Source: Pseudodonghicola flavimaris (GTDB taxonomy: Bacteria > Pseudomonadota > Alphaproteobacteria > Rhodobacterales > Rhodobacteraceae). From it: a stretch of DNA of 64,000 bases. The notes under the pieces were generated by a model, which worked only from the letters and a program-made list of their open reading frames with translations, searched no databases and was not told the DNA's origin. The position numbers and the translations under genes were made by a program. The stretch lies in NCBI RefSeq assembly GCF_030164425.1, contig NZ_JASNJD010000001.1:310001-374000 (forward strand), read 5' to 3'. This document shows, in pieces, positions 1 through 64,000 of this stretch; the stretch's first letter is position 1, and every line of letters starts with the position of its first letter.

Positions 1-2748
1 TTCGACCCCGCGCTGGGGGAGGAAACCCGTGCCGCCCTGCCGCAGCTGAGCGCGGATCATGGCCAGCTGATTGCCGGTGTGGGCGGTACCAGCCCCTATC
101 TCAAGGGCTTGATCCTGCAGGAAACCTCCTGGCTGGCCCCGGCGCTGGACGATCCCGACGCCGCCGTTGCCGGCGTGTTCGAAGCCTGCCGCGCTCTGGC
201 GCCGGACCAGCTGAAACCGGGGCTGCGCCAGGCCAAGCGGCGGATTGCCCTGATCACCGCGCTGGCCGATATCTGCGGCGCCTGGCCGCTGGAGAAGGTG
301 ACCGGGATTCTGTCGGATTTCGCCGGCGAGGCCTGCGATCTGGCGCTGAAGTCGGAGATCGCCACGCTGGTCCGCCGCGGCAAGCTGCCGGGCCAGTCGG
401 CCGGGGATGTGGCCGAGGCCGCCGGCCTTTGCGTGTTGGCGATGGGCAAGATGGGGGCGCATGAGCTGAACTACAGCTCCGACATCGACCTGATCTGCCT
501 CTTCGACGAGACCCGCTATGATGCCGACAGCTATCAGGAGGCGCGCGCCGGCCTGATCCGCGCCACCCGCAACATGGCGTCGCTTTTGTCGGAGAAGACG
601 GCGGACGGCTATGTGTTCCGCACCGATCTGCGGCTCAGGCCGGATCCGGCGGTGACGCCGGTCTGCATCTCGATGGCGGCGGCGGAGACCTACTACGAAA
701 GCCTGGGCCGCACCTGGGAACGCGCCGCCTATATCAAGGCGCGGCCCTGTGCCGGCGATATCGAGGCCGGCTGGCGGTTTCTGCAGACGCTGCGCCCCTT
801 CGTCTGGCGCCGGCATCTGGATTTCGCGGCGATTCAGGATGCCCATGACATCCGGTTGCGCATCCGCGAGAACAAGGGCACCGGCGGGCCGATCACCGTG
901 CCGGGGCACGATATGAAACTGGGCCGCGGCGGTATCCGCGAGATCGAGTTTTTCACCCAGACCCGGCAGCTGATCGCCGGCGGCCGCGACCCGGACCTGC
1001 GGCTGCGCGGCACCGTCGAGGGGCTGGCGGCGCTTGCGGCCAAGGGCTGGGTTCCGGAGGAGGCGGCCAGCCGGCTGACCGATCACTACCGCGCCCATCG
1101 CGAGGTGGAGCACCGCATCCAGATGATCCACGACGCCCAGACCCACCGGGTGCCGGGGACCGAGGACGGGATCGAGCGGATCGCCTGCCTGATGGGCACC
1201 TCCAGCGCCGAGCTGACCCGGGAGCTGACCCGGCGACTGACCGAAGTGCATGAGCTGACCGAAGATTTCTTCGCCCCCGATGCGGCGCCGCCACCGCCGG
1301 CTCCGGAGGCGGTGGGCCTCGACGCCTCGATCCTGGCGCGCTGGCCCAGCTATCCGGCGCTGCGGTCGCAGCGGGCGCAGCGCATCTTCGAGCGGCTGAA
1401 GCCGGAGTTGCTGACCCGGCTGGCCCGGACCGAGAAGCCGGACGAGGCGCTGCTGGCGCTTGATGGCTTTCTCTCCGGCCTGCCGGCGGGGGTGCAGCTG
1501 TTTTCCCTGTTCGAGGCCAATCCGCAGCTGATCGATCTGCTGGTCGATATTGCCGGCACTTCGCATGCGCTGGCGCAATATCTGTCGCGCAATGCCGGCG
1601 TCTTCGATGCGGTGATCGGCGGCGACTTCTTCGCCCCCTGGCCGGGGGAGGCGGCGCTGCGGAGCGAGATCGCGGCGCGGCTGGCAGCCGAGCCGGATTA
1701 CGAGACCCAGCTGGATATGGCGCGGCGCTGGATGAAGGAATGGCATTTCCGCATCGGCGTGCACCTGCTGCGCGGGCTGATCCCGGCCGATATCGCCGGG
1801 CGGCACTATGCCGAACTCGCCGGGGCGGTGATCGCGGCGGTGGCGCCCCTGGTCCGGGCGCAGTTCGAGGCCAAGCACGGCGCGCCGCCGGGGCGCGGCG
1901 CCGTGGTTCTGGGGATGGGATCGCTCGGCGCCCAGCGGCTGAACGCGGGCTCCGACCTCGATCTGATCGTGGTCTACGACCCCGGCACTGCGGAGAGCTC
2001 TGACGGGCCGCGGCCGTTGGCGGTGCGCCCCTATTACGCCCGGCTGACCCAGGCGCTGGTCACCGCGCTGACCGCGCCGATGGCGGAGGGGCGGCTTTAC
2101 GAGGTCGACATGCGGTTGCGCCCCTCGGGCAGCCAGGGGCCGGTCGCCACCAGCTGGGCGAGCTTCACTCATTATCAGCGGCATGAGGCCTGGACCTGGG
2201 AACACCTGGCATTGACCCGGGCGCGGGTGGTGGTGGGCGAGGACAGCCTGGCCGCGGATATCGAGGCGTTCCGCCGCGAGATCGTGACCGCGCCACAGGA
2301 CCGTGGCAAGGTGCTGCAGGATGTCGCCGAAATGCGCGACCGGCTGGCGGCGGCGAAGACGCCGCGCGGGCTCTGGGACGCCAAGACTGGGGCGGGGCGG
2401 ATGCTGGACATCGAACTGGCGGCGCAGACCGGCGCGCTGCTGAGCGGGACAGTGGCGCGCGACGTGGCCGCCGGGCTGCAGGGCGGTGTCGGTGCCGGCT
2501 GGCTCAGCGCGGCGGAGGCAGAGACGCTGAGCGCCGCCTATGAGCTCTATTGGGCGGTGCATACCGCGGCGCGGTTGATTTCGGCCACCGGGCTCAGCGA
2601 CGAGGCGCTGAGCGAGGGGGCGGCGGGGGTTCTTTGCCGGACCTCCGGGATGCCGGATATCGCGGCGCTGCGGGCGCGGATGAGCGAAAGCTATGCCACC
2701 GCGGCGGCGCTGATCGACGAGGCTCTGACACGACGGGAGGTGGCATGA
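1..2748 (+). CDS. glnE: Bifunctional glutamine synthetase adenylyltransferase/deadenylyltransferase, 5' end outside window
   Basis: The enzyme adds and removes AMP on glutamine synthetase, so it tunes ammonia assimilation to nitrogen status together with PII. The frame is open from base 1 and codes 915 residues here; the family is usually 930-1000 residues, so only a short N-terminus is missing. Two nucleotidyltransferase domains are visible, the first with SSDIDLICLF near residue 157 and the second with GSDLDLIVVYD near residue 648, each followed by the PII-uridylyltransferase-like helical region. This duplicated layout is diagnostic for GlnE. The stop overlaps the start of the next small gene. 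An internal ATG at 79 is not the start, because coding potential continues upstream of it. Confidence 0.96.
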   Translation, partial: FDPALGEETRAALPQLSADHGQLIAGVGGTSPYLKGLILQETSWLAPALDDPDAAVAGVFEACRALAPDQLKPGLRQAKRRIALITALADICGAWPLEKVTGILSDFAGEACDLALKSEIATLVRRGKLPGQSAGDVAEAAGLCVLAMGKMGAHELNYSSDIDLICLFDETRYDADSYQEARAGLIRATRNMASLLSEKTADGYVFRTDLRLRPDPAVTPVCISMAAAETYYESLGRTWERAAYIKARPCAGDIEAGWRFLQTLRPFVWRRHLDFAAIQDAHDIRLRIRENKGTGGPITVPGHDMKLGRGGIREIEFFTQTRQLIAGGRDPDLRLRGTVEGLAALAAKGWVPEEAASRLTDHYRAHREVEHRIQMIHDAQTHRVPGTEDGIERIACLMGTSSAELTRELTRRLTEVHELTEDFFAPDAAPPPPAPEAVGLDASILARWPSYPALRSQRAQRIFERLKPELLTRLARTEKPDEALLALDGFLSGLPAGVQLFSLFEANPQLIDLLVDIAGTSHALAQYLSRNAGVFDAVIGGDFFAPWPGEAALRSEIAARLAAEPDYETQLDMARRWMKEWHFRIGVHLLRGLIPADIAGRHYAELAGAVIAAVAPLVRAQFEAKHGAPPGRGAVVLGMGSLGAQRLNAGSDLDLIVVYDPGTAESSDGPRPLAVRPYYARLTQALVTALTAPMAEGRLYEVDMRLRPSGSQGPVATSWASFTHYQRHEAWTWEHLALTRARVVVGEDSLAADIEAFRREIVTAPQDRGKVLQDVAEMRDRLAAAKTPRGLWDAKTGAGRMLDIELAAQTGALLSGTVARDVAAGLQGGVGAGWLSAAEAETLSAAYELYWAVHTAARLISATGLSDEALSEGAAGVLCRTSGMPDIAALRARMSESYATAAALIDEALTRREVA

Positions 2749-3017
2749 AGGGTGAGCATGAGAGCGACCGCAAGGGGCTGATCCGCGAAGCCTATCGGAT
2801 CGAGGGGATCACCGCCGCGGAATGCCGCAGCATCTTTCTCGACTGGGCTCTGGCGCTGCCGGAGGAACTGGACCAGGCGGTGGCGCTGCAGGCGTTGCTG
2901 GAGCTCTACGGCACTGGCGCGCCCGAGCATCCGATGACCGCGGTGCTACGGCAGGGGCTGGCTTCGGCGGGACAACCGCGGCGGCGCGGCGGCTGGCGGG
3001 GTCGGCGGGAGGGCTGA
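2745..3017 (+). CDS. Conserved small hypothetical protein coupled to glnE
   Basis: A 90-residue protein whose ATG overlaps the glnE stop (ATGA), which implies translational coupling. It has an acidic, helical N-terminal two thirds (motif AECRSIFLDWALALP near residues 26-40) and a basic Arg/Gly tail. It has no signal peptide, membrane segment or cysteine pair, and I recognise no catalytic motif. The AECRSIFLDW stretch looks like a short helical domain of the kind seen in small cytosolic proteins of Rhodobacteraceae, but I cannot name a family. The position suggests it is made with GlnE; a role in nitrogen control would be inference only. Confidence 0.75.
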   Translation: MKGEHESDRKGLIREAYRIEGITAAECRSIFLDWALALPEELDQAVALQALLELYGTGAPEHPMTAVLRQGLASAGQPRRRGGWRGRREG

Positions 3018-3024
3018 GCGCGGC

Positions 3025-3083
3025 GGGGGCGCTGCTTCCAAGGCCTGCGGCCTTTCCCCCGGGATACTTCCGGCCAGAATAAG
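3025..3083 (+). repeat. Dispersed 3'-UTR two-hairpin element, copy 1
   Basis: This copy starts 8 bases after the stop of the preceding small gene. It reads GGGGGCGCTGC, then a hairpin AAGGCC-TGC-GGCCTT, then CCCCCGGGATACTT and a GGCCAGAATAAGA end. The outer GGGGG can pair with CCCCC around the inner hairpin. It is one of eight related copies in this window (the others are near 6.8, 37.5, 40.0, 42.1, 44.0, 52.6 and 60.3 kb). Confidence 0.75.
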
Positions 3084-3169
3084 ACCGCCCCGGCGCGCCG
3101 GATCCCGGCAGTGGCGCCGGTGACGCGCGGGCTCTTCCCAGCCGTCGCGATTGCGCCTATGAGGGCGGC

Positions 3170-4369
3170 ATGATGACAGATGATCTTCCCCGCGTCCGAC
3201 TGATGCCCAAGGCCAATGCCCGGGCGATCCGCCATGGATTTCCCTGGATCTATGCCAACGAGCTGGTGACCGACCGGCGCACCCGGGCGCTGGCGCCGGG
3301 CAGCCTGGCGGTGCTGGAGGACAGCGGCCGGGTCGAGATGGGGCTGGTGGCGGTCAATCCGGCCTCGCGCATCATCTGCCGGATGCTGGACCGCAATCCG
3401 GCGGCGGCGGTGGATCAGAGCTGGTTCGCGGCGCGGATCTCCCGGGCGCTGGCGCTGCGTGCCCGGCTCTACGATCAGCCGTTCTACCGGCTGGTCCATG
3501 CCGAGGCCGACGGGCTGCCGGGGGTGGTGATCGATCGGTTTGGCGACGCGGCGGTGATCCAGCCCAATGCCGCCTGGGCGGAGGCGCTGGTCGAGGAACT
3601 GGCGGCGGCGCTGGTCGAGGTCACCGGGGTGCGCACGGTGCTGAAGAACGCCTCTGGCCGGACCCGGGCGCTGGAGGGGCTGGACGATGCCAGCGCGGTG
3701 CTGGTCGGCACCGCGCCCGATGGGCCGGTGCCGGTGCCGATGAACGGGGCCACCTACATGGCCGATCTGACCGGTGGGCAGAAGACCGGTCTGTTCTACG
3801 ATCAGCGGCCGAACCATGCATTTGCGGCGCGTCTGGTGACGCCCGGGGCACGGGTGCTGGATGTGTTTTCCCATGTCGGCGGCTTTGCCCTGGCGATGCT
3901 GGCGGCCGGTGCCGGCCGGGCGCTGTCGGTCGATGGCTCTGTCCCGGCGCTGGCTCTGGCGGAGGCCGGGGCGGCGGCAGCCGGCACGGCAGAGCGGTTC
4001 CAGACCCGGCAGGGCGATGCCTTCGAGGTGATGACGGCGCTGGCCGCCGAGGGCGCCGAATTCGATGTGGTGATCTGCGATCCGCCGGCCTTCGCCCCGA
4101 ACAAGCAGGCGCTGGAAGCCGGCCTGCGCGCCTATGAGCGGGTGGCGCGGCTGGCGGCGGCGCTGGTGGCGCCAGGCGGTTATCTGGGCCTGTGTTCCTG
4201 TTCGCATGCCGCCGATCTGTCGAAGTTCCGCGGCGCCTCCGCCCGTGGTATCGGCAAGGCCGGGCGGCAGGCACAGCTGTTGCACAGCGGCTTTGCCGGC
4301 CCCGATCATCCGCAATTGCCGCAGCTGGCGGAGACCGCCTATCTCAAGGCGCTGTTCTTCCGGCTGTGA
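3170..4369 (+). CDS. RlmI-like class I SAM-dependent rRNA methyltransferase
   Basis: A 399-residue protein built like RlmI (23S rRNA m5C methyltransferase): an N-terminal PUA-like domain (residues about 8-75, with HGFPWIYANEL), a small middle domain, and a Rossmann methyltransferase domain with the SAM motif VLDVFSHVGGFAL near residue 227 and the catalytic-type motif CDPPAF near 303. It ends with an SCSH segment, where RlmI-like proteins carry a second cysteine motif. It matches what I recall as the RSP_2647 family of Rhodobacter. Two adjacent ATG codons (3170 and 3173) could start it. The stop overlaps the GTG start of the PIN gene. Confidence 0.88.
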   Translation: MMTDDLPRVRLMPKANARAIRHGFPWIYANELVTDRRTRALAPGSLAVLEDSGRVEMGLVAVNPASRIICRMLDRNPAAAVDQSWFAARISRALALRARLYDQPFYRLVHAEADGLPGVVIDRFGDAAVIQPNAAWAEALVEELAAALVEVTGVRTVLKNASGRTRALEGLDDASAVLVGTAPDGPVPVPMNGATYMADLTGGQKTGLFYDQRPNHAFAARLVTPGARVLDVFSHVGGFALAMLAAGAGRALSVDGSVPALALAEAGAAAAGTAERFQTRQGDAFEVMTALAAEGAEFDVVICDPPAFAPNKQALEAGLRAYERVARLAAALVAPGGYLGLCSCSHAADLSKFRGASARGIGKAGRQAQLLHSGFAGPDHPQLPQLAETAYLKALFFRL

Positions 4370-4908
4370 GGATCGTGCTCGATACCTGCGTGCTCTACCC
4401 CACGGTGATGCGCGAGATGCTGCTGGGCGCCGCCCGGCTGGGGCATTTCACCCCGCTATGGTCGGCGCGTATCCTTGAGGAATGGGCGCGCGCGGCGATC
4501 AAGCTGGGGCCGGCGGGCGAGGCGCAGGCGCGGGGAGAGATCGCGCTGCTGCGGGCCCACTGGCCGGCAGCGGAGCTGCCCGCCGCCCCGGGGATGGAGG
4601 CGCGGCTGTGGCTGCCCGATCCGGCCGATCTGCATGTGCTGGCGGTTGCGGTGGCGGGGTCCGCCGATGCGATCCTGACGGTGAACCGGCAGGATTTCCC
4701 CAAGAACATCCTGGCGGAAGAGGGGCTGGACCGGCTGGAGCCAGACGGCTTTCTCCACGATCTGTGGCGCCGCGATCCGCAGGGGCTGGCAGGGGTCGGT
4801 GCCCGGGTGCTGGCGCAGGCCAATGCGATGGCGCCGGGCGGCTGGGATATCCGCGGTCTGATGAAAAAGGCCCGGCTGCCGCGCCTGGGCAAGGCGCTGG
4901 CGGGCTAG
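4366..4908 (+). CDS. PIN domain-containing putative ribonuclease (RSP_2648-like)
   Basis: A 180-residue protein starting at a GTG that overlaps the methyltransferase stop (GTGA). The PIN fold is shown by IVLDTCVLYP at the N-terminus (first metal Asp at residue 6), a mid-protein acidic helix (SARILEEWARA), LPDPADLHVLAVAV (Asp cluster near residue 88), and TVNRQDFP near 108. PIN domains are Mg-dependent ribonucleases, often toxins, but no small antitoxin gene precedes this one. The partner is instead an RNA methyltransferase, so RNA processing or quality control is as likely as a toxin role. This start is preferred because upstream in-frame ATGs lie inside the methyltransferase gene. Confidence 0.82.
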   Translation: MRIVLDTCVLYPTVMREMLLGAARLGHFTPLWSARILEEWARAAIKLGPAGEAQARGEIALLRAHWPAAELPAAPGMEARLWLPDPADLHVLAVAVAGSADAILTVNRQDFPKNILAEEGLDRLEPDGFLHDLWRRDPQGLAGVGARVLAQANAMAPGGWDIRGLMKKARLPRLGKALAG

Positions 4909-4930
4909 CCGGGCCGACAGGCGCTCCGCC

Positions 4931-5929
4931 TCAGACGGTTTCCGCCGCCAGGCTCTGCATCACCTCCGCGGCGATCTCGAACGAGCGGATGCGCGCGTCG
5001 GGATCGTGGATCTGGCCGGAGATCATCACCTCGTCCGGCCGGTAGGTCTCGATCAGCCGCGCGGTCTGGGCCCGCACCGCCTCGGCGTCGCCAGTGGCGC
5101 TGACCGAAAGGGCGTGATCGACCCGCGCGATCCAGCCGGCGGGGGCCACGTCCTCGATCCGCTCCACCGGGCGCGGCAGCTTGCTGGGCTGGCCGGAGCG
5201 CAGGCGGATGAAGGCCTGTTGCATCGACGTTTTCAGCCGCACCGCCTCGGCCGTGGTCTCGGCGGCGAAGATGTTCATCGCCATCATGAAATGCGGCTTC
5301 TCCAGCTCCTCGGAGGGTTTGAAGCCGCGCCGGTAGACCTCGGCCGCCTGGCCCAGCATGTCGGGGGCGAAATGCGAGGCGAAGGCGTAGGGCAGCCCCA
5401 GATGCGCCGCGAGCTGCGCGCCGTAGAGCGAGGAGCCGAGGATCCAGACCGGCACCTTGGTGCCCTCGCCGGGGATCGCATGCAGTTTCTGCCCCGGTTC
5501 GGGATCGCCGAGATAGGCCATCAGCTCCAGCACATCCTGCGGGAAGGTGTCCTGGGCCGCCATGTTGCGCCGGAGCGCGCGGGCGGTTTCCATATCGGTG
5601 CCGGGCGCGCGCCCGAGGCCGAGATCGATCCGCGGGCCATGGATGGTGGCAAGGGTGCCGAACTGTTCGGCGATCACCAGCGGCGAATGGTTGGGCAGCA
5701 TCACGCCGCCCGATCCCACCCGCAGGCGGCTGGTCTGGGCGGCGATATGGCCGATCATCACCGCCGTGGCGGAGGAGGCGATGCCCGGCATGTTGTGATG
5801 TTCCGCCAGCCAGTAGCGGTGATAGCCGAACCGCTCCGCCGCGCGGGCCAGGGCCACCGAATTGCGGATCGACTGGGCGGCGTCGGCTCCCTCCGGAATC
5901 GGGGCGAGGTCGAGCAGGGAATAGCGCAT
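4931..5929 (-). CDS. LLM class flavin-dependent oxidoreductase (bacterial luciferase-like)
   Basis: A 332-residue protein of the luciferase-like monooxygenase superfamily, a TIM barrel using FMNH2. It begins with a short strand (YSLLDLAP) and carries [17 protein letters not shown] near residues 38-54, the family FMN/substrate signature, followed by [15 protein letters not shown] and GRAPGTD. It most resembles the YhbW-type subgroup of uncharacterised oxidoreductases. It lies 25 bp downstream of the M48 protease gene on the same strand and converges on the PIN gene with a 22 bp gap. The substrate is unknown. Confidence 0.9.
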
Positions 5930-5954
5930 GATGTGTCCTTCGGTCTGTCTTGTC

Positions 5955-6644
5955 TCAGCGGGCGGTCTGCCAGCGGGTCTCCAGCCGTTCCAGCGCGGCG
6001 ATGCGCTCGGCGGTTTTCGGATGGCTCATCAGCCAGGCGGGGGCGACGCCGGCGCGCGAGCGCGTCAGCGCATCGAGCTTGGCAAAGAGCGATTTCTGCG
6101 GGGCGATGCCGATCCCGGCCTTGGTCAGCAGCGCGGCAGCATATTCGTCGGCCTCATATTCGTCGCCGCGCGACAGCCGCGCCGCCAGCAGCCCGGTCAG
6201 CAGATTGGCGATCCAAACCCCGGCAAAGGGGATGATCCGGCCCAGCACCATGATCAGCGCCGTTCTCAGCGCGTTCTGGCCGGAGAAATCCAGCATCCGG
6301 CGGCGCGCATGCCCCAGCGCCACATGGCCCAGCTCATGGGCGATGACGCTGGCCATCTCCTCGCCGGAAACCTCGCCATTGCGGTATTTGCGGTAAAATC
6401 CCCGGGTGATGAAGATGCGCCCGTCGGCCGCGGCCAGCCCGTTCACCGGGTCGATCTCGTAGATATAGACCGGGATCCGCGCCAGCCCGAGCGCCGCGGC
6501 CAGCCGGTCGGTGATCGCCTTCAGCCCGGGATCGGCCAGCTCCGTCGACTTGGCGTCGAGCTCGCGATGGGTGCGCCAGACCGACAGGCGGTACATCACC
6601 AGCGCATAGAGGATGGCCAGCAGGATGGGGGTGAAACGGATCAT
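5955..6644 (-). CDS. M48 family zinc metalloprotease
   Basis: A 229-residue membrane-anchored peptidase. Residues 1-22 form a hydrophobic N-terminal segment, the zinc motif is HELGH ([13 protein letters not shown], near residue 107), a second hydrophobic region follows ([24 protein letters not shown]), and the third zinc ligand is probably in [10 protein letters not shown] near 163. The C-terminal [13 protein letters not shown] is also typical of M48B/HtpX-like enzymes. It is shorter than HtpX (about 290 residues) and has one clear N-terminal anchor. It presumably degrades damaged envelope proteins; the substrate is unknown. The next gene on the strand is the flavin oxidoreductase. Confidence 0.9.
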
Positions 6645-6775
6645 GAGGGGAATATGGGGCGCGGGTGCGGCGGCGGCAAGCGCGCAGGGACCCGACGTGC
6701 CGTCCCGGTCTCAGGCAGGGTGCTCCCCGGGCCTGCGGCTGGCCGACCCCGTGGTGTGGTCCGGGCGTTGAGAGG

Positions 6776-6830
6776 TCTTTTTCTGGCCCCGAATATCCCC
6801 GCCAGAGGCAGGGCGCGGAGCGCCCTTTCC
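6776..6830 (-). repeat. Dispersed 3'-UTR two-hairpin element, copy 2 (degenerate)
   Basis: On the minus strand, 14 bases past the VWA gene stop, it reads AAGGGCGCTCCGCGCCCT (a hairpin), then GCGGGGATATTCGGGGCCAG and AAAAAGA. The first hairpin of the full element is missing. In this copy TCTGGC and GCCAGA flank the GGGATATT core as an inverted repeat. Confidence 0.65.
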
Positions 6831-6844
6831 ATCGCGCGATCCGG

Positions 6845-8029
6845 TCAGCGGGTCAGTTCTTTCATGCCCTTTTCCAGCCCGGCGAGTGTCATCGGCACCA
6901 TGCGGTTGTCGAAGACCTCGCGGATCATCTGGATCGAATGGGTGTATTCCCAGTATTTCTCCGGCACCGGGTTGATCCAGAGGTTGTCTTTCCACTGCTC
7001 GCGGGCGCGGGCCAGCCAGACCTGGCCGGCCTCTGCATTCCAATGCTCGTTGGCGCCGCCGGGATAGGCGATCTCGTAGGGCGACATCGAGGCATCGCCG
7101 ACGAAGATGCACTTATAGTCCGGGCCATAGGTCCGCAGCACCTCCCAGGTGGGGGTCTGCTGATCCCAGCGGCGGCGGTTGTCACGCCAGACCCCTTCAT
7201 AGAGGCAATTGTGGAAGTAGTAATATTCCAGATGCTTGAATTCGGTTCGCGCGGCCGAGAACAGCTCTTCCACCACCTTGATATGCGGGTCCATCGAACC
7301 GCCGACATCGAGAAACAGCAGCACCTTGACGGCGTTGTGCCGTTCGGGCCGGGTCTTCACATCCAGGTAGCCGTGTTCGGCGGTCGCCCGGATGGTGCCG
7401 TCGAGGTCGAGCTCTTCATGCGCGCCCTCGCGGGCCCAGCGGCGCAGCCGTTTCAGCGCCACCTTGATGTTGCGGGTGCCGAGCTCGACCGTATCGTCGA
7501 GGTTCTTGAACTCGCGCTTGTCCCAGACCTTCACCGCGCGCTGGTGGCGGCTCTTGTCCTGGCCGATGCGCACGCCTTCGGGGTTGTAGCCATAGGCGCC
7601 GAACGGCGAGGTGCCGGCGGTGCCGATCCACTTGTTGCCGCCCTGGTGCCGGCCCTGCTGCTCCTTCAGACGCTCCTTCAGCGTCTCCATCAGCTTGTCG
7701 AACCCGCCCAGGGCCTCGATCTCGGCCTTTTCCTCTTCGCTCAGGTGCTTTTCCGCCATCCGGGTCAGCCAGTCGGCGGGCAGGTCGACGGCCTCCAGCA
7801 CCTGATCGAAGCTGATCTGTTCCAGCCCCTGGAAGGTGGCGGCAAAGGCGCGGTCGAATTTGTCCAGGTGGCGTTCGTCCTTCACCATCGACACCCGGGC
7901 GAGGTAATAGAACGCCTCGACATCATAGGTGGCCAGCCCCTGTTTCATGCCTTCGAGAAAGGTCAGATACTCGCGGAGCGAGACAGGGATGCCGGCGGTT
8001 CGAAGGTTTTCGAAGAAGGGAAGAAACAT
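6845..8029 (-). CDS. VWA (CoxE-like) domain protein, partner of MoxR ATPase
   Basis: A 394-residue protein with a helical N-terminal region (MFLPFFENLRTAGIPVS, a typical start of CoxE-like proteins) and a C-terminal von Willebrand A-like domain near residues 225-390 that begins LLFLDVGGSMDPHIK. The MIDAS motif DxSxS is altered to DVGGS, as in related CoxE-like proteins. Such proteins act with MoxR AAA ATPases in metal insertion or remodelling of client enzymes. The MoxR gene lies upstream on the same strand at 9853-10701, with a DUF2927 lipoprotein and a 55-residue membrane peptide between. The client is unknown; no carbon monoxide dehydrogenase genes are near. Confidence 0.9.
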   Translation of the reverse strand: MFLPFFENLRTAGIPVSLREYLTFLEGMKQGLATYDVEAFYYLARVSMVKDERHLDKFDRAFAATFQGLEQISFDQVLEAVDLPADWLTRMAEKHLSEEEKAEIEALGGFDKLMETLKERLKEQQGRHQGGNKWIGTAGTSPFGAYGYNPEGVRIGQDKSRHQRAVKVWDKREFKNLDDTVELGTRNIKVALKRLRRWAREGAHEELDLDGTIRATAEHGYLDVKTRPERHNAVKVLLFLDVGGSMDPHIKVVEELFSAARTEFKHLEYYYFHNCLYEGVWRDNRRRWDQQTPTWEVLRTYGPDYKCIFVGDASMSPYEIAYPGGANEHWNAEAGQVWLARAREQWKDNLWINPVPEKYWEYTHSIQMIREVFDNRMVPMTLAGLEKGMKELTR

Positions 8030-8035
8030 CGGACC

Positions 8036-8203
8036 TCAGAGCGCTGCACGGTGGATGATGATGGTGGCGAGAACCCCGACAATAGCAAAAGCGATGGCAT
8101 AGCCAGCCGCATATTGGGCGATATCGGCCGCTGTGCCGCCACGTTTCCGGGCTGTCAGCCCGCCGAGAAGGGCGCCAACCAGCGCCGACAGGATCACGAT
8201 CAT
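8036..8203 (-). CDS. Small two-TM membrane protein (55 residues)
   Basis: A 55-residue protein whose gene sits 4 bp after the DUF2927 gene and 6 bp before the VWA gene, so it is part of one transcript. It has two hydrophobic segments (IVILSALVGALLGG and AAGYAIAFAIVGVLATIIII) separated by a basic, polar loop TARKRGGTAADIAQY, which predicts a helical hairpin with both ends on the same side. I recall short proteins of this shape in Rhodobacteraceae labelled 'apolipoprotein acyltransferase', a name the length cannot support. Function unknown. Confidence 0.72.
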   Translation of the reverse strand: MIVILSALVGALLGGLTARKRGGTAADIAQYAAGYAIAFAIVGVLATIIIHRAAL

Positions 8204-8207
8204 GGGT

Positions 8208-9575
8208 CTATCCACGCTCTCTGTTCTGGGGATTGAGCGCGGCGATCTCGCGCATTTTGGCCCGCACGGCCCAATCCGAGCCGAAGCCGTAGCGGGCCCA
8301 GCCGAGACTGTCGAGCCGTACGGATTCGGCCTGCTTGGACTGGCCCTGCATGTCCAGCGCCTCGGCCTTCAGCATCATCAGCGTCGCCAGCAGGGCGGCG
8401 TTTTCCGACCGCTGGGCGATGTCCAGCATCGGTTCAATTTGGCTCAGCGCCGGGTCGGGGTGGCCGGTGGCGATGGCATAGGCCGCGGTCTGGGTCACGA
8501 CCTGGGCGGCATGCAGCCGGGTCTCCGGTCTGCGGTTGAGGATATCCAGCGCGGCCCGGAACTGGGTCTGGGCGGCGTCGGGATCGGTCAGCTGCAGCAG
8601 CCGCCCCTGCATGTAGTAGTTGAAGGCCAGCCGGTGATCGCTCCAGCCCAGGCTCTGGGCGATGCGGGTGGCGGTGGCGGCGGCGCCGCGGCGCGCCGGG
8701 GTCGGGACATTCGGCCCCAGCGAGGTCTGAACCGCGTCGATCCAGTTGCGCGGCGTGGCGCTGACCGGGGTCTGCGGGATGCTGTCGCCGCCCGGATTCA
8801 TCCGCGACAGGATCGCCGGCAACCGGCTGGCAACCTCGGCCCGGGTCATGCCGCTGCGCAGCTCGGGCGCATAGGTGGCGCGCAGGATCAGCATATCGAA
8901 ACCGGTCAGGACGGTATGCACGTTATCGTCGTTGAAGACGGAATCCGGCAGCCGGTACAGATCGTTGAGCGGCCCCAGCGCCTGCGCCAGCTCTTCGTGC
9001 AGGCAATCGCGCAGCTCCTGCGGTGTGCTGTCATAGGGCACGAAAATGCCCATCCGGCTGCGATCGTGCAGCGCCGACCAGCTGGTCTTGGGCTTGCGGC
9101 GGTCGCGGCGGAATTCATCGAAGCTGGAGACGTTGGGGACGACGAAACAGGCCGCCTGCGGCAGCGCCCGGCGGATTTCGGCGCGACTGACCGGCTCGAT
9201 GGTGATATTGGCGGCGCCGCGGCGCACCTGATGGATGTCGATGCCCGCCTCGCGCCGTAACCGGCTGAGCAGGCGGCGCAGATCGGGGCTGAGCGAGGCT
9301 GGCGCATTGCCCACCACCCGGATGGTGATCGGGGTTTCGAAGCGGGTCATGAATTCCAGCCGTCGGCCGCTCTCCAGCTCGAAATGCAGGTCGAGGAAAT
9401 CGGCGGCGATATTGGCGTTGGACCGGCTCGGGGCGCTGGGATGCGGGGTCGAAAACGCCTTCATCGGCGGCAGGGTGCTGTCGGCGATCTGGGCGCGGCT
9501 GGGCAGGTCCGCCATCGGAACGGTGGCGCAGCCGGTCAGCGCCAGCGCCACAGTCAGGAGCGCGGCACGGATCAT
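8208..9575 (-). CDS. DUF2927 domain lipoprotein
   Basis: A 455-residue protein with a lipoprotein signal peptide (MIRAALLTVALALTGC, lipobox LTGC, Cys16). The start at 9575 is chosen because it puts the signal peptide at the N-terminus; the frame remains open for 44 codons upstream. Residues about 60-290 form the DUF2927 domain (PITIRVVGNAPASL, DLRRLLSRLRREAGIDI). The C-terminal third is helical and repeat-like (ATATRIAQSLGWSDHRLAFNYY), suggesting TPR-type helices. DUF2927 is putatively protease-like, but I see no certain zinc motif. It is co-transcribed with the two-TM peptide and the VWA protein, placing an envelope component in a MoxR/VWA system. Confidence 0.82.
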   Translation of the reverse strand: MIRAALLTVALALTGCATVPMADLPSRAQIADSTLPPMKAFSTPHPSAPSRSNANIAADFLDLHFELESGRRLEFMTRFETPITIRVVGNAPASLSPDLRRLLSRLRREAGIDIHQVRRGAANITIEPVSRAEIRRALPQAACFVVPNVSSFDEFRRDRRKPKTSWSALHDRSRMGIFVPYDSTPQELRDCLHEELAQALGPLNDLYRLPDSVFNDDNVHTVLTGFDMLILRATYAPELRSGMTRAEVASRLPAILSRMNPGGDSIPQTPVSATPRNWIDAVQTSLGPNVPTPARRGAAATATRIAQSLGWSDHRLAFNYYMQGRLLQLTDPDAAQTQFRAALDILNRRPETRLHAAQVVTQTAAYAIATGHPDPALSQIEPMLDIAQRSENAALLATLMMLKAEALDMQGQSKQAESVRLDSLGWARYGFGSDWAVRAKMREIAALNPQNRERG

Positions 9576-9852
9576 CTGCTCCGGGCTCCGGCAATGGCCG
9601 GCCGGGGCAGGGCGGCGGGAAAAAGGGGCGGAACAGACATGCGCTAAGCTCACCAATCCGGTCGAAATCACTTTTCCTGCCCGTGGGGCCGCCGACGATT
9701 GGATCACCGGAGGGCACGGGGCGAGGCACCTTTACAAGGTCACGTTAGGCCCGAATGGGCGCTGCCGCAATGGCGCGCTGCTGCCGGGCTGCCCCCGGGC
9801 GTCCGGTGCAGGTTGCAGGTGCGGGCGCGCCCTAGTTCGGGCCGGGAGCAGC

Positions 9853-10701
<849 letters not shown>

Positions 10702-11360
10702 CTGGCTCTCCCTCCTGTGCCCAAGGATCGGGGATACTCAGGGCCGGGCACCATTGCAAGCGCCGCCGCCTGTGCCGTTGGGTTCCGCAGGGGCGGGCGC
10801 GGGGTTTCTGTGCAGGCATGGAGCCTTGCGCGGGCTGTGGGGCAGGCTGCCTGCTGCAGCTGCATTGCCGCGTCCGGGCGGCGGAGAGGGCGGCGGAGAG
10901 GGCGGTGGGGTTCGGCACGGAGTGGCGGGAAATGAGGGTGACGTAAGGGCATCTTTGGGGCGCTGGGAGTCGCCCCGCCGGGCCTCTCCGGGCGCGGATT
11001 TCGCAATTGTGTGGCCGGCGCAGAAGGGATTGTTTCGGAAATATCCGCCTAATCCCTAATATTGTAATCGAATTCCCTAATTACCCGATCTTGTTTTGAT
11101 TTTCGCCGCAAACGGGTGGATCATGGGGCGCAGTCGCTCACGCCGGCAGGACCCGGCAGGCCGGGGCGGCGGCGATCCGCACGGGGGCTTTCGCGGCTGG
11201 CAGAGCGGCTGCCGCCATGCCGGGCGGTCCGGGGAAATCCTTGGTGAGATAGGACATTTGTGTAGTGACAACCCGGCGACCTTCGGCTAAACGCAGCCGC
11301 ATGAGAGCACGGGTGAATGACGTGACACTTACAGACAGACTCGGGTCGGAAGGAGATGGT
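10702..11360 (+). other. 659-bp gene-free region between moxR and dksA
   Basis: I find no coding sequence, tRNA or rRNA here. The first half is GC-rich and contains a short tandem repeat GGCGGAGAG at about 10876-10900. The middle (about 11030-11105) is an AT-rich island with repeated CCTAAT words (TAATCCCTAATATTG and TTCCCTAATTA). The last 100 bp lead to the dksA ribosome binding site. The region holds divergent promoters for moxR and dksA and has room for a small RNA, which sequence alone cannot establish. Confidence 0.5.
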
Positions 11361-11783
11361 ATGAAAGCCGAAGTTTTCCTGCCGGAGGATTACCGACCGG
11401 CCGAAGACGAACCGTTCATGAACGAACGTCAGCTGGAATGGTTTCGCCGCGAATTGCTGCGCCAGAAGGCTGAACTGCTGAACGAAAGCAAATCCACCAT
11501 CGCCGGACTGCAGAGCGGAACGCGCAACATCCCCGATGTCGCCGACCGCGCCAGCGAAGAGACCGATCGCGCGCTGGAACTGCGTATCCGCGACCGTCAG
11601 CGCAAGCTGGTGGCCAAGATTGATTCTGCGCTGCGGCGGATCGACGAGGGTGAGTTCGGCTATTGCCACGAGACCGGTGAGCCGATTTCCCTGAAACGGC
11701 TGGTGGCGCGTCCGACCACGACGCTGAGCCTTGAGGCGCAGGAGCGCCACGAGCGCCGCGAAAAGGTTCATCGCGACGACTGA
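11361..11783 (+). CDS. dksA: RNA polymerase-binding protein DksA
   Basis: DksA binds the secondary channel of RNA polymerase and, with ppGpp, adjusts transcription of rRNA and amino acid genes. The product has 140 residues; the start follows a strong AAGGAGATGGT ribosome binding site, although the frame is open upstream. The coiled coil runs about residues 20-85 and carries the tip acidic residues in NIPDVADRASEETD. The zinc-finger region keeps only one cysteine (YCHETGEPIS) instead of four. This fits Rhodobacter sphaeroides DksA (RSP2654), which is active without a complete zinc finger. A good terminator follows. Confidence 0.95.
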   Translation: MKAEVFLPEDYRPAEDEPFMNERQLEWFRRELLRQKAELLNESKSTIAGLQSGTRNIPDVADRASEETDRALELRIRDRQRKLVAKIDSALRRIDEGEFGYCHETGEPISLKRLVARPTTTLSLEAQERHERREKVHRDD

Positions 11784-11812
11784 TCGCGGCGGACAATCCG
11801 TTGCGGAACGGC

Positions 11813-11842
11813 AAACGCCGGGGCCCGCGCCCTGGCGTTTTT
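11813..11842 (+). terminator. Rho-independent terminator after dksA
   Basis: The stem AAACGCC-GGGGC pairs with GCCCT-GGCGTTT around the loop CCGC, with one G-T pair, and continues into TTTTT. It begins 30 bp after the dksA stop. Confidence 0.85.
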
Positions 11843-11909
11843 CATTGAGAGGCATGAGCTGCGGCAAGTCCGGCGACAGAGCGGACCCGCAGTGGGCGGA
11901 AAGGGACAT

Positions 11910-13082
11910 ATGGCACTGACGGGCCGTCATATCGTCGTGGCAGGGGCGGGGATCGCCGGGCTGGCCGCGGCGCTGGCGCTCAGGGCGCGCGGGGCCGAGG
12001 TGACGGTGCTGGAGCAGGCTGGCGAGATCGCCGAAGTCGGCGCCGGGCTGCAGATCAGCCCCAATGGCGTCGCCGTGCTGAAAGCGCTCGGCCTGGGGCC
12101 GGCGCTGGAGCGGTTCGGGCTGCGGTCGCACGCGGTGGTGCTGCGGGATTATCGCCGTGCCGGCGACCTGTTGCGGCTCGATCTGGATCGGCACGCACCG
12201 GATCAGGACTTCTACCTGTTGCATCGCGCCGATCTGATCGGTCTGCTGGCCACCGCGGCGCGCGGGGCCGGGGTGCATCTGCGGCTGCTGCAGCGGGTCG
12301 ACCGGGTCGAACCGGGGCCGCAACCGGTGGTGCATCTGTGCAATGGCGCCCAGGCGCGGGCCGATCTGGTGGTCGGCGCTGACGGGCTGAAATCGCGGGC
12401 GCGCACGGCGCTCAATGGTGCCGACAAACCGTTTTTCACCGGTCAGGTGGCCTGGCGGGCCGTGGTGCCCAACGATCTGAACCTCCCGGCCGAGGCCAGC
12501 ATCTACGTCGCCCCGGGGCGGCATCTGGTCTGCTACCCGCTGCGCGAGGGCGAGATCGTGAATATCGTCGCGGTGCAGGAGCGCCGCGCCTGGGCGGATG
12601 AGGGCTGGTCCCATACCGACGATCCGGCGCATCTGAGGGCAGCGTTCCACGAGTTTCAGGGGGTGCCGGCGGCACTGTTGCAGCGGGTCGATCAGGTCGG
12701 GCTCTGGGGGTTGTTCCGGCATCCGGTGGCGCCGAAATGGCAGGGCGGCAACGTCGCGCTGCTGGGCGATGCGGCGCATCCGACGCTGCCGTTTCTGGCC
12801 CAGGGCGCCAATCTGGCGCTGGAGGACGCCTGGGTGCTGGCCGATTGCCTCGATCGTGAGGCCGATCAGGTCGCGGCCCTCGGGCTGTATCAGGCGCGCC
12901 GGCGCGATCGGGCGGTGCGGGTGATCGCAGCCGCCAATGCCAACGCCTGGAAATACCATTTCCGGCTGTCGCCGTTCCGCGAACTGGGCCATCTGGCCCT
13001 GCGGCTAGGCGGATCGCTGGCCCCGGCCCAGGCAGTGCGGCAGTTCGACTGGATTTACACCCACGACGTGACGCAGGGCTGA
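11910..13082 (+). CDS. FAD-dependent aromatic monooxygenase (salicylate hydroxylase-like)
   Basis: A 390-residue group A flavoprotein monooxygenase. It has the FAD dinucleotide motif VVAGAGIAGLAAAL at residues 9-22, the DG motif VVGADGLKSRART near 155, and the second FAD motif LLGDAAHPTLPFLAQGANLAL near 290. These enzymes hydroxylate aromatic acids with NAD(P)H and O2. The nearest named relatives are salicylate and 3-hydroxybenzoate hydroxylases, but no ring-cleavage genes are nearby, so the substrate is open. The ATG at 11910 is preferred over 11892 because of the GGAAAGGGA ribosome binding site. Confidence 0.9.
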   Translation: MALTGRHIVVAGAGIAGLAAALALRARGAEVTVLEQAGEIAEVGAGLQISPNGVAVLKALGLGPALERFGLRSHAVVLRDYRRAGDLLRLDLDRHAPDQDFYLLHRADLIGLLATAARGAGVHLRLLQRVDRVEPGPQPVVHLCNGAQARADLVVGADGLKSRARTALNGADKPFFTGQVAWRAVVPNDLNLPAEASIYVAPGRHLVCYPLREGEIVNIVAVQERRAWADEGWSHTDDPAHLRAAFHEFQGVPAALLQRVDQVGLWGLFRHPVAPKWQGGNVALLGDAAHPTLPFLAQGANLALEDAWVLADCLDREADQVAALGLYQARRRDRAVRVIAAANANAWKYHFRLSPFRELGHLALRLGGSLAPAQAVRQFDWIYTHDVTQG

Positions 13083-13118
13083 GCCCGGCGCAGGGCCGGC
13101 GCGGCGGTGTCGGTCGGG

Positions 13119-13901
13119 TCAGAGGTCGAGCTCGACCCAGACCGGCACGTGATCCGAGGGTTTCTCGAAGCCGCGGATCTCCTTGTCGATCCCGCAATCG
13201 GTCATCAGGTCGGCCGCTTGCGGCGTCAGCAGGATGTGATCGATGCGGATGCCGTTGTTCCGCTGCCAGGCGCCGGCCTGATAGTCCCAGAAGGAATAGA
13301 GCCCGGCCTGCTGCGGATGGCGGCTGCGGATCGCCTCGGTGAAGCCGAGGTTGGTGATCCGCTGGAAGGCGGCGCGGCTTTCGGGGCGAAACAGCGCGTC
13401 CTCCACCCAGGCCTCGGGTTTGGCGGCATCGACCGGCTGCGGGATGATGTTGTAATCGCCCGCCATCATCGCCGGCTCCTCGCTGGCCAGGAGATCGGCG
13501 GCGCGGGCGCGCAGCCGGTCCATCCAGGCGAGCTTGTAATCGTATTTCGGCCCCGGCGCCGGGTTGCCGTTCGGCAGATAGAGACCGCAAAGCCGGATCG
13601 CCTGCCGCCCAACCACCGTCGCCTCAATCCAGCGGGCCTGTTCGTCGGTGTCATCGCCGGGCAGGCCGCGCCGGACGTCCTCCAGCGGCAGTTTCGAGAG
13701 GATCGCCACGCCGTTGAAGCTCTTCTGCCCGTGGGTCTCGACGTTATAGCCGCGCTCTTCGAACAGCTCGCGGGGGAAGGCCTCGTCGACGGATTTGATT
13801 TCCTGCAGCAGCGCCACATCCGGCTGGGCGGTGTCGAGCCAGTCGGTCAGCGCCTGGGCGCGGGCCTTGATCCCGTTGATGTTGAAGGTGGCGATTTTCA
13901 T
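13119..13901 (-). CDS. xth: Exodeoxyribonuclease III
   Basis: A 260-residue AP endonuclease/3'-5' exonuclease of base excision repair. It carries FNINGIKAR at residues 6-14 (metal Asn), LLQEIKSVDEAFP near 31-43 (catalytic Glu), CGLYLPNGNP near 104, MAGDYNIIP near 145 (Asp/Asn pair) and the terminal PSDHVPVWVEL with the catalytic Asp-His. Length and motifs match ExoIII. It converges on the monooxygenase gene (36 bp gap) and diverges from the repeat-peptide gene. Confidence 0.96.
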   Translation of the reverse strand: MKIATFNINGIKARAQALTDWLDTAQPDVALLQEIKSVDEAFPRELFEERGYNVETHGQKSFNGVAILSKLPLEDVRRGLPGDDTDEQARWIEATVVGRQAIRLCGLYLPNGNPAPGPKYDYKLAWMDRLRARAADLLASEEPAMMAGDYNIIPQPVDAAKPEAWVEDALFRPESRAAFQRITNLGFTEAIRSRHPQQAGLYSFWDYQAGAWQRNNGIRIDHILLTPQAADLMTDCGIDKEIRGFEKPSDHVPVWVELDL

Positions 13902-14227
13902 TCTGCTGCTCCTTCCGCGGTTCCACGCTCTATCGCCGATCGCGGCGGGCAGGGCAAGCGGCGGACGATTCGCCTGTCGGGTGGCATCGGATTTGGGTGA
14001 ATCTCGTAATATTTGATCAAAAATAACGTAAAATCAGAGCTGTGGAAAAGAAATTTTATCCTGTGGATTAACTTTGTCTTTCAATTGAGGCGGAGAATAT
14101 TGATGCACGTAATTGATGTGAACAACTGTGCCATGTCGCGGTATGGTGGTAAAAAATCCCTTTGTCGCAGGAGGTTCCGGTGCAAGCCTGATGTGGCTTT
14201 CAACAGTGCAATAAAGGGGGAACCGAT
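13902..14227 (+). promoter_or_regulatory. AT-rich divergent region upstream of repeat-peptide operon, with DnaA-box-like sites
   Basis: These 326 bp between xth and the repeat-peptide gene are clearly more AT-rich than their surroundings from about 13995. TGTGGAAAA at 14041-14049 is an exact reverse complement of a DnaA-box consensus (TTTTCCACA), and TGTGGATTA at 14062-14070 is one mismatch from another, 21 bp apart in the same orientation. A weak promoter-like pair TGAACA and TATGGT, 17 bp apart, lies near 14119-14147. The ribosome binding site AAAGGGGGAACC is close to the ATG. I see no coding sequence. Confidence 0.45.
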
Positions 14228-14515
14228 ATGACCGCACTGCGTAAACTGCACCTGAATGAGACTTCCGTGGAAACCGCCAGCCTGTTCGATGGCGCCGCCA
14301 CCGGGCTGTTCCCGTCGGGCTCCGCGCCGGAGATGAGCGGCGAGATGCTGAGCGGCGAGGCGGTGTCGCTGTTTCCGTCGGGCTCCGCCCCCTGCGCCGG
14401 TGGCGACATGCTCGGCGGTGAGGCGGTGTCGCTGTTCCCGTCGGGCTCGGCGCCCGAGGCCGGTGCGACCATGATCGCCGGCGAAGGCACCCGGCTGTTC
14501 CCGTCGGGCAGCTGA
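14228..14515 (+). CDS. Repeat peptide: four LFPSGS motifs in exact 21-residue register
   Basis: A 95-residue protein with a 26-residue leader-like start (MTALRKLHLNETSVETASLF, then DGAATG) and a body made of a 21-residue repeat. LFPSGS occurs at residues 27-32, 48-53, 69-74 and 90-95, so the protein ends exactly on the motif. Between motifs the pattern is AP, then a Gly/Glu/Met-rich segment (EMSGEMLSGEAVS, CAGGDMLGGEAVS, EAGATMIAGEGTR). There is one cysteine (Cys56), no signal peptide and no membrane helix. A strong AAAGGGGGAACC site precedes the start. It heads an operon with a 359-residue protein and an EamA exporter. The layout resembles precursors of ribosomal peptides with repeated cores, but modification and export are inference. 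I know no named family for it. Confidence 0.82.
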   Translation: MTALRKLHLNETSVETASLFDGAATGLFPSGSAPEMSGEMLSGEAVSLFPSGSAPCAGGDMLGGEAVSLFPSGSAPEAGATMIAGEGTRLFPSGS

Positions 14516-14529
14516 GACAGACCACCGCA

Positions 14530-14602
14530 GGCGCCCCTTCCGGGGGGCGCCGCGCCACAGGCCCGGCGACGCCGGGGCCCCGAACAGGCGGGCGATCCCG
14601 CC
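14530..14602 (+). promoter_or_regulatory. Three consecutive hairpins between repeat-peptide gene and downstream gene
   Basis: GGCGCCCC-TTCC-GGGGGGCGCC (14530-14551), GGCCCGGC-GAC-GCCGGGGCC (14560-14579, one bulge) and GGCGGG-CGAT-CCCGCC (14587-14602) occupy nearly all of the 106-bp gap. There is no T-tract, so they would more probably stabilise the upstream message or attenuate read-through than terminate fully. This would give much more peptide than downstream protein. Confidence 0.6.
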
Positions 14603-14621
14603 AGGACAGAAAGGCGAACCG

Positions 14622-15701
14622 ATGTCGAATGTGATCCAGCTCAGGGGTCCGGCCCGGTTTCAGGGCGCCGCGGCCGAGGCTGCCCTGCTCTCCGGCTTCG
14701 CCGGGGCGCGTCGCGGCGACGGGGACGTCTTCTGGCTGAAGGAGAATGCCGAGCTTCTCAACATTCTCGAAAGCACTGGCGCGCGGCCCGGCGCCGCGGC
14801 GCTGGAGCCGCTGGGGGCCTTCTATGCCACCGCCGAGGCGCGGCTGAGCTTCTTTCCGCAATACTACCGCTTCATCCTGTCGATCTGTCTCGACCTGGAG
14901 GCGCTGGGGATGGCCGGCGACAAGGCCGAGGGGCTCTGTGCCTGGGCCGCCGATCAGGGGCTGGCGGCGGCGGAATTGTCCGATCTGCAGCGGGCGGAGG
15001 CGCGGCGGCTGATGCAGCGGCGTGGGATCGATCCGCTGCCGGAGGATCGCGGGCTGGAGGACCGGCTGCGCGGCTTCATCGCCCGGACCGAGACCTTCGC
15101 CATGCCGAACCGCAAGGCCGCCTACGAGCTGACCCATATCGTCTTCTATCTCAGCGAATACGGTCGGCGCGATCCGGAACTGGCGTCGGCGGCGGTGGCC
15201 AGCCTGGACTATGCGGGGATCCTCGCGTTTCTGGATCAGGATGCCGATCTGCTGGCGGAAATCTGCATCGCGCTGCGCTTTGCCGGTGTGATCCCGTCGC
15301 CGATCTGGGAAGACTGGTTGGCGCGGGAACTGGCGGGGTTCGCCGTCGCGACGGTGCAGGAGGGGCCGGTGGCTGACGATTATCATTGCTACCTGATGTG
15401 CGGCTGGCTCGACCGGCTGCGTGGCGGCAGCGGTGTGCCGCAGCCGCTGCCGGGGGGGCGGATGGCCTTCTGGCGCGGGCCGCGGCAGGCCGGGGCGCCG
15501 CTGCGGCAGATGTCGGAATGCATGTTCCGCCTGGCGGGCGAGCGCAGCGGCGACTGGCCGGCGATGCGGCCGCATCTGCACGACGCGCTGAGCCGGCCGG
15601 CACAGGATATCCTGGCCGAGGCCGAGGCCAGCAGCCCACGCTTTGCGGAGTTCTTCCGCGGCTTCGCCCGGCCGGCTCTGATCACCGGGGTGGCATCATG
15701 A
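14622..15701 (+). CDS. Uncharacterised 359-residue protein of repeat-peptide operon
   Basis: A soluble, mainly helical 359-residue protein without signal peptide or membrane segment. The most distinctive stretches are YELTHIVFYLSEYGRRDPEL (residues 168-187, His172) and DDYHCYLMCGWLDRL (252-266, His255, Cys256, Cys260); the two His-containing helices look like repeats of an alpha-helical toroid. The first recalls, from memory only, helical proteins labelled DUF6895 in actinobacterial natural-product clusters. I see no Rossmann, radical-SAM, YcaO, kinase or protease motif. It starts 106 bp after the repeat-peptide gene, and its stop overlaps the ATG of the exporter gene (ATGA). It could bind or modify the repeat peptide; this is inference. 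Confidence 0.75.
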   Translation: MSNVIQLRGPARFQGAAAEAALLSGFAGARRGDGDVFWLKENAELLNILESTGARPGAAALEPLGAFYATAEARLSFFPQYYRFILSICLDLEALGMAGDKAEGLCAWAADQGLAAAELSDLQRAEARRLMQRRGIDPLPEDRGLEDRLRGFIARTETFAMPNRKAAYELTHIVFYLSEYGRRDPELASAAVASLDYAGILAFLDQDADLLAEICIALRFAGVIPSPIWEDWLARELAGFAVATVQEGPVADDYHCYLMCGWLDRLRGGSGVPQPLPGGRMAFWRGPRQAGAPLRQMSECMFRLAGERSGDWPAMRPHLHDALSRPAQDILAEAEASSPRFAEFFRGFARPALITGVAS

Positions 15702-16600
15702 GCGCGGCGCGCCGGGCGGCGCTGGCCGGGGCCGGGCTGACGGCGCTCTATACCGGGCTGATCGCCGGCGCCGACGGCATCACCAAGCTTGTCGCGGGCG
15801 GCTATGCGGCGCCGCAGATGTTCGCGATCTCCGGTGCGCTGGTGATCGCGCTCAGTGTTCTGGCCGACCGGCACCCGTCGCAGGGCAAGGGGCTCAGGAC
15901 CCGCCGGCCGGGGGCGATGGCGCTCAGATCGGCGGCGACGGTGGTGGCGGCGGTGGCCTTCTTTCAGGCCTTCCGGCTGCTGCCCTTCACCGATGTCTTC
16001 CTGTTCATCGCGCTGATGCCGATCCTGGCGGCGCTGATGTCCGGGCCGATCCTGGGCGAATATGTGCGGCCGGCGGCCTGGGTGGCGCTGGCGGCCGGGG
16101 TGGCGGGGGTGGTCTGCCTGTTTCCGGAGGGGCTGCATGGCGTCGGTTCCGGCCATCTCTGGGCCGGGCTGGCGGCGGTCAGCGGCACGTTCTCCATGCT
16201 GATGGCCCGGTTGATCGGGCGGACGGAGCAGAATGCGCTGGCCCAGGTCTTCTATCCCAACCTGGCGCTCTGTCTGACGATGAGTGCGGCACTGCCGTTC
16301 GTCTGGCGGCCGATGTCGCTGGCCGATCTGGGCTGGATCGCCGCCTATGCCGGGCTGCTCTTCGCCGCGCGCTGGGTGTCGGTGGTGGCGCTGCGACTGC
16401 TCGCGGCCTATGCGGTGACGCCGCTGATGAACCTGCAGTTCATCTGGATGGTGGCAATCGGCGCGCTGGCCTTCGGAGAGTTGCCGACGCTCAGCACCGT
16501 GCTGGGGGCGGTGATCGTGGTGGGCAGCGGGCTCTATCTGGTGTGGGACCAGATCGCGCCGCAGGAGCGGCTGTCGCCGGACCTGAGAACCGATCCGTAA
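15698..16600 (+). CDS. EamA/DMT superfamily transporter of repeat-peptide operon
   Basis: A 300-residue membrane protein with about ten hydrophobic helices in two five-helix halves, the EamA arrangement; the second half begins near residue 150 (GHLWAGLAAVSGTFSMLMARLIG). EamA proteins of this size export small metabolites, amino acids or drugs. The ATG overlaps the stop of the 359-residue protein gene, so the two are translationally coupled, which ties the transporter to the repeat-peptide locus. The substrate is unknown. A bidirectional terminator follows. Confidence 0.88.
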   Translation: MSAARRAALAGAGLTALYTGLIAGADGITKLVAGGYAAPQMFAISGALVIALSVLADRHPSQGKGLRTRRPGAMALRSAATVVAAVAFFQAFRLLPFTDVFLFIALMPILAALMSGPILGEYVRPAAWVALAAGVAGVVCLFPEGLHGVGSGHLWAGLAAVSGTFSMLMARLIGRTEQNALAQVFYPNLALCLTMSAALPFVWRPMSLADLGWIAAYAGLLFAARWVSVVALRLLAAYAVTPLMNLQFIWMVAIGALAFGELPTLSTVLGAVIVVGSGLYLVWDQIAPQERLSPDLRTDP

Positions 16601-16625
16601 AAGGCCGTAACGGGCCGTCGGGAAA

Positions 16626-16655
16626 AGAAAAACGCCCCAAGACAGGGGCGTTTCG
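16626..16655 (-). terminator. Bidirectional terminator between EamA gene and erpA
   Basis: AAACGCCCC (16630-16638) pairs with GGGGCGTTT (16645-16653) around AAGACA. Read on the minus strand the stem runs into a T-rich tail (TTTTTCTTTTCC), so it mainly serves erpA; on the plus strand the tail is only TTTC. Confidence 0.88.
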
Positions 16656-16693
16656 GGGCCATCTGCGCCATTTTCGGCCGCCAATGCGCCCGC

Positions 16694-17017
16694 TTACATC
16701 GAAAACGACGTGCCGCAGCCGCAGGAGGAGGTGGCGTTCGGATTGTCGATGACGAAACGGGCGCCGATCAGCTCCTCGGTGAAATCGATGGTGGCATTGG
16801 CCAGAAACGGCAGCGACACGGAGTCGACGACCACCTTTTCGCCCTGGCCTTCGAGGATCAGATCGTCCTCGGCCGGGGCGTCCAGCGCGATATCGTACTG
16901 AAACCCGGAGCAGCCGCCGCCCTCGACCGCCACGCGCAGCGCCTTGCCCTGTTGGGCGGCACCGATCTCTGACAGGCGGGCAAAGGCACGCTCGGTCACT
17001 TTCGGGGGCAGGTTCAT
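16694..17017 (-). CDS. erpA: Iron-sulfur cluster insertion protein ErpA (HesB/IscA family)
   Basis: A 107-residue A-type carrier that passes Fe-S clusters to apoproteins. The three family cysteines are present: GGGCSGFQY near residue 36 and SSCGCGTSF near 99-101. Length and the C-terminal CGCG motif fit ErpA better than the scaffold IscU. In Rhodobacteraceae this gene commonly lies divergently beside dgt, as here. It could equally be labelled IscA; the biochemical role is the same class. Confidence 0.93.
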   Translation of the reverse strand: MNLPPKVTERAFARLSEIGAAQQGKALRVAVEGGGCSGFQYDIALDAPAEDDLILEGQGEKVVVDSVSLPFLANATIDFTEELIGARFVIDNPNATSSCGCGTSFSM

Positions 17018-17033
17018 GGATCACTCCGGCGGT

Positions 17034-17061
17034 TTGAATTCCCTTTGCAGTCCAATATAGA
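17034..17061 (+). promoter_or_regulatory. Sigma-70-like promoter for dgt
   Basis: TTGAAT at 17034-17039 and TATAGA at 17056-17061 are separated by 16 bp, and dgt starts 36 bp downstream. Both boxes are close to consensus. Confidence 0.6.
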
Positions 17062-17096
17062 GGGCTCAAGGACAGGGACAAGAACAAGGACCGCAG

Positions 17097-18239
17097 ATGC
17101 GCGCCCCCTATGCCTCGGATCCCGGAAAAAGCCGCGGGCGGCTGGTTCGGGAAGAGGAAAGCAGTTTTCGCTCGCCGTTTCAGCGCGACCGGGACCGGAT
17201 CATCCATGCCAGCGCCTTCCGCCGGCTGAAACATAAAACCCAGGTCTTCGTCGAACACGAAGGCGACAATTACCGCACCCGGCTGACCCATTCGATCGAG
17301 GTGGGGCAGGTGGCCCGCACCGTGGCCGGCGCCCTCGGCCTGAACCAGGAGCTGACCGAGGCGGTGGCGCTGGCCCACGATCTGGGGCACACCCCCTTCG
17401 GCCACACCGGAGAGGATGCGCTGCACGCGCTGATGGCGCCCTATGGCGGGTTCGATCATAACGCCCAGGCGATCCGCATCGTCACCAGCCTGGAACGCCA
17501 TTACGCCGAATTCGACGGGCTGAACCTGACCTGGGAGACGCTGGAGGCGATCGCCAAGCATAACGGCCCGGTGACCGGAGAGCTGCCCTGGGCGCTGGCC
17601 GAATGCAACGCCGCCATCGATCTGGAGCTGCACACCCATGCCAGCGCCGAGGCGCAGGTGGCGGCGCTGGCCGACGATATCGCCTATAACAACCACGACC
17701 TGCACGACGGGCTGCGCGCCGGGTTGTTCACCGATGAAGAGATCACGGCGCTGCCGATCATCGGCGATGCCTATGCCGAGGTCGACGCCAGATACCCCGG
17801 TCTCGACTGGAACCGGCGTCGGCACGAGGCGCTGCGCCGGGTGTTCGGGGTGATGGTCTCCGATGTCATCGACACCTCTCGCGCGCGGCTGACAGAGAGC
17901 GGTGCCGGCTCGGTCGAGGAGATCCGCGCGCTCGGCCGGCCGGTGGTGCAATTCTCCCCAGAACTCTGGACCGATCTGAAGCAGATCCGCGACTTCCTGT
18001 TCCGCCGGATGTATCGCGCGCCCAGCGTGATGGTGATCCGCAAACAGGTCGCCGTGGTGGTGGAGGAGCTGTTCGATCTGTTTCTGCGCGACCCCGGGCT
18101 GTTGCCGGAGCGCTGGCTGCACGATCTGGCCCGGGCCGAAGGGGATGAGACCGCGGTGGCCCGGATCATCTCGGATTACATCGCCGGGATGACCGACCGG
18201 TTCGCGCTGCACGAACACGAACGGCTGATGAAACCCTGA
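17097..18239 (+). CDS. dgt: Deoxyguanosinetriphosphate triphosphohydrolase-like protein
   Basis: A 380-residue HD-superfamily dNTP triphosphohydrolase that splits dNTP into deoxynucleoside and triphosphate. HD metal residues are visible in TRLTHSIEVGQVAR near residue 60, ALAHDLGHTPFGHTGEDAL near 90-108, and DDIAYNNHDLHDGLRAG near 193-209. The N-terminal region RDRDRIIHASAFRRLKHKTQVF is typical of the shorter type-2 dGTPase-like enzymes. It is followed 17 bp later by the antiporter gene. Confidence 0.95.
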   Translation: MRAPYASDPGKSRGRLVREEESSFRSPFQRDRDRIIHASAFRRLKHKTQVFVEHEGDNYRTRLTHSIEVGQVARTVAGALGLNQELTEAVALAHDLGHTPFGHTGEDALHALMAPYGGFDHNAQAIRIVTSLERHYAEFDGLNLTWETLEAIAKHNGPVTGELPWALAECNAAIDLELHTHASAEAQVAALADDIAYNNHDLHDGLRAGLFTDEEITALPIIGDAYAEVDARYPGLDWNRRRHEALRRVFGVMVSDVIDTSRARLTESGAGSVEEIRALGRPVVQFSPELWTDLKQIRDFLFRRMYRAPSVMVIRKQVAVVVEELFDLFLRDPGLLPERWLHDLARAEGDETAVARIISDYIAGMTDRFALHEHERLMKP

Positions 18240-18256
18240 CAGAGGAGGGCGCCGCC

Positions 18257-20176
18257 ATGGTCACCCCCGTCGATGGCGCGCTGACGCCGGTCACCGCCTT
18301 CGCCCTGGTCGGAGCGCTCGGCGTCGGGTCGCAATGGCTGGCCTGGAAGCTGCGGCTGCCGGCCATCGTGTTGATGTTGCTGGCGGGGATCGTGATCGGC
18401 CCGGTGCTGGGGGTGTTCGATCCGGCCCGCGATATCGGCGATCTGATGGGGCCGATGATCTCCATCGCGGTGGCGATCATCCTGTTCGAGGGCGGGCTGA
18501 CCCTGAATTTCCATTCGTTGGCGGGCGCGGCCGAAGGCGTGCGTCGGCTGGTGGTGCTGGGGGCGCCGCTGGGCTGGCTCAGCGCCACGCTGGCGCTGCA
18601 TTTCGTCGCCGGGCTCGGCTGGGAAAGCGCCGCGGTTTTCGGTGGCATCCTGATCGTCACCGGGCCGACGGTGATCGCGCCGCTGCTGCGCACCGCCCGG
18701 CTGCAGAAACGCCCCTCGGCGCTGCTGCAGTGGGAGGCGATCGTCAACGATCCGGTGGGGGCGCTGGCGGCGGTGCTGGCCTTCGAGGTCGTGGTGGTGG
18801 TGCATGCCGACACCAGCGCCGCCCATGCGGTGTGGGAGCTGCTGCGCGGCATCGGTTTCGCGGCGCTGGTCGGTGTCTTCGGCGGCTGGGGCATCTCCCG
18901 CGCCTTCGACCGCGGTCAGGTCGCCGAATACATGAAGGTGCCGGTGCTGTTCGCGGCGCTGTTGGCGGGCTTTGCGCTGGCCGATGCGCTGTTGCACGAA
19001 AGCGGGCTGCTGACGGTGACCATCATGGGCATCTGGATCGCCAATGCCGGCCTGCCATCTTACGAGGAGATGCGGCGGTTCAAGGAACATGCCACCATCC
19101 TTCTGGTCTCCGGCGTGTTCATCCTGCTGGCCGCCGGCATGAACCTGGATACGCTGTCGATGCTGGACTGGCGCGCGGCGGCCTTCGTCGCGGCGCTGAT
19201 CCTGATCGCCCGGCCGCTGCCGGTGCTGCTGGCGCTGGCGGGCACCAAAGTGCCGTTTCGCGAACGGCTGCTGGTGGCGTTGACCGGACCGCGCGGCGTG
19301 GTGCTGGTGGCGGTCGCCGGGCTGTTCGGCGAACGGCTGGTGGCGCTGGGGCTGGAGGATGCGGCCCGGATCGCACCGCTGGCCTTCGTCATCGTCGCCG
19401 CCACCGTGGTGCTGCATGGCTTCACCCTGGCACCGGTGGCGCGGCTGCTGGGGCTGACCGCCAAGGGCCGCGCCGGGGTGATTCTGGTCGGCGGCTCCGG
19501 CTTCTCCACCGCGCTGGGGGAGGTGCTGGAAAAGCTCGGGGTGCCGGTGCTGGTTTGCGATACCAATATCATCCGGCTGCGCGGCGCGCGAAATGCCGGG
19601 CTGCAGACCTTCTATGGCGACATCCTGTCGGAAAGCGCCGAGTTCGGGCTGGATCTGATCGGCTACGACCGGATCGTCGCGCTTAGCGAGAACGATGCCT
19701 ACAACACGCTGGTGACCACCGATCTGGCGCCGGAATACGGCCGCGCCAATGTGTTCCAGTTGCGGCGCGAGACGCTCGACACCCGTCGCCACACGCTGCC
19801 CAGCACCCTGGGCGGGCGGCGGATCGCCGGTGGGTTGACCTATGGCGAGCTGAGCCGGCGGATGCATCAGGGCTGGCAGCTGCGCGCTACCCGGCTGAGC
19901 GCCGAATTCGGCTATCGCGCCTTCCGTGAGACGTTCCCCGATAGCGTGCTGGTCGGCGAGCTGCCGGAGAAGGGCGATCTGCGCCTGTTCGAACCGCGTG
20001 CGGACGACAGCGACCCGAAGCTGACCACCGGGGCGCAGGTGATCCACCTGGCGCCGCCGGAACCAGCCCCGGAGAAGGCGCCGGAAAGGAGGCCGGAAAA
20101 GGCCGCAGAAACCCCCTCGGAAACCGCTGCGAAAACGGCGCCGTCCTCCGGGACGGGGCCCGCCGATTCTGCCTAG
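18257..20176 (+). CDS. Cation:proton antiporter (CPA family) with TrkA-N regulatory domain
   Basis: A 639-residue inner-membrane antiporter. Residues about 10-410 hold roughly 12 membrane helices of the Na/H exchanger fold, with the ND pair in AIVNDPVGALAAVL near residue 175. Residues about 415-530 form a TrkA-N nucleotide-binding domain (VILVGGSGFSTALGEVLEKLG, VLVCDTN). The tail beyond 600 is a low-complexity Pro/Glu/Lys/Ala stretch. The layout fits NhaP- or KefB-like exporters of Na or K gated by nucleotides. It could take part in pH or salt balance; ion specificity cannot be read from the sequence. Confidence 0.9.
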   Translation: MVTPVDGALTPVTAFALVGALGVGSQWLAWKLRLPAIVLMLLAGIVIGPVLGVFDPARDIGDLMGPMISIAVAIILFEGGLTLNFHSLAGAAEGVRRLVVLGAPLGWLSATLALHFVAGLGWESAAVFGGILIVTGPTVIAPLLRTARLQKRPSALLQWEAIVNDPVGALAAVLAFEVVVVVHADTSAAHAVWELLRGIGFAALVGVFGGWGISRAFDRGQVAEYMKVPVLFAALLAGFALADALLHESGLLTVTIMGIWIANAGLPSYEEMRRFKEHATILLVSGVFILLAAGMNLDTLSMLDWRAAAFVAALILIARPLPVLLALAGTKVPFRERLLVALTGPRGVVLVAVAGLFGERLVALGLEDAARIAPLAFVIVAATVVLHGFTLAPVARLLGLTAKGRAGVILVGGSGFSTALGEVLEKLGVPVLVCDTNIIRLRGARNAGLQTFYGDILSESAEFGLDLIGYDRIVALSENDAYNTLVTTDLAPEYGRANVFQLRRETLDTRRHTLPSTLGGRRIAGGLTYGELSRRMHQGWQLRATRLSAEFGYRAFRETFPDSVLVGELPEKGDLRLFEPRADDSDPKLTTGAQVIHLAPPEPAPEKAPERRPEKAAETPSETAAKTAPSSGTGPADSA

Positions 20177-20178
20177 CA

Positions 20179-20206
20179 TTGACCTTGGTGGCAAAGCTGC
20201 TAGACC
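20179..20206 (+). promoter_or_regulatory. Sigma-70-like promoter for argS
   Basis: TTGACC at 20179-20184 and TAGACC at 20201-20206 are 16 bp apart, directly after the antiporter stop and 43 bp before argS. An inverted repeat GGTGG/CCACC lies across it. Confidence 0.55.
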
Positions 20207-20248
20207 CGGCCCGCTCCACCAAGACCGCTCCGTGAAGGAAACCATGGT

Positions 20249-21994
20249 ATGAACATCTTTGCCGATATCCGGGCGCTCGTGCTCGACACTCTGGCCGCAA
20301 TGACCGCCGAAGGGCTGCTGCCCGAGGGGCTGTCGTTCGATAATGTCACGGTGGAGCCGCCGCGAGACGCGGCGCATGGGGATATGGCGACCAATGCCGC
20401 CATGGTGCTGGCCAAGCCGGCGAAGATGAAACCCCGCGATATCGCCGAGACGCTGGCGGGCCGGCTGGCCGCCGATGACCGTATCACCAGCGCCGAGGTC
20501 GCAGGTCCCGGCTTTCTGAACCTGCGGCTCGACCCGGGGTTGTGGCAGGGGCTGATCGGCCAGGTGCTGGCGCTGGGGGCCGATTACGGCCGCTCCGACA
20601 TGGGGCATGGGCGCAAGATCAACGTCGAATATGTCTCGGCCAACCCGACCGGACCGCTGCATGTGGGCCACACCCGCGGTGCCGTCTTCGGCGATGCGCT
20701 GGCGAGCCTGCTGGATTACTCCGGCCACGACGTCACCCGCGAATATTACATCAACGACGGCGGCGCCCAGGTCGATGTGCTGGCCCGCTCGGTCTATCTG
20801 CGTTATCTTGAGGCGCTGGGGACCGAGGTCGATTTCCCCGATGGCACCTATCCCGGCGAATATCTGATCGAGGTCGGCAAGACCCTGGCTGAGGAGATCG
20901 GCAATCGCTATGTCGATCAACCGGAATCGGTCTGGCTGGAAGAGCTGCGCGATTATGCCACCGACAAGATGATGGCGCTGATCCGCGAGGATCTGAAGGC
21001 GCTCGGCGTCACCATGGATGTGTTCTTCTCGGAGAAATCGCTCTACGGCACCGGCCGGATCGAGGATGCGATCGAACATCTGCGGGCCAAGGGGCTGATC
21101 TATCGCGGCGTGCTGGAACCGCCGAAGGGCAAGACGCCGGAAGACTGGGAGCCGCGCGAGCAGACGCTGTTCAAATCCACCGCCCATGGCGACGATGTCG
21201 ACCGGCCGATCATGAAGTCGGACGGCAGCTGGACCTATTTCGCTCCCGATATCGCCTATCACTACGACAAGGTCAGCCGCGGCTTTGACGAGCTGATCGA
21301 TATCTTCGGCGCCGACCATGGCGGCTATGTCAAACGGATGAAGGCGGCGGTTTCGGCGCTCTCCGAAGGCAAGGTGCCGGTCGATATCAAGCTGACCCAG
21401 CTGGTGAAGCTGTGGAAGAACGGCGAGCCCTTCAAGATGTCGAAGCGGGCCGGCAACTTCGTTACCCTGCGCGATGTGGTCGATCAGGTCGGCCCCGACG
21501 TGACCCGTTTCGTCATGTTGACCCGCAAGAACGATGCGCCCCTCGACTTCGATTTCGACAAGGTGCTGGAGCAGAGCCGTGAGAACCCGGTGTTCTACGT
21601 GCAATATGCCCACGCCCGGGTGATGAGCGTGCTGCGCAAGGCCGCGGAGGCCGGCATCGCCGCCGATGACGCCGCGCTGGGGGCCGCCGATCTCTCTGGC
21701 ATCGGCCATGAGGCCGAGCTGACGGTCGCCAAGAAGCTGGCCGAATGGCCGCGTCTGGTGGAAACCGCCGCCCGCGCCCATGAGCCGCATCGCGTGGCTT
21801 TCTACCTCTATGAACTGGCCGGCGATTTTCATGCGCTGTGGAATCGCGGCAACGATTTGCCCGAGCTGCGCTTCATCCAGGACGGGGATGTGGCGGGCAG
21901 TCAGGCAAAAATGGCCCTCGCACGTGCCGTATCCGTTGTTATTTCCGCCGGTCTTGGTATTCTTGGCGTAACGCCGGCGCAGGAGATGCGGTAA
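20249..21994 (+). CDS. argS: Arginyl-tRNA synthetase
   Basis: A 581-residue class I synthetase. It has the N-terminal Add-1 domain (residues 1-100), the HIGH-type motif [18 protein letters not shown] near residues 132-149, the KMSKS-type motif KMSKRAGN near 397, and the C-terminal DALR anticodon-binding domain ([19 protein letters not shown] near 515). The length is normal. It begins after its own promoter-like sequence and is followed by the SPOR protein gene, an arrangement common in Rhodobacteraceae. Confidence 0.98.
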
Positions 21995-22081
21995 CAAAAC
22001 CGCCCGAACCGCCGGCCCGAGGCAGTTGCAAGTGAACCCGAGCGTGGGACCATACCCGCGCCGATGGGCAGTGAGGCGGAC

Positions 22082-23128
22082 ATGGCGGATATCGAGTACA
22101 CCTACGACGTGTATGGGGAAGAGCTCTATGCTGAGGCTGAGCCGCAGCAGCAGGGCGAGGATGCGGCGCGCGCGCGGGACGGCGGGGCGCTGTCCCGGAT
22201 CGTCAATATCGTTGGCGCGGTGGCCTCGGTCGCGCTGGTCGCGGGGGTCGGTGTCTGGGGCTACAAGCTGATGGTACGCGATGTCAGCGGGGTGCCGGTG
22301 GTGCGCGCTCTGGAAGGGCCGATGCGGGTGACGCCCGAGGACCCGGGCGGCCAGCTGGCCGACCATCAGGGGTTGGCGGTCAATGCGGTTGCCGCCGGTG
22401 GTACCGCCGAGGCCCCGCCTGAACGTCTGGCGCTGGCGCCGCGCGCGGTAGGGCTGACCGACGAAGACATGCCGATGGGCGAACTCTCCGGTACCGATGG
22501 CGCCGATACCACGCTGGCAGCCGGCGCGCCGGTCGATCCCGATGCGGTCGAGAAATTCCGCGATGGCTCCATCGACGCGCTGGTACGGCAGTTGACCGAC
22601 GGGGTCGATCCGCTTTCTGACACCGAAACCGAGATCGCCAGCGACGGGGTTCGGCCCGGCGCGCTGGAGGACGACAGCGACAGCGCCGTCGAGATGGCGG
22701 CGATCGATCCGGCGGTTCTGGCCGCCCCCGGTTTGAAAATCTCGCTGCGGCCGATGTCGCGACCGGCGGAACTGAAACAGGCCGTTGCCCGTGCCGATGT
22801 GGCCGAGGCGCTGAACGGCGCCCAGAACGTGATGGCCTCCGCCGCCGATGTCGAGGTCGACGCCGGTTCGCTCAGCGCCGGCACCCGTCTGGCCCAGCTC
22901 GGCGCCTATGACAGCCCCGATGTGGCGCGCGAGGAGTGGAGCAAGCTGTTCTCCCGCTTCGGGGATTACATGGAAGGCAAGAAACGGGTGATCCAGAAGG
23001 CCAGCAGCGGCGGGCGCACCTTCTATCGGTTGCGCGCCATGGGTTTCGACGATCTGAGCGACGCACGGCGGTTCTGCTCGGCCCTGGTGGCCGAGAATGC
23101 CGACTGTATTCCGGTGACCGTGCGGTGA
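22082..23128 (+). CDS. SPOR domain membrane protein
   Basis: A 348-residue single-pass membrane protein with a cytoplasmic N-terminus of about 35 residues, one membrane helix (IVNIVGAVASVALVAGVGVWGY, residues 38-59), a long acidic, probably disordered periplasmic linker, and a C-terminal SPOR domain (residues about 265-348: TRLAQLGAYDSPDVAREEW, FYRLRAMGFDDLSDARRFC). SPOR domains bind denuded peptidoglycan at the septum. ATG 22082 is chosen over 22064 for its GAGGCGG site. The stop overlaps the nagZ GTG, linking it to murein turnover. Confidence 0.9.
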   Translation: MADIEYTYDVYGEELYAEAEPQQQGEDAARARDGGALSRIVNIVGAVASVALVAGVGVWGYKLMVRDVSGVPVVRALEGPMRVTPEDPGGQLADHQGLAVNAVAAGGTAEAPPERLALAPRAVGLTDEDMPMGELSGTDGADTTLAAGAPVDPDAVEKFRDGSIDALVRQLTDGVDPLSDTETEIASDGVRPGALEDDSDSAVEMAAIDPAVLAAPGLKISLRPMSRPAELKQAVARADVAEALNGAQNVMASAADVEVDAGSLSAGTRLAQLGAYDSPDVAREEWSKLFSRFGDYMEGKKRVIQKASSGGRTFYRLRAMGFDDLSDARRFCSALVAENADCIPVTVR

Positions 23129-24132
23129 GCTTCGGCGCCACCATCCTCGATGCCGAGGGGCTGCGGCTGACGGCGGACGAGATTGCCCTGTTTCGCGACA
23201 CCGATCCCTTCGGGTTCATCCTGTTCGCGCGCAATATCGACACGCCAGATCAGATCCGCGCGCTCTGCGATGACATGCGCGCGGCGGTCGGGCGCGAGGC
23301 GCCGATCCTGATCGATCAGGAGGGCGGCCGGGTCCAGCGGCTGCGCGCGCCGCTGTGGCGCGAGTGGCTGCCGCCGCTCGATCACGTCGCCGGCGCCGGC
23401 GTCGATGCCGAACGGGCGATGTTCCTGCGCTATCGGCTGATCGCGGCGGAGCTGCGCGATCTGGGGATCGACAGCGATTGCGCGCCGATGGCCGATCTGG
23501 CCGGTGCGGCGACGCATCCTTTTCTGAAGAACCGCTGTTATGGCTCCGATCCAGAGACGGTGGCGCGGCTGGCCCGCGCGGTGTCCGATGGGCTGATGGC
23601 CGGCGGTGTGTTGCCGGTGTTGAAGCATATCCCGGGCCATGGCCGGGCGACGCAGGACAGCCATTTCGATCTGCCCCATGTGGCGGCGCCGGAGGCCGAG
23701 CTGACGCTGACCGATTTCGCGGCCTTCCGCATGCTGAACGATCTGCCGATGGGGATGACCGCGCATCTGGTCTATGACGCCATCGATGATCGCCCGGCGA
23801 CGTTGTCGCCGCCGGTGATGGCGCGCATCCGCGACGACATCGGCTTCGACGGGCTAATCATGACCGACGATATCTCGATGAAGGCGCTGCAGGGCGATCT
23901 GGCCGATCTGGCGCGCGCCTCGCTGGTCGCGGGCTGCGATGTGGTGCTGCTGTGCAATGCCACGCTGGCCGAGCGGCGGGCGGTGGCCGAGGCCGCCGGT
24001 GAGATGACCGAGGCCGCGCAAACCCGGGCTGAGGCGGCTCTGTCCCAGCGCCAGGCGCCCGAACCGCTTGACATTTCGGCCGCCGAAGACGAGCTTTCCC
24101 GCCTTATGGGCGGGCAGGTCTATGGCGGATAG
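23125..24132 (+). CDS. nagZ: Beta-N-acetylhexosaminidase NagZ
   Basis: A 335-residue cytoplasmic GH3 enzyme that removes GlcNAc from recycled muropeptides. It shows LIDQEGGRVQRL near residue 56, KHIPGHGRATQDSH near residues 165-178 (the conserved His/Asp dyad and KHFPGHG-type loop) and the nucleophile Asp in GLIMTDDISMKAL near 240. It starts at a GTG overlapping the SPOR gene stop (GTGA) and overlaps scpA by 11 bp. With anmK at 38.9 kb the window carries two steps of murein recycling. Confidence 0.95.
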   Translation: MSFGATILDAEGLRLTADEIALFRDTDPFGFILFARNIDTPDQIRALCDDMRAAVGREAPILIDQEGGRVQRLRAPLWREWLPPLDHVAGAGVDAERAMFLRYRLIAAELRDLGIDSDCAPMADLAGAATHPFLKNRCYGSDPETVARLARAVSDGLMAGGVLPVLKHIPGHGRATQDSHFDLPHVAAPEAELTLTDFAAFRMLNDLPMGMTAHLVYDAIDDRPATLSPPVMARIRDDIGFDGLIMTDDISMKALQGDLADLARASLVAGCDVVLLCNATLAERRAVAEAAGEMTEAAQTRAEAALSQRQAPEPLDISAAEDELSRLMGGQVYGG

Positions 24133-24916
24133 AGATCTTTTCGAGGAAGACACGCTTTCGGTGACCGAGCGCCTCGCGGCGGAGGCGCTGATTGTGGATG
24201 TCGACGGGTTCGAAGGCCCGTTGGACGTGCTGCTGATGCTGTCGCGCACACAGAAAGTCGATCTGCGCAAGATCTCGGTTCTGCACCTGGCGCAGCAATA
24301 TCTGACCTTCGTCGAGAAGGCCAAGGCGCTCAGGATCGAGCTGGCGGCCGACTATCTGGTGATGGCGGCCTGGCTGGCGTTCCTGAAGTCGCGGCTGCTG
24401 CTGCCCCCCGATCCGACCGAAGAGGGGCCCTCGGGCGAGGAACTGGCCGCGCATCTGGCCTTCCAGCTGGAACGGCTGCAGGCGATGCGAGATGTCGCCG
24501 CTCGGCTGATGGCGCGGGATCAGAAGGGGCGCGATTTCTTCGCGCGCGGCCAGGCGGAGGATGTGATGCGCATCCGCACCGTCACCTATTCGGCGACGCT
24601 GCTCGACCTGATGCAGGGCTATGCCCGGGTCCGCACGCGGGACGAATTCCGCCCCTTCGTGATGGACCGCCACAACGTCTTTACCATGGAACAGGCGCTG
24701 GACCGGATGCGCCCCTTGATCGGCTTTGCCGGCGACTGGACCGATATCACCAGCTATCTGCCCGACGGCTGGGAAACCGATCCGGTGCGCCGTCGCTCGG
24801 CCACGGCGGCGACCTTCGCCGCCTCGCTCGAGCTGGTCAAGGAGGGCCATATGGAAATCCGCCAGAGCGAGACCTTCGCCCCGATCCAGCTGCGCAGGAA
24901 GGACCAGAGAGAGTGA
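24122..24916 (+). CDS. scpA: Segregation and condensation protein A
   Basis: A 264-residue kleisin of the SMC-ScpAB complex that compacts and separates chromosomes. The N-terminal motif DVDGFEGPLDVLLMLSRTQKVDL (near residues 26-48, quoted here as the family's landmark) and KSRLLLPP near 93-100 are typical. The ATG at 24122 lies inside the end of nagZ; an earlier in-frame ATG (24068) would lengthen the overlap and has no support. The stop overlaps the scpB start. Confidence 0.95.
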   Translation: MADRDLFEEDTLSVTERLAAEALIVDVDGFEGPLDVLLMLSRTQKVDLRKISVLHLAQQYLTFVEKAKALRIELAADYLVMAAWLAFLKSRLLLPPDPTEEGPSGEELAAHLAFQLERLQAMRDVAARLMARDQKGRDFFARGQAEDVMRIRTVTYSATLLDLMQGYARVRTRDEFRPFVMDRHNVFTMEQALDRMRPLIGFAGDWTDITSYLPDGWETDPVRRRSATAATFAASLELVKEGHMEIRQSETFAPIQLRRKDQRE

Positions 24917-25587
24917 GTGAAGAGCAGGCAGAGGACACGCCGCAGGAAGAGAGCCTGTTCGAGGCACCGCCGATGGGTGAACAGGAACGCATGGTCGAGG
25001 CGGTGCTGTTCGCCAGCGCCGAGCCGGTCACCGTGCGGGAACTGGAGGCGCGGATGCCGCATGGCTGCGATCCGGCGGAGGCTCTGGCGCATCTGCGCAA
25101 ACGCTACGAGGGGCGCGGCGTCCGCGTGGTGCGGGTGGGGGACGCCTGGGCGATCCGCACGGCGCCCGATCTGGGGTTTCTGATGCAGAAGGAAACCGTC
25201 GAGGTGCGCAAGTTGTCGCGCGCTGCCATCGAAACGCTGGCGATCATCGCCTATCATCAGCCCTGCACCCGCGCCGAGATCGAGGAGATCCGTGGCGTTT
25301 CGGTCAGCCGCGGCACCATCGACCAGCTGCTGGAGATGGAGTGGATCCGCTTCGGCCGCCGCAAGATGACTCCGGGTCGGCCGGTGACCTTCGTGGTGAC
25401 GGAGACCTTCCTGGATCACTTCGGGCTGGAGACCGCCCGCGATCTGCCGGGGCTGAAGGAGCTGCGCGCCGCCGGCCTGCTGGAGAACCGGCCGCCGCCG
25501 GGCACCATCCCGCTGGGCCAGCGCGATGAGGACGAAGACGAGCTCAACAGCCCGGAATCCGGTCAGACCGAGCTTTTCGAAGATTGA
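24913..25587 (+). CDS. scpB: Segregation and condensation protein B
   Basis: A 224-residue winged-helix partner of ScpA. It starts at GTG overlapping the scpA stop (GTGA). Landmarks are MVEAVLFASAEPVTVREL near residues 21-38, LSRAAIETLAIIAYHQP near 100-116, and GRPVTFVVTETFLDHFGL near 155-172. The C-terminal 40 residues are acidic and probably flexible. In the Rhodobacteraceae genomes I remember, tatABC often follows scpB; here it does not. Confidence 0.95.
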   Translation: MSEEQAEDTPQEESLFEAPPMGEQERMVEAVLFASAEPVTVRELEARMPHGCDPAEALAHLRKRYEGRGVRVVRVGDAWAIRTAPDLGFLMQKETVEVRKLSRAAIETLAIIAYHQPCTRAEIEEIRGVSVSRGTIDQLLEMEWIRFGRRKMTPGRPVTFVVTETFLDHFGLETARDLPGLKELRAAGLLENRPPPGTIPLGQRDEDEDELNSPESGQTELFED

Positions 25588-25669
25588 TTTTTCAGGAAAC
25601 TTCCTCCCGCGCCCTGAAATCTTCGCATTTTCCCCCTAGGTAGAGGGCAAGCAGCGAAGGACACCCGAG

Positions 25670-25936
25670 ATGAACCTGAACCAGATCATCAACATGGTGC
25701 TGCGGACCGTTCTGCGGCGCCTCATCCACACCGGGGTGAACAAGAGCATCGATGCGGCCGCCAATCTGGGCAAGCCCCGCAAGCCGCCGGCGCGCGGCGC
25801 GGCGGACCGCTATGGCATGGGCGCCGATGCGGAGACAGAGGCGGAGATGGAGACGCAGCGCAAACAGGCGGAGGAGCGGGAGCGGGTCCGGCAAATCCGC
25901 CAGGCCCGCCGCGCCGCCCGCGCCGGCAAGAACTGA
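25670..25936 (+). CDS. Small hypothetical protein downstream of scpB
   Basis: An 88-residue, strongly basic protein. The N-terminus is a hydrophobic/basic amphipathic helix (NQIINMVLRTVLRRLIHTGVN), then a Pro/Lys linker, then a charged helix rich in Glu, Arg and Lys (residues 52-88). It has no cysteine, signal peptide or recognised motif. A GAAGGA site sits upstream of the ATG. The amphipathic N-terminus could attach to membrane. I recognise it only as a type of small protein found in this family of bacteria. Confidence 0.72.
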   Translation: MNLNQIINMVLRTVLRRLIHTGVNKSIDAAANLGKPRKPPARGAADRYGMGADAETEAEMETQRKQAEERERVRQIRQARRAARAGKN

Positions 25937-26023
25937 GCGCTGGCCGGAGCTGACGTCCGACGTCTCTGACATGTCTCTGATCGGGGTCGAGCCCCTTGGC
26001 GGGATGCTCGTGCCGCGACGGGG

Positions 26024-27100
26024 TCAGCCGGCGCGGAAGTGCTTGGCGAGCTTCAGCCCCTGGCCTTGGTAATTCGACGCGATCCCGGCGCCATAGAGGC
26101 GGGTGGGCGGCTCTGCCATGCGTTCATAGACCAGCCGGCCGACGATCTGGCCGTGTTCCAGCACGAAGGGCGCCTCGTGGCAGCGGACCTCGAGCACGCC
26201 GCGAGCGCCCTCGCCACCGGCGCCGGCATGGCCGAACCCGGGGTCGAAGAAGCCGGCGTAATGCACCCGGAATTCCCCGACCATGGCCAGATAGGGCGCC
26301 ATCTCGGCGGCATAGTCGGGCGGGATATGCACCGCCTCGCGGCTGACCAGGATATAGAAGGCGCCCGGGTCCAGGATGATATGGCCGTCGGTGGTGCGAA
26401 TCTCTTCCCAGAATTCGCGCGGGTCATAGGCGCCGATCCGGTCGAGATCGATCACCCCGGTATGGGGCTTGGCGCGGTAGCCGACCAGATCGGACCCCCG
26501 GGGGTGCAGATCGACCGAGAATCCCAGGCCCTGCTCGATTACCGCTTCGCCATCGACGAGCGGTGTCTGCGCGTGCAGCGCCTTCAGTTCGGCGTCGCTC
26601 AGCGTGGCCTGTCCGCGACGGAAGCGGATCTGGTTGAGCCGCATGCCCGGCCGCACCAGTACCGAAAAGCTGCGCGGGCAGATCTCGGCATAGAGCGGGC
26701 CGGCGTAGCCGGCGGGAATGCGGTCGAACTCGGTGCCCTCGTCGATGATCGTGCGGGTCAGCAGATCGAGCCGCCCGGTCGAGCTCTTGGCATTGGCGAC
26801 GGCGCTGATGTCGCCCGGCAGGGCAAGGGATTCGGCCAGCGGCACCAGATAGACGCAGCCCTTTTCCAGCACCGCGCCATTGGTCAGGTCGATGCGGTGC
26901 ATTTCGAATTCGCTCAGCCGGTCCTCGACACTGCGGCCCTGGCCGGCGAGGAAGGAGGCGCGGATGCGATAGGCAACCGTGCCCAGCCGCAGATCGAGGC
27001 TGGCTGGCTGAATCTGTTCTTCCAGCACGGGCAGTGTGGCAGCGATAGTGCCGCTGTCCAGCATGTGGCGAATCTGATGATCGGGGCAAACGCCAGTCAT
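26024..27100 (-). CDS. dcd: dCTP deaminase, long alphaproteobacterial form
   Basis: A 358-residue enzyme that deaminates dCTP to dUTP for thymidylate synthesis. It has two dUTPase-like halves: the first holds IQPASLDLRLGTVAYRI near residue 30 and AKSSTGRLDLLTRTI near 104-118, the second PGAFYILVSREAVHIP near 250. E. coli Dcd is about 190 residues, so this is the roughly doubled form common in alphaproteobacteria. It converges on the small gene after scpB. A tRNA-Pro gene lies just upstream on the same strand. Confidence 0.88.
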   Translation of the reverse strand: MTGVCPDHQIRHMLDSGTIAATLPVLEEQIQPASLDLRLGTVAYRIRASFLAGQGRSVEDRLSEFEMHRIDLTNGAVLEKGCVYLVPLAESLALPGDISAVANAKSSTGRLDLLTRTIIDEGTEFDRIPAGYAGPLYAEICPRSFSVLVRPGMRLNQIRFRRGQATLSDAELKALHAQTPLVDGEAVIEQGLGFSVDLHPRGSDLVGYRAKPHTGVIDLDRIGAYDPREFWEEIRTTDGHIILDPGAFYILVSREAVHIPPDYAAEMAPYLAMVGEFRVHYAGFFDPGFGHAGAGGEGARGVLEVRCHEAPFVLEHGQIVGRLVYERMAEPPTRLYGAGIASNYQGQGLKLAKHFRAG

Positions 27101-27155
27101 AGGCCTGTCCTGTCCTGTTGTGGAAGGCGGCTGAAACGGTAACGCACGGTGATAA

Positions 27156-27232
27156 TGGTCGGGCTAGCAGGACTCGAACCTGCGACCTTCCGTCCCCCAG
27201 ACGGACGCGCTACCAGGCTGCGCCATAGCCCG
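27156..27232 (-). tRNA. tRNA-Pro (anticodon GGG)
   Basis: On the minus strand the gene folds as a cloverleaf with acceptor CGGGCTA/TAGCCCG, a D-arm (GCGC-AGCCTGGTA-GCGC), anticodon stem TCCGT/ACGGA with loop CTGGGGG (anticodon GGG), T-arm GCAGG-TTCGAGT-CCTGC, discriminator A and an encoded CCA end. It is 77 nucleotides including CCA. It reads CCC and CCT proline codons. Confidence 0.96.
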
Positions 27233-27291
27233 ACGTGGGGGTCTTCATACCGTTTTTGTGGGCAGGGGCAAGGGGGTAACATGCAGAATTA

Positions 27292-28263
27292 TCATCCCCG
27301 GGTCGCTTTTTCCTGACGCTCGTACCAGTCGCGCAGCGCCCGCACGAAGGGGGCGATCCGGGCCGCCTGAAGACGGCTCAGGCGGTCGATCCCGGCGAGG
27401 TGGCCGAGCAGCCCGGGGGTATAGGACTGGGCGTCCTCATGCAGCGGATCGGCGATGGCGACAACGCGCAGCGACGGGGTCTGTTCGGGGGCCTGTGGCG
27501 GTGTCGCCATCGGAGAGGCCGGCCGGTCGGGGTTGAGAAATCCGGGCAGGGGGGCGGCGGTCGGGGTGTCCTCCGGCGCCGGCGTGACGGAGCCTTCCGC
27601 AGACACTTCTACCGGGTCGTCCGGGGCCTTGGCTGCTGCGGGGCTCTGGGCCTCAGGGGCAGGCTCGGGCGTTGCCGGTGCCGGCTCCGCGGTCGCGGCC
27701 TCTTCCGTCGTGAGCGATTCGCGCTCCGGCATGGTCTCCACCGGGGGAAGGCCTCCAGCCTCTGGTGTCGCCGATGTGATCTCCTCACCGGGAGAATCGC
27801 TTTCCTGCGCCGGGGCGGGATCGTCCAGCGGCAACATCTGCTGCGCTGAGGGCGGCTGTTCGGCCGGGGCCCGCGGTCGGCTGACGGCCGCATCGGCGAT
27901 CGGCTTGGCCTTGAAGGCCACCACGGTGCCGCGCTCTTCCTGCGGCGGCGTCACATCCAGTGCGAAGGCATCTTCAACCGCCTCGCCATCGAGCGGGGGA
28001 GAGAGGCTGCTTACATGGGCAACCCCTTGCTCTCTCAGGATTTTCTGTACACCCTTGATGGTCATTCCATCGTCGTGCAGCAGCGTCTTGATGCCACCGA
28101 TCAGCCGCATGTCGGACGGCCGGTAATAGCGCCGCCCGCCGGCCCGCTTGACCGGTTTCACCTGGGTGAACTTGCTTTCCCAGAACCGCAGGACATGCGC
28201 CTGCACCCCCAGCCAGGTCGCGACTTCGCTGATGGTGCGAAAGGCATCGGGGGACTTCGCCAT
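27292..28263 (-). CDS. MerR family transcriptional regulator with long linker
   Basis: A 323-residue regulator. Residues 8-75 are a MerR winged helix ([47 protein letters not shown]). Residues about 95-265 are Pro/Ala/Glu-rich and probably disordered, and the last 55 form a short conserved helix pair ([19 protein letters not shown]). There is no metal-binding cysteine pair. It lies 15 bp after ihfA on the same strand, so it is co-transcribed with the lipid synthesis block. The ligand and targets are unknown. Confidence 0.9.
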
Positions 28264-28278
28264 CGTTTCAGAATCCGT

Positions 28279-28581
28279 TTAGTCCCGGTTCCCGGCGGCG
28301 ACGCGGTCTTTCATCAGATGCGACGGGCGGAAGGTCAGCACGCGGCGCGGCTGAATCGGCACTTCCTCACCGGTTTTGGGGTTTCGTCCGATGCGCGCAG
28401 ATTTTTCCCGCACGCTGAAAGTACCAAATGAAGAGATCTTCACCTGTTCGCCCCGCACCAGCGCATCGGAAATATGTTCCAGCATGCTTTCGACAAGCTG
28501 CGCGCTTTCGTTACGGGACAGGCCGACTTCGCGAAACACTGCTTCGCTCAGGTCCATCCTTGTCAAAGTCTTAGAGCTCAT
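28279..28581 (-). CDS. ihfA: Integration host factor subunit alpha
   Basis: A 100-residue DNA-bending protein that pairs with IhfB. It has the HU/IHF fold with [24 protein letters not shown] near residues 47-70 (the beta arm) and the minor-groove Pro within [11 protein letters not shown]. The ATG at 28581 follows a GGGGGA site; the frame is open a further 31 codons but those carry no homology. It lies 15 bp before the merR gene and 111 bp after fabH. Confidence 0.95.
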
Positions 28582-28692
28582 ACCGTCCCCCGTAATGTTT
28601 CTTGAGCATAGGGGCAGGGCATTTTCCCTGTCAATATCAATGAATTGCAGGGGCGAGCTTCGGCGGAGCGGCAAGCTGGGCCGAGACCGGGC

Positions 28693-29664
28693 TTACCAGC
28701 GCAGAACCACCGCGCCCCAGGCCAGCCCGCCACCGATGGCCTCGGTCACCAGCAGGTCGCCCGGTTTGATCTGGCCGCGCGCCTTGCCCACCGACAGCGC
28801 CAGAGGGATCGAGGCCGCGGAGGTATTGCCATGGTCCTGAACAGTGACAACGACATTGTCCATCGACAGGCCCATTTTCTTGGCGGTGCCCTGGATGATC
28901 CGGATATTGGCCTGATGCGGCACGATCCAGTCGACGTCCGCGGCGCTGAGCCCGGCACTGGTCAGCGCGGTCTCGGCGGTCTGGGCCAGTTTGGCGACCG
29001 CATGGCGGAACACCTGGTTGCCCTGCATACGCAGGTGGCCGGAGGTGCCGGTCGACACGCCGCCATCGACATAGAGCAGGTCCTTGTAGCGGCCGTCGGA
29101 ATTCAGATCGACGGCCAGAATGCCGCGATCGTCCGGGGTGCCGCCGCCCACCCGGGCCTCAAGGATCACCGCGCCGGCGCCATCGCCGAACAGAACGCAG
29201 GTGGAGCGGTCAGTCCAGTCCATGATGCGCGAGAATGTCTCGGCCCCAATCACCAGGATCCGCTGCGCCTGACCGGTCAGGATCATCGCATTGGCGGTCG
29301 ACAGCGCATAGATGAAGCCGGCACAGACCGCCTGCACGTCGAAGGCGAAGCCATGGGTCAGCTCCAGCCGCGCCTGCACCATGGTCGCGACCGAGGGAAA
29401 GGTCAGGTCCGGGGTGGAGGTGGCCACGATCACCGCGTCGATATCCGTGGCCTTCAGCCCGGCATCGGTCAGCGCCGCCTCGGCGGCATGGGTGGCCAGA
29501 TCCGAGGTGGTCTCGTCCTCGGCGGCAAAATGGCGGCGCTCGATCCCGGAGCGGGTGCGAATCCATTCGTCCGAGGTATCGAGGGTCTTTTCGAATTCCG
29601 AATTGGGAACGACGCGCTCGGGGAGATAATGTCCGACCCCGATTACCACGGAACGTTTCACCAT
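28693..29664 (-). CDS. fabH: Beta-ketoacyl-ACP synthase III
   Basis: A 323-residue condensing enzyme that starts fatty acid synthesis from acetyl-CoA and malonyl-ACP. The catalytic triad is visible: Cys in VQAVCAGFIYAL near residue 112, His in IVPHQANIRI near 250, and Asn in HGNTSAASIPLAL near 280. It begins 3 bp after plsX, so the two are one transcript. Confidence 0.97.
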   Translation of the reverse strand: MVKRSVVIGVGHYLPERVVPNSEFEKTLDTSDEWIRTRSGIERRHFAAEDETTSDLATHAAEAALTDAGLKATDIDAVIVATSTPDLTFPSVATMVQARLELTHGFAFDVQAVCAGFIYALSTANAMILTGQAQRILVIGAETFSRIMDWTDRSTCVLFGDGAGAVILEARVGGGTPDDRGILAVDLNSDGRYKDLLYVDGGVSTGTSGHLRMQGNQVFRHAVAKLAQTAETALTSAGLSAADVDWIVPHQANIRIIQGTAKKMGLSMDNVVVTVQDHGNTSAASIPLALSVGKARGQIKPGDLLVTEAIGGGLAWGAVVLRW

Positions 29665-29667
29665 AGT

Positions 29668-30807
29668 CTATGCCTGCCCTTCGCCGTCTTTTTCTTCGGC
29701 AGCGTCCTTGACGCTACGTCCTTCTGCATCTTGGGTAAGCTCTGCCGCGGATGCAACCCGTGCCGCGAGCTTTTCGGCAAAGCCGGACTGCGCCAGCTGG
29801 AAGGCCATCTTGATCGCGGCGGAGACGCTGGTGGCATCCGAGCCGCCGTGGGACTTGACCACCGTGCCGTTCAGCCCGAGGAACACGCCGCCATTGGCAC
29901 GCCGCGGGTCGATACGTTTCTTCAGCCGCTGCAGCGAGGTGATCGCCAGGACAGAGGCCAGCCGCGACAGCAGCGAATAGCGGAACGCCTCGCGCAGGGC
30001 CTGGCCGATCATGCTGGCGGTGCCTTCGCCGGTCTTGATCGCGACATTGCCGGTAAAGCCGTCGGTCACGATCACATCGGCCACATCGCCGGGAATATCG
30101 CTGCCTTCGACGAAGCCGACGAAATCGAAGCTGGCCTTGTCGGCGAACTGGGTGATCAGCGCATGCGCCTCTTTCAGCTCGGGCCGGCCCTTGTGTTCCT
30201 CGGTGCCGACGTTCAGCAGGCCGATGCGCGGGCGCCGCAGATTCATCCCGTTGCGGGCGTAGGAGGCGCCCATCATCGCATATTGCAGCAGGTCGCGGGC
30301 ATCGGCACGCACATCGGCGCCGACATCCAGCATCAGGTTGAACCCCTGCGGGTTGCGGGATGGCCAGTGAATCGCGATGGCGGGACGGGAGATGCCGGGC
30401 AGGCGGCGCAGGCAGAGCATGCTCAGCGCCATCAGCGCACCGGTATTGCCGCAGGACACCGCGCCATGGGCGTCGCCGTCGCGCACGGCTTCGACCGCGG
30501 CCCACATCGAGGTGCCGCGGCCGTGCCGCATGATATGGCTGGGCTTGTCCTCCATGGTGACCACATCGGTCACGTCATGAAAGGCCACGCGCCCGGTCAG
30601 GGACCGACGCTTGGCGACCAGCGGTTTCAGCTGGTCTTCGGGCCCATGCAGGATGAAGCCTATATCCGGGTTCTTGCGGGCGGAGAGATCCATCCCCGCC
30701 ACGACCACTCCAGGGCCGGCATCGCCCCCCATGGCATCGACCGATATGACGATTCGTCCGGCCGGCTGGCTGGACGTTTCAGACATCTGGTCGGGCATGG
30801 AGGTCAT
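29668..30807 (-). CDS. plsX: Phosphate acyltransferase PlsX
   Basis: PlsX makes acyl-phosphate from acyl-ACP for phospholipid synthesis. The protein (379 residues from ATG 30807; alternatives are TTG 30816, ATG 30798 and ATG 30786) has the family start VISVDAMGGDAGPGVVV and the motifs GNTGALMALSM and ILTDGFTGNVAIK-like VTDGFTGNVAIKTGEG near residue 225. No ribosome binding site decides the start. It sits between rpmF and fabH, the usual order. Confidence 0.94.
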   Translation of the reverse strand: MTSMPDQMSETSSQPAGRIVISVDAMGGDAGPGVVVAGMDLSARKNPDIGFILHGPEDQLKPLVAKRRSLTGRVAFHDVTDVVTMEDKPSHIMRHGRGTSMWAAVEAVRDGDAHGAVSCGNTGALMALSMLCLRRLPGISRPAIAIHWPSRNPQGFNLMLDVGADVRADARDLLQYAMMGASYARNGMNLRRPRIGLLNVGTEEHKGRPELKEAHALITQFADKASFDFVGFVEGSDIPGDVADVIVTDGFTGNVAIKTGEGTASMIGQALREAFRYSLLSRLASVLAITSLQRLKKRIDPRRANGGVFLGLNGTVVKSHGGSDATSVSAAIKMAFQLAQSGFAEKLAARVASAAELTQDAEGRSVKDAAEEKDGEGQA

Positions 30808-30829
30808 GCGCGGCAACGTCTGGTGTGGC

Positions 30830-31036
30830 TCAAGCCGCGTCTTCGTCCAGCTCGATCTCGTCGGTCATGGCGACGACTTCACGGTCGTCGTAATGGCCGC
30901 AGGACGGGCACACGTGGTGCGGACGCTTCAGCTCGCCACAGTTGGAGCACTCGTTGGGGTTTGCAGCAACCAGAGCGTCATGCGCACGGCGGTTGTTGCG
31001 GCGCGACTTGGAAACTTTGTTCTGTTGGACAGCCAT
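30830..31036 (-). CDS. rpmF: 50S ribosomal protein L32
   Basis: A 68-residue ribosomal protein. It has the basic N-terminus [20 protein letters not shown] and a four-cysteine zinc ribbon (CSNC near residue 30 and CPSCG near 44). The acidic C-terminal tail is usual in Rhodobacteraceae. The yceD-rpmF-plsX-fabH order is conserved across proteobacteria. Its own promoter-like sequence lies 80 bp upstream. Confidence 0.97.
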
Positions 31037-31116
31037 GTCTCAACCCTTGTCTGATCTGGGGCTCCGAGCGGTCTCGCGAGCCGTGTTTCGATTCCGTGTG
31101 ATACGGCGTGACGTGC

Positions 31117-31145
31117 GTTTAGGCCGGGGCCTGCGGCTTGTCCAA
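31117..31145 (-). promoter_or_regulatory. Sigma-70-like promoter for rpmF-plsX-fabH
   Basis: On the minus strand TTGGAC (31140-31145) and CTAAAC (31117-31122) are 17 bp apart. They lie in the 272-bp gap between yceD and rpmF, which otherwise contains nothing I can support. Confidence 0.5.
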
Positions 31146-31308
31146 CCCTAAATCCGATGAGCGGGCGAAAATACTGCGAATTCCTGCCGGCGCAAGCGGT
31201 TTTTCGGGGAATGGAGGGGGAAATCCCGCCGCGGCGGTGCTGCCGTCGGGGCCGGTCGGATCGGGTTGCCTGCGGCGGTGGCGGGGACGGAGACGCAGCC
31301 CGAAGGCG

Positions 31309-31845
31309 TCACTCCTCGCCCTTCAGCGCGTCGCGCAGCCCGGCGAGGCCGGCGAAGGGGCGGGTGTCCTCGTCGCGCATCGGCACCTGGCCCGGCGCGG
31401 TATAGACAGCTTCGCCCAGTTCGGCACCCTCCTTGCGGGGATAGAGCGGCAGCGCCAGCGCCAGCGCCTCGGTCATCACCGTCCAGGGATCGATGGTCGC
31501 GCCCAGAAGTTCGGTGTTGTCGTCCTCGGGCATCTCCACCTCGGCGCCATCGGGATCGGGCAGGTCGGCGACAAACCGCCGCTCGACCTCGCTGTCGATC
31601 CGGGTGGTGACCGGCTCCAGCGTGACCACGCAGGGCTGGACCACCGTGGCACCCAGCTTGCCGACCAGCTTCCAGTCGCGCTTGCCCTGGGCGGCGACCC
31701 GTCCAGAGAAGTGCAATTTGCGCACCGCGCTGATCCCCAGTTCCTCCGCCAGCGCCCGGCGGGCGTCCTCATCGGGCGTCAGATCGAAGGCTGTGGCGGC
31801 GTTCTGGGGCAGATCGGCCACCCGCAGGGCATGGGACTGGGTCAT
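31309..31845 (-). CDS. YceD family (DUF177) protein
   Basis: A 178-residue acidic protein of the YceD family, linked to 23S rRNA and L32 accumulation by its constant position next to rpmF. Landmarks are LRVADLPQNAATAFDL near the start, QPCVVTLEPVTTRIDSEVERRF near residues 85-106, and the negatively charged LPDPDGAEVEMPEDDNTELLG segment. Only one of the two cysteines seen in some homologues is present (Cys near 87). The start at 31845 is chosen because homology begins there. Confidence 0.88.
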   Translation of the reverse strand: MTQSHALRVADLPQNAATAFDLTPDEDARRALAEELGISAVRKLHFSGRVAAQGKRDWKLVGKLGATVVQPCVVTLEPVTTRIDSEVERRFVADLPDPDGAEVEMPEDDNTELLGATIDPWTVMTEALALALPLYPRKEGAELGEAVYTAPGQVPMRDEDTRPFAGLAGLRDALKGEE

Positions 31846-31887
31846 CGTCGTCTCTCGGGCTTCGTAGAAGGGAGGTGGCACATGAAC

Positions 31888-31914
31888 TTGAACCACGTGC
31901 GCAGTTTATATAAT
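31888..31914 (+). promoter_or_regulatory. Promoter for bamE
   Basis: A perfect TATAAT at 31909-31914 lies 15 bp after TTGAAC (31888-31893), 41 bp before bamE and divergent from yceD. The spacer is short; CTTGAA with a 16-bp spacer is the alternative. Confidence 0.55.
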
Positions 31915-31955
31915 CGGAGGAGCAGGCACATTAAAGCCAAGGCGAGAGGGCAGTC

Positions 31956-32426
31956 ATGACCGCATTTTTCCCACAGCTCAAGACGGGCCTGCGTGCGACG
32001 CTGGTCGGAGCGGCGATGCTGGGCATGGCTGGCTGCGTTGCGATCTATCGCAACCACGGTTACGTGCCGCCGCAGGACGAGCTGGACAGCATCCGCCTCG
32101 GTGCCGACAGCCGCGACGCGGTGCTGGAGAAGCTGGGGCCGCCGACCTCGACCGGGGTGCTGAAGGACAGCGCGCTCTATTATGTCGAAAGCCGGATGCG
32201 CCACTACGGTGCCACCGCCCCCAAGGTGGTGTCGCGGGAAGTCGTGGCGGTGAGTTTCGACGCGCGCGGCACGGTCAGCGGGATCGAGCGCTATGGCCTC
32301 GAAGACGGCAAGGTGGTGCCGCTGCAGCGGCGGGTGACCAGCTCCAGCGTCGAAGACAAGACCTTCCTGCGTCAGCTGCTGGGCAACCTCGGCCGGTTCA
32401 ACCCGGGCAACATGCTGGAAGAGTGA
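31956..32426 (+). CDS. bamE: Outer membrane protein assembly factor BamE (SmpA/OmlA)
   Basis: A 156-residue lipoprotein of the BAM complex, which inserts beta-barrel proteins into the outer membrane. It has a lipobox MAGC at residues 24-27, then the BamE fold: the LGADSRDAVLEKLGPPTSTG helix-loop near residues 48-67 and strands such as ALYYVESRM and VVAVSFDARGTVSGIERY. The single promoter upstream with a perfect TATAAT suggests steady expression. Confidence 0.93.
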   Translation: MTAFFPQLKTGLRATLVGAAMLGMAGCVAIYRNHGYVPPQDELDSIRLGADSRDAVLEKLGPPTSTGVLKDSALYYVESRMRHYGATAPKVVSREVVAVSFDARGTVSGIERYGLEDGKVVPLQRRVTSSSVEDKTFLRQLLGNLGRFNPGNMLEE

Positions 32427-32591
32427 TCCGCATCGGCGCCGACGGTTCCGGTGCGGGCCGGTCGGCGGTGATCTGAAGCGGCGATCCCGAGCCGGAGCGA
32501 CGCGCCTCTCCGGGCGCGTCACCGCGCTGTCACACCTTGTGTGCTAAGGGCGGCGCGTCTACCTTCCCGGCGTGAGCTTGCGGAGAGCGCA

Positions 32592-33320
32592 ATGTCCCTT
32601 TTGACCAAAGGCCGATACCGGGCCAGCCTGGCCACCCGCGCCGAGGAGATCGCCGAGGCTCAGGCCCTGCGCACCCGGGCGTTCCGGACGGCGGCACCAG
32701 ATCGTGACGGATTCGACGACATCTGCCATCATGTGCTGGTCCGCGATCAGCGCAGCGGCGCGCTGGTCTGCTGTTTCCGCATGCTGGTGCTGGAAGGTGG
32801 CGGCGATCTGGACCGCAGCTACTCCGCCCAGTTCTACGAGCTTGAGGGGCTGCGCAGCTTTCCCGGCCGGATGGTCGAGATGGGGCGATTCTGCATCGAC
32901 CCGGAACGGCACGATCCCGATATCCTGCGGGTGGCCTGGGGGGCGATGACCCGCTTCGTCGATGCGGAAGGGGTGGAGATGCTGTTCGGCTGTTCCTCCT
33001 TTGCCGGGACCGAGACAGACGACTACCTCGATGCCTTCGCGATGCTGAAACACCGTCATCTGGGGCCGAAACGCTGGTTGCCGCGGGTCAAGGCGCCGGA
33101 TGTCTTTCGCTTCGCCGCTCGGCTCAGGCGCAAGCCGGATGCGAAAAAGGCGATGCTCAGGATGCCGCCCTTGCTGCGCACCTATCTGCTGATGGGGGGC
33201 TGGGTCAGCGATCACGCGGTGGTCGACCGGCAGATGAACACGCTGCATGTCTTCACCGGGCTGGAGATCGGGGCGATTCCCCCCGCCCGCAAGCGGCTGT
33301 TGCGCGCCGTCGCCGGCTGA
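32592..33320 (+). CDS. olsB: L-ornithine N-alpha-acyltransferase OlsB
   Basis: A 242-residue GNAT-like acyltransferase that joins 3-hydroxyacyl-ACP to ornithine, the first step of ornithine lipid synthesis. It shows ALRTRAFRTA near residue 24, FRMLVLEGG near 60, the core MVEMGRFCIDPERHDPDILR near 95-114, and LFGCSSFAGT near 133. These match OlsB/hemolysin-type acyltransferases. olsA, which often adjoins olsB, is not next to it here. The start follows CGGAGAG. Confidence 0.87.
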   Translation: MSLLTKGRYRASLATRAEEIAEAQALRTRAFRTAAPDRDGFDDICHHVLVRDQRSGALVCCFRMLVLEGGGDLDRSYSAQFYELEGLRSFPGRMVEMGRFCIDPERHDPDILRVAWGAMTRFVDAEGVEMLFGCSSFAGTETDDYLDAFAMLKHRHLGPKRWLPRVKAPDVFRFAARLRRKPDAKKAMLRMPPLLRTYLLMGGWVSDHAVVDRQMNTLHVFTGLEIGAIPPARKRLLRAVAG

Positions 33321-33382
33321 GGCCGTTCCGGATAGCGCGGCAGGAGATTGACGGCGCCCGCCGGCGCGGATAGCTGGCAGAT

Positions 33383-35191
33383 ATGGCACGTATACCTCTT
33401 CTTCAGCTCAACGACATCTCCCTGACCTTCGGCGGGGAGCCGGTGTTCTCAGACCTCGACCTGGTGGTGCAGCCCAGCGACCGGGTGGCGCTGGTCGGGC
33501 GCAACGGATCGGGGAAATCCACCCTGATGAAGGTGATGGCCGGGTTGGTGGAGCCCGATCAGGGCGAGGTGATCGTCGGCCCCGGTGTGTCGGTCGGCTA
33601 TATGGAACAGGACCCGGACATGGCCGGCTATGCCACGCTGGGCGATTTCGCCAGCGCCGGGCTGGCGCCGGGCGATCTCTACAAGGTCGAACGCGCCGGC
33701 GAGGGGCTGAAATTCGATCCTGCCCGTCCGGTGGGAACCGCCTCGGGCGGGGAGCGGCGGCGCGCGGCGCTGGCGCGGCTGATGGCAGAGGCGCCGGAGC
33801 TGATGCTGCTGGACGAGCCGACCAACCACCTGGATATCGAGGCGATCGGCTGGCTGGAACGCGAACTGGCCGCCACCCGCGCCGGCTTCGTGCTGATCAG
33901 CCACGACCGCGCATTCCTGCGCAACCTGACCCGCGCGACGCTGTGGATCGACCGGGGGCAGGTGCGGCGGCAGGAGAAGGGGTTCGAGCATTTCGAGGCC
34001 TGGCGCGACGCGCTCTGGGACGAAGAGGACATGCAGCGCCACAAGCTGGACCGGCTGATCAAGTCCGAGGGTCGCTGGGCCGTCGAGGGCATCAGCGCCC
34101 GGCGCAAGCGCAACCAGGGCCGGGTGCGGGCGCTGCAGGCGCTCCGGGCCGAGCGGGCGGCGCAGATCAAACGCCAGGGCACCGCGGCCATGGCGCTGGA
34201 GGCGGGTCCGAAATCCGGCCGCAAGGTCATTGAGGCTGACAATATTTCAAAGACTTACGGCGAAAAGATCATTCTGCGCGACTTCTCGATCCAGATTCAG
34301 CGCGGCGACCGGGTGGCTTTTGTCGGCCCCAATGGCGCGGGCAAGACGACGCTGCTGAAACTGCTGCTGGGCGAGGTCACGCCGGACAGCGGCAGCGTGA
34401 AACTCGGCACCAATCTGGAGATCGCGGTCTTCGATCAGGCGCGCGCCCAGCTCGACCCCGACGCAACGCTGTGGGAAAGCCTGACCGGCGATCCGGCGAT
34501 GCGCGTGGCCGGAAAATCCGATCAGGTGATGGTGCGCGGCGTGCCGAAACATGTGGTGGCCTATCTCAAGGATTTCCTGTTCGACGAACGCCAGGCGCGG
34601 GCGCCGGTGCGCTCGCTCTCGGGCGGGGAGAAGGCGCGTCTGCTGCTGGCGCGGCTGATGGCGCAGAGCTCGAACCTGCTGGTGCTGGACGAACCGACGA
34701 ACGATCTGGATGTGGAGACGCTGGACCTGCTGCAGGAGCTCCTGGACGACTACGACGGCACCGTTCTGCTGGTCAGCCACGACCGTGATTTCCTCGACCG
34801 GGTGGCGGCGACCACGGTGGCGATGGAAGGCGACGGGCGCGCCACCATCTACGCCGGCGGCTGGTCGGACTATCAGGCGCAAAGGCCCGATAGCGCGCCG
34901 GAAAAGGCTGAGAAAGCAAAGGTCAAGGCGGCGAAGATCAAGCAGGAGGTCAAGCCGAAGGCGGGGCTTTCCTTCACCGAGAAGCACCGACTGGACGCCT
35001 TGCCGGCGGAGATAGAACGGCTGGAGGCGGAGATCGCCAAGCTCGAAGAGCTGATGGCCGATCCCGAGCTCTACAGCCGCGAGCCGGTCAAGTTCCAGAA
35101 AGCGACCGAAGCGCTGGTGCAGCGGCAGCAGAAACTGTCCGCCGCCGAGGAGGAATGGCTGGAGCTGGAGGAGAAGGCCGCCGCCGGCTGA
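33383..35191 (+). CDS. ABC-F family ATP-binding protein (Uup-like)
   Basis: A 602-residue cytosolic protein with two ABC domains and no membrane segments. Walker A motifs are GRNGSGKSTL near residue 38 and GPNGAGKTTL near 317; signature motifs are ASGGERRRAAL and LSGGEKARLLL; Walker B ends are LLDEPTNHLD and LVLDEPTNDLD. A linker of about 80 residues joins the halves, and the C-terminus (residues 530-602) is a charged coiled coil as in Uup. ABC-F proteins act on ribosomes; Uup also affects DNA rearrangement. Confidence 0.92.
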   Translation: MARIPLLQLNDISLTFGGEPVFSDLDLVVQPSDRVALVGRNGSGKSTLMKVMAGLVEPDQGEVIVGPGVSVGYMEQDPDMAGYATLGDFASAGLAPGDLYKVERAGEGLKFDPARPVGTASGGERRRAALARLMAEAPELMLLDEPTNHLDIEAIGWLERELAATRAGFVLISHDRAFLRNLTRATLWIDRGQVRRQEKGFEHFEAWRDALWDEEDMQRHKLDRLIKSEGRWAVEGISARRKRNQGRVRALQALRAERAAQIKRQGTAAMALEAGPKSGRKVIEADNISKTYGEKIILRDFSIQIQRGDRVAFVGPNGAGKTTLLKLLLGEVTPDSGSVKLGTNLEIAVFDQARAQLDPDATLWESLTGDPAMRVAGKSDQVMVRGVPKHVVAYLKDFLFDERQARAPVRSLSGGEKARLLLARLMAQSSNLLVLDEPTNDLDVETLDLLQELLDDYDGTVLLVSHDRDFLDRVAATTVAMEGDGRATIYAGGWSDYQAQRPDSAPEKAEKAKVKAAKIKQEVKPKAGLSFTEKHRLDALPAEIERLEAEIAKLEELMADPELYSREPVKFQKATEALVQRQQKLSAAEEEWLELEEKAAAG

Positions 35192-35206
35192 TCCCGCCGG
35201 CCCGGT

Positions 35207-36454
35207 TCAGCCCTGCCGGGCGCCGCCCGGCCGGCCCCGCAGGACGATGACCAGCGCGGTCGCCACCGCGAATCCGGCCCCGGCCAGAAAGGTGGCCGAG
35301 GGGCCGAGCCGGTCCCACAACAGCCCGGCGATCACGCTGGCCGCCAGCATCGCGCCGCCGGTGGCGGAATTATACAGCCCGAAGGCCGACCCCCGCAGCG
35401 TTTCGGGCGCATGCTGCGCCACCAGCTTCGACATCAGCCCCTGGGTCAGCGCCATATGCACCCCCCAGAGCCCGAGCCCGACGAAGGTCCAGATCAGGCC
35501 GGGGGCGAAGGCCAGCAGCAGATCGGCGCCCAGCAGCGCGGCCAGGCCGGTCAGCAACAATGTCGTGGGCGCGGCGCTGTCGGACCAGGCCCCGGCCGGA
35601 TAGGCGCCGAGCGCATAGACCACATTCATCGTCACCAGCACCAGCGGCGCCAGCATCAAGGGCAGCCCCTGGTCATGCGCCTTCAGGACCAGAAACGCCT
35701 CGCTGAACCGGGCGAGGGTGAAGAGCACCCCGATCAGCACCAGCCCCCAGAAGGCGGGGCCGAAGCGGCGGATATCGGCCAGCCGGATCGGCGGCGCTCG
35801 GCGCTCGGCCTGCGGTCCCGCGGCACGGTCCTCCACCCCCAGCAGCACACAGGCGACGGCGATCAGCCCGGGCAGGATGGCGACCCAGAAGACCGCGCGC
35901 ATGTTGTCTGAAAACAGCGCCATCAGCGCGATCGCCAGCAGTGGCCCGAGAAAGGCGCCGGCAGTGTCCATCCCCTGGCGCAGCCCGTAGGCGCGGCCGC
36001 GAATCTCCGGCGCCACCACATCGGCGATCAGCGCGTCGCGCGGCGCGCCGCGAATGCCCTTGCCGATCCGGTCGACGAAGCGGGCGGCCAGAACCGGCGC
36101 CGGGGCGGCGGCCAGGGCGAAGAAGGGTTTCGACAGCGCCCCCATCCCATAGCCGATCAGAATCAGCGGTTTGCGCCGGCCGATCCGGTCGGAGAGATAG
36201 CCGGAGAACACCTTGACCAGCGCCGCCGTTGCCTCCGCCACGCCTTCGAGGATACCGACGAAGACCACGCTGGCGCCCAGCGTCGTGGTCAGAAACAGCG
36301 GCAGAAGCGCGTGGATCATCTCTGAGGAGATGTCCATGAACAGGCTCACCAGGCCGAGCGCCCAGATGGTGCGGGGAATGGCCGGCCGCCGTGCGGCCTC
36401 AGGCAGGGGATCCGTCATCACGGGCAGCGGTCCGGTCCAGGGGGTCACGTCCAT
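35207..36454 (-). CDS. MFS transporter
   Basis: A 415-residue major facilitator with about 12 membrane helices. The loop 2-3 motif is GYLSDRIGRRKPLILIGYG near residue 68, and SSEMIHALLPLFLTT near residue 37 is typical of a subfamily of uncharacterised MFS exporters in proteobacteria. It converges on the ABC-F gene with a 15-bp gap. An alternative ATG 12 codons downstream is possible. The substrate is unknown. Confidence 0.9.
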   Translation of the reverse strand: MDVTPWTGPLPVMTDPLPEAARRPAIPRTIWALGLVSLFMDISSEMIHALLPLFLTTTLGASVVFVGILEGVAEATAALVKVFSGYLSDRIGRRKPLILIGYGMGALSKPFFALAAAPAPVLAARFVDRIGKGIRGAPRDALIADVVAPEIRGRAYGLRQGMDTAGAFLGPLLAIALMALFSDNMRAVFWVAILPGLIAVACVLLGVEDRAAGPQAERRAPPIRLADIRRFGPAFWGLVLIGVLFTLARFSEAFLVLKAHDQGLPLMLAPLVLVTMNVVYALGAYPAGAWSDSAAPTTLLLTGLAALLGADLLLAFAPGLIWTFVGLGLWGVHMALTQGLMSKLVAQHAPETLRGSAFGLYNSATGGAMLAASVIAGLLWDRLGPSATFLAGAGFAVATALVIVLRGRPGGARQG

Positions 36455-36583
36455 GACCCTAGATCGCCGCTGCGCCGGGCGCCAGCCGCGCCGGCGCCGG
36501 GCGCGAAGATGTGATTGCCAGGCCGCGACCGGTGCCTCCGCGGCGGGCAGGGACGCAGCCCCGGTGGCGGGGCCGCGCGGGAT

Positions 36584-37339
36584 TCAGCGCATTCGCAGCG
36601 CGCCGTCGATGCGGATCACCTCACCGTTGAGATAGCCCATCTCGACGATGAAGGCGGCGAGGCGGCCGTATTCCTCCGGTCGGCCCAGCCGCGGCGGGTT
36701 CGGCACATCGGCGGCCAGCTGCTGCTGGGCCGTCTCCGGCAGGCCCATCAGCATCGGCGTCAGGAAGATGCCCGGCGCGATCGCCATCACCCGGATGCTG
36801 TCGCGCGACAGGTCACGGGCCATCGGCAGGGTCATGCCGACGATGCCGCCCTTGGAGGCGGCATAGGGCACCTGGCCCTTCTGCCCGTCGAAGGCGGCGA
36901 TCGAGGCGGTGTTGATGATCACCCCGCGCTCGCCATCGGCGTCGGGTGCGTTCTTCGCCATCTCGGCGGCGGCCAGACGGGCGACGTTGAAGCTGCCCAC
37001 CAGGTTCACGTCCACGGTGATCTGGAAGGTGGACAGCGGCAGCGGTCCTTCCTTGCCCAGCGTCTTGCCGACGGTACCGATACCGGCGCAGTTCACCGCG
37101 GCGGTGATCTTGCCCATCTTCTCGACCGCATGGGCGATGGCCTTGGCCACCGACTCGTCGCTGGTCACATCGGTCTGCACGAAATGCCCGCCGATCTCGG
37201 CGGCAACCTTCTCGCCGCGCTCGGCATCGCGGTCGAACAGGGTGACCTGAGCGCCCTGAGAGGCGAAATGGCGCGCGGTGGCCTCGCCCAGACCGGAGGC
37301 GCCACCGGTGATGACCGCGGCGGTTTCACTGAGTTTCAT
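36584..37339 (-). CDS. SDR family 3-hydroxyacyl-CoA dehydrogenase type II-like
   Basis: A 251-residue short-chain dehydrogenase. It has the NAD motif VITGGASGLGEATARHF at residues 9-25, Asp in LFDRDAERG (NAD preference), NCAGIG near 88, the catalytic Ser in NTASIAAFDG near 148, and YAASKGG (Tyr/Lys) near 162. The sequence is closest to HSD10-type 3-hydroxyacyl-CoA dehydrogenases of fatty and branched-chain acid breakdown. A perfect 14-bp palindrome lies 22 bp upstream of the start. Confidence 0.9.
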   Translation of the reverse strand: MKLSETAAVITGGASGLGEATARHFASQGAQVTLFDRDAERGEKVAAEIGGHFVQTDVTSDESVAKAIAHAVEKMGKITAAVNCAGIGTVGKTLGKEGPLPLSTFQITVDVNLVGSFNVARLAAAEMAKNAPDADGERGVIINTASIAAFDGQKGQVPYAASKGGIVGMTLPMARDLSRDSIRVMAIAPGIFLTPMLMGLPETAQQQLAADVPNPPRLGRPEEYGRLAAFIVEMGYLNGEVIRIDGALRMR

Positions 37340-37361
37340 TGCGGGTTCCTCCCCCTCGATA

Positions 37362-37375
37362 TGAACATATGTTCA
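37362..37375. promoter_or_regulatory. Palindromic operator candidate upstream of SDR gene
   Basis: TGAACATATGTTCA is a perfect 14-bp palindrome, centred about 30 bp upstream of the SDR start codon. TetR family regulators of acyl-CoA metabolism often bind palindromes of this size, but no regulator gene is adjacent, so the protein is unknown. Confidence 0.6.
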
Positions 37376-37433
37376 GATAACAGCGCCGAGGGGCCGGGAT
37401 CCAGCCCGCAAATCGCATACGCCACGGCGCGCC

Positions 37434-37492
37434 GCTTCTTCTCTGTGCAAATACTCCCGCCGGAGGCTCCCGCAGGGGACACCTTCGGCAAG
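37434..37492 (-). repeat. Dispersed 3'-UTR two-hairpin element, copy 3
   Basis: On the minus strand it reads GTGTCCCCTGCGGGAGCC, then CCTCCGGCGGGAGTATTT and CAGAGAAGAAG. It follows the tyrS terminator and precedes the SDR gene. The first hairpin is weak in this copy. Confidence 0.65.
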
Positions 37493-37539
37493 GCGCACCG
37501 GACCGGGCGCAACCGCGCGGCTCATCCCCCTAACCGCGA

Positions 37540-37567
37540 AACGCCCCGACCTGGGGGCCGGGGCGTT
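37540..37567 (-). terminator. Terminator after tyrS
   Basis: AACGCCCCG (37540-37548) pairs perfectly with CGGGGCGTT (37559-37567), 27 bp past the tyrS stop. The tail is TTTC on the minus strand. Confidence 0.78.
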
Positions 37568-37594
37568 GCAGACTGTCGCTGTCTCGGGCCGGCA

Positions 37595-38851
37595 TCAGCC
37601 CTTGAGCTGCACCAGCGCATGGCGTTTCTTGCCGGCCGAGAGCTTGACCGGGCTGGCCAGCGCGGCGGCATCCAGCATCAGCCCGGCATCGGTCAGCGGC
37701 GCATCGTCGATGCGGGCGCCGTTCTCGGCGATCAGCCGCTTGGCCTCCTTGCCGGATTTTGCCAGACCCGCCTTCACGATCACCTGCACGATGGAAATGC
37801 CGCCGTCGGCGATCTCATCCGCGCTCAGCTCCAGCGTCGGCAGGTCGTCGCCCACGCCGCCCTTTTCGAAGACCTCCCGCGCGGTGGCTTCTGCCGCCGC
37901 CGCTGCTTCGGCACCGTGCAGCAGGCTCGTCACCTCATTGGCCAGGATGATCTTGGCGGCGTTGATCTCGGAGCCTTCCAGCGCACCCAGCCGGTCGCAT
38001 TCCGCCACCGGCAGCTCGGTATAGAGCTTCATGAACCGGCCGACGTCGGCATCGGTGGTATTGCGCCAGAACTGCCAGAACTCATAGGGGCTCAGCATCT
38101 CGGCGTTCAGCCACATGGCACCGCCCTGGCTCTTGCCCATCTTGCGCCCGTCCGAAGTGGTCAGAAGCGGCGAGGTCAGCCCAAAGATGGTATTGTCCAG
38201 CACCCGGCGCGTCAGGTCGATGCCGTTGACGATATTGCCCCATTGGTCCGACCCGCCCATCTGCAGCACGCAGCCGTAGCGGCGGTTCAGCTCCAGGAAG
38301 TCATAGGCCTGCAGGATCATGTAGTTGAATTCGAGGAAGGACAGCGACTGTTCGCGGTCGAGCCGCGATTTCACGCTCTCGAAGCTCAGCATCCGGTTGA
38401 CGCTGAAGTGGCGGCCGATGTCGCGCAGGAACTCCAGATAGTTCAGGTCGTCCAGCCATTCGGCGTTGTTCAGCATCATCGCGCCATTCGGCCCGTCGCC
38501 ATAGGAGAGGTATTTGGCGAAGACCTGCTTCATGCCGCTGATATTGGCGTCGATCTGCTCCGGGCTCAGCAGAGGCCGCTCGTCCGAGCGGAAGCTCGGG
38601 TCGCCGACCTTGGTGGTGCCGCCGCCCATCAGGGTGATCGGCCGATGCCCGGTCTTCTGCAGCCAGCGCAGCATCATGATGTTCAGCAGATGGCCCACGT
38701 GCAGCGACTGCGCCGTGGCGTCATACCCGATATAGGCCGTCACCACGCCCGAGGTCAGCGCGTCATCGAGCCCCTCGTAATCGGTGCAGTCGGCCAGATA
38801 GCCGCGTTCCATCATCACCTGCAGGAAGTCGGATTTGGGATGGTATGTCAT
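37595..38851 (-). CDS. tyrS: Tyrosyl-tRNA synthetase
   Basis: A 418-residue class I synthetase. It has the HIGH-type motif [10 protein letters not shown] near residue 49, the Tyr-binding [14 protein letters not shown] near 182-195 and [11 protein letters not shown], the KMSKS-type motif [10 protein letters not shown] near 238, and an S4 RNA-binding domain at the C-terminus ([17 protein letters not shown]). The ATG at 38851 follows GAGG; the 17 codons before it are not conserved-looking. It diverges from anmK. Confidence 0.97.
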
Positions 38852-38913
38852 GGCTTGCCTCGGGGTTGATTTGCGGGGAGTGTATAGGCGGCAGTGACAC
38901 AAAGGAAAAGGCC

Positions 38914-40026
38914 ATGAATAAGGCCGGCAGGACAGGCGCCCCGATGCGGGCGCTTGGGGCGATGAGCGGAACCTCTCTCGACGGTGTGGATGCGGCGGTG
39001 GTGGAGACCGACGGACGGCGGATCCTGGGGTTCGGCCAGACCGGCTATCGGCCCTATTCCGAGGCGGAGCGGGCGGTGCTGCACGCCGGGCTCGGCCACT
39101 GGGCGGGGCCTGCGGCCGAGGCGGCGGGGCGCGTTGTCGATGCCGCCCATGCCGCGCTGCTGGCGGAGTTCGAGGGCGTCGATATCGTCGGTTATCACGG
39201 CCAGACCCTGGCGCATGAACCGAAGGGGCGCGGCACCTGCCAGGTCGGCGACGGCGCCGCGCTGGCCGAGGCCCTGGGTGTGCCGGTGGTCTGGGACTTC
39301 CGCTCAGACGACGTGGCGCTGGGGGGCGAAGGGGCGCCGCTGGCCCCGTTTTTCCATTTCGCCTGCGCCAAGTGGATCGGCGCGACGGAGCCGCTCTGCT
39401 TTCTCAACCTCGGCGGGGTGGGCAATATCACCTATGTCGATCCCGCCTTCGAGGCGCCGGAGGAGGCGGGGGCGTTGCTGGCCTTCGATACCGGCCCGGC
39501 CAATGCGCCGATCAACGATCTGATGCAGGCGCGTCTCGGGCTGGCGATGGACGAGGGCGGACGGCTCGCCGCCCGGGGGCAGGTGGAGGAGGGCGCGCTG
39601 GAGCTGTTCCTGGCCGAACCCTATTTCGCCCGCATGCCACCCAAATCGCTCGATCGCAACGATTTCGCCGAGATGATCGGCCTCGTCGGCGAACTGAGCG
39701 ATGCCGATGCGGTGGCGACCCTGACCGGCATGTGCGCCGCCGGGGTGTTGCAGGGCATGGAACATTGTCCGCGCCCGCCGGCACGGCTGTTGGTCACCGG
39801 CGGCGGCCGTCACAACCCGGTGTTGATGGAGATGCTGCAGGTGGCGCTCGATTGCCCGGTGGATCCGGTGGAGACCGTCGGGCTCGACGGCGACATGCTG
39901 GAAGCCCAGGCGTTCGCCTATCTCGCGGTGCGGGTGGCCTATGGCATGGCGACCTCCTGCCCCGGTACCACCGGGGTGCGCGCGCTGGTTGGCGGCGGTG
40001 TGCTGAGCCGGCCGGAGCGGGATTAG
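38914..40026 (+). CDS. anmK: Anhydro-N-acetylmuramic acid kinase
   Basis: A 370-residue sugar kinase that phosphorylates anhydroMurNAc during murein recycling. It shows the ATPase-fold start [19 protein letters not shown] near residue 14-32, [11 protein letters not shown] near 168, [13 protein letters not shown] near 188-200 (catalytic Asp) and the phosphate-binding [11 protein letters not shown] near 288. The start follows AAAGGAAAAGG. It belongs with nagZ at 23.1 kb in the same pathway. A repeat element follows the stop directly. Confidence 0.95.
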
Positions 40027-40085
40027 GGGGTGCTGCCCCCGCCTCCTGCTGAGACGCCCCCGGGATGTTCGGAGCCAGGACAAGA
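40027..40085 (+). repeat. Dispersed 3'-UTR two-hairpin element, copy 4
   Basis: Beginning right at the anmK stop it reads GGGGTGCTGCCCC (hairpin), GCCTCCTGCTGAGAC, then GCCCCCGGGATGTT and a GAGCCAGGACAAGA end. Confidence 0.68.
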
Positions 40086-40193
40086 GCCGGGGTGAGCGGC
40101 GCAGGAACAAACAGTCCAGTGGATCGTTTCAGCCGCGATCGGACACATCCCCGGCGCGGCGCCGACCGGACACATCCCGGAAAGGCCGGGGGA

Positions 40194-40616
40194 TCAGCCG
40201 CGCGGGATGTCGAACTCTGGCGCCGCGAGGGTGAAGCCGGCGAAGTCGAAGCCGGGGGACACGGTGCAGGAGACCAGCGTATAGGCCCCGGTGCTGCGGG
40301 CCGCCTGCCAGTGATGCTCCGGCACGATCAGATGCGGTCGGCCCTCGGTCAGATCGGGGCTGAGCAGATGGTCGCGCGCCGGGCCGGTTTCATCCGGGCT
40401 GATCGACAGCACCAGCGGTGCGCCTCTGTGGTAATGCCAGATCTCGGTGGCATCGACCCGGTGCCAGTGGCTGGCCTCGCCCTCCGCCAGCAGAAAGTAG
40501 ATGCAGGTGCCGCTGCCGCGTCCCTCTGGCGTCGCGGCGCGCCAGGTTTCGCGGAACCAGCCGCCCTCGGGATGGCGCTCCAGCGCCAGCTCTCTGATGA
40601 TATCGTCCGCGGTCAT
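40194..40616 (-). CDS. Cupin domain protein (DUF985)
   Basis: A 140-residue single-domain cupin of the DUF985 group. The metal-binding region is [19 protein letters not shown] near residues 51-69, with three His and one Glu in the usual pattern; [12 protein letters not shown] near the N-terminus and [17 protein letters not shown] at the C-terminus are also family landmarks. The function of DUF985 proteins is unknown; some are treated as sugar- or metal-binding. It diverges from selO. Confidence 0.9.
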
Positions 40617-40686
40617 GGCGCCGATTATGCCCGGGCCGCGCTGCGGAGGCTATGGCAATCTGGCCAGCGCGGGTTATCTAGGGGAC

Positions 40687-42105
40687 ATGAGCCTGCATAT
40701 CCCCTTCGACAACAGTTTCGCCCGGTTGCCGGGCACGTTTTTCACCGCCCAGCGGCCGCAGCCGGTGGCGGCGCCGCGGCTGGTCGCCTTCAATACCGAT
40801 CTGGCGCGGCTGCTGGGGATCGATCCCGGCACGGCGGAGGAGCAAGCCGAGGTCTTCGCCGGCAACCGGCTGCCCGAGGGGGCGGCGCCGCTGGCGCAGG
40901 TCTATGCCGGGCATCAATTCGGCCAGTATAACCCGCAGCTGGGCGACGGCCGTGCGGTTCTGCTGGGCGAGGTGGTGGACCGGGACGGGACCCGCCGCGA
41001 TATTCAGTTGAAGGGGGCGGGGCGGACGCCCTATTCCCGGGGCGGCGACGGCCGCGCCTGGCTGGGGCCGGTGCTGCGCGAATATGTCGTCTCCGAAGCC
41101 ATGCATGCTCTGGGCATCCCCACCACCCGCGCGCTCGCCGCGGTGGAGACCGGAGAGATCATCCTGCGCGACGGGCCAAGGCCCGGTGCGGTGCTGACCC
41201 GGGTCGCGGCCAGTCACCTGCGGGTGGGCAGCTTCCAGTTCTTCGCCGCGCGCGGCGATCTCGACAGCCTGTCCCGGCTGACCGACTATGCCATCGCCCG
41301 GCATTATCCCGGGGCGGCGGGGCCGATGGGGCTGTTGCGGGCGGTCTGCGCGGCCCAGGCCGGTTTGGTGGCACAGTGGATGGCGGTGGGCTTCATCCAC
41401 GGGGTGATGAACACCGACAATGCCGCGATCTCCGGCGAGACCATCGATTACGGGCCCTGCGCCTTTCTCGACACCTATCATCCGCAGACGGTCTACAGCT
41501 CGATCGACCGCTATGGTCGCTATGCCTATGACCGCCAGCCCGATATCGCGGTCTGGAACATGGCGCAGCTCGCCACCGCGCTGTTGCAGCAGATGGAGGA
41601 TCGCGAGGCGGCGGTGGAGGAGGCGACCGAGATCGTCCACGCGATGCCGACGCAGATCCATGCCGCATGGCTCACCCGGTTCCGGGCCAAGCTGGCGCTC
41701 GCCGACGCGCAGGAGGGGGACGCGGCGCTGATTTCTGAACTGCTGGCGCGGATGGCCGCCAACCAGGCGGATTTCACCAACAGTTTCCGCGCCTTGGGCA
41801 GGCCGGAGGCGCGCGATCAGTTCACCGACCCCACCGCCTATGACACCTGGGAGGCCGAGTGGCGCGCTCGCCGCCGGGGACAGCCCGACCCGTTGCCGCT
41901 GATCGCGGCGGCCAATCCCGCCATCATCCCGCGCAACCACCGCATCGAACAGATGATCGAGGCGGCGGTGGCGGGCGATTACGCCCCCTTCGCGCGGCTC
42001 TCCACGGCGCTCTCCACCCCCTTCGACGATCAGCCGGGGGCCGCGGATCTGTGCCGCCCGCCGCTGCCGGACGAGGTGGTGGAGGCGACCTTCTGCGGCA
42101 CCTGA
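40687..42105 (+). CDS. selO: Protein adenylyltransferase SelO (YdiU)
   Basis: A 472-residue pseudokinase that transfers AMP to proteins. Landmarks are [20 protein letters not shown] near residues 76-95, [20 protein letters not shown] near 104-123 (the inverted nucleotide-binding site), [20 protein letters not shown] near 238-257 (metal Asn/Asp) and the C-terminal TFCGT. The Cys third from the end stands where animal SELENOO has selenocysteine. ATG 40687 is preferred because SelO homology ([10 protein letters not shown]) starts a few codons later. Confidence 0.95.
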
Positions 42106-42122
42106 TCCCGCGTGGCACGCCC

Positions 42123-42186
42123 TTCGATCTGGCAAAAATATCCCGGGGGAGGGCGTGCGGAGCACACCCGGGGGCAGCGCCCCCCC
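42123..42186 (-). repeat. Dispersed 3'-UTR two-hairpin element, copy 5
   Basis: It abuts the stop of the DMT transporter gene. On the minus strand it reads GGGGGGCGCTGCCCCC (hairpin 1), GGGTGTGCTCCGCACGCCC (hairpin 2), then TCCCCCGGGATATTTTTG and CCAG. Confidence 0.75.
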
Positions 42187-43079
42187 TATCCCGGCCGCGC
42201 CGCCGGCACCCGGTTGATCAGCACGATCCCGGTGGCCACCAGCGCCAGCGCCCCCCAGATGCCGGGCCCGACCTGTTCGCCCAGCAGAAGCCAGCCGAGG
42301 GCAACGGCGAAGACCGGCGACAGAAAGCTGAAGGAGGCCACCGCCGAGGCGGTGTAGATCGTCAGCAGGTGAAACCAGAGCAGAAAGCCCAGGCTGACGA
42401 CGCAGATCCCCTGAAACCACAGCCCGGCCCAATGCAGCGCCGTCGGTGCCCGCAGCCCCTCGCCGATCAGGGCGGCGGCGATCAGCATCACCGGCGCGGA
42501 GACGGCGACCTGAAAGAACAGCTGGACCGAGGGCGAGACCTGCGCCAGCGGCGTCGCCCGGGTGATCATCACGATCGCCGCCCAGCCCAGTGTCGCCGCC
42601 AGTGCCAGGCTGTCGCCCAGCAGGCTGGCCGCACCCTGGCTGCGGTCGGCCATGGCCAGCGCCACCCCGGCCAGCGCCAGCGCCATGCCGGCCATCCGCG
42701 CTCCGCTCAGCCGCTCGCCCGGCAGCCAGAGGTGCGCGGCAAGCCCGAGCCAGACCGGCATCGAGTAGAAGATGACCGAGGCGCGCGACACCGTGGTGTG
42801 ATCCAGCGCGACGAACAGCGCCATGAACTCGAAACCGAAGACGGCGCCGCTGATCAGACCCCAGAGCAGGGCACCGCGCGGCAGGCGCAGCGGCACCCGG
42901 CGCAGTACGATCCAGATCAGCAGCACCATGGCCGCGATCGCCGACCGCAGGCCGGCCTGGAACACCGGGGCGAGTCCGCCCGAGGTGACCTTGATCACCA
43001 CCTGGTTGAAGGCGAGCAGCAGGGCGAACCCGGTCAGGGTCGCCGCCCCGAGCGGATCGATTGCACGTTTGTCTCCCAT
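42186..43079 (-). CDS. EamA/DMT superfamily transporter
   Basis: A 297-residue protein with ten hydrophobic helices in two EamA halves (second half from about residue 150, LLGDSLALAATLGWAAIVMITR). The first half has FNQVVIKVTSGGLAPVFQAGLR near the start, usual for metabolite exporters. The ATG at 43079 is chosen because the upstream part of the frame is hydrophilic and Cys/Arg-rich; ATG 43127 is an alternative. The substrate is unknown. Confidence 0.87.
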   Translation of the reverse strand: MGDKRAIDPLGAATLTGFALLLAFNQVVIKVTSGGLAPVFQAGLRSAIAAMVLLIWIVLRRVPLRLPRGALLWGLISGAVFGFEFMALFVALDHTTVSRASVIFYSMPVWLGLAAHLWLPGERLSGARMAGMALALAGVALAMADRSQGAASLLGDSLALAATLGWAAIVMITRATPLAQVSPSVQLFFQVAVSAPVMLIAAALIGEGLRAPTALHWAGLWFQGICVVSLGFLLWFHLLTIYTASAVASFSFLSPVFAVALGWLLLGEQVGPGIWGALALVATGIVLINRVPAARPG

Positions 43080-43243
43080 GCCGCGCACTCGATCCAGCGC
43101 GGCCGGCTTTGTCAAGGTCTGTCGCATCGGCGCGGCGCGGCTCCCGGTCACGGGCTCTCGGCAAAGGATCGCACGCGGGGCTTGCGCCGCGCCGCAGCAT
43201 CGGCACAATCGCAGGCAACGCGCCACTTCTCACTGCCGGTTCC

Positions 43244-43969
43244 ATGCCCGATCCCGTCAAGCTGCGCCTGGCCAGCTACAACATCCAGAAATGCGTCGGC
43301 CTCGATCTGCGCCGGCTGCCGCGCCGCACCCTGCAGGTGGTCGACCGGCTGGGCGCCGACATCGTGGTGCTGCAGGAGGCCGACAAGCGCCTGCCGCCGC
43401 GTCCCGCCGCGCTGCCGCATTTCGTGCTGGAGGAGGCCGGCTGGCAGATTGCCGATCTCGGCGGCGCCGGATCGCTGGGCTGGCACGGCAATGCGATCAT
43501 CTGGCGCGGCAGCGGGCTGCGGCTGACCGGCAAGGGGCATTTGCCGCTTCCGGGGCTGGAGCCGCGCGGCGCGGTCTGGGTCAGTTTCGACGGCCCCTTC
43601 GGACCGCTGCGGGTGGTTGGGATGCATCTGGGGCTGGTCGCCCGCTATCGCTACCGGCAAGTGCAGCAGGTGCTGCAGGACTGCGCCCGCATGCCGGCGA
43701 TGCCCACGGTCTGGGCCGGCGATTTCAACGAATGGTCGACCCAGCCGGTGCTGGACCGGATCGCGCCGCAGATGCGGTTCCTGCCTCCGCGCCCGAGCTT
43801 CCCGGCGCCACGCCCGCTGGGCCCGCTCGACCGGATCGCCCTGGGCCCGGGGCTGCGGGCGGCGGCGCATGGGCTCTATGAGGATCAGCCGGCGCGGATC
43901 GCCTCGGATCACCTGCCGATCTGGGCCGATCTGCTGTGCGATCGGGCCGATCTGGGCAGCGCCGGCTAG
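43244..43969 (+). CDS. Endonuclease/exonuclease/phosphatase family protein
   Basis: A 241-residue metal-dependent phosphoesterase fold. It shows LASYNIQKCVGLDLRR near residues 9-24 (Asn), VVLQEADKRLPPR near 41-53 (Glu), VVGMHLGLVARYRYRQ near 124-139 (His), VWAGDFNEWST near 155-165 (Asp/Asn), and the final IASDHLPIWADL (Asp-His). It may be a nuclease or a phosphodiesterase. The start at 43244 is where the fold begins. It diverges from the transporter gene. Confidence 0.87.
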   Translation: MPDPVKLRLASYNIQKCVGLDLRRLPRRTLQVVDRLGADIVVLQEADKRLPPRPAALPHFVLEEAGWQIADLGGAGSLGWHGNAIIWRGSGLRLTGKGHLPLPGLEPRGAVWVSFDGPFGPLRVVGMHLGLVARYRYRQVQQVLQDCARMPAMPTVWAGDFNEWSTQPVLDRIAPQMRFLPPRPSFPAPRPLGPLDRIALGPGLRAAAHGLYEDQPARIASDHLPIWADLLCDRADLGSAG

Positions 43970-43984
43970 CCGCAGCCGAGAGGG

Positions 43985-44044
43985 CGTTTTTCCGGCTGCA
44001 AATATCCCGGGGGAGGCTCCGCAGGAGCCGGGGGCAGCGCCCCC
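43985..44044 (-). repeat. Dispersed 3'-UTR two-hairpin element, copy 6 (best conserved)
   Basis: On the minus strand it reads GGGGGCGCTGCCCCC (perfect hairpin), GGCTCCTGCGGAGCC (perfect hairpin), TCCCCCGGGATATTTGCAG and CCGGAAAAACG. It lies 33 bp past the Fur gene stop, between convergent genes. Confidence 0.8.
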
Positions 44045-44077
44045 GATCCCCATCGTCACCTCTCGGGACGGCGCGGC

Positions 44078-44500
44078 TCAGGGCTTCGGCGTCGTCTTTC
44101 GCGGCACGCCGTAAAGCTCCATGCGGTGACCGCGCAGCTCATAGCCGAGCTTGGCGGCGATCTTCTCCTGCAGCGCCTCGATCTCGGGGTCGACGAATTC
44201 GATCACCTCGCCGGTGCTCAGGTCGATCAGGTGGTCGTGATGATCGCGTTCGGCATCCTCATAGCGGGCCCGGCCATCGCCGAATTCCAGCCGCTCCAGT
44301 ATCCCCGATTCCTCGAACAGCTTCACCGTCCGGTAGACGGTGGCGATCGAGATGCCGGGGTCGATGGCGCTGGCGCGGGCGTGCAGCTCCTCGGCATCGG
44401 GGTGGTCGTCGCTTTCCTCCAGCACGCGGGCGATGGTGCGGCGCGGTCCGGTCATGCGCAGCCCCCTGGCCTCGCAGCGGGCAAGGATGGTTTCGGTCAT
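44078..44500 (-). CDS. fur: Fur family transcriptional regulator (Mur-like)
   Basis: A 140-residue metal-responsive repressor. Its winged helix includes GLRMTGPRRTIARVLEES near residue 13 and PGISIATVYRTVKLFEESG near residues 47-65. The metal-site region is ERDHHDHLIDLSTGEVIEF near 87-105. There is no CxxC zinc site, as in alphaproteobacterial Fur/Mur. In this group the protein often senses manganese (Mur) while Irr and RirA sense iron, so metal choice is uncertain. ATG 44500 is preferred for its GGAACC site; ATG 44512 is possible. Confidence 0.87.
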   Translation of the reverse strand: MTETILARCEARGLRMTGPRRTIARVLEESDDHPDAEELHARASAIDPGISIATVYRTVKLFEESGILERLEFGDGRARYEDAERDHHDHLIDLSTGEVIEFVDPEIEALQEKIAAKLGYELRGHRMELYGVPRKTTPKP

Positions 44501-44892
44501 CGGCGGTTCCATTCTGTCTCGGGCTTTGGGTTTAACGCCTGTTTTTCGCTGCGGCTACCGGCTTTTGCGCCGCAGAAACCGCGGCGGGTGGTTGACATCG
44601 GCGCGCCGGGCGTCCATCTGGCGATCAGGCACTGACCTCTGCCGCGTGAGCAGATGACCCAGGGGCGCGAGCATATCGCAGCCCGGCCCACGGCGAAAGG
44701 CCTGGGCAAGGGTGGGGAAGACCGGGTCGGTGCCGACCGTTCCCAAGATCACGCGTGGGGCCGATGCGTTTGGCCGGTTCCCTGGCATTCGGCCGGGGGG
44801 CAGAGGTCCGCGCCCCACTGTCGCCCGCCTGCGCGGGCGGCTGAACCCGCGCCCTGTCCGTGGTCCGTCCCGCGGGGCCGAAAGGATATGTT
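44501..44892. other. Gene-free divergent region between fur and DEAD-box gene
   Basis: About 390 bp with no coding sequence I can support; short open frames on the minus strand have Arg/Pro-rich, shadow-like composition. Near 44887-44896 the sequence GGATATGTTTTGA holds a two-codon frame (ATG TTT TGA) whose stop overlaps the TTG start of the helicase gene. Confidence 0.4.
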
Positions 44893-46323
44893 TTGAACCA
44901 ATTCGAGATGATGGGCCTGCCGGCTCACCTGCTCACCCGCCTGGCCGCCATGGGGCTGAGCGAACCGACCCCGATCCAGTCTCGGGCGATCCCGCATGCG
45001 CTGGACGGCCGCGATGTGATGGGCCTGGCCCAGACCGGCACCGGCAAGACCGCCGCCTTTGGCCTGCCGCTGGTCGCCAAGATGCTGGAATACGGCCGCA
45101 AGCCGGCGCAGAAGACCGTCCGCGGGCTGGTGCTGGCGCCGACCCGCGAACTCGCCAACCAGATTTGCGACACCCTGCGGGCGCTGGTCGAGGGTACGCC
45201 GCTGAAGGTGGGCTATGTGGTCGGCGGCCAGTCGATCAACGCCCAGATCAAGCGGCTGGAGCGCGGCACCGATATTCTGGTCGCCACCCCGGGCCGGCTG
45301 CTGGATCTGCTGGACCGCCGGGCGCTCACCCTGGAGGATTGCGATTTCCTGGTGCTGGACGAAGCCGACCAGATGCTCGATCTCGGCTTCATCCACGCGC
45401 TGCGCAAGATCGCGGCGCTGCTGCCGGAGGAGCGTCAGACGCTGCTGTTCTCGGCCACCATGCCGAAGCAGATGAACGAGATCGCCCAGAGCTATCTGAA
45501 CAATCCGATGCGGGTCGAGGTCACCCCGCCGGGCAAGGCCGCCGACAAGATCACCCAATCGGTGCATTTCATCGCCAAGGCGGAAAAGACCGGCCTGCTG
45601 ATCGAATTGCTCGATACCCACCGCGACGAGCTGGCGCTGGTCTTCGCCCGCACCAAGCACGGCTCCGACCGGCTGATGAAGGCGCTGGACCGGGCCGGCT
45701 ATGCCACGGCGGCGATCCACGGCAACAAGAGCCAGGGACAGCGCGACCGGGCGCTGGCGGCCTTCAAGGCGGGGGAAATCCTGGTGCTGGTGGCCACCGA
45801 CGTGGCGGCCCGGGGGCTCGATATCCCCGACGTCAAACACGTCTACAACTACGATCTGCCGAATGTGCCGGATGCCTATGTGCACCGGATCGGCCGCACC
45901 GCGCGGGCCGGCAAGGACGGTTCTGCCATCGCATTCTGCGCGCCTGACGAGATGGGCGAGCTGAAGGCGATCCAGAAGGTGATGAAGATGTCGATCCCGG
46001 TGGCCTCTGGCCGCCCCTGGGAGGTGATGGAAGACCCCACGGCGCCGAAATCCGGCCCCGGCGGGCGGCGCGGCGGGTCCGGCAAGCCGGGTCAGGCCGG
46101 TGGGCCGCGTCGGCGGCGCCGCGGTGGTGGCGGTGGCGGCGGCGGTCGCCGGCCCAGCAAGGCGGCCCGACGCGGCCGCGATCGGATGATCGGACGCCCC
46201 CGTGCCTCGGCCCGGGGGCGTTTTCCTGTCAACGGGCGGGCTGCGCGGCGCGGCGGGCCCGCCGCAGGGTCAGCGGGATCAGCGCGCTCAGGATCAGCAG
46301 TCGCAGGACGTGGCAGGCGGTGA
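44893..46323 (+). CDS. DEAD-box RNA helicase, probable 3' frameshift
   Basis: A 476-residue ATP-dependent RNA helicase of the RhlE type. It carries the Q motif EPTPIQSRAIPHAL, motif I AQTGTGKT near residue 44, DEAD in LVLDEADQMLDLGF near 155, SATMP near 186 and the C-terminal HRIGRTARAGKDG near 335. The TTG at 44893 follows GAAAGGA; later ATGs (44908, 44911) would cut into the N-terminal helix. The last 45 residues are Gly/Arg/Ala-rich, run through a terminator (46194-46224) and overlap the opposite gene by 95 bp. A stop at 46187-46189 in the +2 frame would be the expected end, so a frameshift in the Gly-rich repeat is likely. Confidence 0.88.
   Translation: MNQFEMMGLPAHLLTRLAAMGLSEPTPIQSRAIPHALDGRDVMGLAQTGTGKTAAFGLPLVAKMLEYGRKPAQKTVRGLVLAPTRELANQICDTLRALVEGTPLKVGYVVGGQSINAQIKRLERGTDILVATPGRLLDLLDRRALTLEDCDFLVLDEADQMLDLGFIHALRKIAALLPEERQTLLFSATMPKQMNEIAQSYLNNPMRVEVTPPGKAADKITQSVHFIAKAEKTGLLIELLDTHRDELALVFARTKHGSDRLMKALDRAGYATAAIHGNKSQGQRDRALAAFKAGEILVLVATDVAARGLDIPDVKHVYNYDLPNVPDAYVHRIGRTARAGKDGSAIAFCAPDEMGELKAIQKVMKMSIPVASGRPWEVMEDPTAPKSGPGGRRGGSGKPGQAGGPRRRRRGGGGGGGGRRPSKAARRGRDRMIGRPRASARGRFPVNGRAARRGGPAAGSAGSARSGSAVAGRGRR
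46194..46224 (+). terminator. Rho-independent terminator inside 3' end of DEAD-box frame
   Basis: ACGCCCCCG (46194-46202) pairs perfectly with CGGGGGCGT (46213-46221) and is followed by TTT. A terminator of this quality should lie after the stop, not 100 bp before it. Confidence 0.82.
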
Positions 46324-47281
46324 TGAAACCTGGGTTGGCCCCCATCGCTGCACCGAGTGCGATCATCGTCTCCAGCCCGCCGGGGGCGAAGCCGGTCAGC
46401 ACATGGGCGGTGGGCATCGCCAGCGCCAGCGCCACCGGAAAAGCGGCCAGGGTCATCACCGCGACGCTGATCGCGGTCACTGCCAGCCCGGCCATCAGCG
46501 CCGAGCGCAACAGCGCCAGGGACACGCCGGAAAACCGGGTGCCGATCACCGTGCCCATCACCAGAAACGCCGGCATGCTGAGCCAGAGCGGCAGGCTGCC
46601 GGTGCTGAGCCCGGTGACATGGCCGCCGGCGGAGGCGACCATCGGTCCGAGCAGGAGCGGCGCGGGAAATTTCAGCCGGCGGAACAGCACCCCCAGCGCC
46701 ACCCCGACCAGCGCCAGCACGATCAGCTGCAGGGGCGGCATCGGCACCCCTTGTGGCAGCACCCCGGGCGCCATCCGCACCCCCAGCGCCAGGGCGACGA
46801 AGGGCACGCTCAGCGTCAGCACCAGTACCCGCAGGGTCTGCGCCACGGCGATCCGCGCCACATCGCTGCCGGTATCGGCGGCGGAGGCGAGGACGAAGCT
46901 CAGGTGCCCGGGGGCGGAGGCCAGGCTGGCGCTGACCGGGTCGAAGTGAAACAGCCGCATCAGCACCTGCTGGCCGGACCAGAGGATCGCCACCAGCGCC
47001 AGCCCGAGGACGGCGAAGGCCAGCGGCCAGTGCAGTACCGCCCGGCCGGCTTCGGCCGAAAATCCGCTGCCGACCCCGAGGCCGAGCACCACCAGGCATA
47101 TCTGCATCAGCCGCGGCGAGACCGACAGCCGGGCACCGGCCAGCCCGGCCAGAGACACCACCAGCGCCGGGCCGATCAGCAAGGCTGCGGGCAGGGCGGC
47201 CAGATAGGCCAGCGCGGCCCCCAGCGCGCCGAGGCCGAGCGCGCGGGCATTGGTCCACAAGAGGGCGGGAAGGCGGGTCAT
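46229..47281 (-). CDS. AbrB family membrane protein (COG3180-type)
   Basis: A 350-residue hydrophobic protein with about ten membrane helices in two similar halves. Each half contains a FxLxxxG-like segment: SASLASAPGHLSFVLASAADTG near residue 118 and TGFAPGGLETMIALGAAMG near 296. This pattern defines proteins often annotated 'AbrB family transcriptional regulator' or 'ammonia monooxygenase'; both names are misleading for a membrane transporter-like protein. The function is unknown. It converges on the helicase gene. Confidence 0.85.
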   Translation of the reverse strand: MTRLPALLWTNARALGLGALGAALAYLAALPAALLIGPALVVSLAGLAGARLSVSPRLMQICLVVLGLGVGSGFSAEAGRAVLHWPLAFAVLGLALVAILWSGQQVLMRLFHFDPVSASLASAPGHLSFVLASAADTGSDVARIAVAQTLRVLVLTLSVPFVALALGVRMAPGVLPQGVPMPPLQLIVLALVGVALGVLFRRLKFPAPLLLGPMVASAGGHVTGLSTGSLPLWLSMPAFLVMGTVIGTRFSGVSLALLRSALMAGLAVTAISVAVMTLAAFPVALALAMPTAHVLTGFAPGGLETMIALGAAMGANPGFITACHVLRLLILSALIPLTLRRARRAAQPAR

Positions 47282-47466
47282 GCTCCGGCCCTATCACCGC
47301 TGTGGGGCGGCCACAATCTCCCGCCATAATCTCCCGTTGTGTCCGGCCCATCGCCACCGCCGGTCGGGCGGGGCCGGCGGCGCGGCACCGCTTGCAGCCT
47401 GCCCGAAATTCGGTCATGGCGGGCGGGTGCCCTCCGGCACCTTTCTCTTTCGACGGATCGATCCCG

Positions 47467-49681
<2,215 letters not shown>

Positions 49682-49709
49682 TCCGCCAGAGCCCGGTTTC
49701 CCGGTTGAG

Positions 49710-49745
49710 AAAACGCCCCCGCTGCCGAAAGGCGGCGGGGGTTTT
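49710..49745 (+). terminator. Rho-independent terminator after eno
   Basis: CCCCCGCTGCC (49716-49726) pairs with GGCGGCGGGGG (49731-49741) with one T-G pair around GAAA, flanked by AAAACG and TTTT. Confidence 0.88.
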
Positions 49746-49904
49746 CCGTGCGCCTTGTGCAAGGGGCAGGGTGGCGCCGATCAGAACGGCCGGTCAGACG
49801 CGCAGGCGTTGACAGGCGATCGCGGGGCCGCAAAAGCCGCGTCCAAAGCGCCGGGTGAAAACGCGGCCGTTGCGGGGCAAACGACGCCTGGAAAATTCCG
49901 GGAC

Positions 49905-50360
49905 CTAGGCGGCCTGTCTGATCTTCCTGAAGAAGTCCTTGATATGGGTCTTGTAATGCGCCTCCGCCGAATTCTTCTTCAGCCGGATGCCCGCCATGGC
50001 GAGATGCCCCTTCGGCGATGACGCCGCGAGGGTGGTGACCGCGCGAATAACGGTGGAGTTTTCCGTCTTCTGCTTGAGCACGATCTTGGTCGCTGCGGTG
50101 ATGCCCGCGATCTTGGTTTCGAACGCCAGCCGATTGGGGACATCGCTCTCGACCGCCTTGATCACCACCTTGCCGCTCAGCAGGCTGACCGAAAAAGTGC
50201 CGGTCCAGGAGGTCCCGACGCCGATGGCGTCCTCGCCCTCCGCGCGCGTCAGCGGCAGGCCGTGATCGTTCGCCCAACTTTCCAGATTGGATTTGTCGAT
50301 GAGCACGGTCCAGACGGTGTCGATGGGCGCGTTGATGATCTCTTTTCCGGCAAATTTCAT
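49905..50360 (-). CDS. SRPBCC (START-like) family protein
   Basis: A 151-residue protein with the N-terminal pattern of the polyketide cyclase/dehydrase fold: FAGKEIINAPIDTVWTVLIDKSNLESW (start of the helix-grip), a central GVGTSWTGTFSVSLLSGKVVIKAVE strand region, and a long C-terminal helix rich in Lys/Arg. These proteins bind hydrophobic ligands, and some resemble carbon monoxide dehydrogenase subunit G. The ligand is unknown. The start at 50360 is where the fold begins. Confidence 0.8.
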   Translation of the reverse strand: MKFAGKEIINAPIDTVWTVLIDKSNLESWANDHGLPLTRAEGEDAIGVGTSWTGTFSVSLLSGKVVIKAVESDVPNRLAFETKIAGITAATKIVLKQKTENSTVIRAVTTLAASSPKGHLAMAGIRLKKNSAEAHYKTHIKDFFRKIRQAA

Positions 50361-50607
50361 TGGGGCTCCAGGGTTGACCGGGCAGCTCTCAGTCACGCGG
50401 GCTGCCGGCGTCGAATTTGTCATGACCGCTCCGCTGCCGCAAGCGACTGCGGCGGTGAATCGGCGCCTCGGGGCGAAACCCGTCGCGACAGTGCCGCACC
50501 GCGGCCATTCCGTCGTCGGCCGCACGCAGGTTGGGGGGGCGGCGGCGCGCTTGCCTCTTCTCCCGCATCCGCTCCGGCGCTAGGCTCCGCTCGCAAGGAG
50601 GCCCCCG

Positions 50608-51120
50608 ATGTCCCAGCTTGTCGTTCGTCCCGCCCGGGGCGCTGCCGATCTCTTCGCCGTGCGCGCGCTCTGTCGCGCCTACCGTGCCGATCTGGATGCC
50701 CGCTGGCCCGATCACCCGCAATTCCTGGCCCGGTACTACAACACCGCGGAGTTCGAGGGGCTGCTGGCCCGGCTGCCGGAGCTGCACCGGCCGCCGCGGG
50801 GGGAGATCTTCGTTGCCGATCTGGGCGGGCGGATCGTCGGCTGCGGCATGACGCATGAGATCGCCGCCGGGGTGTCCGAGATCAAGCGCGTCTTCGTCAC
50901 CGAGGCGGCGCGCGGCCATGGCGCCGGGCGGCGGATTTGCCAGGCGGCGATGGAGCGGGCGCGGGGGGATGGCTATGAGCGCATGGTGCTCGACACCACC
51001 ACGCGGCTGACCGAGGCGATCGCGCTGTACCAGCGGCTGGGATTCGCGCCGATCGCCCCGTTCTACGATCCGCCGGAGGATTTCGCCGAGAACCTGCTGT
51101 TCTTCGGTCGCGATCTCTAG
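50608..51120 (+). CDS. GNAT family N-acetyltransferase
   Basis: A 170-residue acetyltransferase. Motif A is EIKRVFVTEAARGHGAGRRIC near residues 91-111 (acetyl-CoA pyrophosphate loop RGHGAG), followed by GYERMVLDTTTRLTEAIALYQRLGF, a typical motif B. The target is unknown. Its stop overlaps by 3 bp the stop of the convergent GNAT gene. An AAGGAGG ribosome binding site precedes the ATG. Confidence 0.9.
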   Translation: MSQLVVRPARGAADLFAVRALCRAYRADLDARWPDHPQFLARYYNTAEFEGLLARLPELHRPPRGEIFVADLGGRIVGCGMTHEIAAGVSEIKRVFVTEAARGHGAGRRICQAAMERARGDGYERMVLDTTTRLTEAIALYQRLGFAPIAPFYDPPEDFAENLLFFGRDL

Positions 51121-51566
51121 AGCTTGCGGCTCATCACCCGGGTGCCTTCCTCCTCGCGGAACCGGGCGCGGGCGAACAGGTCGCGGTTGCGGTCGGCGGC
51201 GCTGTCAAGATGCAGCTGGATCGCCTTGACCCCGGCCGCGCCGAGGGCGCGGGGCAGGCTGCCCAGCACCTCGGTGGCGATGCCGCGGCCGCGCACCGGT
51301 GGCCGGATGTAAAGCTCTTCGATCCGCGCCTCCAGCCCGGCCAGCGGCAGCGACCAGCCGAAGCTCAGCACGATATAGCCGAGCGGCGCGCGCGCCGGTC
51401 CGATCAGATAGATCGCCCCCTGCGGCAGTCCCTCCAGGAGCGGCGCGATTCCGTCGCGCTGCTGCTCCGCCGCGCGGTCGATCCCCAACTCGGCATGACA
51501 GGCCGCCGACAGCGCCAGCAGCCGGTCCAGATCGGCGGGCCTGGCCAGATGCAGCGCCGCGCTCAT
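51117..51566 (-). CDS. GNAT family N-acetyltransferase, coupled to nucleoside hydrolase
   Basis: A 149-residue acetyltransferase. Motif A is IEELYIRPPVRGRGIATEVLG near residues 82-102, and the C-terminus KAIQLHLDSAADRNRDLFARARF resembles motif B. The ATG overlaps the stop of the nucleoside hydrolase (ATGA), so the pair is translationally coupled. It is a different subfamily from the GNAT gene it converges on. Confidence 0.86.
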   Translation of the reverse strand: MSAALHLARPADLDRLLALSAACHAELGIDRAAEQQRDGIAPLLEGLPQGAIYLIGPARAPLGYIVLSFGWSLPLAGLEARIEELYIRPPVRGRGIATEVLGSLPRALGAAGVKAIQLHLDSAADRNRDLFARARFREEEGTRVMSRKL

Positions 51567-52504
51567 AGCCGCCCCAGCCGTTCGGTCAGCAGCGAAAAGA
51601 ACGCTTCGGCGACGACATCGCCCATGAACATCGCGTTGGGTCGCCGGTCGGTGACCCGCCACCAGTCGGCGACCGTCATGCCCAGCGTCAACGGCGACCG
51701 GGTCTCGATCTCGACATTGATGTAGCGCCCGGAAAACAGCTCTGGCCGGATCAGATAGGCGATGACGGTGGGATCGTGCAGCGGCGCGCCGGCGCTGCCG
51801 TATTTCTCCTTGTCGAACCGCTCGAAGAAATCGGTCATCTCGGCCACCGCCAGCCCCACCGGGGTTCCCAGCGCGCGGAAGGCATCGTTGCGCGCCTTGG
51901 TCACCAGCGCCCCATGCGTCACATCGAGCGGCATCACCACCAGCGGCACGCCGGATTTGAACACGATATCGGCGGCTTCCGGGTCGACGTAAATGTTGAA
52001 CTCGGCCGCGGGGGTAATATTGCCGACCTCGAAATAGGCCCCGCCCATCAGCACCACCTCGCGCACCCGGGGGATGATGTCGGGCGCCTCCTGAAACGCC
52101 CTCGCGATATTGGTCAGCGGCCCCAGCGGGCAGAGGGTGACGGTGCCCGCCGGCGCGCGCCGCAGCGTCTCGATCAGGAAGGCCACCGCATGCTGCGGTT
52201 GCAGCTCCATCGCCGGGTCGGGCAGTTTCGGCCCGTCGAGACCGGTCTTGCCATGCACATGTTCGGCGGTGACCAGCGGCCGGGACAGCGGCGCGTCGCA
52301 GCCGGCATAGACCGGCACATCCGGCCGCCCCGCCAGTTCGCAGACGATGCGCGCATTCTTGGCGGTCAGCGCCAGCGGCACGTTGCCGGCCACGGCGGTG
52401 ATCCCCAGAACCTCGATCTCCTCGGGGCTGGCAAGCGCCAGCAGAATGGCGACTGCGTCGTCCTGGCCCGGGTCGGTGTCGATGATGATCTTGCGCGCGC
52501 TCAT
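51563..52504 (-). CDS. Inosine-uridine preferring nucleoside hydrolase
   Basis: A 313-residue enzyme that cleaves ribonucleosides to base and ribose. The calcium-binding Asp cluster is IIDTDPGQDDAVAILLAL at residues 7-24; LCPLGPLTNIARA near 124, VVLMGGAYFEVGNITPAAEFNIYVDPEAA near 150-178 and the C-terminal catalytic region (LHDPTVIAYLIRPELF near 243, with His) are all present. No nucleoside transporter is adjacent. It lies downstream of mazG with a repeat element between. Confidence 0.94.
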   Translation of the reverse strand: MSARKIIIDTDPGQDDAVAILLALASPEEIEVLGITAVAGNVPLALTAKNARIVCELAGRPDVPVYAGCDAPLSRPLVTAEHVHGKTGLDGPKLPDPAMELQPQHAVAFLIETLRRAPAGTVTLCPLGPLTNIARAFQEAPDIIPRVREVVLMGGAYFEVGNITPAAEFNIYVDPEAADIVFKSGVPLVVMPLDVTHGALVTKARNDAFRALGTPVGLAVAEMTDFFERFDKEKYGSAGAPLHDPTVIAYLIRPELFSGRYINVEIETRSPLTLGMTVADWWRVTDRRPNAMFMGDVVAEAFFSLLTERLGRL

Positions 52505-52596
52505 GCTGCCCCCTTGGTTTCGCGGCGAAGGTCGCAGGGCGCAGGCACAATGTCCAGCGCCCTGCGACCGTCTCGGCGAGGGCCCGCGCCCCGCTG

Positions 52597-52656
52597 TCTT
52601 CTTCTCTGTCGAAATACTCCGGGGGGGCGGCCGCAGGCCGGGGGGCAGCGCCCCCC
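52597..52656 (-). repeat. Dispersed 3'-UTR two-hairpin element, copy 7
   Basis: On the minus strand, 22 bp past the mazG stop, it reads GGGGGGCGCTGCCCCCC (hairpin 1), GGCCTGCGGCC (hairpin 2), GCCCCCCCGGAGTATTT and CAGAGAAGAAG. Confidence 0.76.
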
Positions 52657-52678
52657 TCCCAGCCCCGACGTCGCCCGC

Positions 52679-53509
52679 TCAGCCTTGGGTCTTCGCCGCC
52701 TTTTCCGCCGCCTTCACGGCATCCCAGAGCGCGTCCATCTCCGCCAGATCGCTTTCTTCCGGGCGTCGGCCGCGTGCCGCCAGCGCCTGTTCGACCCCGC
52801 GGAAGCGGCGGGTGAACTTGCCATTGGCGCGGCGCAGCGCCGCCTCCGGTTCCACGCCCAGGTGACGGCCGAGGTTGACCATGACGAAGAGCAGATCGCC
52901 GAATTCCTCCTCGATCTCGTCGGCGCCCAGACTGTCGCACGCCTCGGTCAGCTCATTGGCCTCCTCGGCGATCTTGGCCAGCACGTCGCCGGCATCGGGC
53001 CAGTCGAAGCCGACCCGGGCGGCGCGCTTCTGCAGCTTGTAGGCGCGCAGCAGCGCCGGCAGATTGGCCGTCAGCCCTTCGAGCGCGCCCTGCTGTTCCT
53101 TGCCGGCGCGTTCGGCGGCCTTGATCGCCTCCCAGTCGGCGGTCTGCTGTTCGGCGCTCTTGTCGCGGCTCTCGTTGCCGAAGACATGCGGGTGGCGCGC
53201 GATCATCTTGTCGGAGATCGTCCTGACCACGCTGTCGAAGCTGAACAGCCCCGCCTCCGCGCCCATCTGGGTGTGATAGACGGTCTGGAACAGCAGATCG
53301 CCCAGCTCGCCTTCCAGCTCGTCCCAGGCCTGGCGCTCGATGGCGTCGGCGACTTCATAGCCCTCTTCGATGGTATAGGGCGCGATCGAGGCGAAATCCT
53401 GTTCCAGATCCCAGGGGCAGCCGGTGTCGGGATCGCGCAGCCGGCGCATGATTTCCAGCAGCCGTCCGATTCCCTCCGGCAGCTCGTAGATCGGGTCCTG
53501 ATCGGGCAT
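52679..53509 (-). CDS. mazG: Nucleoside triphosphate pyrophosphohydrolase MazG
   Basis: A 276-residue all-helical NTP pyrophosphatase with two MazG domains. The first shows GCPWDLEQDFASIAPYTIEEGYEVADA near residues 33-58 and GELGDLLFQTVYH near 70; the second shows EEANELTEACDSLG near 167 and EEEFGDLLFVMVNLGRHLG near 182-200. It removes non-canonical nucleotides or, in E. coli, ppGpp. Length is normal. It diverges from the M20 amidohydrolase gene. Confidence 0.95.
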   Translation of the reverse strand: MPDQDPIYELPEGIGRLLEIMRRLRDPDTGCPWDLEQDFASIAPYTIEEGYEVADAIERQAWDELEGELGDLLFQTVYHTQMGAEAGLFSFDSVVRTISDKMIARHPHVFGNESRDKSAEQQTADWEAIKAAERAGKEQQGALEGLTANLPALLRAYKLQKRAARVGFDWPDAGDVLAKIAEEANELTEACDSLGADEIEEEFGDLLFVMVNLGRHLGVEPEAALRRANGKFTRRFRGVEQALAARGRRPEESDLAEMDALWDAVKAAEKAAKTQG

Positions 53510-53573
53510 TGCAGCGCCTCCTTATCCGGTGTCAGATGCATCTGTCCCGGATGTGCCCACAGGAGTCCACCCC

Positions 53574-54740
53574 ATGCCCGTCGTGAACCGCATCGCCGAT
53601 TACGCCGCCGAGATGACGGCCTGGCGCCGGCATCTGCATCAGCATCCCGAACTGGGGTTCGATTGCCCGGAAACCGCCGCCTTCATCGCCGCGCGGCTGC
53701 GCGAATTCGGCGTCGACGAACTGCATGAGGGCATCGCCCGTACCGGCATCGTGGCGCTGATCGAGGGGCAGGGGCCGGGGCCGACCATCGGGCTCAGGGC
53801 GGATTTCGACGCGCTGCCGATCGCCGAGACCACCGGGCTCGACTATGCCTCGCAAACGCCGGGGAGGATGCATGCCTGCGGCCATGACGGCCATACCGCC
53901 ATGCTGCTGGGCGCGGCTAAATACCTGGCCGAGACGCGCAATTTCGCCGGCCGCGTGGCGCTGATCTTCCAGCCGGCGGAGGAGGATGGCGGCGGCGGCG
54001 AGGTGATGGTGCAGGAAGGCGCGCTCGACCGGTTCGATATCGGCCAGGTCTATGCGCTGCACAATGCGCCGGGCTTCACGGCGGGGGGATTTTACACCAC
54101 GCCGGGGCCGTTGATGGCGGCGGTCGACCAGTTCCACATCCATATCAAGGGGGTGGGCGGCCATGGCGCGATGCCGCATGAGACCCGCGATCCGGTGGTC
54201 GCGGCGCTGTCCATCGGGCAGGCGCTGCAGACCATCGTCAGCCGCAACAATTACGCGCTCGACGATCTGGTGATCTCGCTGACCCAGATCCACACCGGCA
54301 CCACCGACAATGTGATCCCGGAGGCCGCCTATCTGAACGGCACGGTGCGCACCTTCGATCCCAGGGTGCAGCAGATGGTGATCGAGAGGATGGAGGCCAT
54401 CGTCGCCGGCCAGGCGATGAGCTTCGAGGTGGAGGCGCGGCTGGACTACGAAAAGGGCTATCCCGCCACCATCAACGATGCCGACAAGACCCGCTTCGCA
54501 GTGGAGGTGGCCGAAGAGATCGCCGGGGCCGACAACGTGCTGGGCGATGTCGGACGCGAGATGGGGGCGGAGGATTTCGCCTTCATGTTGCAGGAACGTC
54601 CCGGCGCCTATCTGTTCATCGGTCAGGGCGAGACGGCGGGGCTGCATCAGCCCGATTACAACTTCAATGACGAGATCGCGCCGGCGGGCGCCTCCTTTTT
54701 CGCGCGGCTGGTCGAACGGGCCCAGCCGGTGGCGAAATAG
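53574..54740 (+). CDS. M20 family amidohydrolase (hippurate hydrolase/aminoacylase-like)
   Basis: A 388-residue zinc amidohydrolase. It shows WRRHLHQHPELGFD near residues 16-29, GLRADFDALPI near 71 (Asp), HACGHDGHTAMLLGAAK near 100-116 (metal His and Asp), FQPAEEDGGGG near 132 (catalytic Glu), and a dimerisation domain near 185-295. It hydrolyses N-acyl amino acids or related amides; the substrate is unknown. ATG 53574 has an AGGAG site. speB follows 27 bp later, and the two may act together on nitrogen compounds. Confidence 0.92.
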   Translation: MPVVNRIADYAAEMTAWRRHLHQHPELGFDCPETAAFIAARLREFGVDELHEGIARTGIVALIEGQGPGPTIGLRADFDALPIAETTGLDYASQTPGRMHACGHDGHTAMLLGAAKYLAETRNFAGRVALIFQPAEEDGGGGEVMVQEGALDRFDIGQVYALHNAPGFTAGGFYTTPGPLMAAVDQFHIHIKGVGGHGAMPHETRDPVVAALSIGQALQTIVSRNNYALDDLVISLTQIHTGTTDNVIPEAAYLNGTVRTFDPRVQQMVIERMEAIVAGQAMSFEVEARLDYEKGYPATINDADKTRFAVEVAEEIAGADNVLGDVGREMGAEDFAFMLQERPGAYLFIGQGETAGLHQPDYNFNDEIAPAGASFFARLVERAQPVAK

Positions 54741-54767
54741 GATCAACAAGACAGGGGAGATGCCACG

Positions 54768-55730
54768 ATGGCGATGAGCGATGTAGAAAACCAGATCGAT
54801 GCGGCTTTCACGCGGAACGATCTGCGCGGCACCAATCTGGAAGCCGCCTATGGCGGCGCGCCGTCCTTTCTGAAGCGGCGCTATACCAAGGATCTGACCG
54901 GGGCGCAGATCGCGGTGACCGGGGTGCCCTTCGATCTGGCGGTGTCGAACCGGCCGGGCACCCGTCTGGGGCCGCGCGGCATCCGCGAGGCGTCGAGCTA
55001 TCAGCCCTATGACGAGCCCTATGGCTGGCCGTTCCGGGCGCTGAGCGATCTGGCCATCGTCGATTATGGCGATCTCGCCTATGATTACGCCAATATCCCG
55101 GCCTTCCCGGCGGCGCTGACCGCGCATATCGCCGGCATCCTCGCCGCCGGCGTGGCGCCGGTGACGCTGGGCGGCGATCACTACATCACCTATCCGATCC
55201 TCAAGGCCTTCGCCGAGAAATACGGGCCGATGTCGCTGCTGCAGTTCGATGCCCATACCGACACCTGGGCCGATGACGATCCCGACCGGATCGACCACGG
55301 CACCATGTTCTACAAGGCGGTGAAAGAGGGGCTGGTGGATCCGGCGCGCTCGGTTCAGGTCGGCATCCGCACCCATAACGACGACACGCTGGGGGTGAAT
55401 ATCATCGACGCGGCGGAGGTGCATGAGATCGGACCCAAGGCGGTGGTGGCCAAGATCCGCGAGATCATCGGCGATCATCCCACCTATCTGACTTTCGATA
55501 TCGACGGGCTCGATCCGGCCTTCGCCCCGGGCACCGGCACGCCGGTCTGGGGCGGGCTCAGTTCGGCCCAGGCGGCGGCGATGCTGCGCGGGCTCGGCGG
55601 GATCAACATCAAGGGCGGCGACGTGGTCGAGGTCTCCCCGCCCTTCGATCCCTCCGGTATCACCTCGGTCGCCGGCGCCCATGTGGCGACCGCGATCATT
55701 TGTCTGCTGGGATGGACACTTCTGATGTGA
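54768..55730 (+). CDS. speB: Agmatinase (ureohydrolase family)
   Basis: A 320-residue binuclear manganese enzyme that hydrolyses agmatine to putrescine and urea. Mn-binding motifs are all present: GGDHYITYP near residue 136, LLQFDAHTDTWADDD near 157-171, and LTFDIDGLDPAFAPGTGTP near 243-261. Arginase-family relatives such as guanidinobutyrase share these motifs, so agmatine is likely but not certain. The start at 54768 follows GGGGAGATG. No other polyamine genes are adjacent. Confidence 0.92.
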   Translation: MAMSDVENQIDAAFTRNDLRGTNLEAAYGGAPSFLKRRYTKDLTGAQIAVTGVPFDLAVSNRPGTRLGPRGIREASSYQPYDEPYGWPFRALSDLAIVDYGDLAYDYANIPAFPAALTAHIAGILAAGVAPVTLGGDHYITYPILKAFAEKYGPMSLLQFDAHTDTWADDDPDRIDHGTMFYKAVKEGLVDPARSVQVGIRTHNDDTLGVNIIDAAEVHEIGPKAVVAKIREIIGDHPTYLTFDIDGLDPAFAPGTGTPVWGGLSSAQAAAMLRGLGGINIKGGDVVEVSPPFDPSGITSVAGAHVATAIICLLGWTLLM

Positions 55731-55784
55731 TTCATCTGGCCTGAGGGGAGCGAAGACGTCCGCACCGGACGCAAGGAGCCAGGC

Positions 55785-56198
55785 ATGAAACGGATTATCA
55801 TGGGCCTATGGATCGCGCTGACGCTGGTGGTGATCGGCTTTGGCTATGTCCGGCTGGCTCCCGACAATCCGTCAGACTGGCATCTGCCGCCGGAGGTGCA
55901 GCGCAATTCCGATCTGGACGGTGGCGTCAAGCGGCGGATCGAGACCGACGCGCTGGGGCTACAGCGGCTGGACGCGATCATCCGCGCCACCCCGCGGACC
56001 GAGGTTCTGGCGGGATCGGTGCCGGAGGGGATGATCACCTATGTCACCCGGTCCTGCGTCTTTGGCTTTCCCGATTACACCACCGTCTATCGCAACGGCG
56101 ATGTGCTGGAAATCTACGGTCGGCTGCGGTTCGGCCGGTCAGATTTCGGTGTGAACCGGGCGCGGGTGGAGCGCTGGCTGCAGACCTTCCAACCGTGA
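55785..56198 (+). CDS. DUF1499 domain protein
   Basis: A 137-residue protein with an N-terminal membrane anchor or signal (MGLWIALTLVVIGFGYVRLA, residues 6-25) and a DUF1499 domain (residues about 50-135: LQRLDAIIRATPRTEVLAGS, MITYVTRSCVFGFPDYTTVY). DUF1499 proteins are small, often membrane-attached and uncharacterised. An AAGGAGCC site precedes the start. The 3' end overlaps, on the opposite strand, the last 60 bp of the small secreted protein gene. Confidence 0.9.
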   Translation: MKRIIMGLWIALTLVVIGFGYVRLAPDNPSDWHLPPEVQRNSDLDGGVKRRIETDALGLQRLDAIIRATPRTEVLAGSVPEGMITYVTRSCVFGFPDYTTVYRNGDVLEIYGRLRFGRSDFGVNRARVERWLQTFQP

Positions 56199-56456
56199 GC
56201 TGAGACAGCCGGGGAACAGTTCGCGCCACATCGGCACGTTCAGCGACATCTGGCACTGCGCGGTGAAGCGGCGGCCGTCGACCTCGAGACAGAGGGTTTC
56301 ACCCAGCTCGATCCGGGCGCCGTGGCGGTCGCTGCAGTAACAGTCCGGTGCCTTGCGGGCCGGCGCCGCCGCGGCGGGCAGGGCGGCCAGCAGGAAGACA
56401 CCGAAAAGCGGGGCCGGTAAACGCCGGGCCGACAAGGGCCGGGCTGGTGCGGGCAT
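56139..56456 (-). CDS. Small secreted cysteine-containing protein
   Basis: A 105-residue protein with a signal peptide (RRLPAPLFGVFLLAALPAAAA, cleavage near residue 31) and a short mature domain with CYCSDRHGARIELGETLCL, RFTAQCQMSLNVPMWRELF and PGC: five cysteines, enough for two disulfides. ATG 56456 follows GAGGAGGAG; earlier ATGs would lie before the signal peptide. The final 20 residues, read across the 3' end of the DUF1499 gene, may be an extension beyond the core domain. The core pattern resembles small secreted proteins of Rhodobacteraceae, but I cannot name a family. Confidence 0.72.
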   Translation of the reverse strand: MPAPARPLSARRLPAPLFGVFLLAALPAAAAPARKAPDCYCSDRHGARIELGETLCLEVDGRRFTAQCQMSLNVPMWRELFPGCLSSRLEGLQPALHPRPVHTEI

Positions 56457-56533
56457 GGGTCCACTCCTCCTCGGCCTCAGCATAGCATCTCCGCCCTCTT
56501 GACCAAAGCCTCGGGATGGAGGACACCGCGCCA

Positions 56534-57586
56534 ATGGTTCCCGAAGAACGCCTTGAACAGATCAGCCAGAGGTTTCAGTACCTCGAAGCCGCGATGGCCG
56601 ATGCCGCCGGCGGCGATATCGCCGCGCTGGCCAAGGAATATTCCGATCTGAAACCCGTGGTCGAGCAGATCGACAGCTGGCGCGCGCTCTGCGCCGATCT
56701 GGCCGAGGCCGAGGCGATGCTGGCCGATCCCGACATGCGCGAACTGGCGGAAGAGGAGCTGCCGGGCCTGCGGGCGCGGCTGCCCGAGGCGGAACATGCC
56801 TTGCAGCTGGCGCTGCTGCCGCGCGACGAGGCCGACAGCCGCGCCGCGGTTCTGGAAATCCGCCCCGGCACCGGCGGTGACGAGGCGGCGCTGTTCGCCG
56901 GCGACCTGCTGCGCATGTATCAGCGCTATGCCGAGGGTCGCGGCTGGCGCTGGGAGGTGATCGAGCTGCAGGAGACCGAGCTCGGCGGTGTGAAAGAGGC
57001 GGTGGTGCGGATCGACGGCGAAAACGTCTTCGCCCGGCTGAAATACGAATCCGGCGTGCACCGGGTGCAGCGGGTGCCGGCGACCGAAAGCGGCGGGCGC
57101 ATCCACACCTCTGCCGCCACCGTGGCCGTGCTGCCGGAGGCGCAGGACGTCGACATCAGGATCGATCCGAACGATCTGCGCATCGACACCATGCGCAGCT
57201 CCGGTGCCGGTGGCCAGCATGTGAACACCACCGATTCCGCGGTGCGCATCACCCATTTGCCGACCGGTATCGTGGTGACCTCCTCGGAGAAGTCGCAACA
57301 CCGCAACCGCGAGATCGCCCTGCAGGTGCTGCGGACCCGGCTCTATGACATGGAACGGCAGAAGGCGCATGATGCCCGCTCCGAGGCGCGCAAGAGCCAG
57401 GTCGGCTCCGGCGACCGCAGCGAACGCATCCGCACCTATAACTTCCCGCAGGGCCGGATGACCGATCACCGCATCAACCTGACGCTCTATAAACTGGATC
57501 AGGTGATGCAGGGCGATCTGGACGAGGTGATCGATGCGCTCACCGCCGACGATCAAGCCCGCATGCTCGCCGAGATGGGGCAATGA
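56534..57586 (+). CDS. prfA: Peptide chain release factor 1
   Basis: A 350-residue factor that ends translation at UAA and UAG. It has the codon-recognition motif PAT in [19 protein letters not shown] near residue 180, and GGQ in [18 protein letters not shown] near 225. ATG 56534 is chosen (a GGAGGA site lies 10 bp upstream, and Rhodobacter homologues begin MVP); ATG 56516 would add six residues. The stop overlaps prmC, whose product methylates the GGQ glutamine. Confidence 0.96.
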
Positions 57587-58425
57587 CCGGGGCGCTGACG
57601 GCCGCCCAGGCGATGGCCGCCGCCGCCGCCCGGCTGCGCGCCGCCGGCGTCGACAGCCCGGCCCGCGATGCCCGGGTGCTGCTGGCCCATGCCGCCCGGA
57701 TCGAGGCCGCCCGCGTCACCCTGATCGCCCCCGAGGAACTGGATCACGACGTGGCCGACCGCTATGAACAGCTGATCGCGCTGCGCGCCATCCGGGTGCC
57801 GGTGTCGCATCTGATCGGGGAGCGCGATTTCTACGGCCGCCGGTTCAAGGTCTCTGGCGAGGTGCTGGACCCGCGGCCGGAGACCGAGACGCTGATCGAG
57901 GCGGCGCTGGCCGAACCCTTTGAACGGCTGCTGGATCTCGGTGTCGGCTCCGGCTGCATCCTGGTCACGCTGCTGGCCGAACGCCCCGGCGCCACCGGTC
58001 TCGGCGTCGATCTGTCCGAAGCCGCTTGCCTGCAGGCCAGCGCCAATGCGGTGCTGCACCGGGTGACGCCACGCGCCGATATCCGCCAGTCCGACTGGTT
58101 CGATGCGGTCACGGGGACATTCGACCTGATCGTTTCCAACCCGCCCTATATCGCCGCGGATGAGATGGCGGGCCTCTCCGAGGAGGTGCGCCGCCATGAG
58201 CCGCATCTGGCGCTCACCGACGGTGGCGACGGGCTCGGGGCCTATCGCCGCATCGCGGCGGGGGTGGCCGGGCATCTGCGGCCGGGCGGGCGGCTGCTGG
58301 TGGAAATCGGCCCGACCCAGGCGGCGGCGGTCTGCGGCATCTTTTCGCAGGCGGGGCTGAGCGATCTGAACGTGGTTCCCGATCTCGACGGTCGCGACCG
58401 GGTGGTCAGCGCCCGGTTGCGCTAA
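57583..58425 (+). CDS. prmC: Release factor glutamine N5-methyltransferase
   Basis: A 280-residue methyltransferase that modifies the GGQ glutamine of release factors. It has an N-terminal helical domain, the SAM motif [16 protein letters not shown] near residues 114-129 and the catalytic NPPY in [13 protein letters not shown] near 185. The ATG overlaps the prfA stop (ATGA), so enzyme and substrate are made together. Confidence 0.96.
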
Positions 58426-58663
58426 CAACCGGGGAGCCGAGGCAACAGATCGGCGGCTTCGGTCGAAAAATGCGTTTTTTTTCCTTGGGCCTCTTGTCTG
58501 ACCGCTCAGGACATGTTTACTCAACAGCGTTGTTCAGGACGAGGCACCCGCTGCTTCCCTGCAACGCCAAGCCCCAAAAGTCGTAGCTCCGGCCAAGTGA
58601 CACAAGGCGCAAGACGCGCAGCCAGGATCATACGACAATAATTACAAGGCTGACGTTAGGTAC

Positions 58664-59329
58664 ATGAGATCGTCCAAATCCCGTTCGCGGTCCAAATCGA
58701 GCCGCAGTCGTCCCTCTGGCGGAAACGTTGTCAACCGTGTGTTCGACAGCTCCGGTCCCGAGGGCAAGGTGCGTGGCACGCCGCAACAGATCATCGATAA
58801 ATACAATCAGCTGGCCCGCGATGCGCAGCTCTCGAATGACCGTGTGGCGGCCGAGAACTTCCAGCAACATGCGGAGCATTACCTGCGTCTGTTGAGCGAA
58901 GCGCAGCGCGAGCAGGACCAGCGCCGCGAAGAGCAGGAGCGGCAGAACCGCGAACGCCAGGCCGAACGCGATCGCGAGCGCGCCGAACGGCAGGAACGCG
59001 AGTCCGGCGCCAAGCCCGCCAGCGACCCGGCCGAGGCGCCGCAGCCCGAGATCGGGGCGCCGGAACCGGCCCAGCCGGATCTGCCGGCGATGGAAGCTGT
59101 CGATCTCTCCGATGGCGAAAGCAGCGGCCTGGTCGAGACCCCGGAAGACAAGCCGAAGAAACCCGCCGCCCCGCGTAAACCGCGCAGCAGCACCGCGAAG
59201 AAGGCCCCGGCGGCGAAGAAACCGCCCACCAGCCGCAAGACCACCGCGAAGAAATCCGCCGATGCGGAGGAGCCGGCCGCGGCAGAACCGGCAGCGGACA
59301 GCGACAGCTCCCCCACCGCAGCGGAATAA
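58664..59329 (+). CDS. DUF4167 domain protein
   Basis: A 221-residue, highly charged protein. Residues 1-20 are Ser/Arg/Lys-rich, residues about 22-75 form the conserved DUF4167 core (NRVFDSSGPEGKVRGTPQQI, EHYLRLLSEAQREQ), residues 80-115 are a Glu/Arg-rich coiled coil, and the remainder is Pro/Ala/Lys-rich and disordered. It follows prfA-prmC in many alphaproteobacteria. A nucleic-acid role is inference from charge. It has its own 238-bp upstream region and a strong terminator. Confidence 0.9.
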   Translation: MRSSKSRSRSKSSRSRPSGGNVVNRVFDSSGPEGKVRGTPQQIIDKYNQLARDAQLSNDRVAAENFQQHAEHYLRLLSEAQREQDQRREEQERQNRERQAERDRERAERQERESGAKPASDPAEAPQPEIGAPEPAQPDLPAMEAVDLSDGESSGLVETPEDKPKKPAAPRKPRSSTAKKAPAAKKPPTSRKTTAKKSADAEEPAAAEPAADSDSSPTAAE

Positions 59330-59358
59330 ACCCGCCGAGACAGGGGATCGCAGGATAG

Positions 59359-59396
59359 AAAAAGGCCGGGCAGGGGCGATCCCTCCCGGCCTTTTT
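59359..59396. terminator. Bidirectional terminator between DUF4167 gene and rsmA
   Basis: AAAAAGGCCGGG (59359-59370) pairs perfectly with CCCGGCCTTTTT (59385-59396), giving a poly-T tail in both directions. It lies between two convergent genes. Confidence 0.92.
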
Positions 59397-59429
59397 CTGT
59401 TTCCGACGCTGCGGCTGTCGCGGTGGGTC

Positions 59430-60272
59430 CTAAGCCGGCTTCAGCGCCCGCGCCAGGGCGCAGAACTGTTCCAGCTCCACCTGTTCGGCGCGCTCTGTCG
59501 GGGCGATGCCGGCGGCGATCAGCCGGTCCTCGATATCGGGGGCCAGCCCCTTCAGCGCCGCGCGCAGCATCTTGCGCCGTTGGTTGAAGGCGGCGGCGAC
59601 CACCCGCGACAGGGTGGCGGCATCGGCAGGATAACGCGGCTCCGGCAGCGCCTCCAGATGGACCACGGCGCTCGACACTTTCGGCGGCGGGGTGAAGGCG
59701 CCGGGCGGCAGGCTCATCACGATACGGGCCGAGGCGCGCCATTGCGCCAGGATCGCGAGCCGGCCATAGGCTTTCGATCCGGGGGCGGCGACGATGCGCT
59801 CGGCCACCTCGCGCTGGAACATCAGCGTCAGGCTCTGCCAGAACGGCGGCCAGTCCTTCGGCGTCAGCCAACGCACCAGCAGTTCCGTGCCGATGTTATA
59901 GGGCAGGTTGGCGGCGACCCGGATCGGCGGCGTCAGATGGGCCAACGGGTCGATCTCCAGCGCATCGCCGTTGATTACCTGCAGCCGGCCGGGATAGGCG
60001 GCCGCCACCTCCTCTAGCGCCGGGATGCAGCGGCTGTCCTTCTCGATGGCCAGCACATGGCGGGCGCCCTCGGCCAGCAGCCCGCGGGTCAGCCCGCCGG
60101 GGCCCGGCCCGATCTCCAGCACGTCGCAGGTGGCCAGGTCGCCGGCCTGCCGTGCGATCTTGGCTGTCAGGTTGAGATCAAGCAGGAAGTTCTGCCCCAG
60201 CGCCTTGCGCGCCGACAATCCGTGATCGGCGATCACCTGGCGCAGCGGCGGAAGCGTGTCGATGGCGCTCAT
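59430..60272 (-). CDS. rsmA: 16S rRNA dimethyladenosine transferase RsmA (KsgA)
   Basis: A 280-residue methyltransferase that dimethylates two adjacent adenosines near the 3' end of 16S rRNA. It shows [17 protein letters not shown] near residues 24-40, [16 protein letters not shown] near 50-65, and the catalytic NLPYN in [14 protein letters not shown] near 120. ATG 60272 is the start; a repeat tail reading AAAAAGAC abuts it and supplies the purine-rich leader. It ends the lptD-surA-pdxA-rsmA operon. Confidence 0.96.
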
Positions 60273-60273
60273 G

Positions 60274-60304
60274 TCTTTTTCTGGCCCCAAATATCCCCGC
60301 CGGA
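60274..60304 (-). repeat. Dispersed 3'-UTR element, tail-only copy 8 at rsmA start
   Basis: On the minus strand GGCGGGGATATTTGGGGCCAG continues into AAAAAGA and ends one base before the rsmA ATG. A second, weaker tail-like segment (GGATATATTCCC) lies upstream at about 60347-60360. Hairpins 1 and 2 are not preserved. Confidence 0.62.
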
Positions 60305-60381
60305 TTCGGAAACTCCGATCCCGGCGTCGAAACATGTCATGCCGTCGGTGGGAATATATCCAGCCGGAGAAAGGCCGCAGC

Positions 60382-61350
60382 TCATGCCCCGGCCCCCATT
60401 TTCCGGGCCAGCTTCAGGGCGGCGATCAGGCTGGCCGGATTGGCGATGCCCTTGCCGGCGATATCGAAGGCGGTGCCGTGATCGGGCGAGGTGCGCACGA
60501 AGGGCAGCCCCAGCGTCACATTCACCCCCTGATCGAAATCCAGGGTCTTGATCGGGATCAGCGCCTGATCGTGATACATGCAGATCGCCGCGTCATAGCG
60601 GGCGCGGGCGGCGGCATGGAACATCGTATCGGCGGGGTGCGGACCGCTGAGGGTAAAGCCGTCCTGCGCGATCTCGGCCAGCAGCGGCGCGATCCAGTCC
60701 AGTTCCTCCCGCCCCATGGCGCCGCCTTCGCCGGCATGGGGATTGAGACCGGCCACCGCGAGGCGCGGGCAGGCGATGCCGAAGCGCTGGCGCAGGTCGC
60801 GCGCGGTTATCTCGATGGTCTCGCGCAGGAGCGTCGGGGTCAGCCGTTTCGGCACCTCCGACAGGGCGATGTGGATGGTGGTGGGCACCACCCGCAGCCG
60901 GTCGGAGGCGAGCATCATCACCACCCGCTCGACCCCCGCCAGCGCGGCGAGGAATTCGGTATGGCCGGGATAGGCGAAGCCGGCGCCGTCGATCAGCGCC
61001 TTCTTGTGGATCGGTGCGGTGCAAACGGCGCTGGCCCGGCCCTGTTGCACCAGTTCCACCGCCTTTTCGATCGCCGCGATGGTGCCCCGGGCATTGGCCG
61101 GATCGGCCTGGCCGGGGGTGCAGGGGGCGGCGAAATCCAGTGGCAGCACCGGCAGCGCCCGGGCGGCGGCGGTGGCTGCCTTGGCCGGATCGTCGATCGT
61201 GGCCACAGGCGTGCCCTCGGGCAGGTGGCGCGGATCGCCGATCCAGACGAAGGGGCAATCGGCCCCCAGCGCCTGCCAGGCCTTGACCGCCAGTTCCGGG
61301 CCGATGCCGGCGGGTTCGCCGCAGCTCAGCGCGATGGGGGCGGTGGTCAT
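60382..61350 (-). CDS. pdxA: 4-hydroxythreonine-4-phosphate dehydrogenase
   Basis: A 322-residue enzyme of pyridoxal phosphate synthesis. It shows [17 protein letters not shown] at residues 9-25, [26 protein letters not shown] near 129-154 (metal His), [15 protein letters not shown] near 200, and [26 protein letters not shown] near 257-282, with the third metal His. The ATG overlaps the surA stop (ATGA). The order surA-pdxA-rsmA is as in E. coli. Confidence 0.96.
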
Positions 61351-62612
61351 TGGTCCTCGATCAGCGCGTCGGCCTTGAGCTGGGCCAGAAGGCTTTCGGC
61401 GTAGCTTTTCAGCCGCTGTTCCACCAGCCCCTGCGAGATCTGTTCGCGGGTGGCATCGGCGGCCACGTCGGCGGTTCGGCCGCAGAGCATCAGCAGCACC
61501 AGCGTCTGGCCGTTGTTGCGGGTCAGCGCGATGGAGGTTTCGCCCTTGTCGAGCTTGGATAGCTCCAGCGCCACGTCGCGCGGGATCTCGGCAGGTGCCA
61601 CCGATTTGCGCTCCAGCACCTCGGGCGGCTGACCCTTGGCGACGCCATAGAGATCGTCACAGGTATCGACCCGGTTCAGCACCTGCTGCGCGGCGGCCAG
61701 ACCTTCGGGGCCGCGGCCGCCTGGGATGTAATAGGCGGCATAGTCGATCTTGGCATAGCGCGGTTCGACCACGCTGCCTTCGCGCACGCCGCGCATCTGG
61801 AACAGCGCCACGGCATTGGGCAGCATCAGCGGGGTGGAGATCTCGCCCTTCTTCAGGCCGAGGATCACCGGCTGCAGCGCGCCCGGCAGCCGCGACAGCG
61901 GCATCCAGTCGAGCCGGCCGCCGTTGACGCGGCTGTTGCTGGCCGAATATTGCGCCGCCGCCGAGGAGAAGGCCTCATAGGTCTGCAAATCGGCTATATC
62001 GGCGGCCAGCGCGTCGACCTGGTCCAGCGTCTGCGGCGTCACCGGGATGATCACCTCCGACAGCAGCACCTGCAGGCCGCCACCGCGTCCGGCCTGACCC
62101 AGAGCGCGGTCGATTTCGGCCGGGGTGGGACGGGCGCGGGCGCCATAGCGGGTGCCGATATAGTCGCGCCACAGCAGGCTGGATTTGACGAAATCGCGCA
62201 CGGTTTCCTGCGAAACGCCGCCCTGTTTCAGCGCCTGGATGAATTCATCGGTGGACATATTGGCGCGGCGGGCCATCTCGTCGATCCCGGCCTGCACGTC
62301 CTCGGGGGCGACGGTGACATCCAGCGTCTTTGCGGCCTGGGTTTTCAGGCGGTCCTCGATCAGCGCCTCACGCGCCAGCTTGACCTGATCGCCGGGCGCG
62401 TTCAGCAGCCGCAGCAGCTGGATCCGCTGTTCCAGTTCGAACTGGGTGACCACATCGCCGTTGACGGTGATCGCCGGGGCGAAAAGCCCCTGTGCCGCCA
62501 CCGGGGCGGGGGCCAGCCCGGCCATCGGGACAAGCCCGAGGCTCGCCGCCAGGCAAATCGCACCGGTGCTCCGGCTCAGGGTGTGCAGCAGGGGGGTCAG
62601 GATTTTCCGCAT
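61347..62612 (-). CDS. surA: Periplasmic chaperone/peptidyl-prolyl isomerase SurA-like
   Basis: A 421-residue secreted chaperone for outer membrane proteins. It has a signal peptide (residues 1-41, ending PAPVAAQ), an N-terminal SurA domain (ITVNGDVVTQFELEQRIQLLRL, ALIEDRLKTQAAK), and one parvulin-like region near 180-285 (QVLLSEVIIPVTPQTLDQ, GGRLDWMPLSRLPGAL). E. coli SurA has two parvulin domains; here one is recognisable and the second is weak, as in alphaproteobacteria. Its start overlaps lptD by 16 bp. Confidence 0.92.
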   Translation of the reverse strand: MRKILTPLLHTLSRSTGAICLAASLGLVPMAGLAPAPVAAQGLFAPAITVNGDVVTQFELEQRIQLLRLLNAPGDQVKLAREALIEDRLKTQAAKTLDVTVAPEDVQAGIDEMARRANMSTDEFIQALKQGGVSQETVRDFVKSSLLWRDYIGTRYGARARPTPAEIDRALGQAGRGGGLQVLLSEVIIPVTPQTLDQVDALAADIADLQTYEAFSSAAAQYSASNSRVNGGRLDWMPLSRLPGALQPVILGLKKGEISTPLMLPNAVALFQMRGVREGSVVEPRYAKIDYAAYYIPGGRGPEGLAAAQQVLNRVDTCDDLYGVAKGQPPEVLERKSVAPAEIPRDVALELSKLDKGETSIALTRNNGQTLVLLMLCGRTADVAADATREQISQGLVEQRLKSYAESLLAQLKADALIEDQ

Positions 62613-64000
62613 GATCGCCTGTATTTCACTGTTCCGCTCTCCACGGCGAAGCCGCTGAGCGCGATGGTAAAGCCGAAATCGGTCGAAGGCTCAACACTCG
62701 AGGACGAGGTATAGCGCCGGTTGACCGAAAGGTCGACCGTTACGCATTCGTTGCGGTAGATCAGGCCGACACCCGCGTATGTGGCATTGTCCGAGGCGAT
62801 GTCATAGCGCAGATTGGCGCTGGCGGTCCAATTCTGGGTCACCTGATAACTGCCGTCGAACCAGAGTTCGGAGAGATCCTCGCTGCGCCCCTCGGCGGTA
62901 TCGGTGCCAAGCCAGAGGTAAGAGCCGCGCAGCGCGATGCGCTTGCCGGCCCAGTCGCCGCGCAGCTCCATCTTCGAGAAGCTGAAAGAATCGTCCAGCA
63001 GCCCGCGGGCGGTCAGCGCCAGCCCGGTCTGGGTCCTGAGCTGGCCGGCCAGCAGCACGTCGGAACTGCCGTCCGCCAGGCCGGAGGTGGTGGAGAAATT
63101 CGCATCCGCCGTGCCGCGGAACACCTGGGCCACGGTGGCGGCGGCCTGCCAGCCGGCGGGGGCGTAGCGGGCCCAGTTCACCCCCATCACCAGGGTGGTG
63201 CCATCCTCGCGCGCGTCGCCCGAGGGGAAGCGCGACAGCGACAGCAGGTTGCCCTGGTCGAATTCGACGAAGCGGCTTTCGTCGATCGGCGCGGCGGGAC
63301 CGTTCACATCGGTCCAGCCGAGCTGCATCAGCGGTTCCAGGAAATGCGTCACCCCGCCGCTGTTGGTCAGCGTCATCGGATAGCGCAGCGTCAGAGCCGC
63401 CCGTGGCGTGGTGCGGGTGATCTCGTTGCCGTAGGTGGTGTCGTCGGAGATGTTGAAGCGGTCGGCGGAGAACCCCATGCGCCAGTCGGCGCGCAGCCCG
63501 TTGTTGAAGATCCAGCTGCGTCGCCATTCCGCGTCGGCGGTGATCCGGGCGACATCGCGGCCGGTGATATTGGCGGGCGAGGTGCGCTGATAGGCGCGGC
63601 TGTCCAGCCCCAGCCGCAATTCGCCGCCCAGGGCCTGCGGGAACAGCCGGTGCTGATAGGAGAAATCGGCGATCCGGGTGGGGATCAGCGCCTCGTCCTC
63701 GCCGTCGCGCAGCGAATCGTAATGGATCGCCGCGGCACGCAGCAGGCTGTCGCGGGTGGCGCGGCTCAGCTCCACCTGGCTGCGCAGCCGGTCGTAATCG
63801 TGCAGCCCGTAATCGACCAGATAGGCGTTGTCCGAGGCGGTCTTGAGATCGAAGTTCAGCTTGAACCGGTTGCCGAGGTCGAATTCGCCGGTGGCGAACA
63901 TATAGCCGCGCGATTCATCGGGCAGCAGATCGTCCCGGGTATAGGCGCCCTCGACCTCGATCCGGCCGTGGCGGAAGGCCTGACGATAGCGCAGCCCCAG
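62597..64000 (-). CDS. lptD: LPS assembly protein LptD, N-terminal part outside window
   Basis: LptD is the outer membrane barrel that, with lipoprotein LptE, delivers lipopolysaccharide to the cell surface. The frame is open to the window end and codes 467 residues here; the whole protein is usually 700-800, so the OstA-like N-terminal domain lies beyond the window. The visible part is a chain of alternating amphipathic strands (for example FKLNFDLKTASDNAYLVDYG, LPLMQLGWTDVN-like EPLMQLGWTDVN, CVTVDLSVNRRYTSSSSVEP) ending in an aromatic strand FTIALSGF. Downstream surA, which helps fold it, is overlapped by 16 bp. Confidence 0.93.
   Translation of the reverse strand: MGLRYRQAFRHGRIEVEGAYTRDDLLPDESRGYMFATGEFDLGNRFKLNFDLKTASDNAYLVDYGLHDYDRLRSQVELSRATRDSLLRAAAIHYDSLRDGEDEALIPTRIADFSYQHRLFPQALGGELRLGLDSRAYQRTSPANITGRDVARITADAEWRRSWIFNNGLRADWRMGFSADRFNISDDTTYGNEITRTTPRAALTLRYPMTLTNSGGVTHFLEPLMQLGWTDVNGPAAPIDESRFVEFDQGNLLSLSRFPSGDAREDGTTLVMGVNWARYAPAGWQAAATVAQVFRGTADANFSTTSGLADGSSDVLLAGQLRTQTGLALTARGLLDDSFSFSKMELRGDWAGKRIALRGSYLWLGTDTAEGRSEDLSELWFDGSYQVTQNWTASANLRYDIASDNATYAGVGLIYRNECVTVDLSVNRRYTSSSSVEPSTDFGFTIALSGFAVESGTVKYRRSCGKS

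Follow-up and report, generated by a model that had tools for sequence, protein, structure and literature searches.

The window analysed here (the whole stretch of 64,000 nucleotides of Pseudodonghicola flavimaris DNA) carries a three-gene locus which, judging from sequence comparisons, probably encodes a multi-core pathway of the RiPP type, with a protein of the DUF6902 family as the putative core-modifying enzyme and epimerisation as its most likely reaction. The locus has the typical RiPP anatomy: a ribosomal precursor with a leader and core is encoded beside a putative modifying gene (Table 1). The presence in many marine roseobacters of a species-variable, tandem-core peptide gene together with DUF6902 at one site suggests a family of modified peptides that has yet to be described, given that the sister family of DUF6902 is named as an epimerase in the title of a recent paper (see below). 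The cassette is common and belongs to the chromosome of well-known marine bacteria, Ruegeria, Phaeobacter and Roseovarius among them. No description of the roseobacter cassette was found in the literature searched, and none of DUF6902 in a search that covered few subscription journals.

Table 1. Features of the precursor-DUF6902-EamA locus and its flanks (positions in the window).
Feature	Position	Strand	Basis or remark
Pair of imperfect DnaA-box-like sites (+ strand: TGTGGAAAA, TGTGGATTA), AT-rich region ahead of the precursor gene	14041..14070	-	putative role
GTGCAAGC element, ~48 bp upstream of the start codon of the precursor gene	14180..14187	+	
Precursor gene, leader plus four tandem cores, 95 aa	14228..14515	+	ORF, repeat register, relatives
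Leader-like segment MTALRKLHLNETSVETASLFDGAATG, 26 aa	14228..14305	+	start common to most relatives
Core copy 1, LFPSGS, residues 27-32	14306..14323	+	
Core copy 2, LFPSGS, residues 48-53	14369..14386	+	
Core copy 3, LFPSGS, residues 69-74	14432..14449	+	
Core copy 4, LFPSGS, residues 90-95, protein C-terminus	14495..14512	+	
GC-rich hairpin in the precursor/enzyme gap	14530..14551	+	weak significance
DUF6902 protein, 359 aa, putative core-modifying, epimerase-like enzyme	14622..15701	+	Pfam, conserved residues
His172	15135..15137	+	invariant in DUF6902 and DUF6895
Asp209 and Glu213	15246..15260	+	invariant in DUF6902 and DUF6895
Tyr254-His255	15381..15386	+	invariant in DUF6902 and DUF6895
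EamA/DMT transporter, dedicated but dispensable partner	15698..16600	+	Pfam, neighbourhood comparison
Hairpin resembling a terminator, flanked by EamA and the convergent erpA-like gene	16629..16654	-	

Organization and chromosomal site of the cassette

An earlier, sequence-only reading of this DNA had placed LFPSGS at residues 27, 48, 69 and 90 of a 95-aa open reading frame (ORF), in exact 21-residue register and with the fourth copy forming the C-terminus; it had also described a gap of 106 bp to a 359-aa ORF, and an EamA start overlapping the stop of the latter as ATGA. All of these observations were confirmed. The EamA gene product matched Pfam family PF00892 (1.5e-11; 45.2 bits against a cut-off of 28.2).

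In most relatives the cassette was located between xth and erpA/dgt (positions 13119-18239 of the window). In 15 of the 18 DUF6902-negative genomes that were checked, xth and erpA lay within approximately 1.4 kb of each other, in several cases within 100 bp, with no DUF6902 gene between them. Since xth and erpA adjoin without DUF6902 in these genomes, one fixed site either carries the cassette or lacks it, and gain and loss at this position involve the whole unit. No match to DUF6902 was found on plasmids or viral contigs.

EamA was found downstream of DUF6902 in most loci. Its orthologs (at least 48% identity) were detected in 41 of the sampled genomes, all of them DUF6902-positive and with the gene adjoining DUF6902, while the weaker matches (35-38%) present in four DUF6902-negative genomes look like paralogs. 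The gene is missing from many loci, including most of those of Marivita, where erpA comes directly after DUF6902. The exporter earlier proposed to accompany the peptide genes is thus a dedicated partner (orthologs occur only beside DUF6902), but not a constant one.

Co-occurrence of the precursor and DUF6902 genes

DUF6902 was detected in 57 of the 199 sampled genomes of the family, and 385 relatives were present in the genome collection. The set of loci compared comprised larger stretches of the sampled genomes plus 80 named loci (from Ruegeria, Phaeobacter, Shimia, Roseovarius, Marivita and other Rhodobacteraceae). A repeat-bearing ORF was situated directly upstream of DUF6902 (median gap 63 bp) in 118 of the 119 distinct loci, among which the repeat gene of one (L067) consists partly of N and some others run off the contig.

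When a precursor profile was applied to the sampled genomes, it matched 53 of them, all inside the group of 57 DUF6902-positive genomes, and none of the 142 negatives. The four positives missed by the profile were L074, L084 and two with only marginal matches to DUF6902; a precursor of L074, carrying two copies of MMCCS, was seen by eye. The two genes, placed in one peptide system by the sequence-only reading, are therefore paired almost perfectly in both directions.

The DUF6902 protein and its sister family DUF6895

Although previously described as unassigned, the 359-aa protein belongs to a named family: it matched DUF6902 (PF21843; 1.8e-153, 511 bits against a gathering cut-off of 27) over residues 1-350 and, in addition, gave a clear match to DUF6895 (PF21836; 5.6e-24, 85.4 bits against a cut-off of 23.8). 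Comparison of the two families with hhalign gave a probability of 96.6. No unrelated established role of the protein came to light: DUF6902 is an unstudied DUF, while its sister family DUF6895 is reported, by the title of a paper, to include an epimerase that modifies lasso peptides (Shi et al., ACS Catal 2026, doi 10.1021/acscatal.5c08590, cited in PMC13352647). Epimerisation, as given in this title, is the only function found for the DUF6902/DUF6895 superfamily.

His172, Asp209, Glu213, Tyr254 and His255 are among the residues invariant in 53 precursor-bearing DUF6902 proteins, and eight DUF6895 proteins retain their counterparts (His208, Asp250, Glu254 and Tyr312-His313 in the hhalign alignment). 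Both His-containing motifs singled out from the sequence, ELTH and YHCYLMCGW, include superfamily-invariant residues. At L084, the sole locus without a precursor and a single natural case, the counterparts of His172, Asp209, Glu213, Tyr254 and His255 have all been lost from a divergent DUF6902 protein in which 23 of the 46 residues invariant in the others are still present; to judge from its sequence, this protein is possibly a pseudoenzyme.

The AlphaFold model of the DUF6902 protein was confident and almost all-helical (pLDDT 93.8), and neither a fold search with the model nor a profile search gave a significant PDB match. A precedent for the proposed chemistry is provided by MslH, the epimerase of lasso peptide MS-271, which uses two His/Asp pairs (PMC10406935), and for this reason the two-His, two-acid set of DUF6902 is chemically reasonable for epimerisation. 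However, the fold of MslH is calcineurin-like, with Ca(II), in contrast to the helical DUF6902 model.

The same two His and two acidic residues could also bind metal, and a RiPP-type pathway with some other DUF6902 chemistry (e.g. metal-dependent oxidation, cyclisation or cleavage, in which the metal would be held by the conserved His, Asp and Glu) is a distinctly less probable reading that has to be considered. Ser, Thr and, in some cases, Cys abound in the cores and offer possible sites for other modifications, the link between DUF6895 and epimerisation is known only from a paper title, and DUF6902 may have retained the binding function while its reaction changed. This reading is weakened by the epimerase function named in that title, the sole one found for the superfamily, and by the lack of hits of the DUF6902 protein to known oxidase, cyclase or protease families in Pfam, NCBIfam and PDB sequence searches.

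In the DUF6895 loci examined, small ORFs were found upstream of the DUF6895 genes in Alpha-, Beta- and Gammaproteobacteria, Streptomycetaceae, Pseudalkalibacillus (Bacillota) and Gemmatirosa, which represent four phyla; in three of these loci (L110, L202, L203) at least one other ORF separates the small ORF from the DUF6895 gene. Two-fold repeats were observed in the small ORFs of L099 and L100, and a core-like motif, GPW[FY], recurs in L098, L099 and L201.

The locus in the window thus resembles that of the DUF6895 lasso-peptide epimerase, as far as the latter is known from the title, in having a homologous domain with the same invariant His, Asp, Glu and Tyr-His residues, encoded behind a small ORF as in the DUF6895 loci examined. 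It differs in that the window protein is a member of the sister family, and its precursors are multi-core, with pentapeptide cores, and not lasso precursors. Moreover, no lasso protease/cyclase genes (leader peptidase, macrolactam synthetase) were seen in the cassette of the window and its relatives, where the neighbouring genes are xth, EamA and erpA.

It is worth mentioning that the DUF6895-linked small ORFs of L098, L099, L100, L107-L110 and L201-L204 matched no Pfam family among those tested, and that several of them have a helical leader in common, as well as an aromatic core (e.g. GPW[FY]).

Structure and evolution of the precursor

Most of the related precursors share a common start, M[TSN]A[LQ]xK, and have a median of 30 residues ahead of the first core F; in 94 of 118 relatives the protein ends exactly with the core. 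Among the loci compared, the number of core copies per precursor had a median of 7 and reached 20, and the 846 repeat units follow the pattern G-[DE]-[AG]-[VT]-x-[MLA]-F-x-[ST]-[GSWAC]-[SLAMC].

All cores were identical in 88 of 117 genes. Overall, 36 distinct cores were recorded, and their distribution on the DUF6902 tree requires no fewer than 52 changes. Identity at core positions 2-5 was 0.94 within a gene versus 0.48 between genes (both figures are raised by the motif pattern, which limits the visible letters), and that of the six residues before F was 0.63 and 0.45, respectively. The pN/pS ratio, calculated for 20 pairs, was 0.03 for the core (a value partly conditioned, since the pairs were mostly picked for a shared core), 0.09 for the six preceding residues and 0.40 for the rest of the protein. 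The repeat motif is thus under strong purifying selection, with synonymous changes greatly exceeding non-synonymous ones, and the repeat noticed in the single sequence proved to be conserved at the protein level. Cores that are uniform within a gene and swapped between genes form the pattern that would be expected from selection on a released, repeated product.

Such concerted replacement bears on a further, rather improbable reading, in which the uncut repeat protein is itself functional, for adhesion, as a scaffold or in metal handling, and is chaperoned or bound by DUF6902. Tandem repeats are indeed common among structural proteins, the cassette encodes no protease or classical peptide exporter, and EamA is missing in some genomes. 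However, the homogeneity of the cores within a gene and their wholesale replacement between species better fit a released product, metal-binding residues are absent from many cores, and no signal peptide was recognised by eye on the repeat protein. In addition, the small peptides encoded beside the DUF6895 relatives are unrelated and have few repeats or none.

Some precursors depart from the general scheme. In three Ruegeria precursors (L044, L141, L149), which are an exception to the within-gene uniformity, FSSGS occupies the first and last positions, with FSTSC cores in between. Long units alternate with a short direct core repeat (e.g. FTSGLVQMFTSGL) in some precursors, namely L124, L133, L161 and others of the FTSGL or FTSGS type. 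An AlphaFold model of the precursor, built from a single sequence, was uninformative (pLDDT 52).

Proposed pathway and comparison with known systems

The new peptide pathway suggested by the sequence-only reading is supported by the pairing of the two genes, the conservation of the repeat and the sister family reported by title as an epimerase, while its chemistry, as well as the action of DUF6902 on the precursor, the target residue, cleavage and export, is what we infer. In the preferred RiPP-type pathway, the 95-aa protein would be a ribosomal precursor in which a leader of approximately 26 residues is followed by four F-P-S-G-S cores, each preceded by a conserved recognition-like segment, G-[DE]-[AG]-[VT]-x-[ML], with degenerate linkers between them. 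The DUF6902 protein would bind the recognition segment and modify one core after another, the most likely reaction being two-base epimerisation at an alpha-carbon (L to D), in which His172 and His255 would act with Asp209 and Glu213. The short cores would then be cut out by host proteases and, where the EamA protein is present, they may be exported by it. Epimerisation is mass-neutral, and therefore epimerised cores would be missed by ordinary mass spectrometry.

YddG and the metallophore exporter CntI are EamA/DMT exporters. The window transporter is a member of the same superfamily, but it is specific to the cassette and missing from many loci. EamA proteins usually carry small metabolites, which counts against the export of cores.

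Cyanobactin and microviridin precursors consist of a leader, repeated recognition segments and several cores within one precursor, an arrangement that is shared by the precursor in the window. In contrast to these systems, the roseobacter cores are far more numerous (median 7, up to 20) and show near-complete homogenisation within a gene, the enzyme belongs to a different family, and neither a protease or cyclase nor a RiPP recognition domain was recognised among the cassette proteins.

If this pathway is correct, it adds a multi-core peptide family and the first role for DUF6902, and extends the peptide-epimerase family, as reported by title, across several bacterial phyla. Because the cores are species-variable yet near-uniform per gene, questions of species-specific peptide signalling can be addressed directly in laboratory roseobacters. 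A more ambitious and rather doubtful extension is that the locus may represent a new class of tandem-encoded D-amino-acid pentapeptides, species-specific, placed at a fixed locus in a large part of the roseobacters, and exported as signals or bioactive compounds.

Upstream elements and RNA features

The sequence TGTGGATAA, which is DnaA-box-like (the reverse complement of the DnaA box), occurred in its exact form upstream of the precursor gene in 66 of 112 loci. Within the 250 bp upstream of the precursors in relatives, it clusters near -190 and -110, mostly on the + strand; the window carries two imperfect copies. The box was absent from 15 empty sites. An origin of replication at the DnaA-box-like sites was rejected, as the GC skew shows no switch there and the boxes are absent from the empty sites. 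CtrA-like sites, which were more frequent than in shuffled sequences, yet present in few loci, were also discarded.

Conserved promoter elements, together with a minimal unit of two genes with the small ORF upstream, would also suit a regulatory or toxin-antitoxin-like module in which the repeat peptide is sequestered by DUF6902, but this is very improbable, considering that Pfam gave no match to a toxin or antitoxin family, the invariant His, Asp and Glu and the homology to a family reported (by title) as an epimerase favour catalysis, and the cassette occupies a single fixed site, with no match on plasmids or viral contigs.

No RNA was matched in a search of Rfam, and the comparison of relatives gave no support for a conserved attenuator hairpin between the precursor and DUF6902 genes (mean z -0.5 with mononucleotide shuffles). 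The intergenic hairpins are inconsistently strong across relatives, and the significance of that in the window is therefore weak. Closer to the precursor gene, the exact 8-mer GTGCAAGC was found at about -50 in 35 of the 112 relatives.
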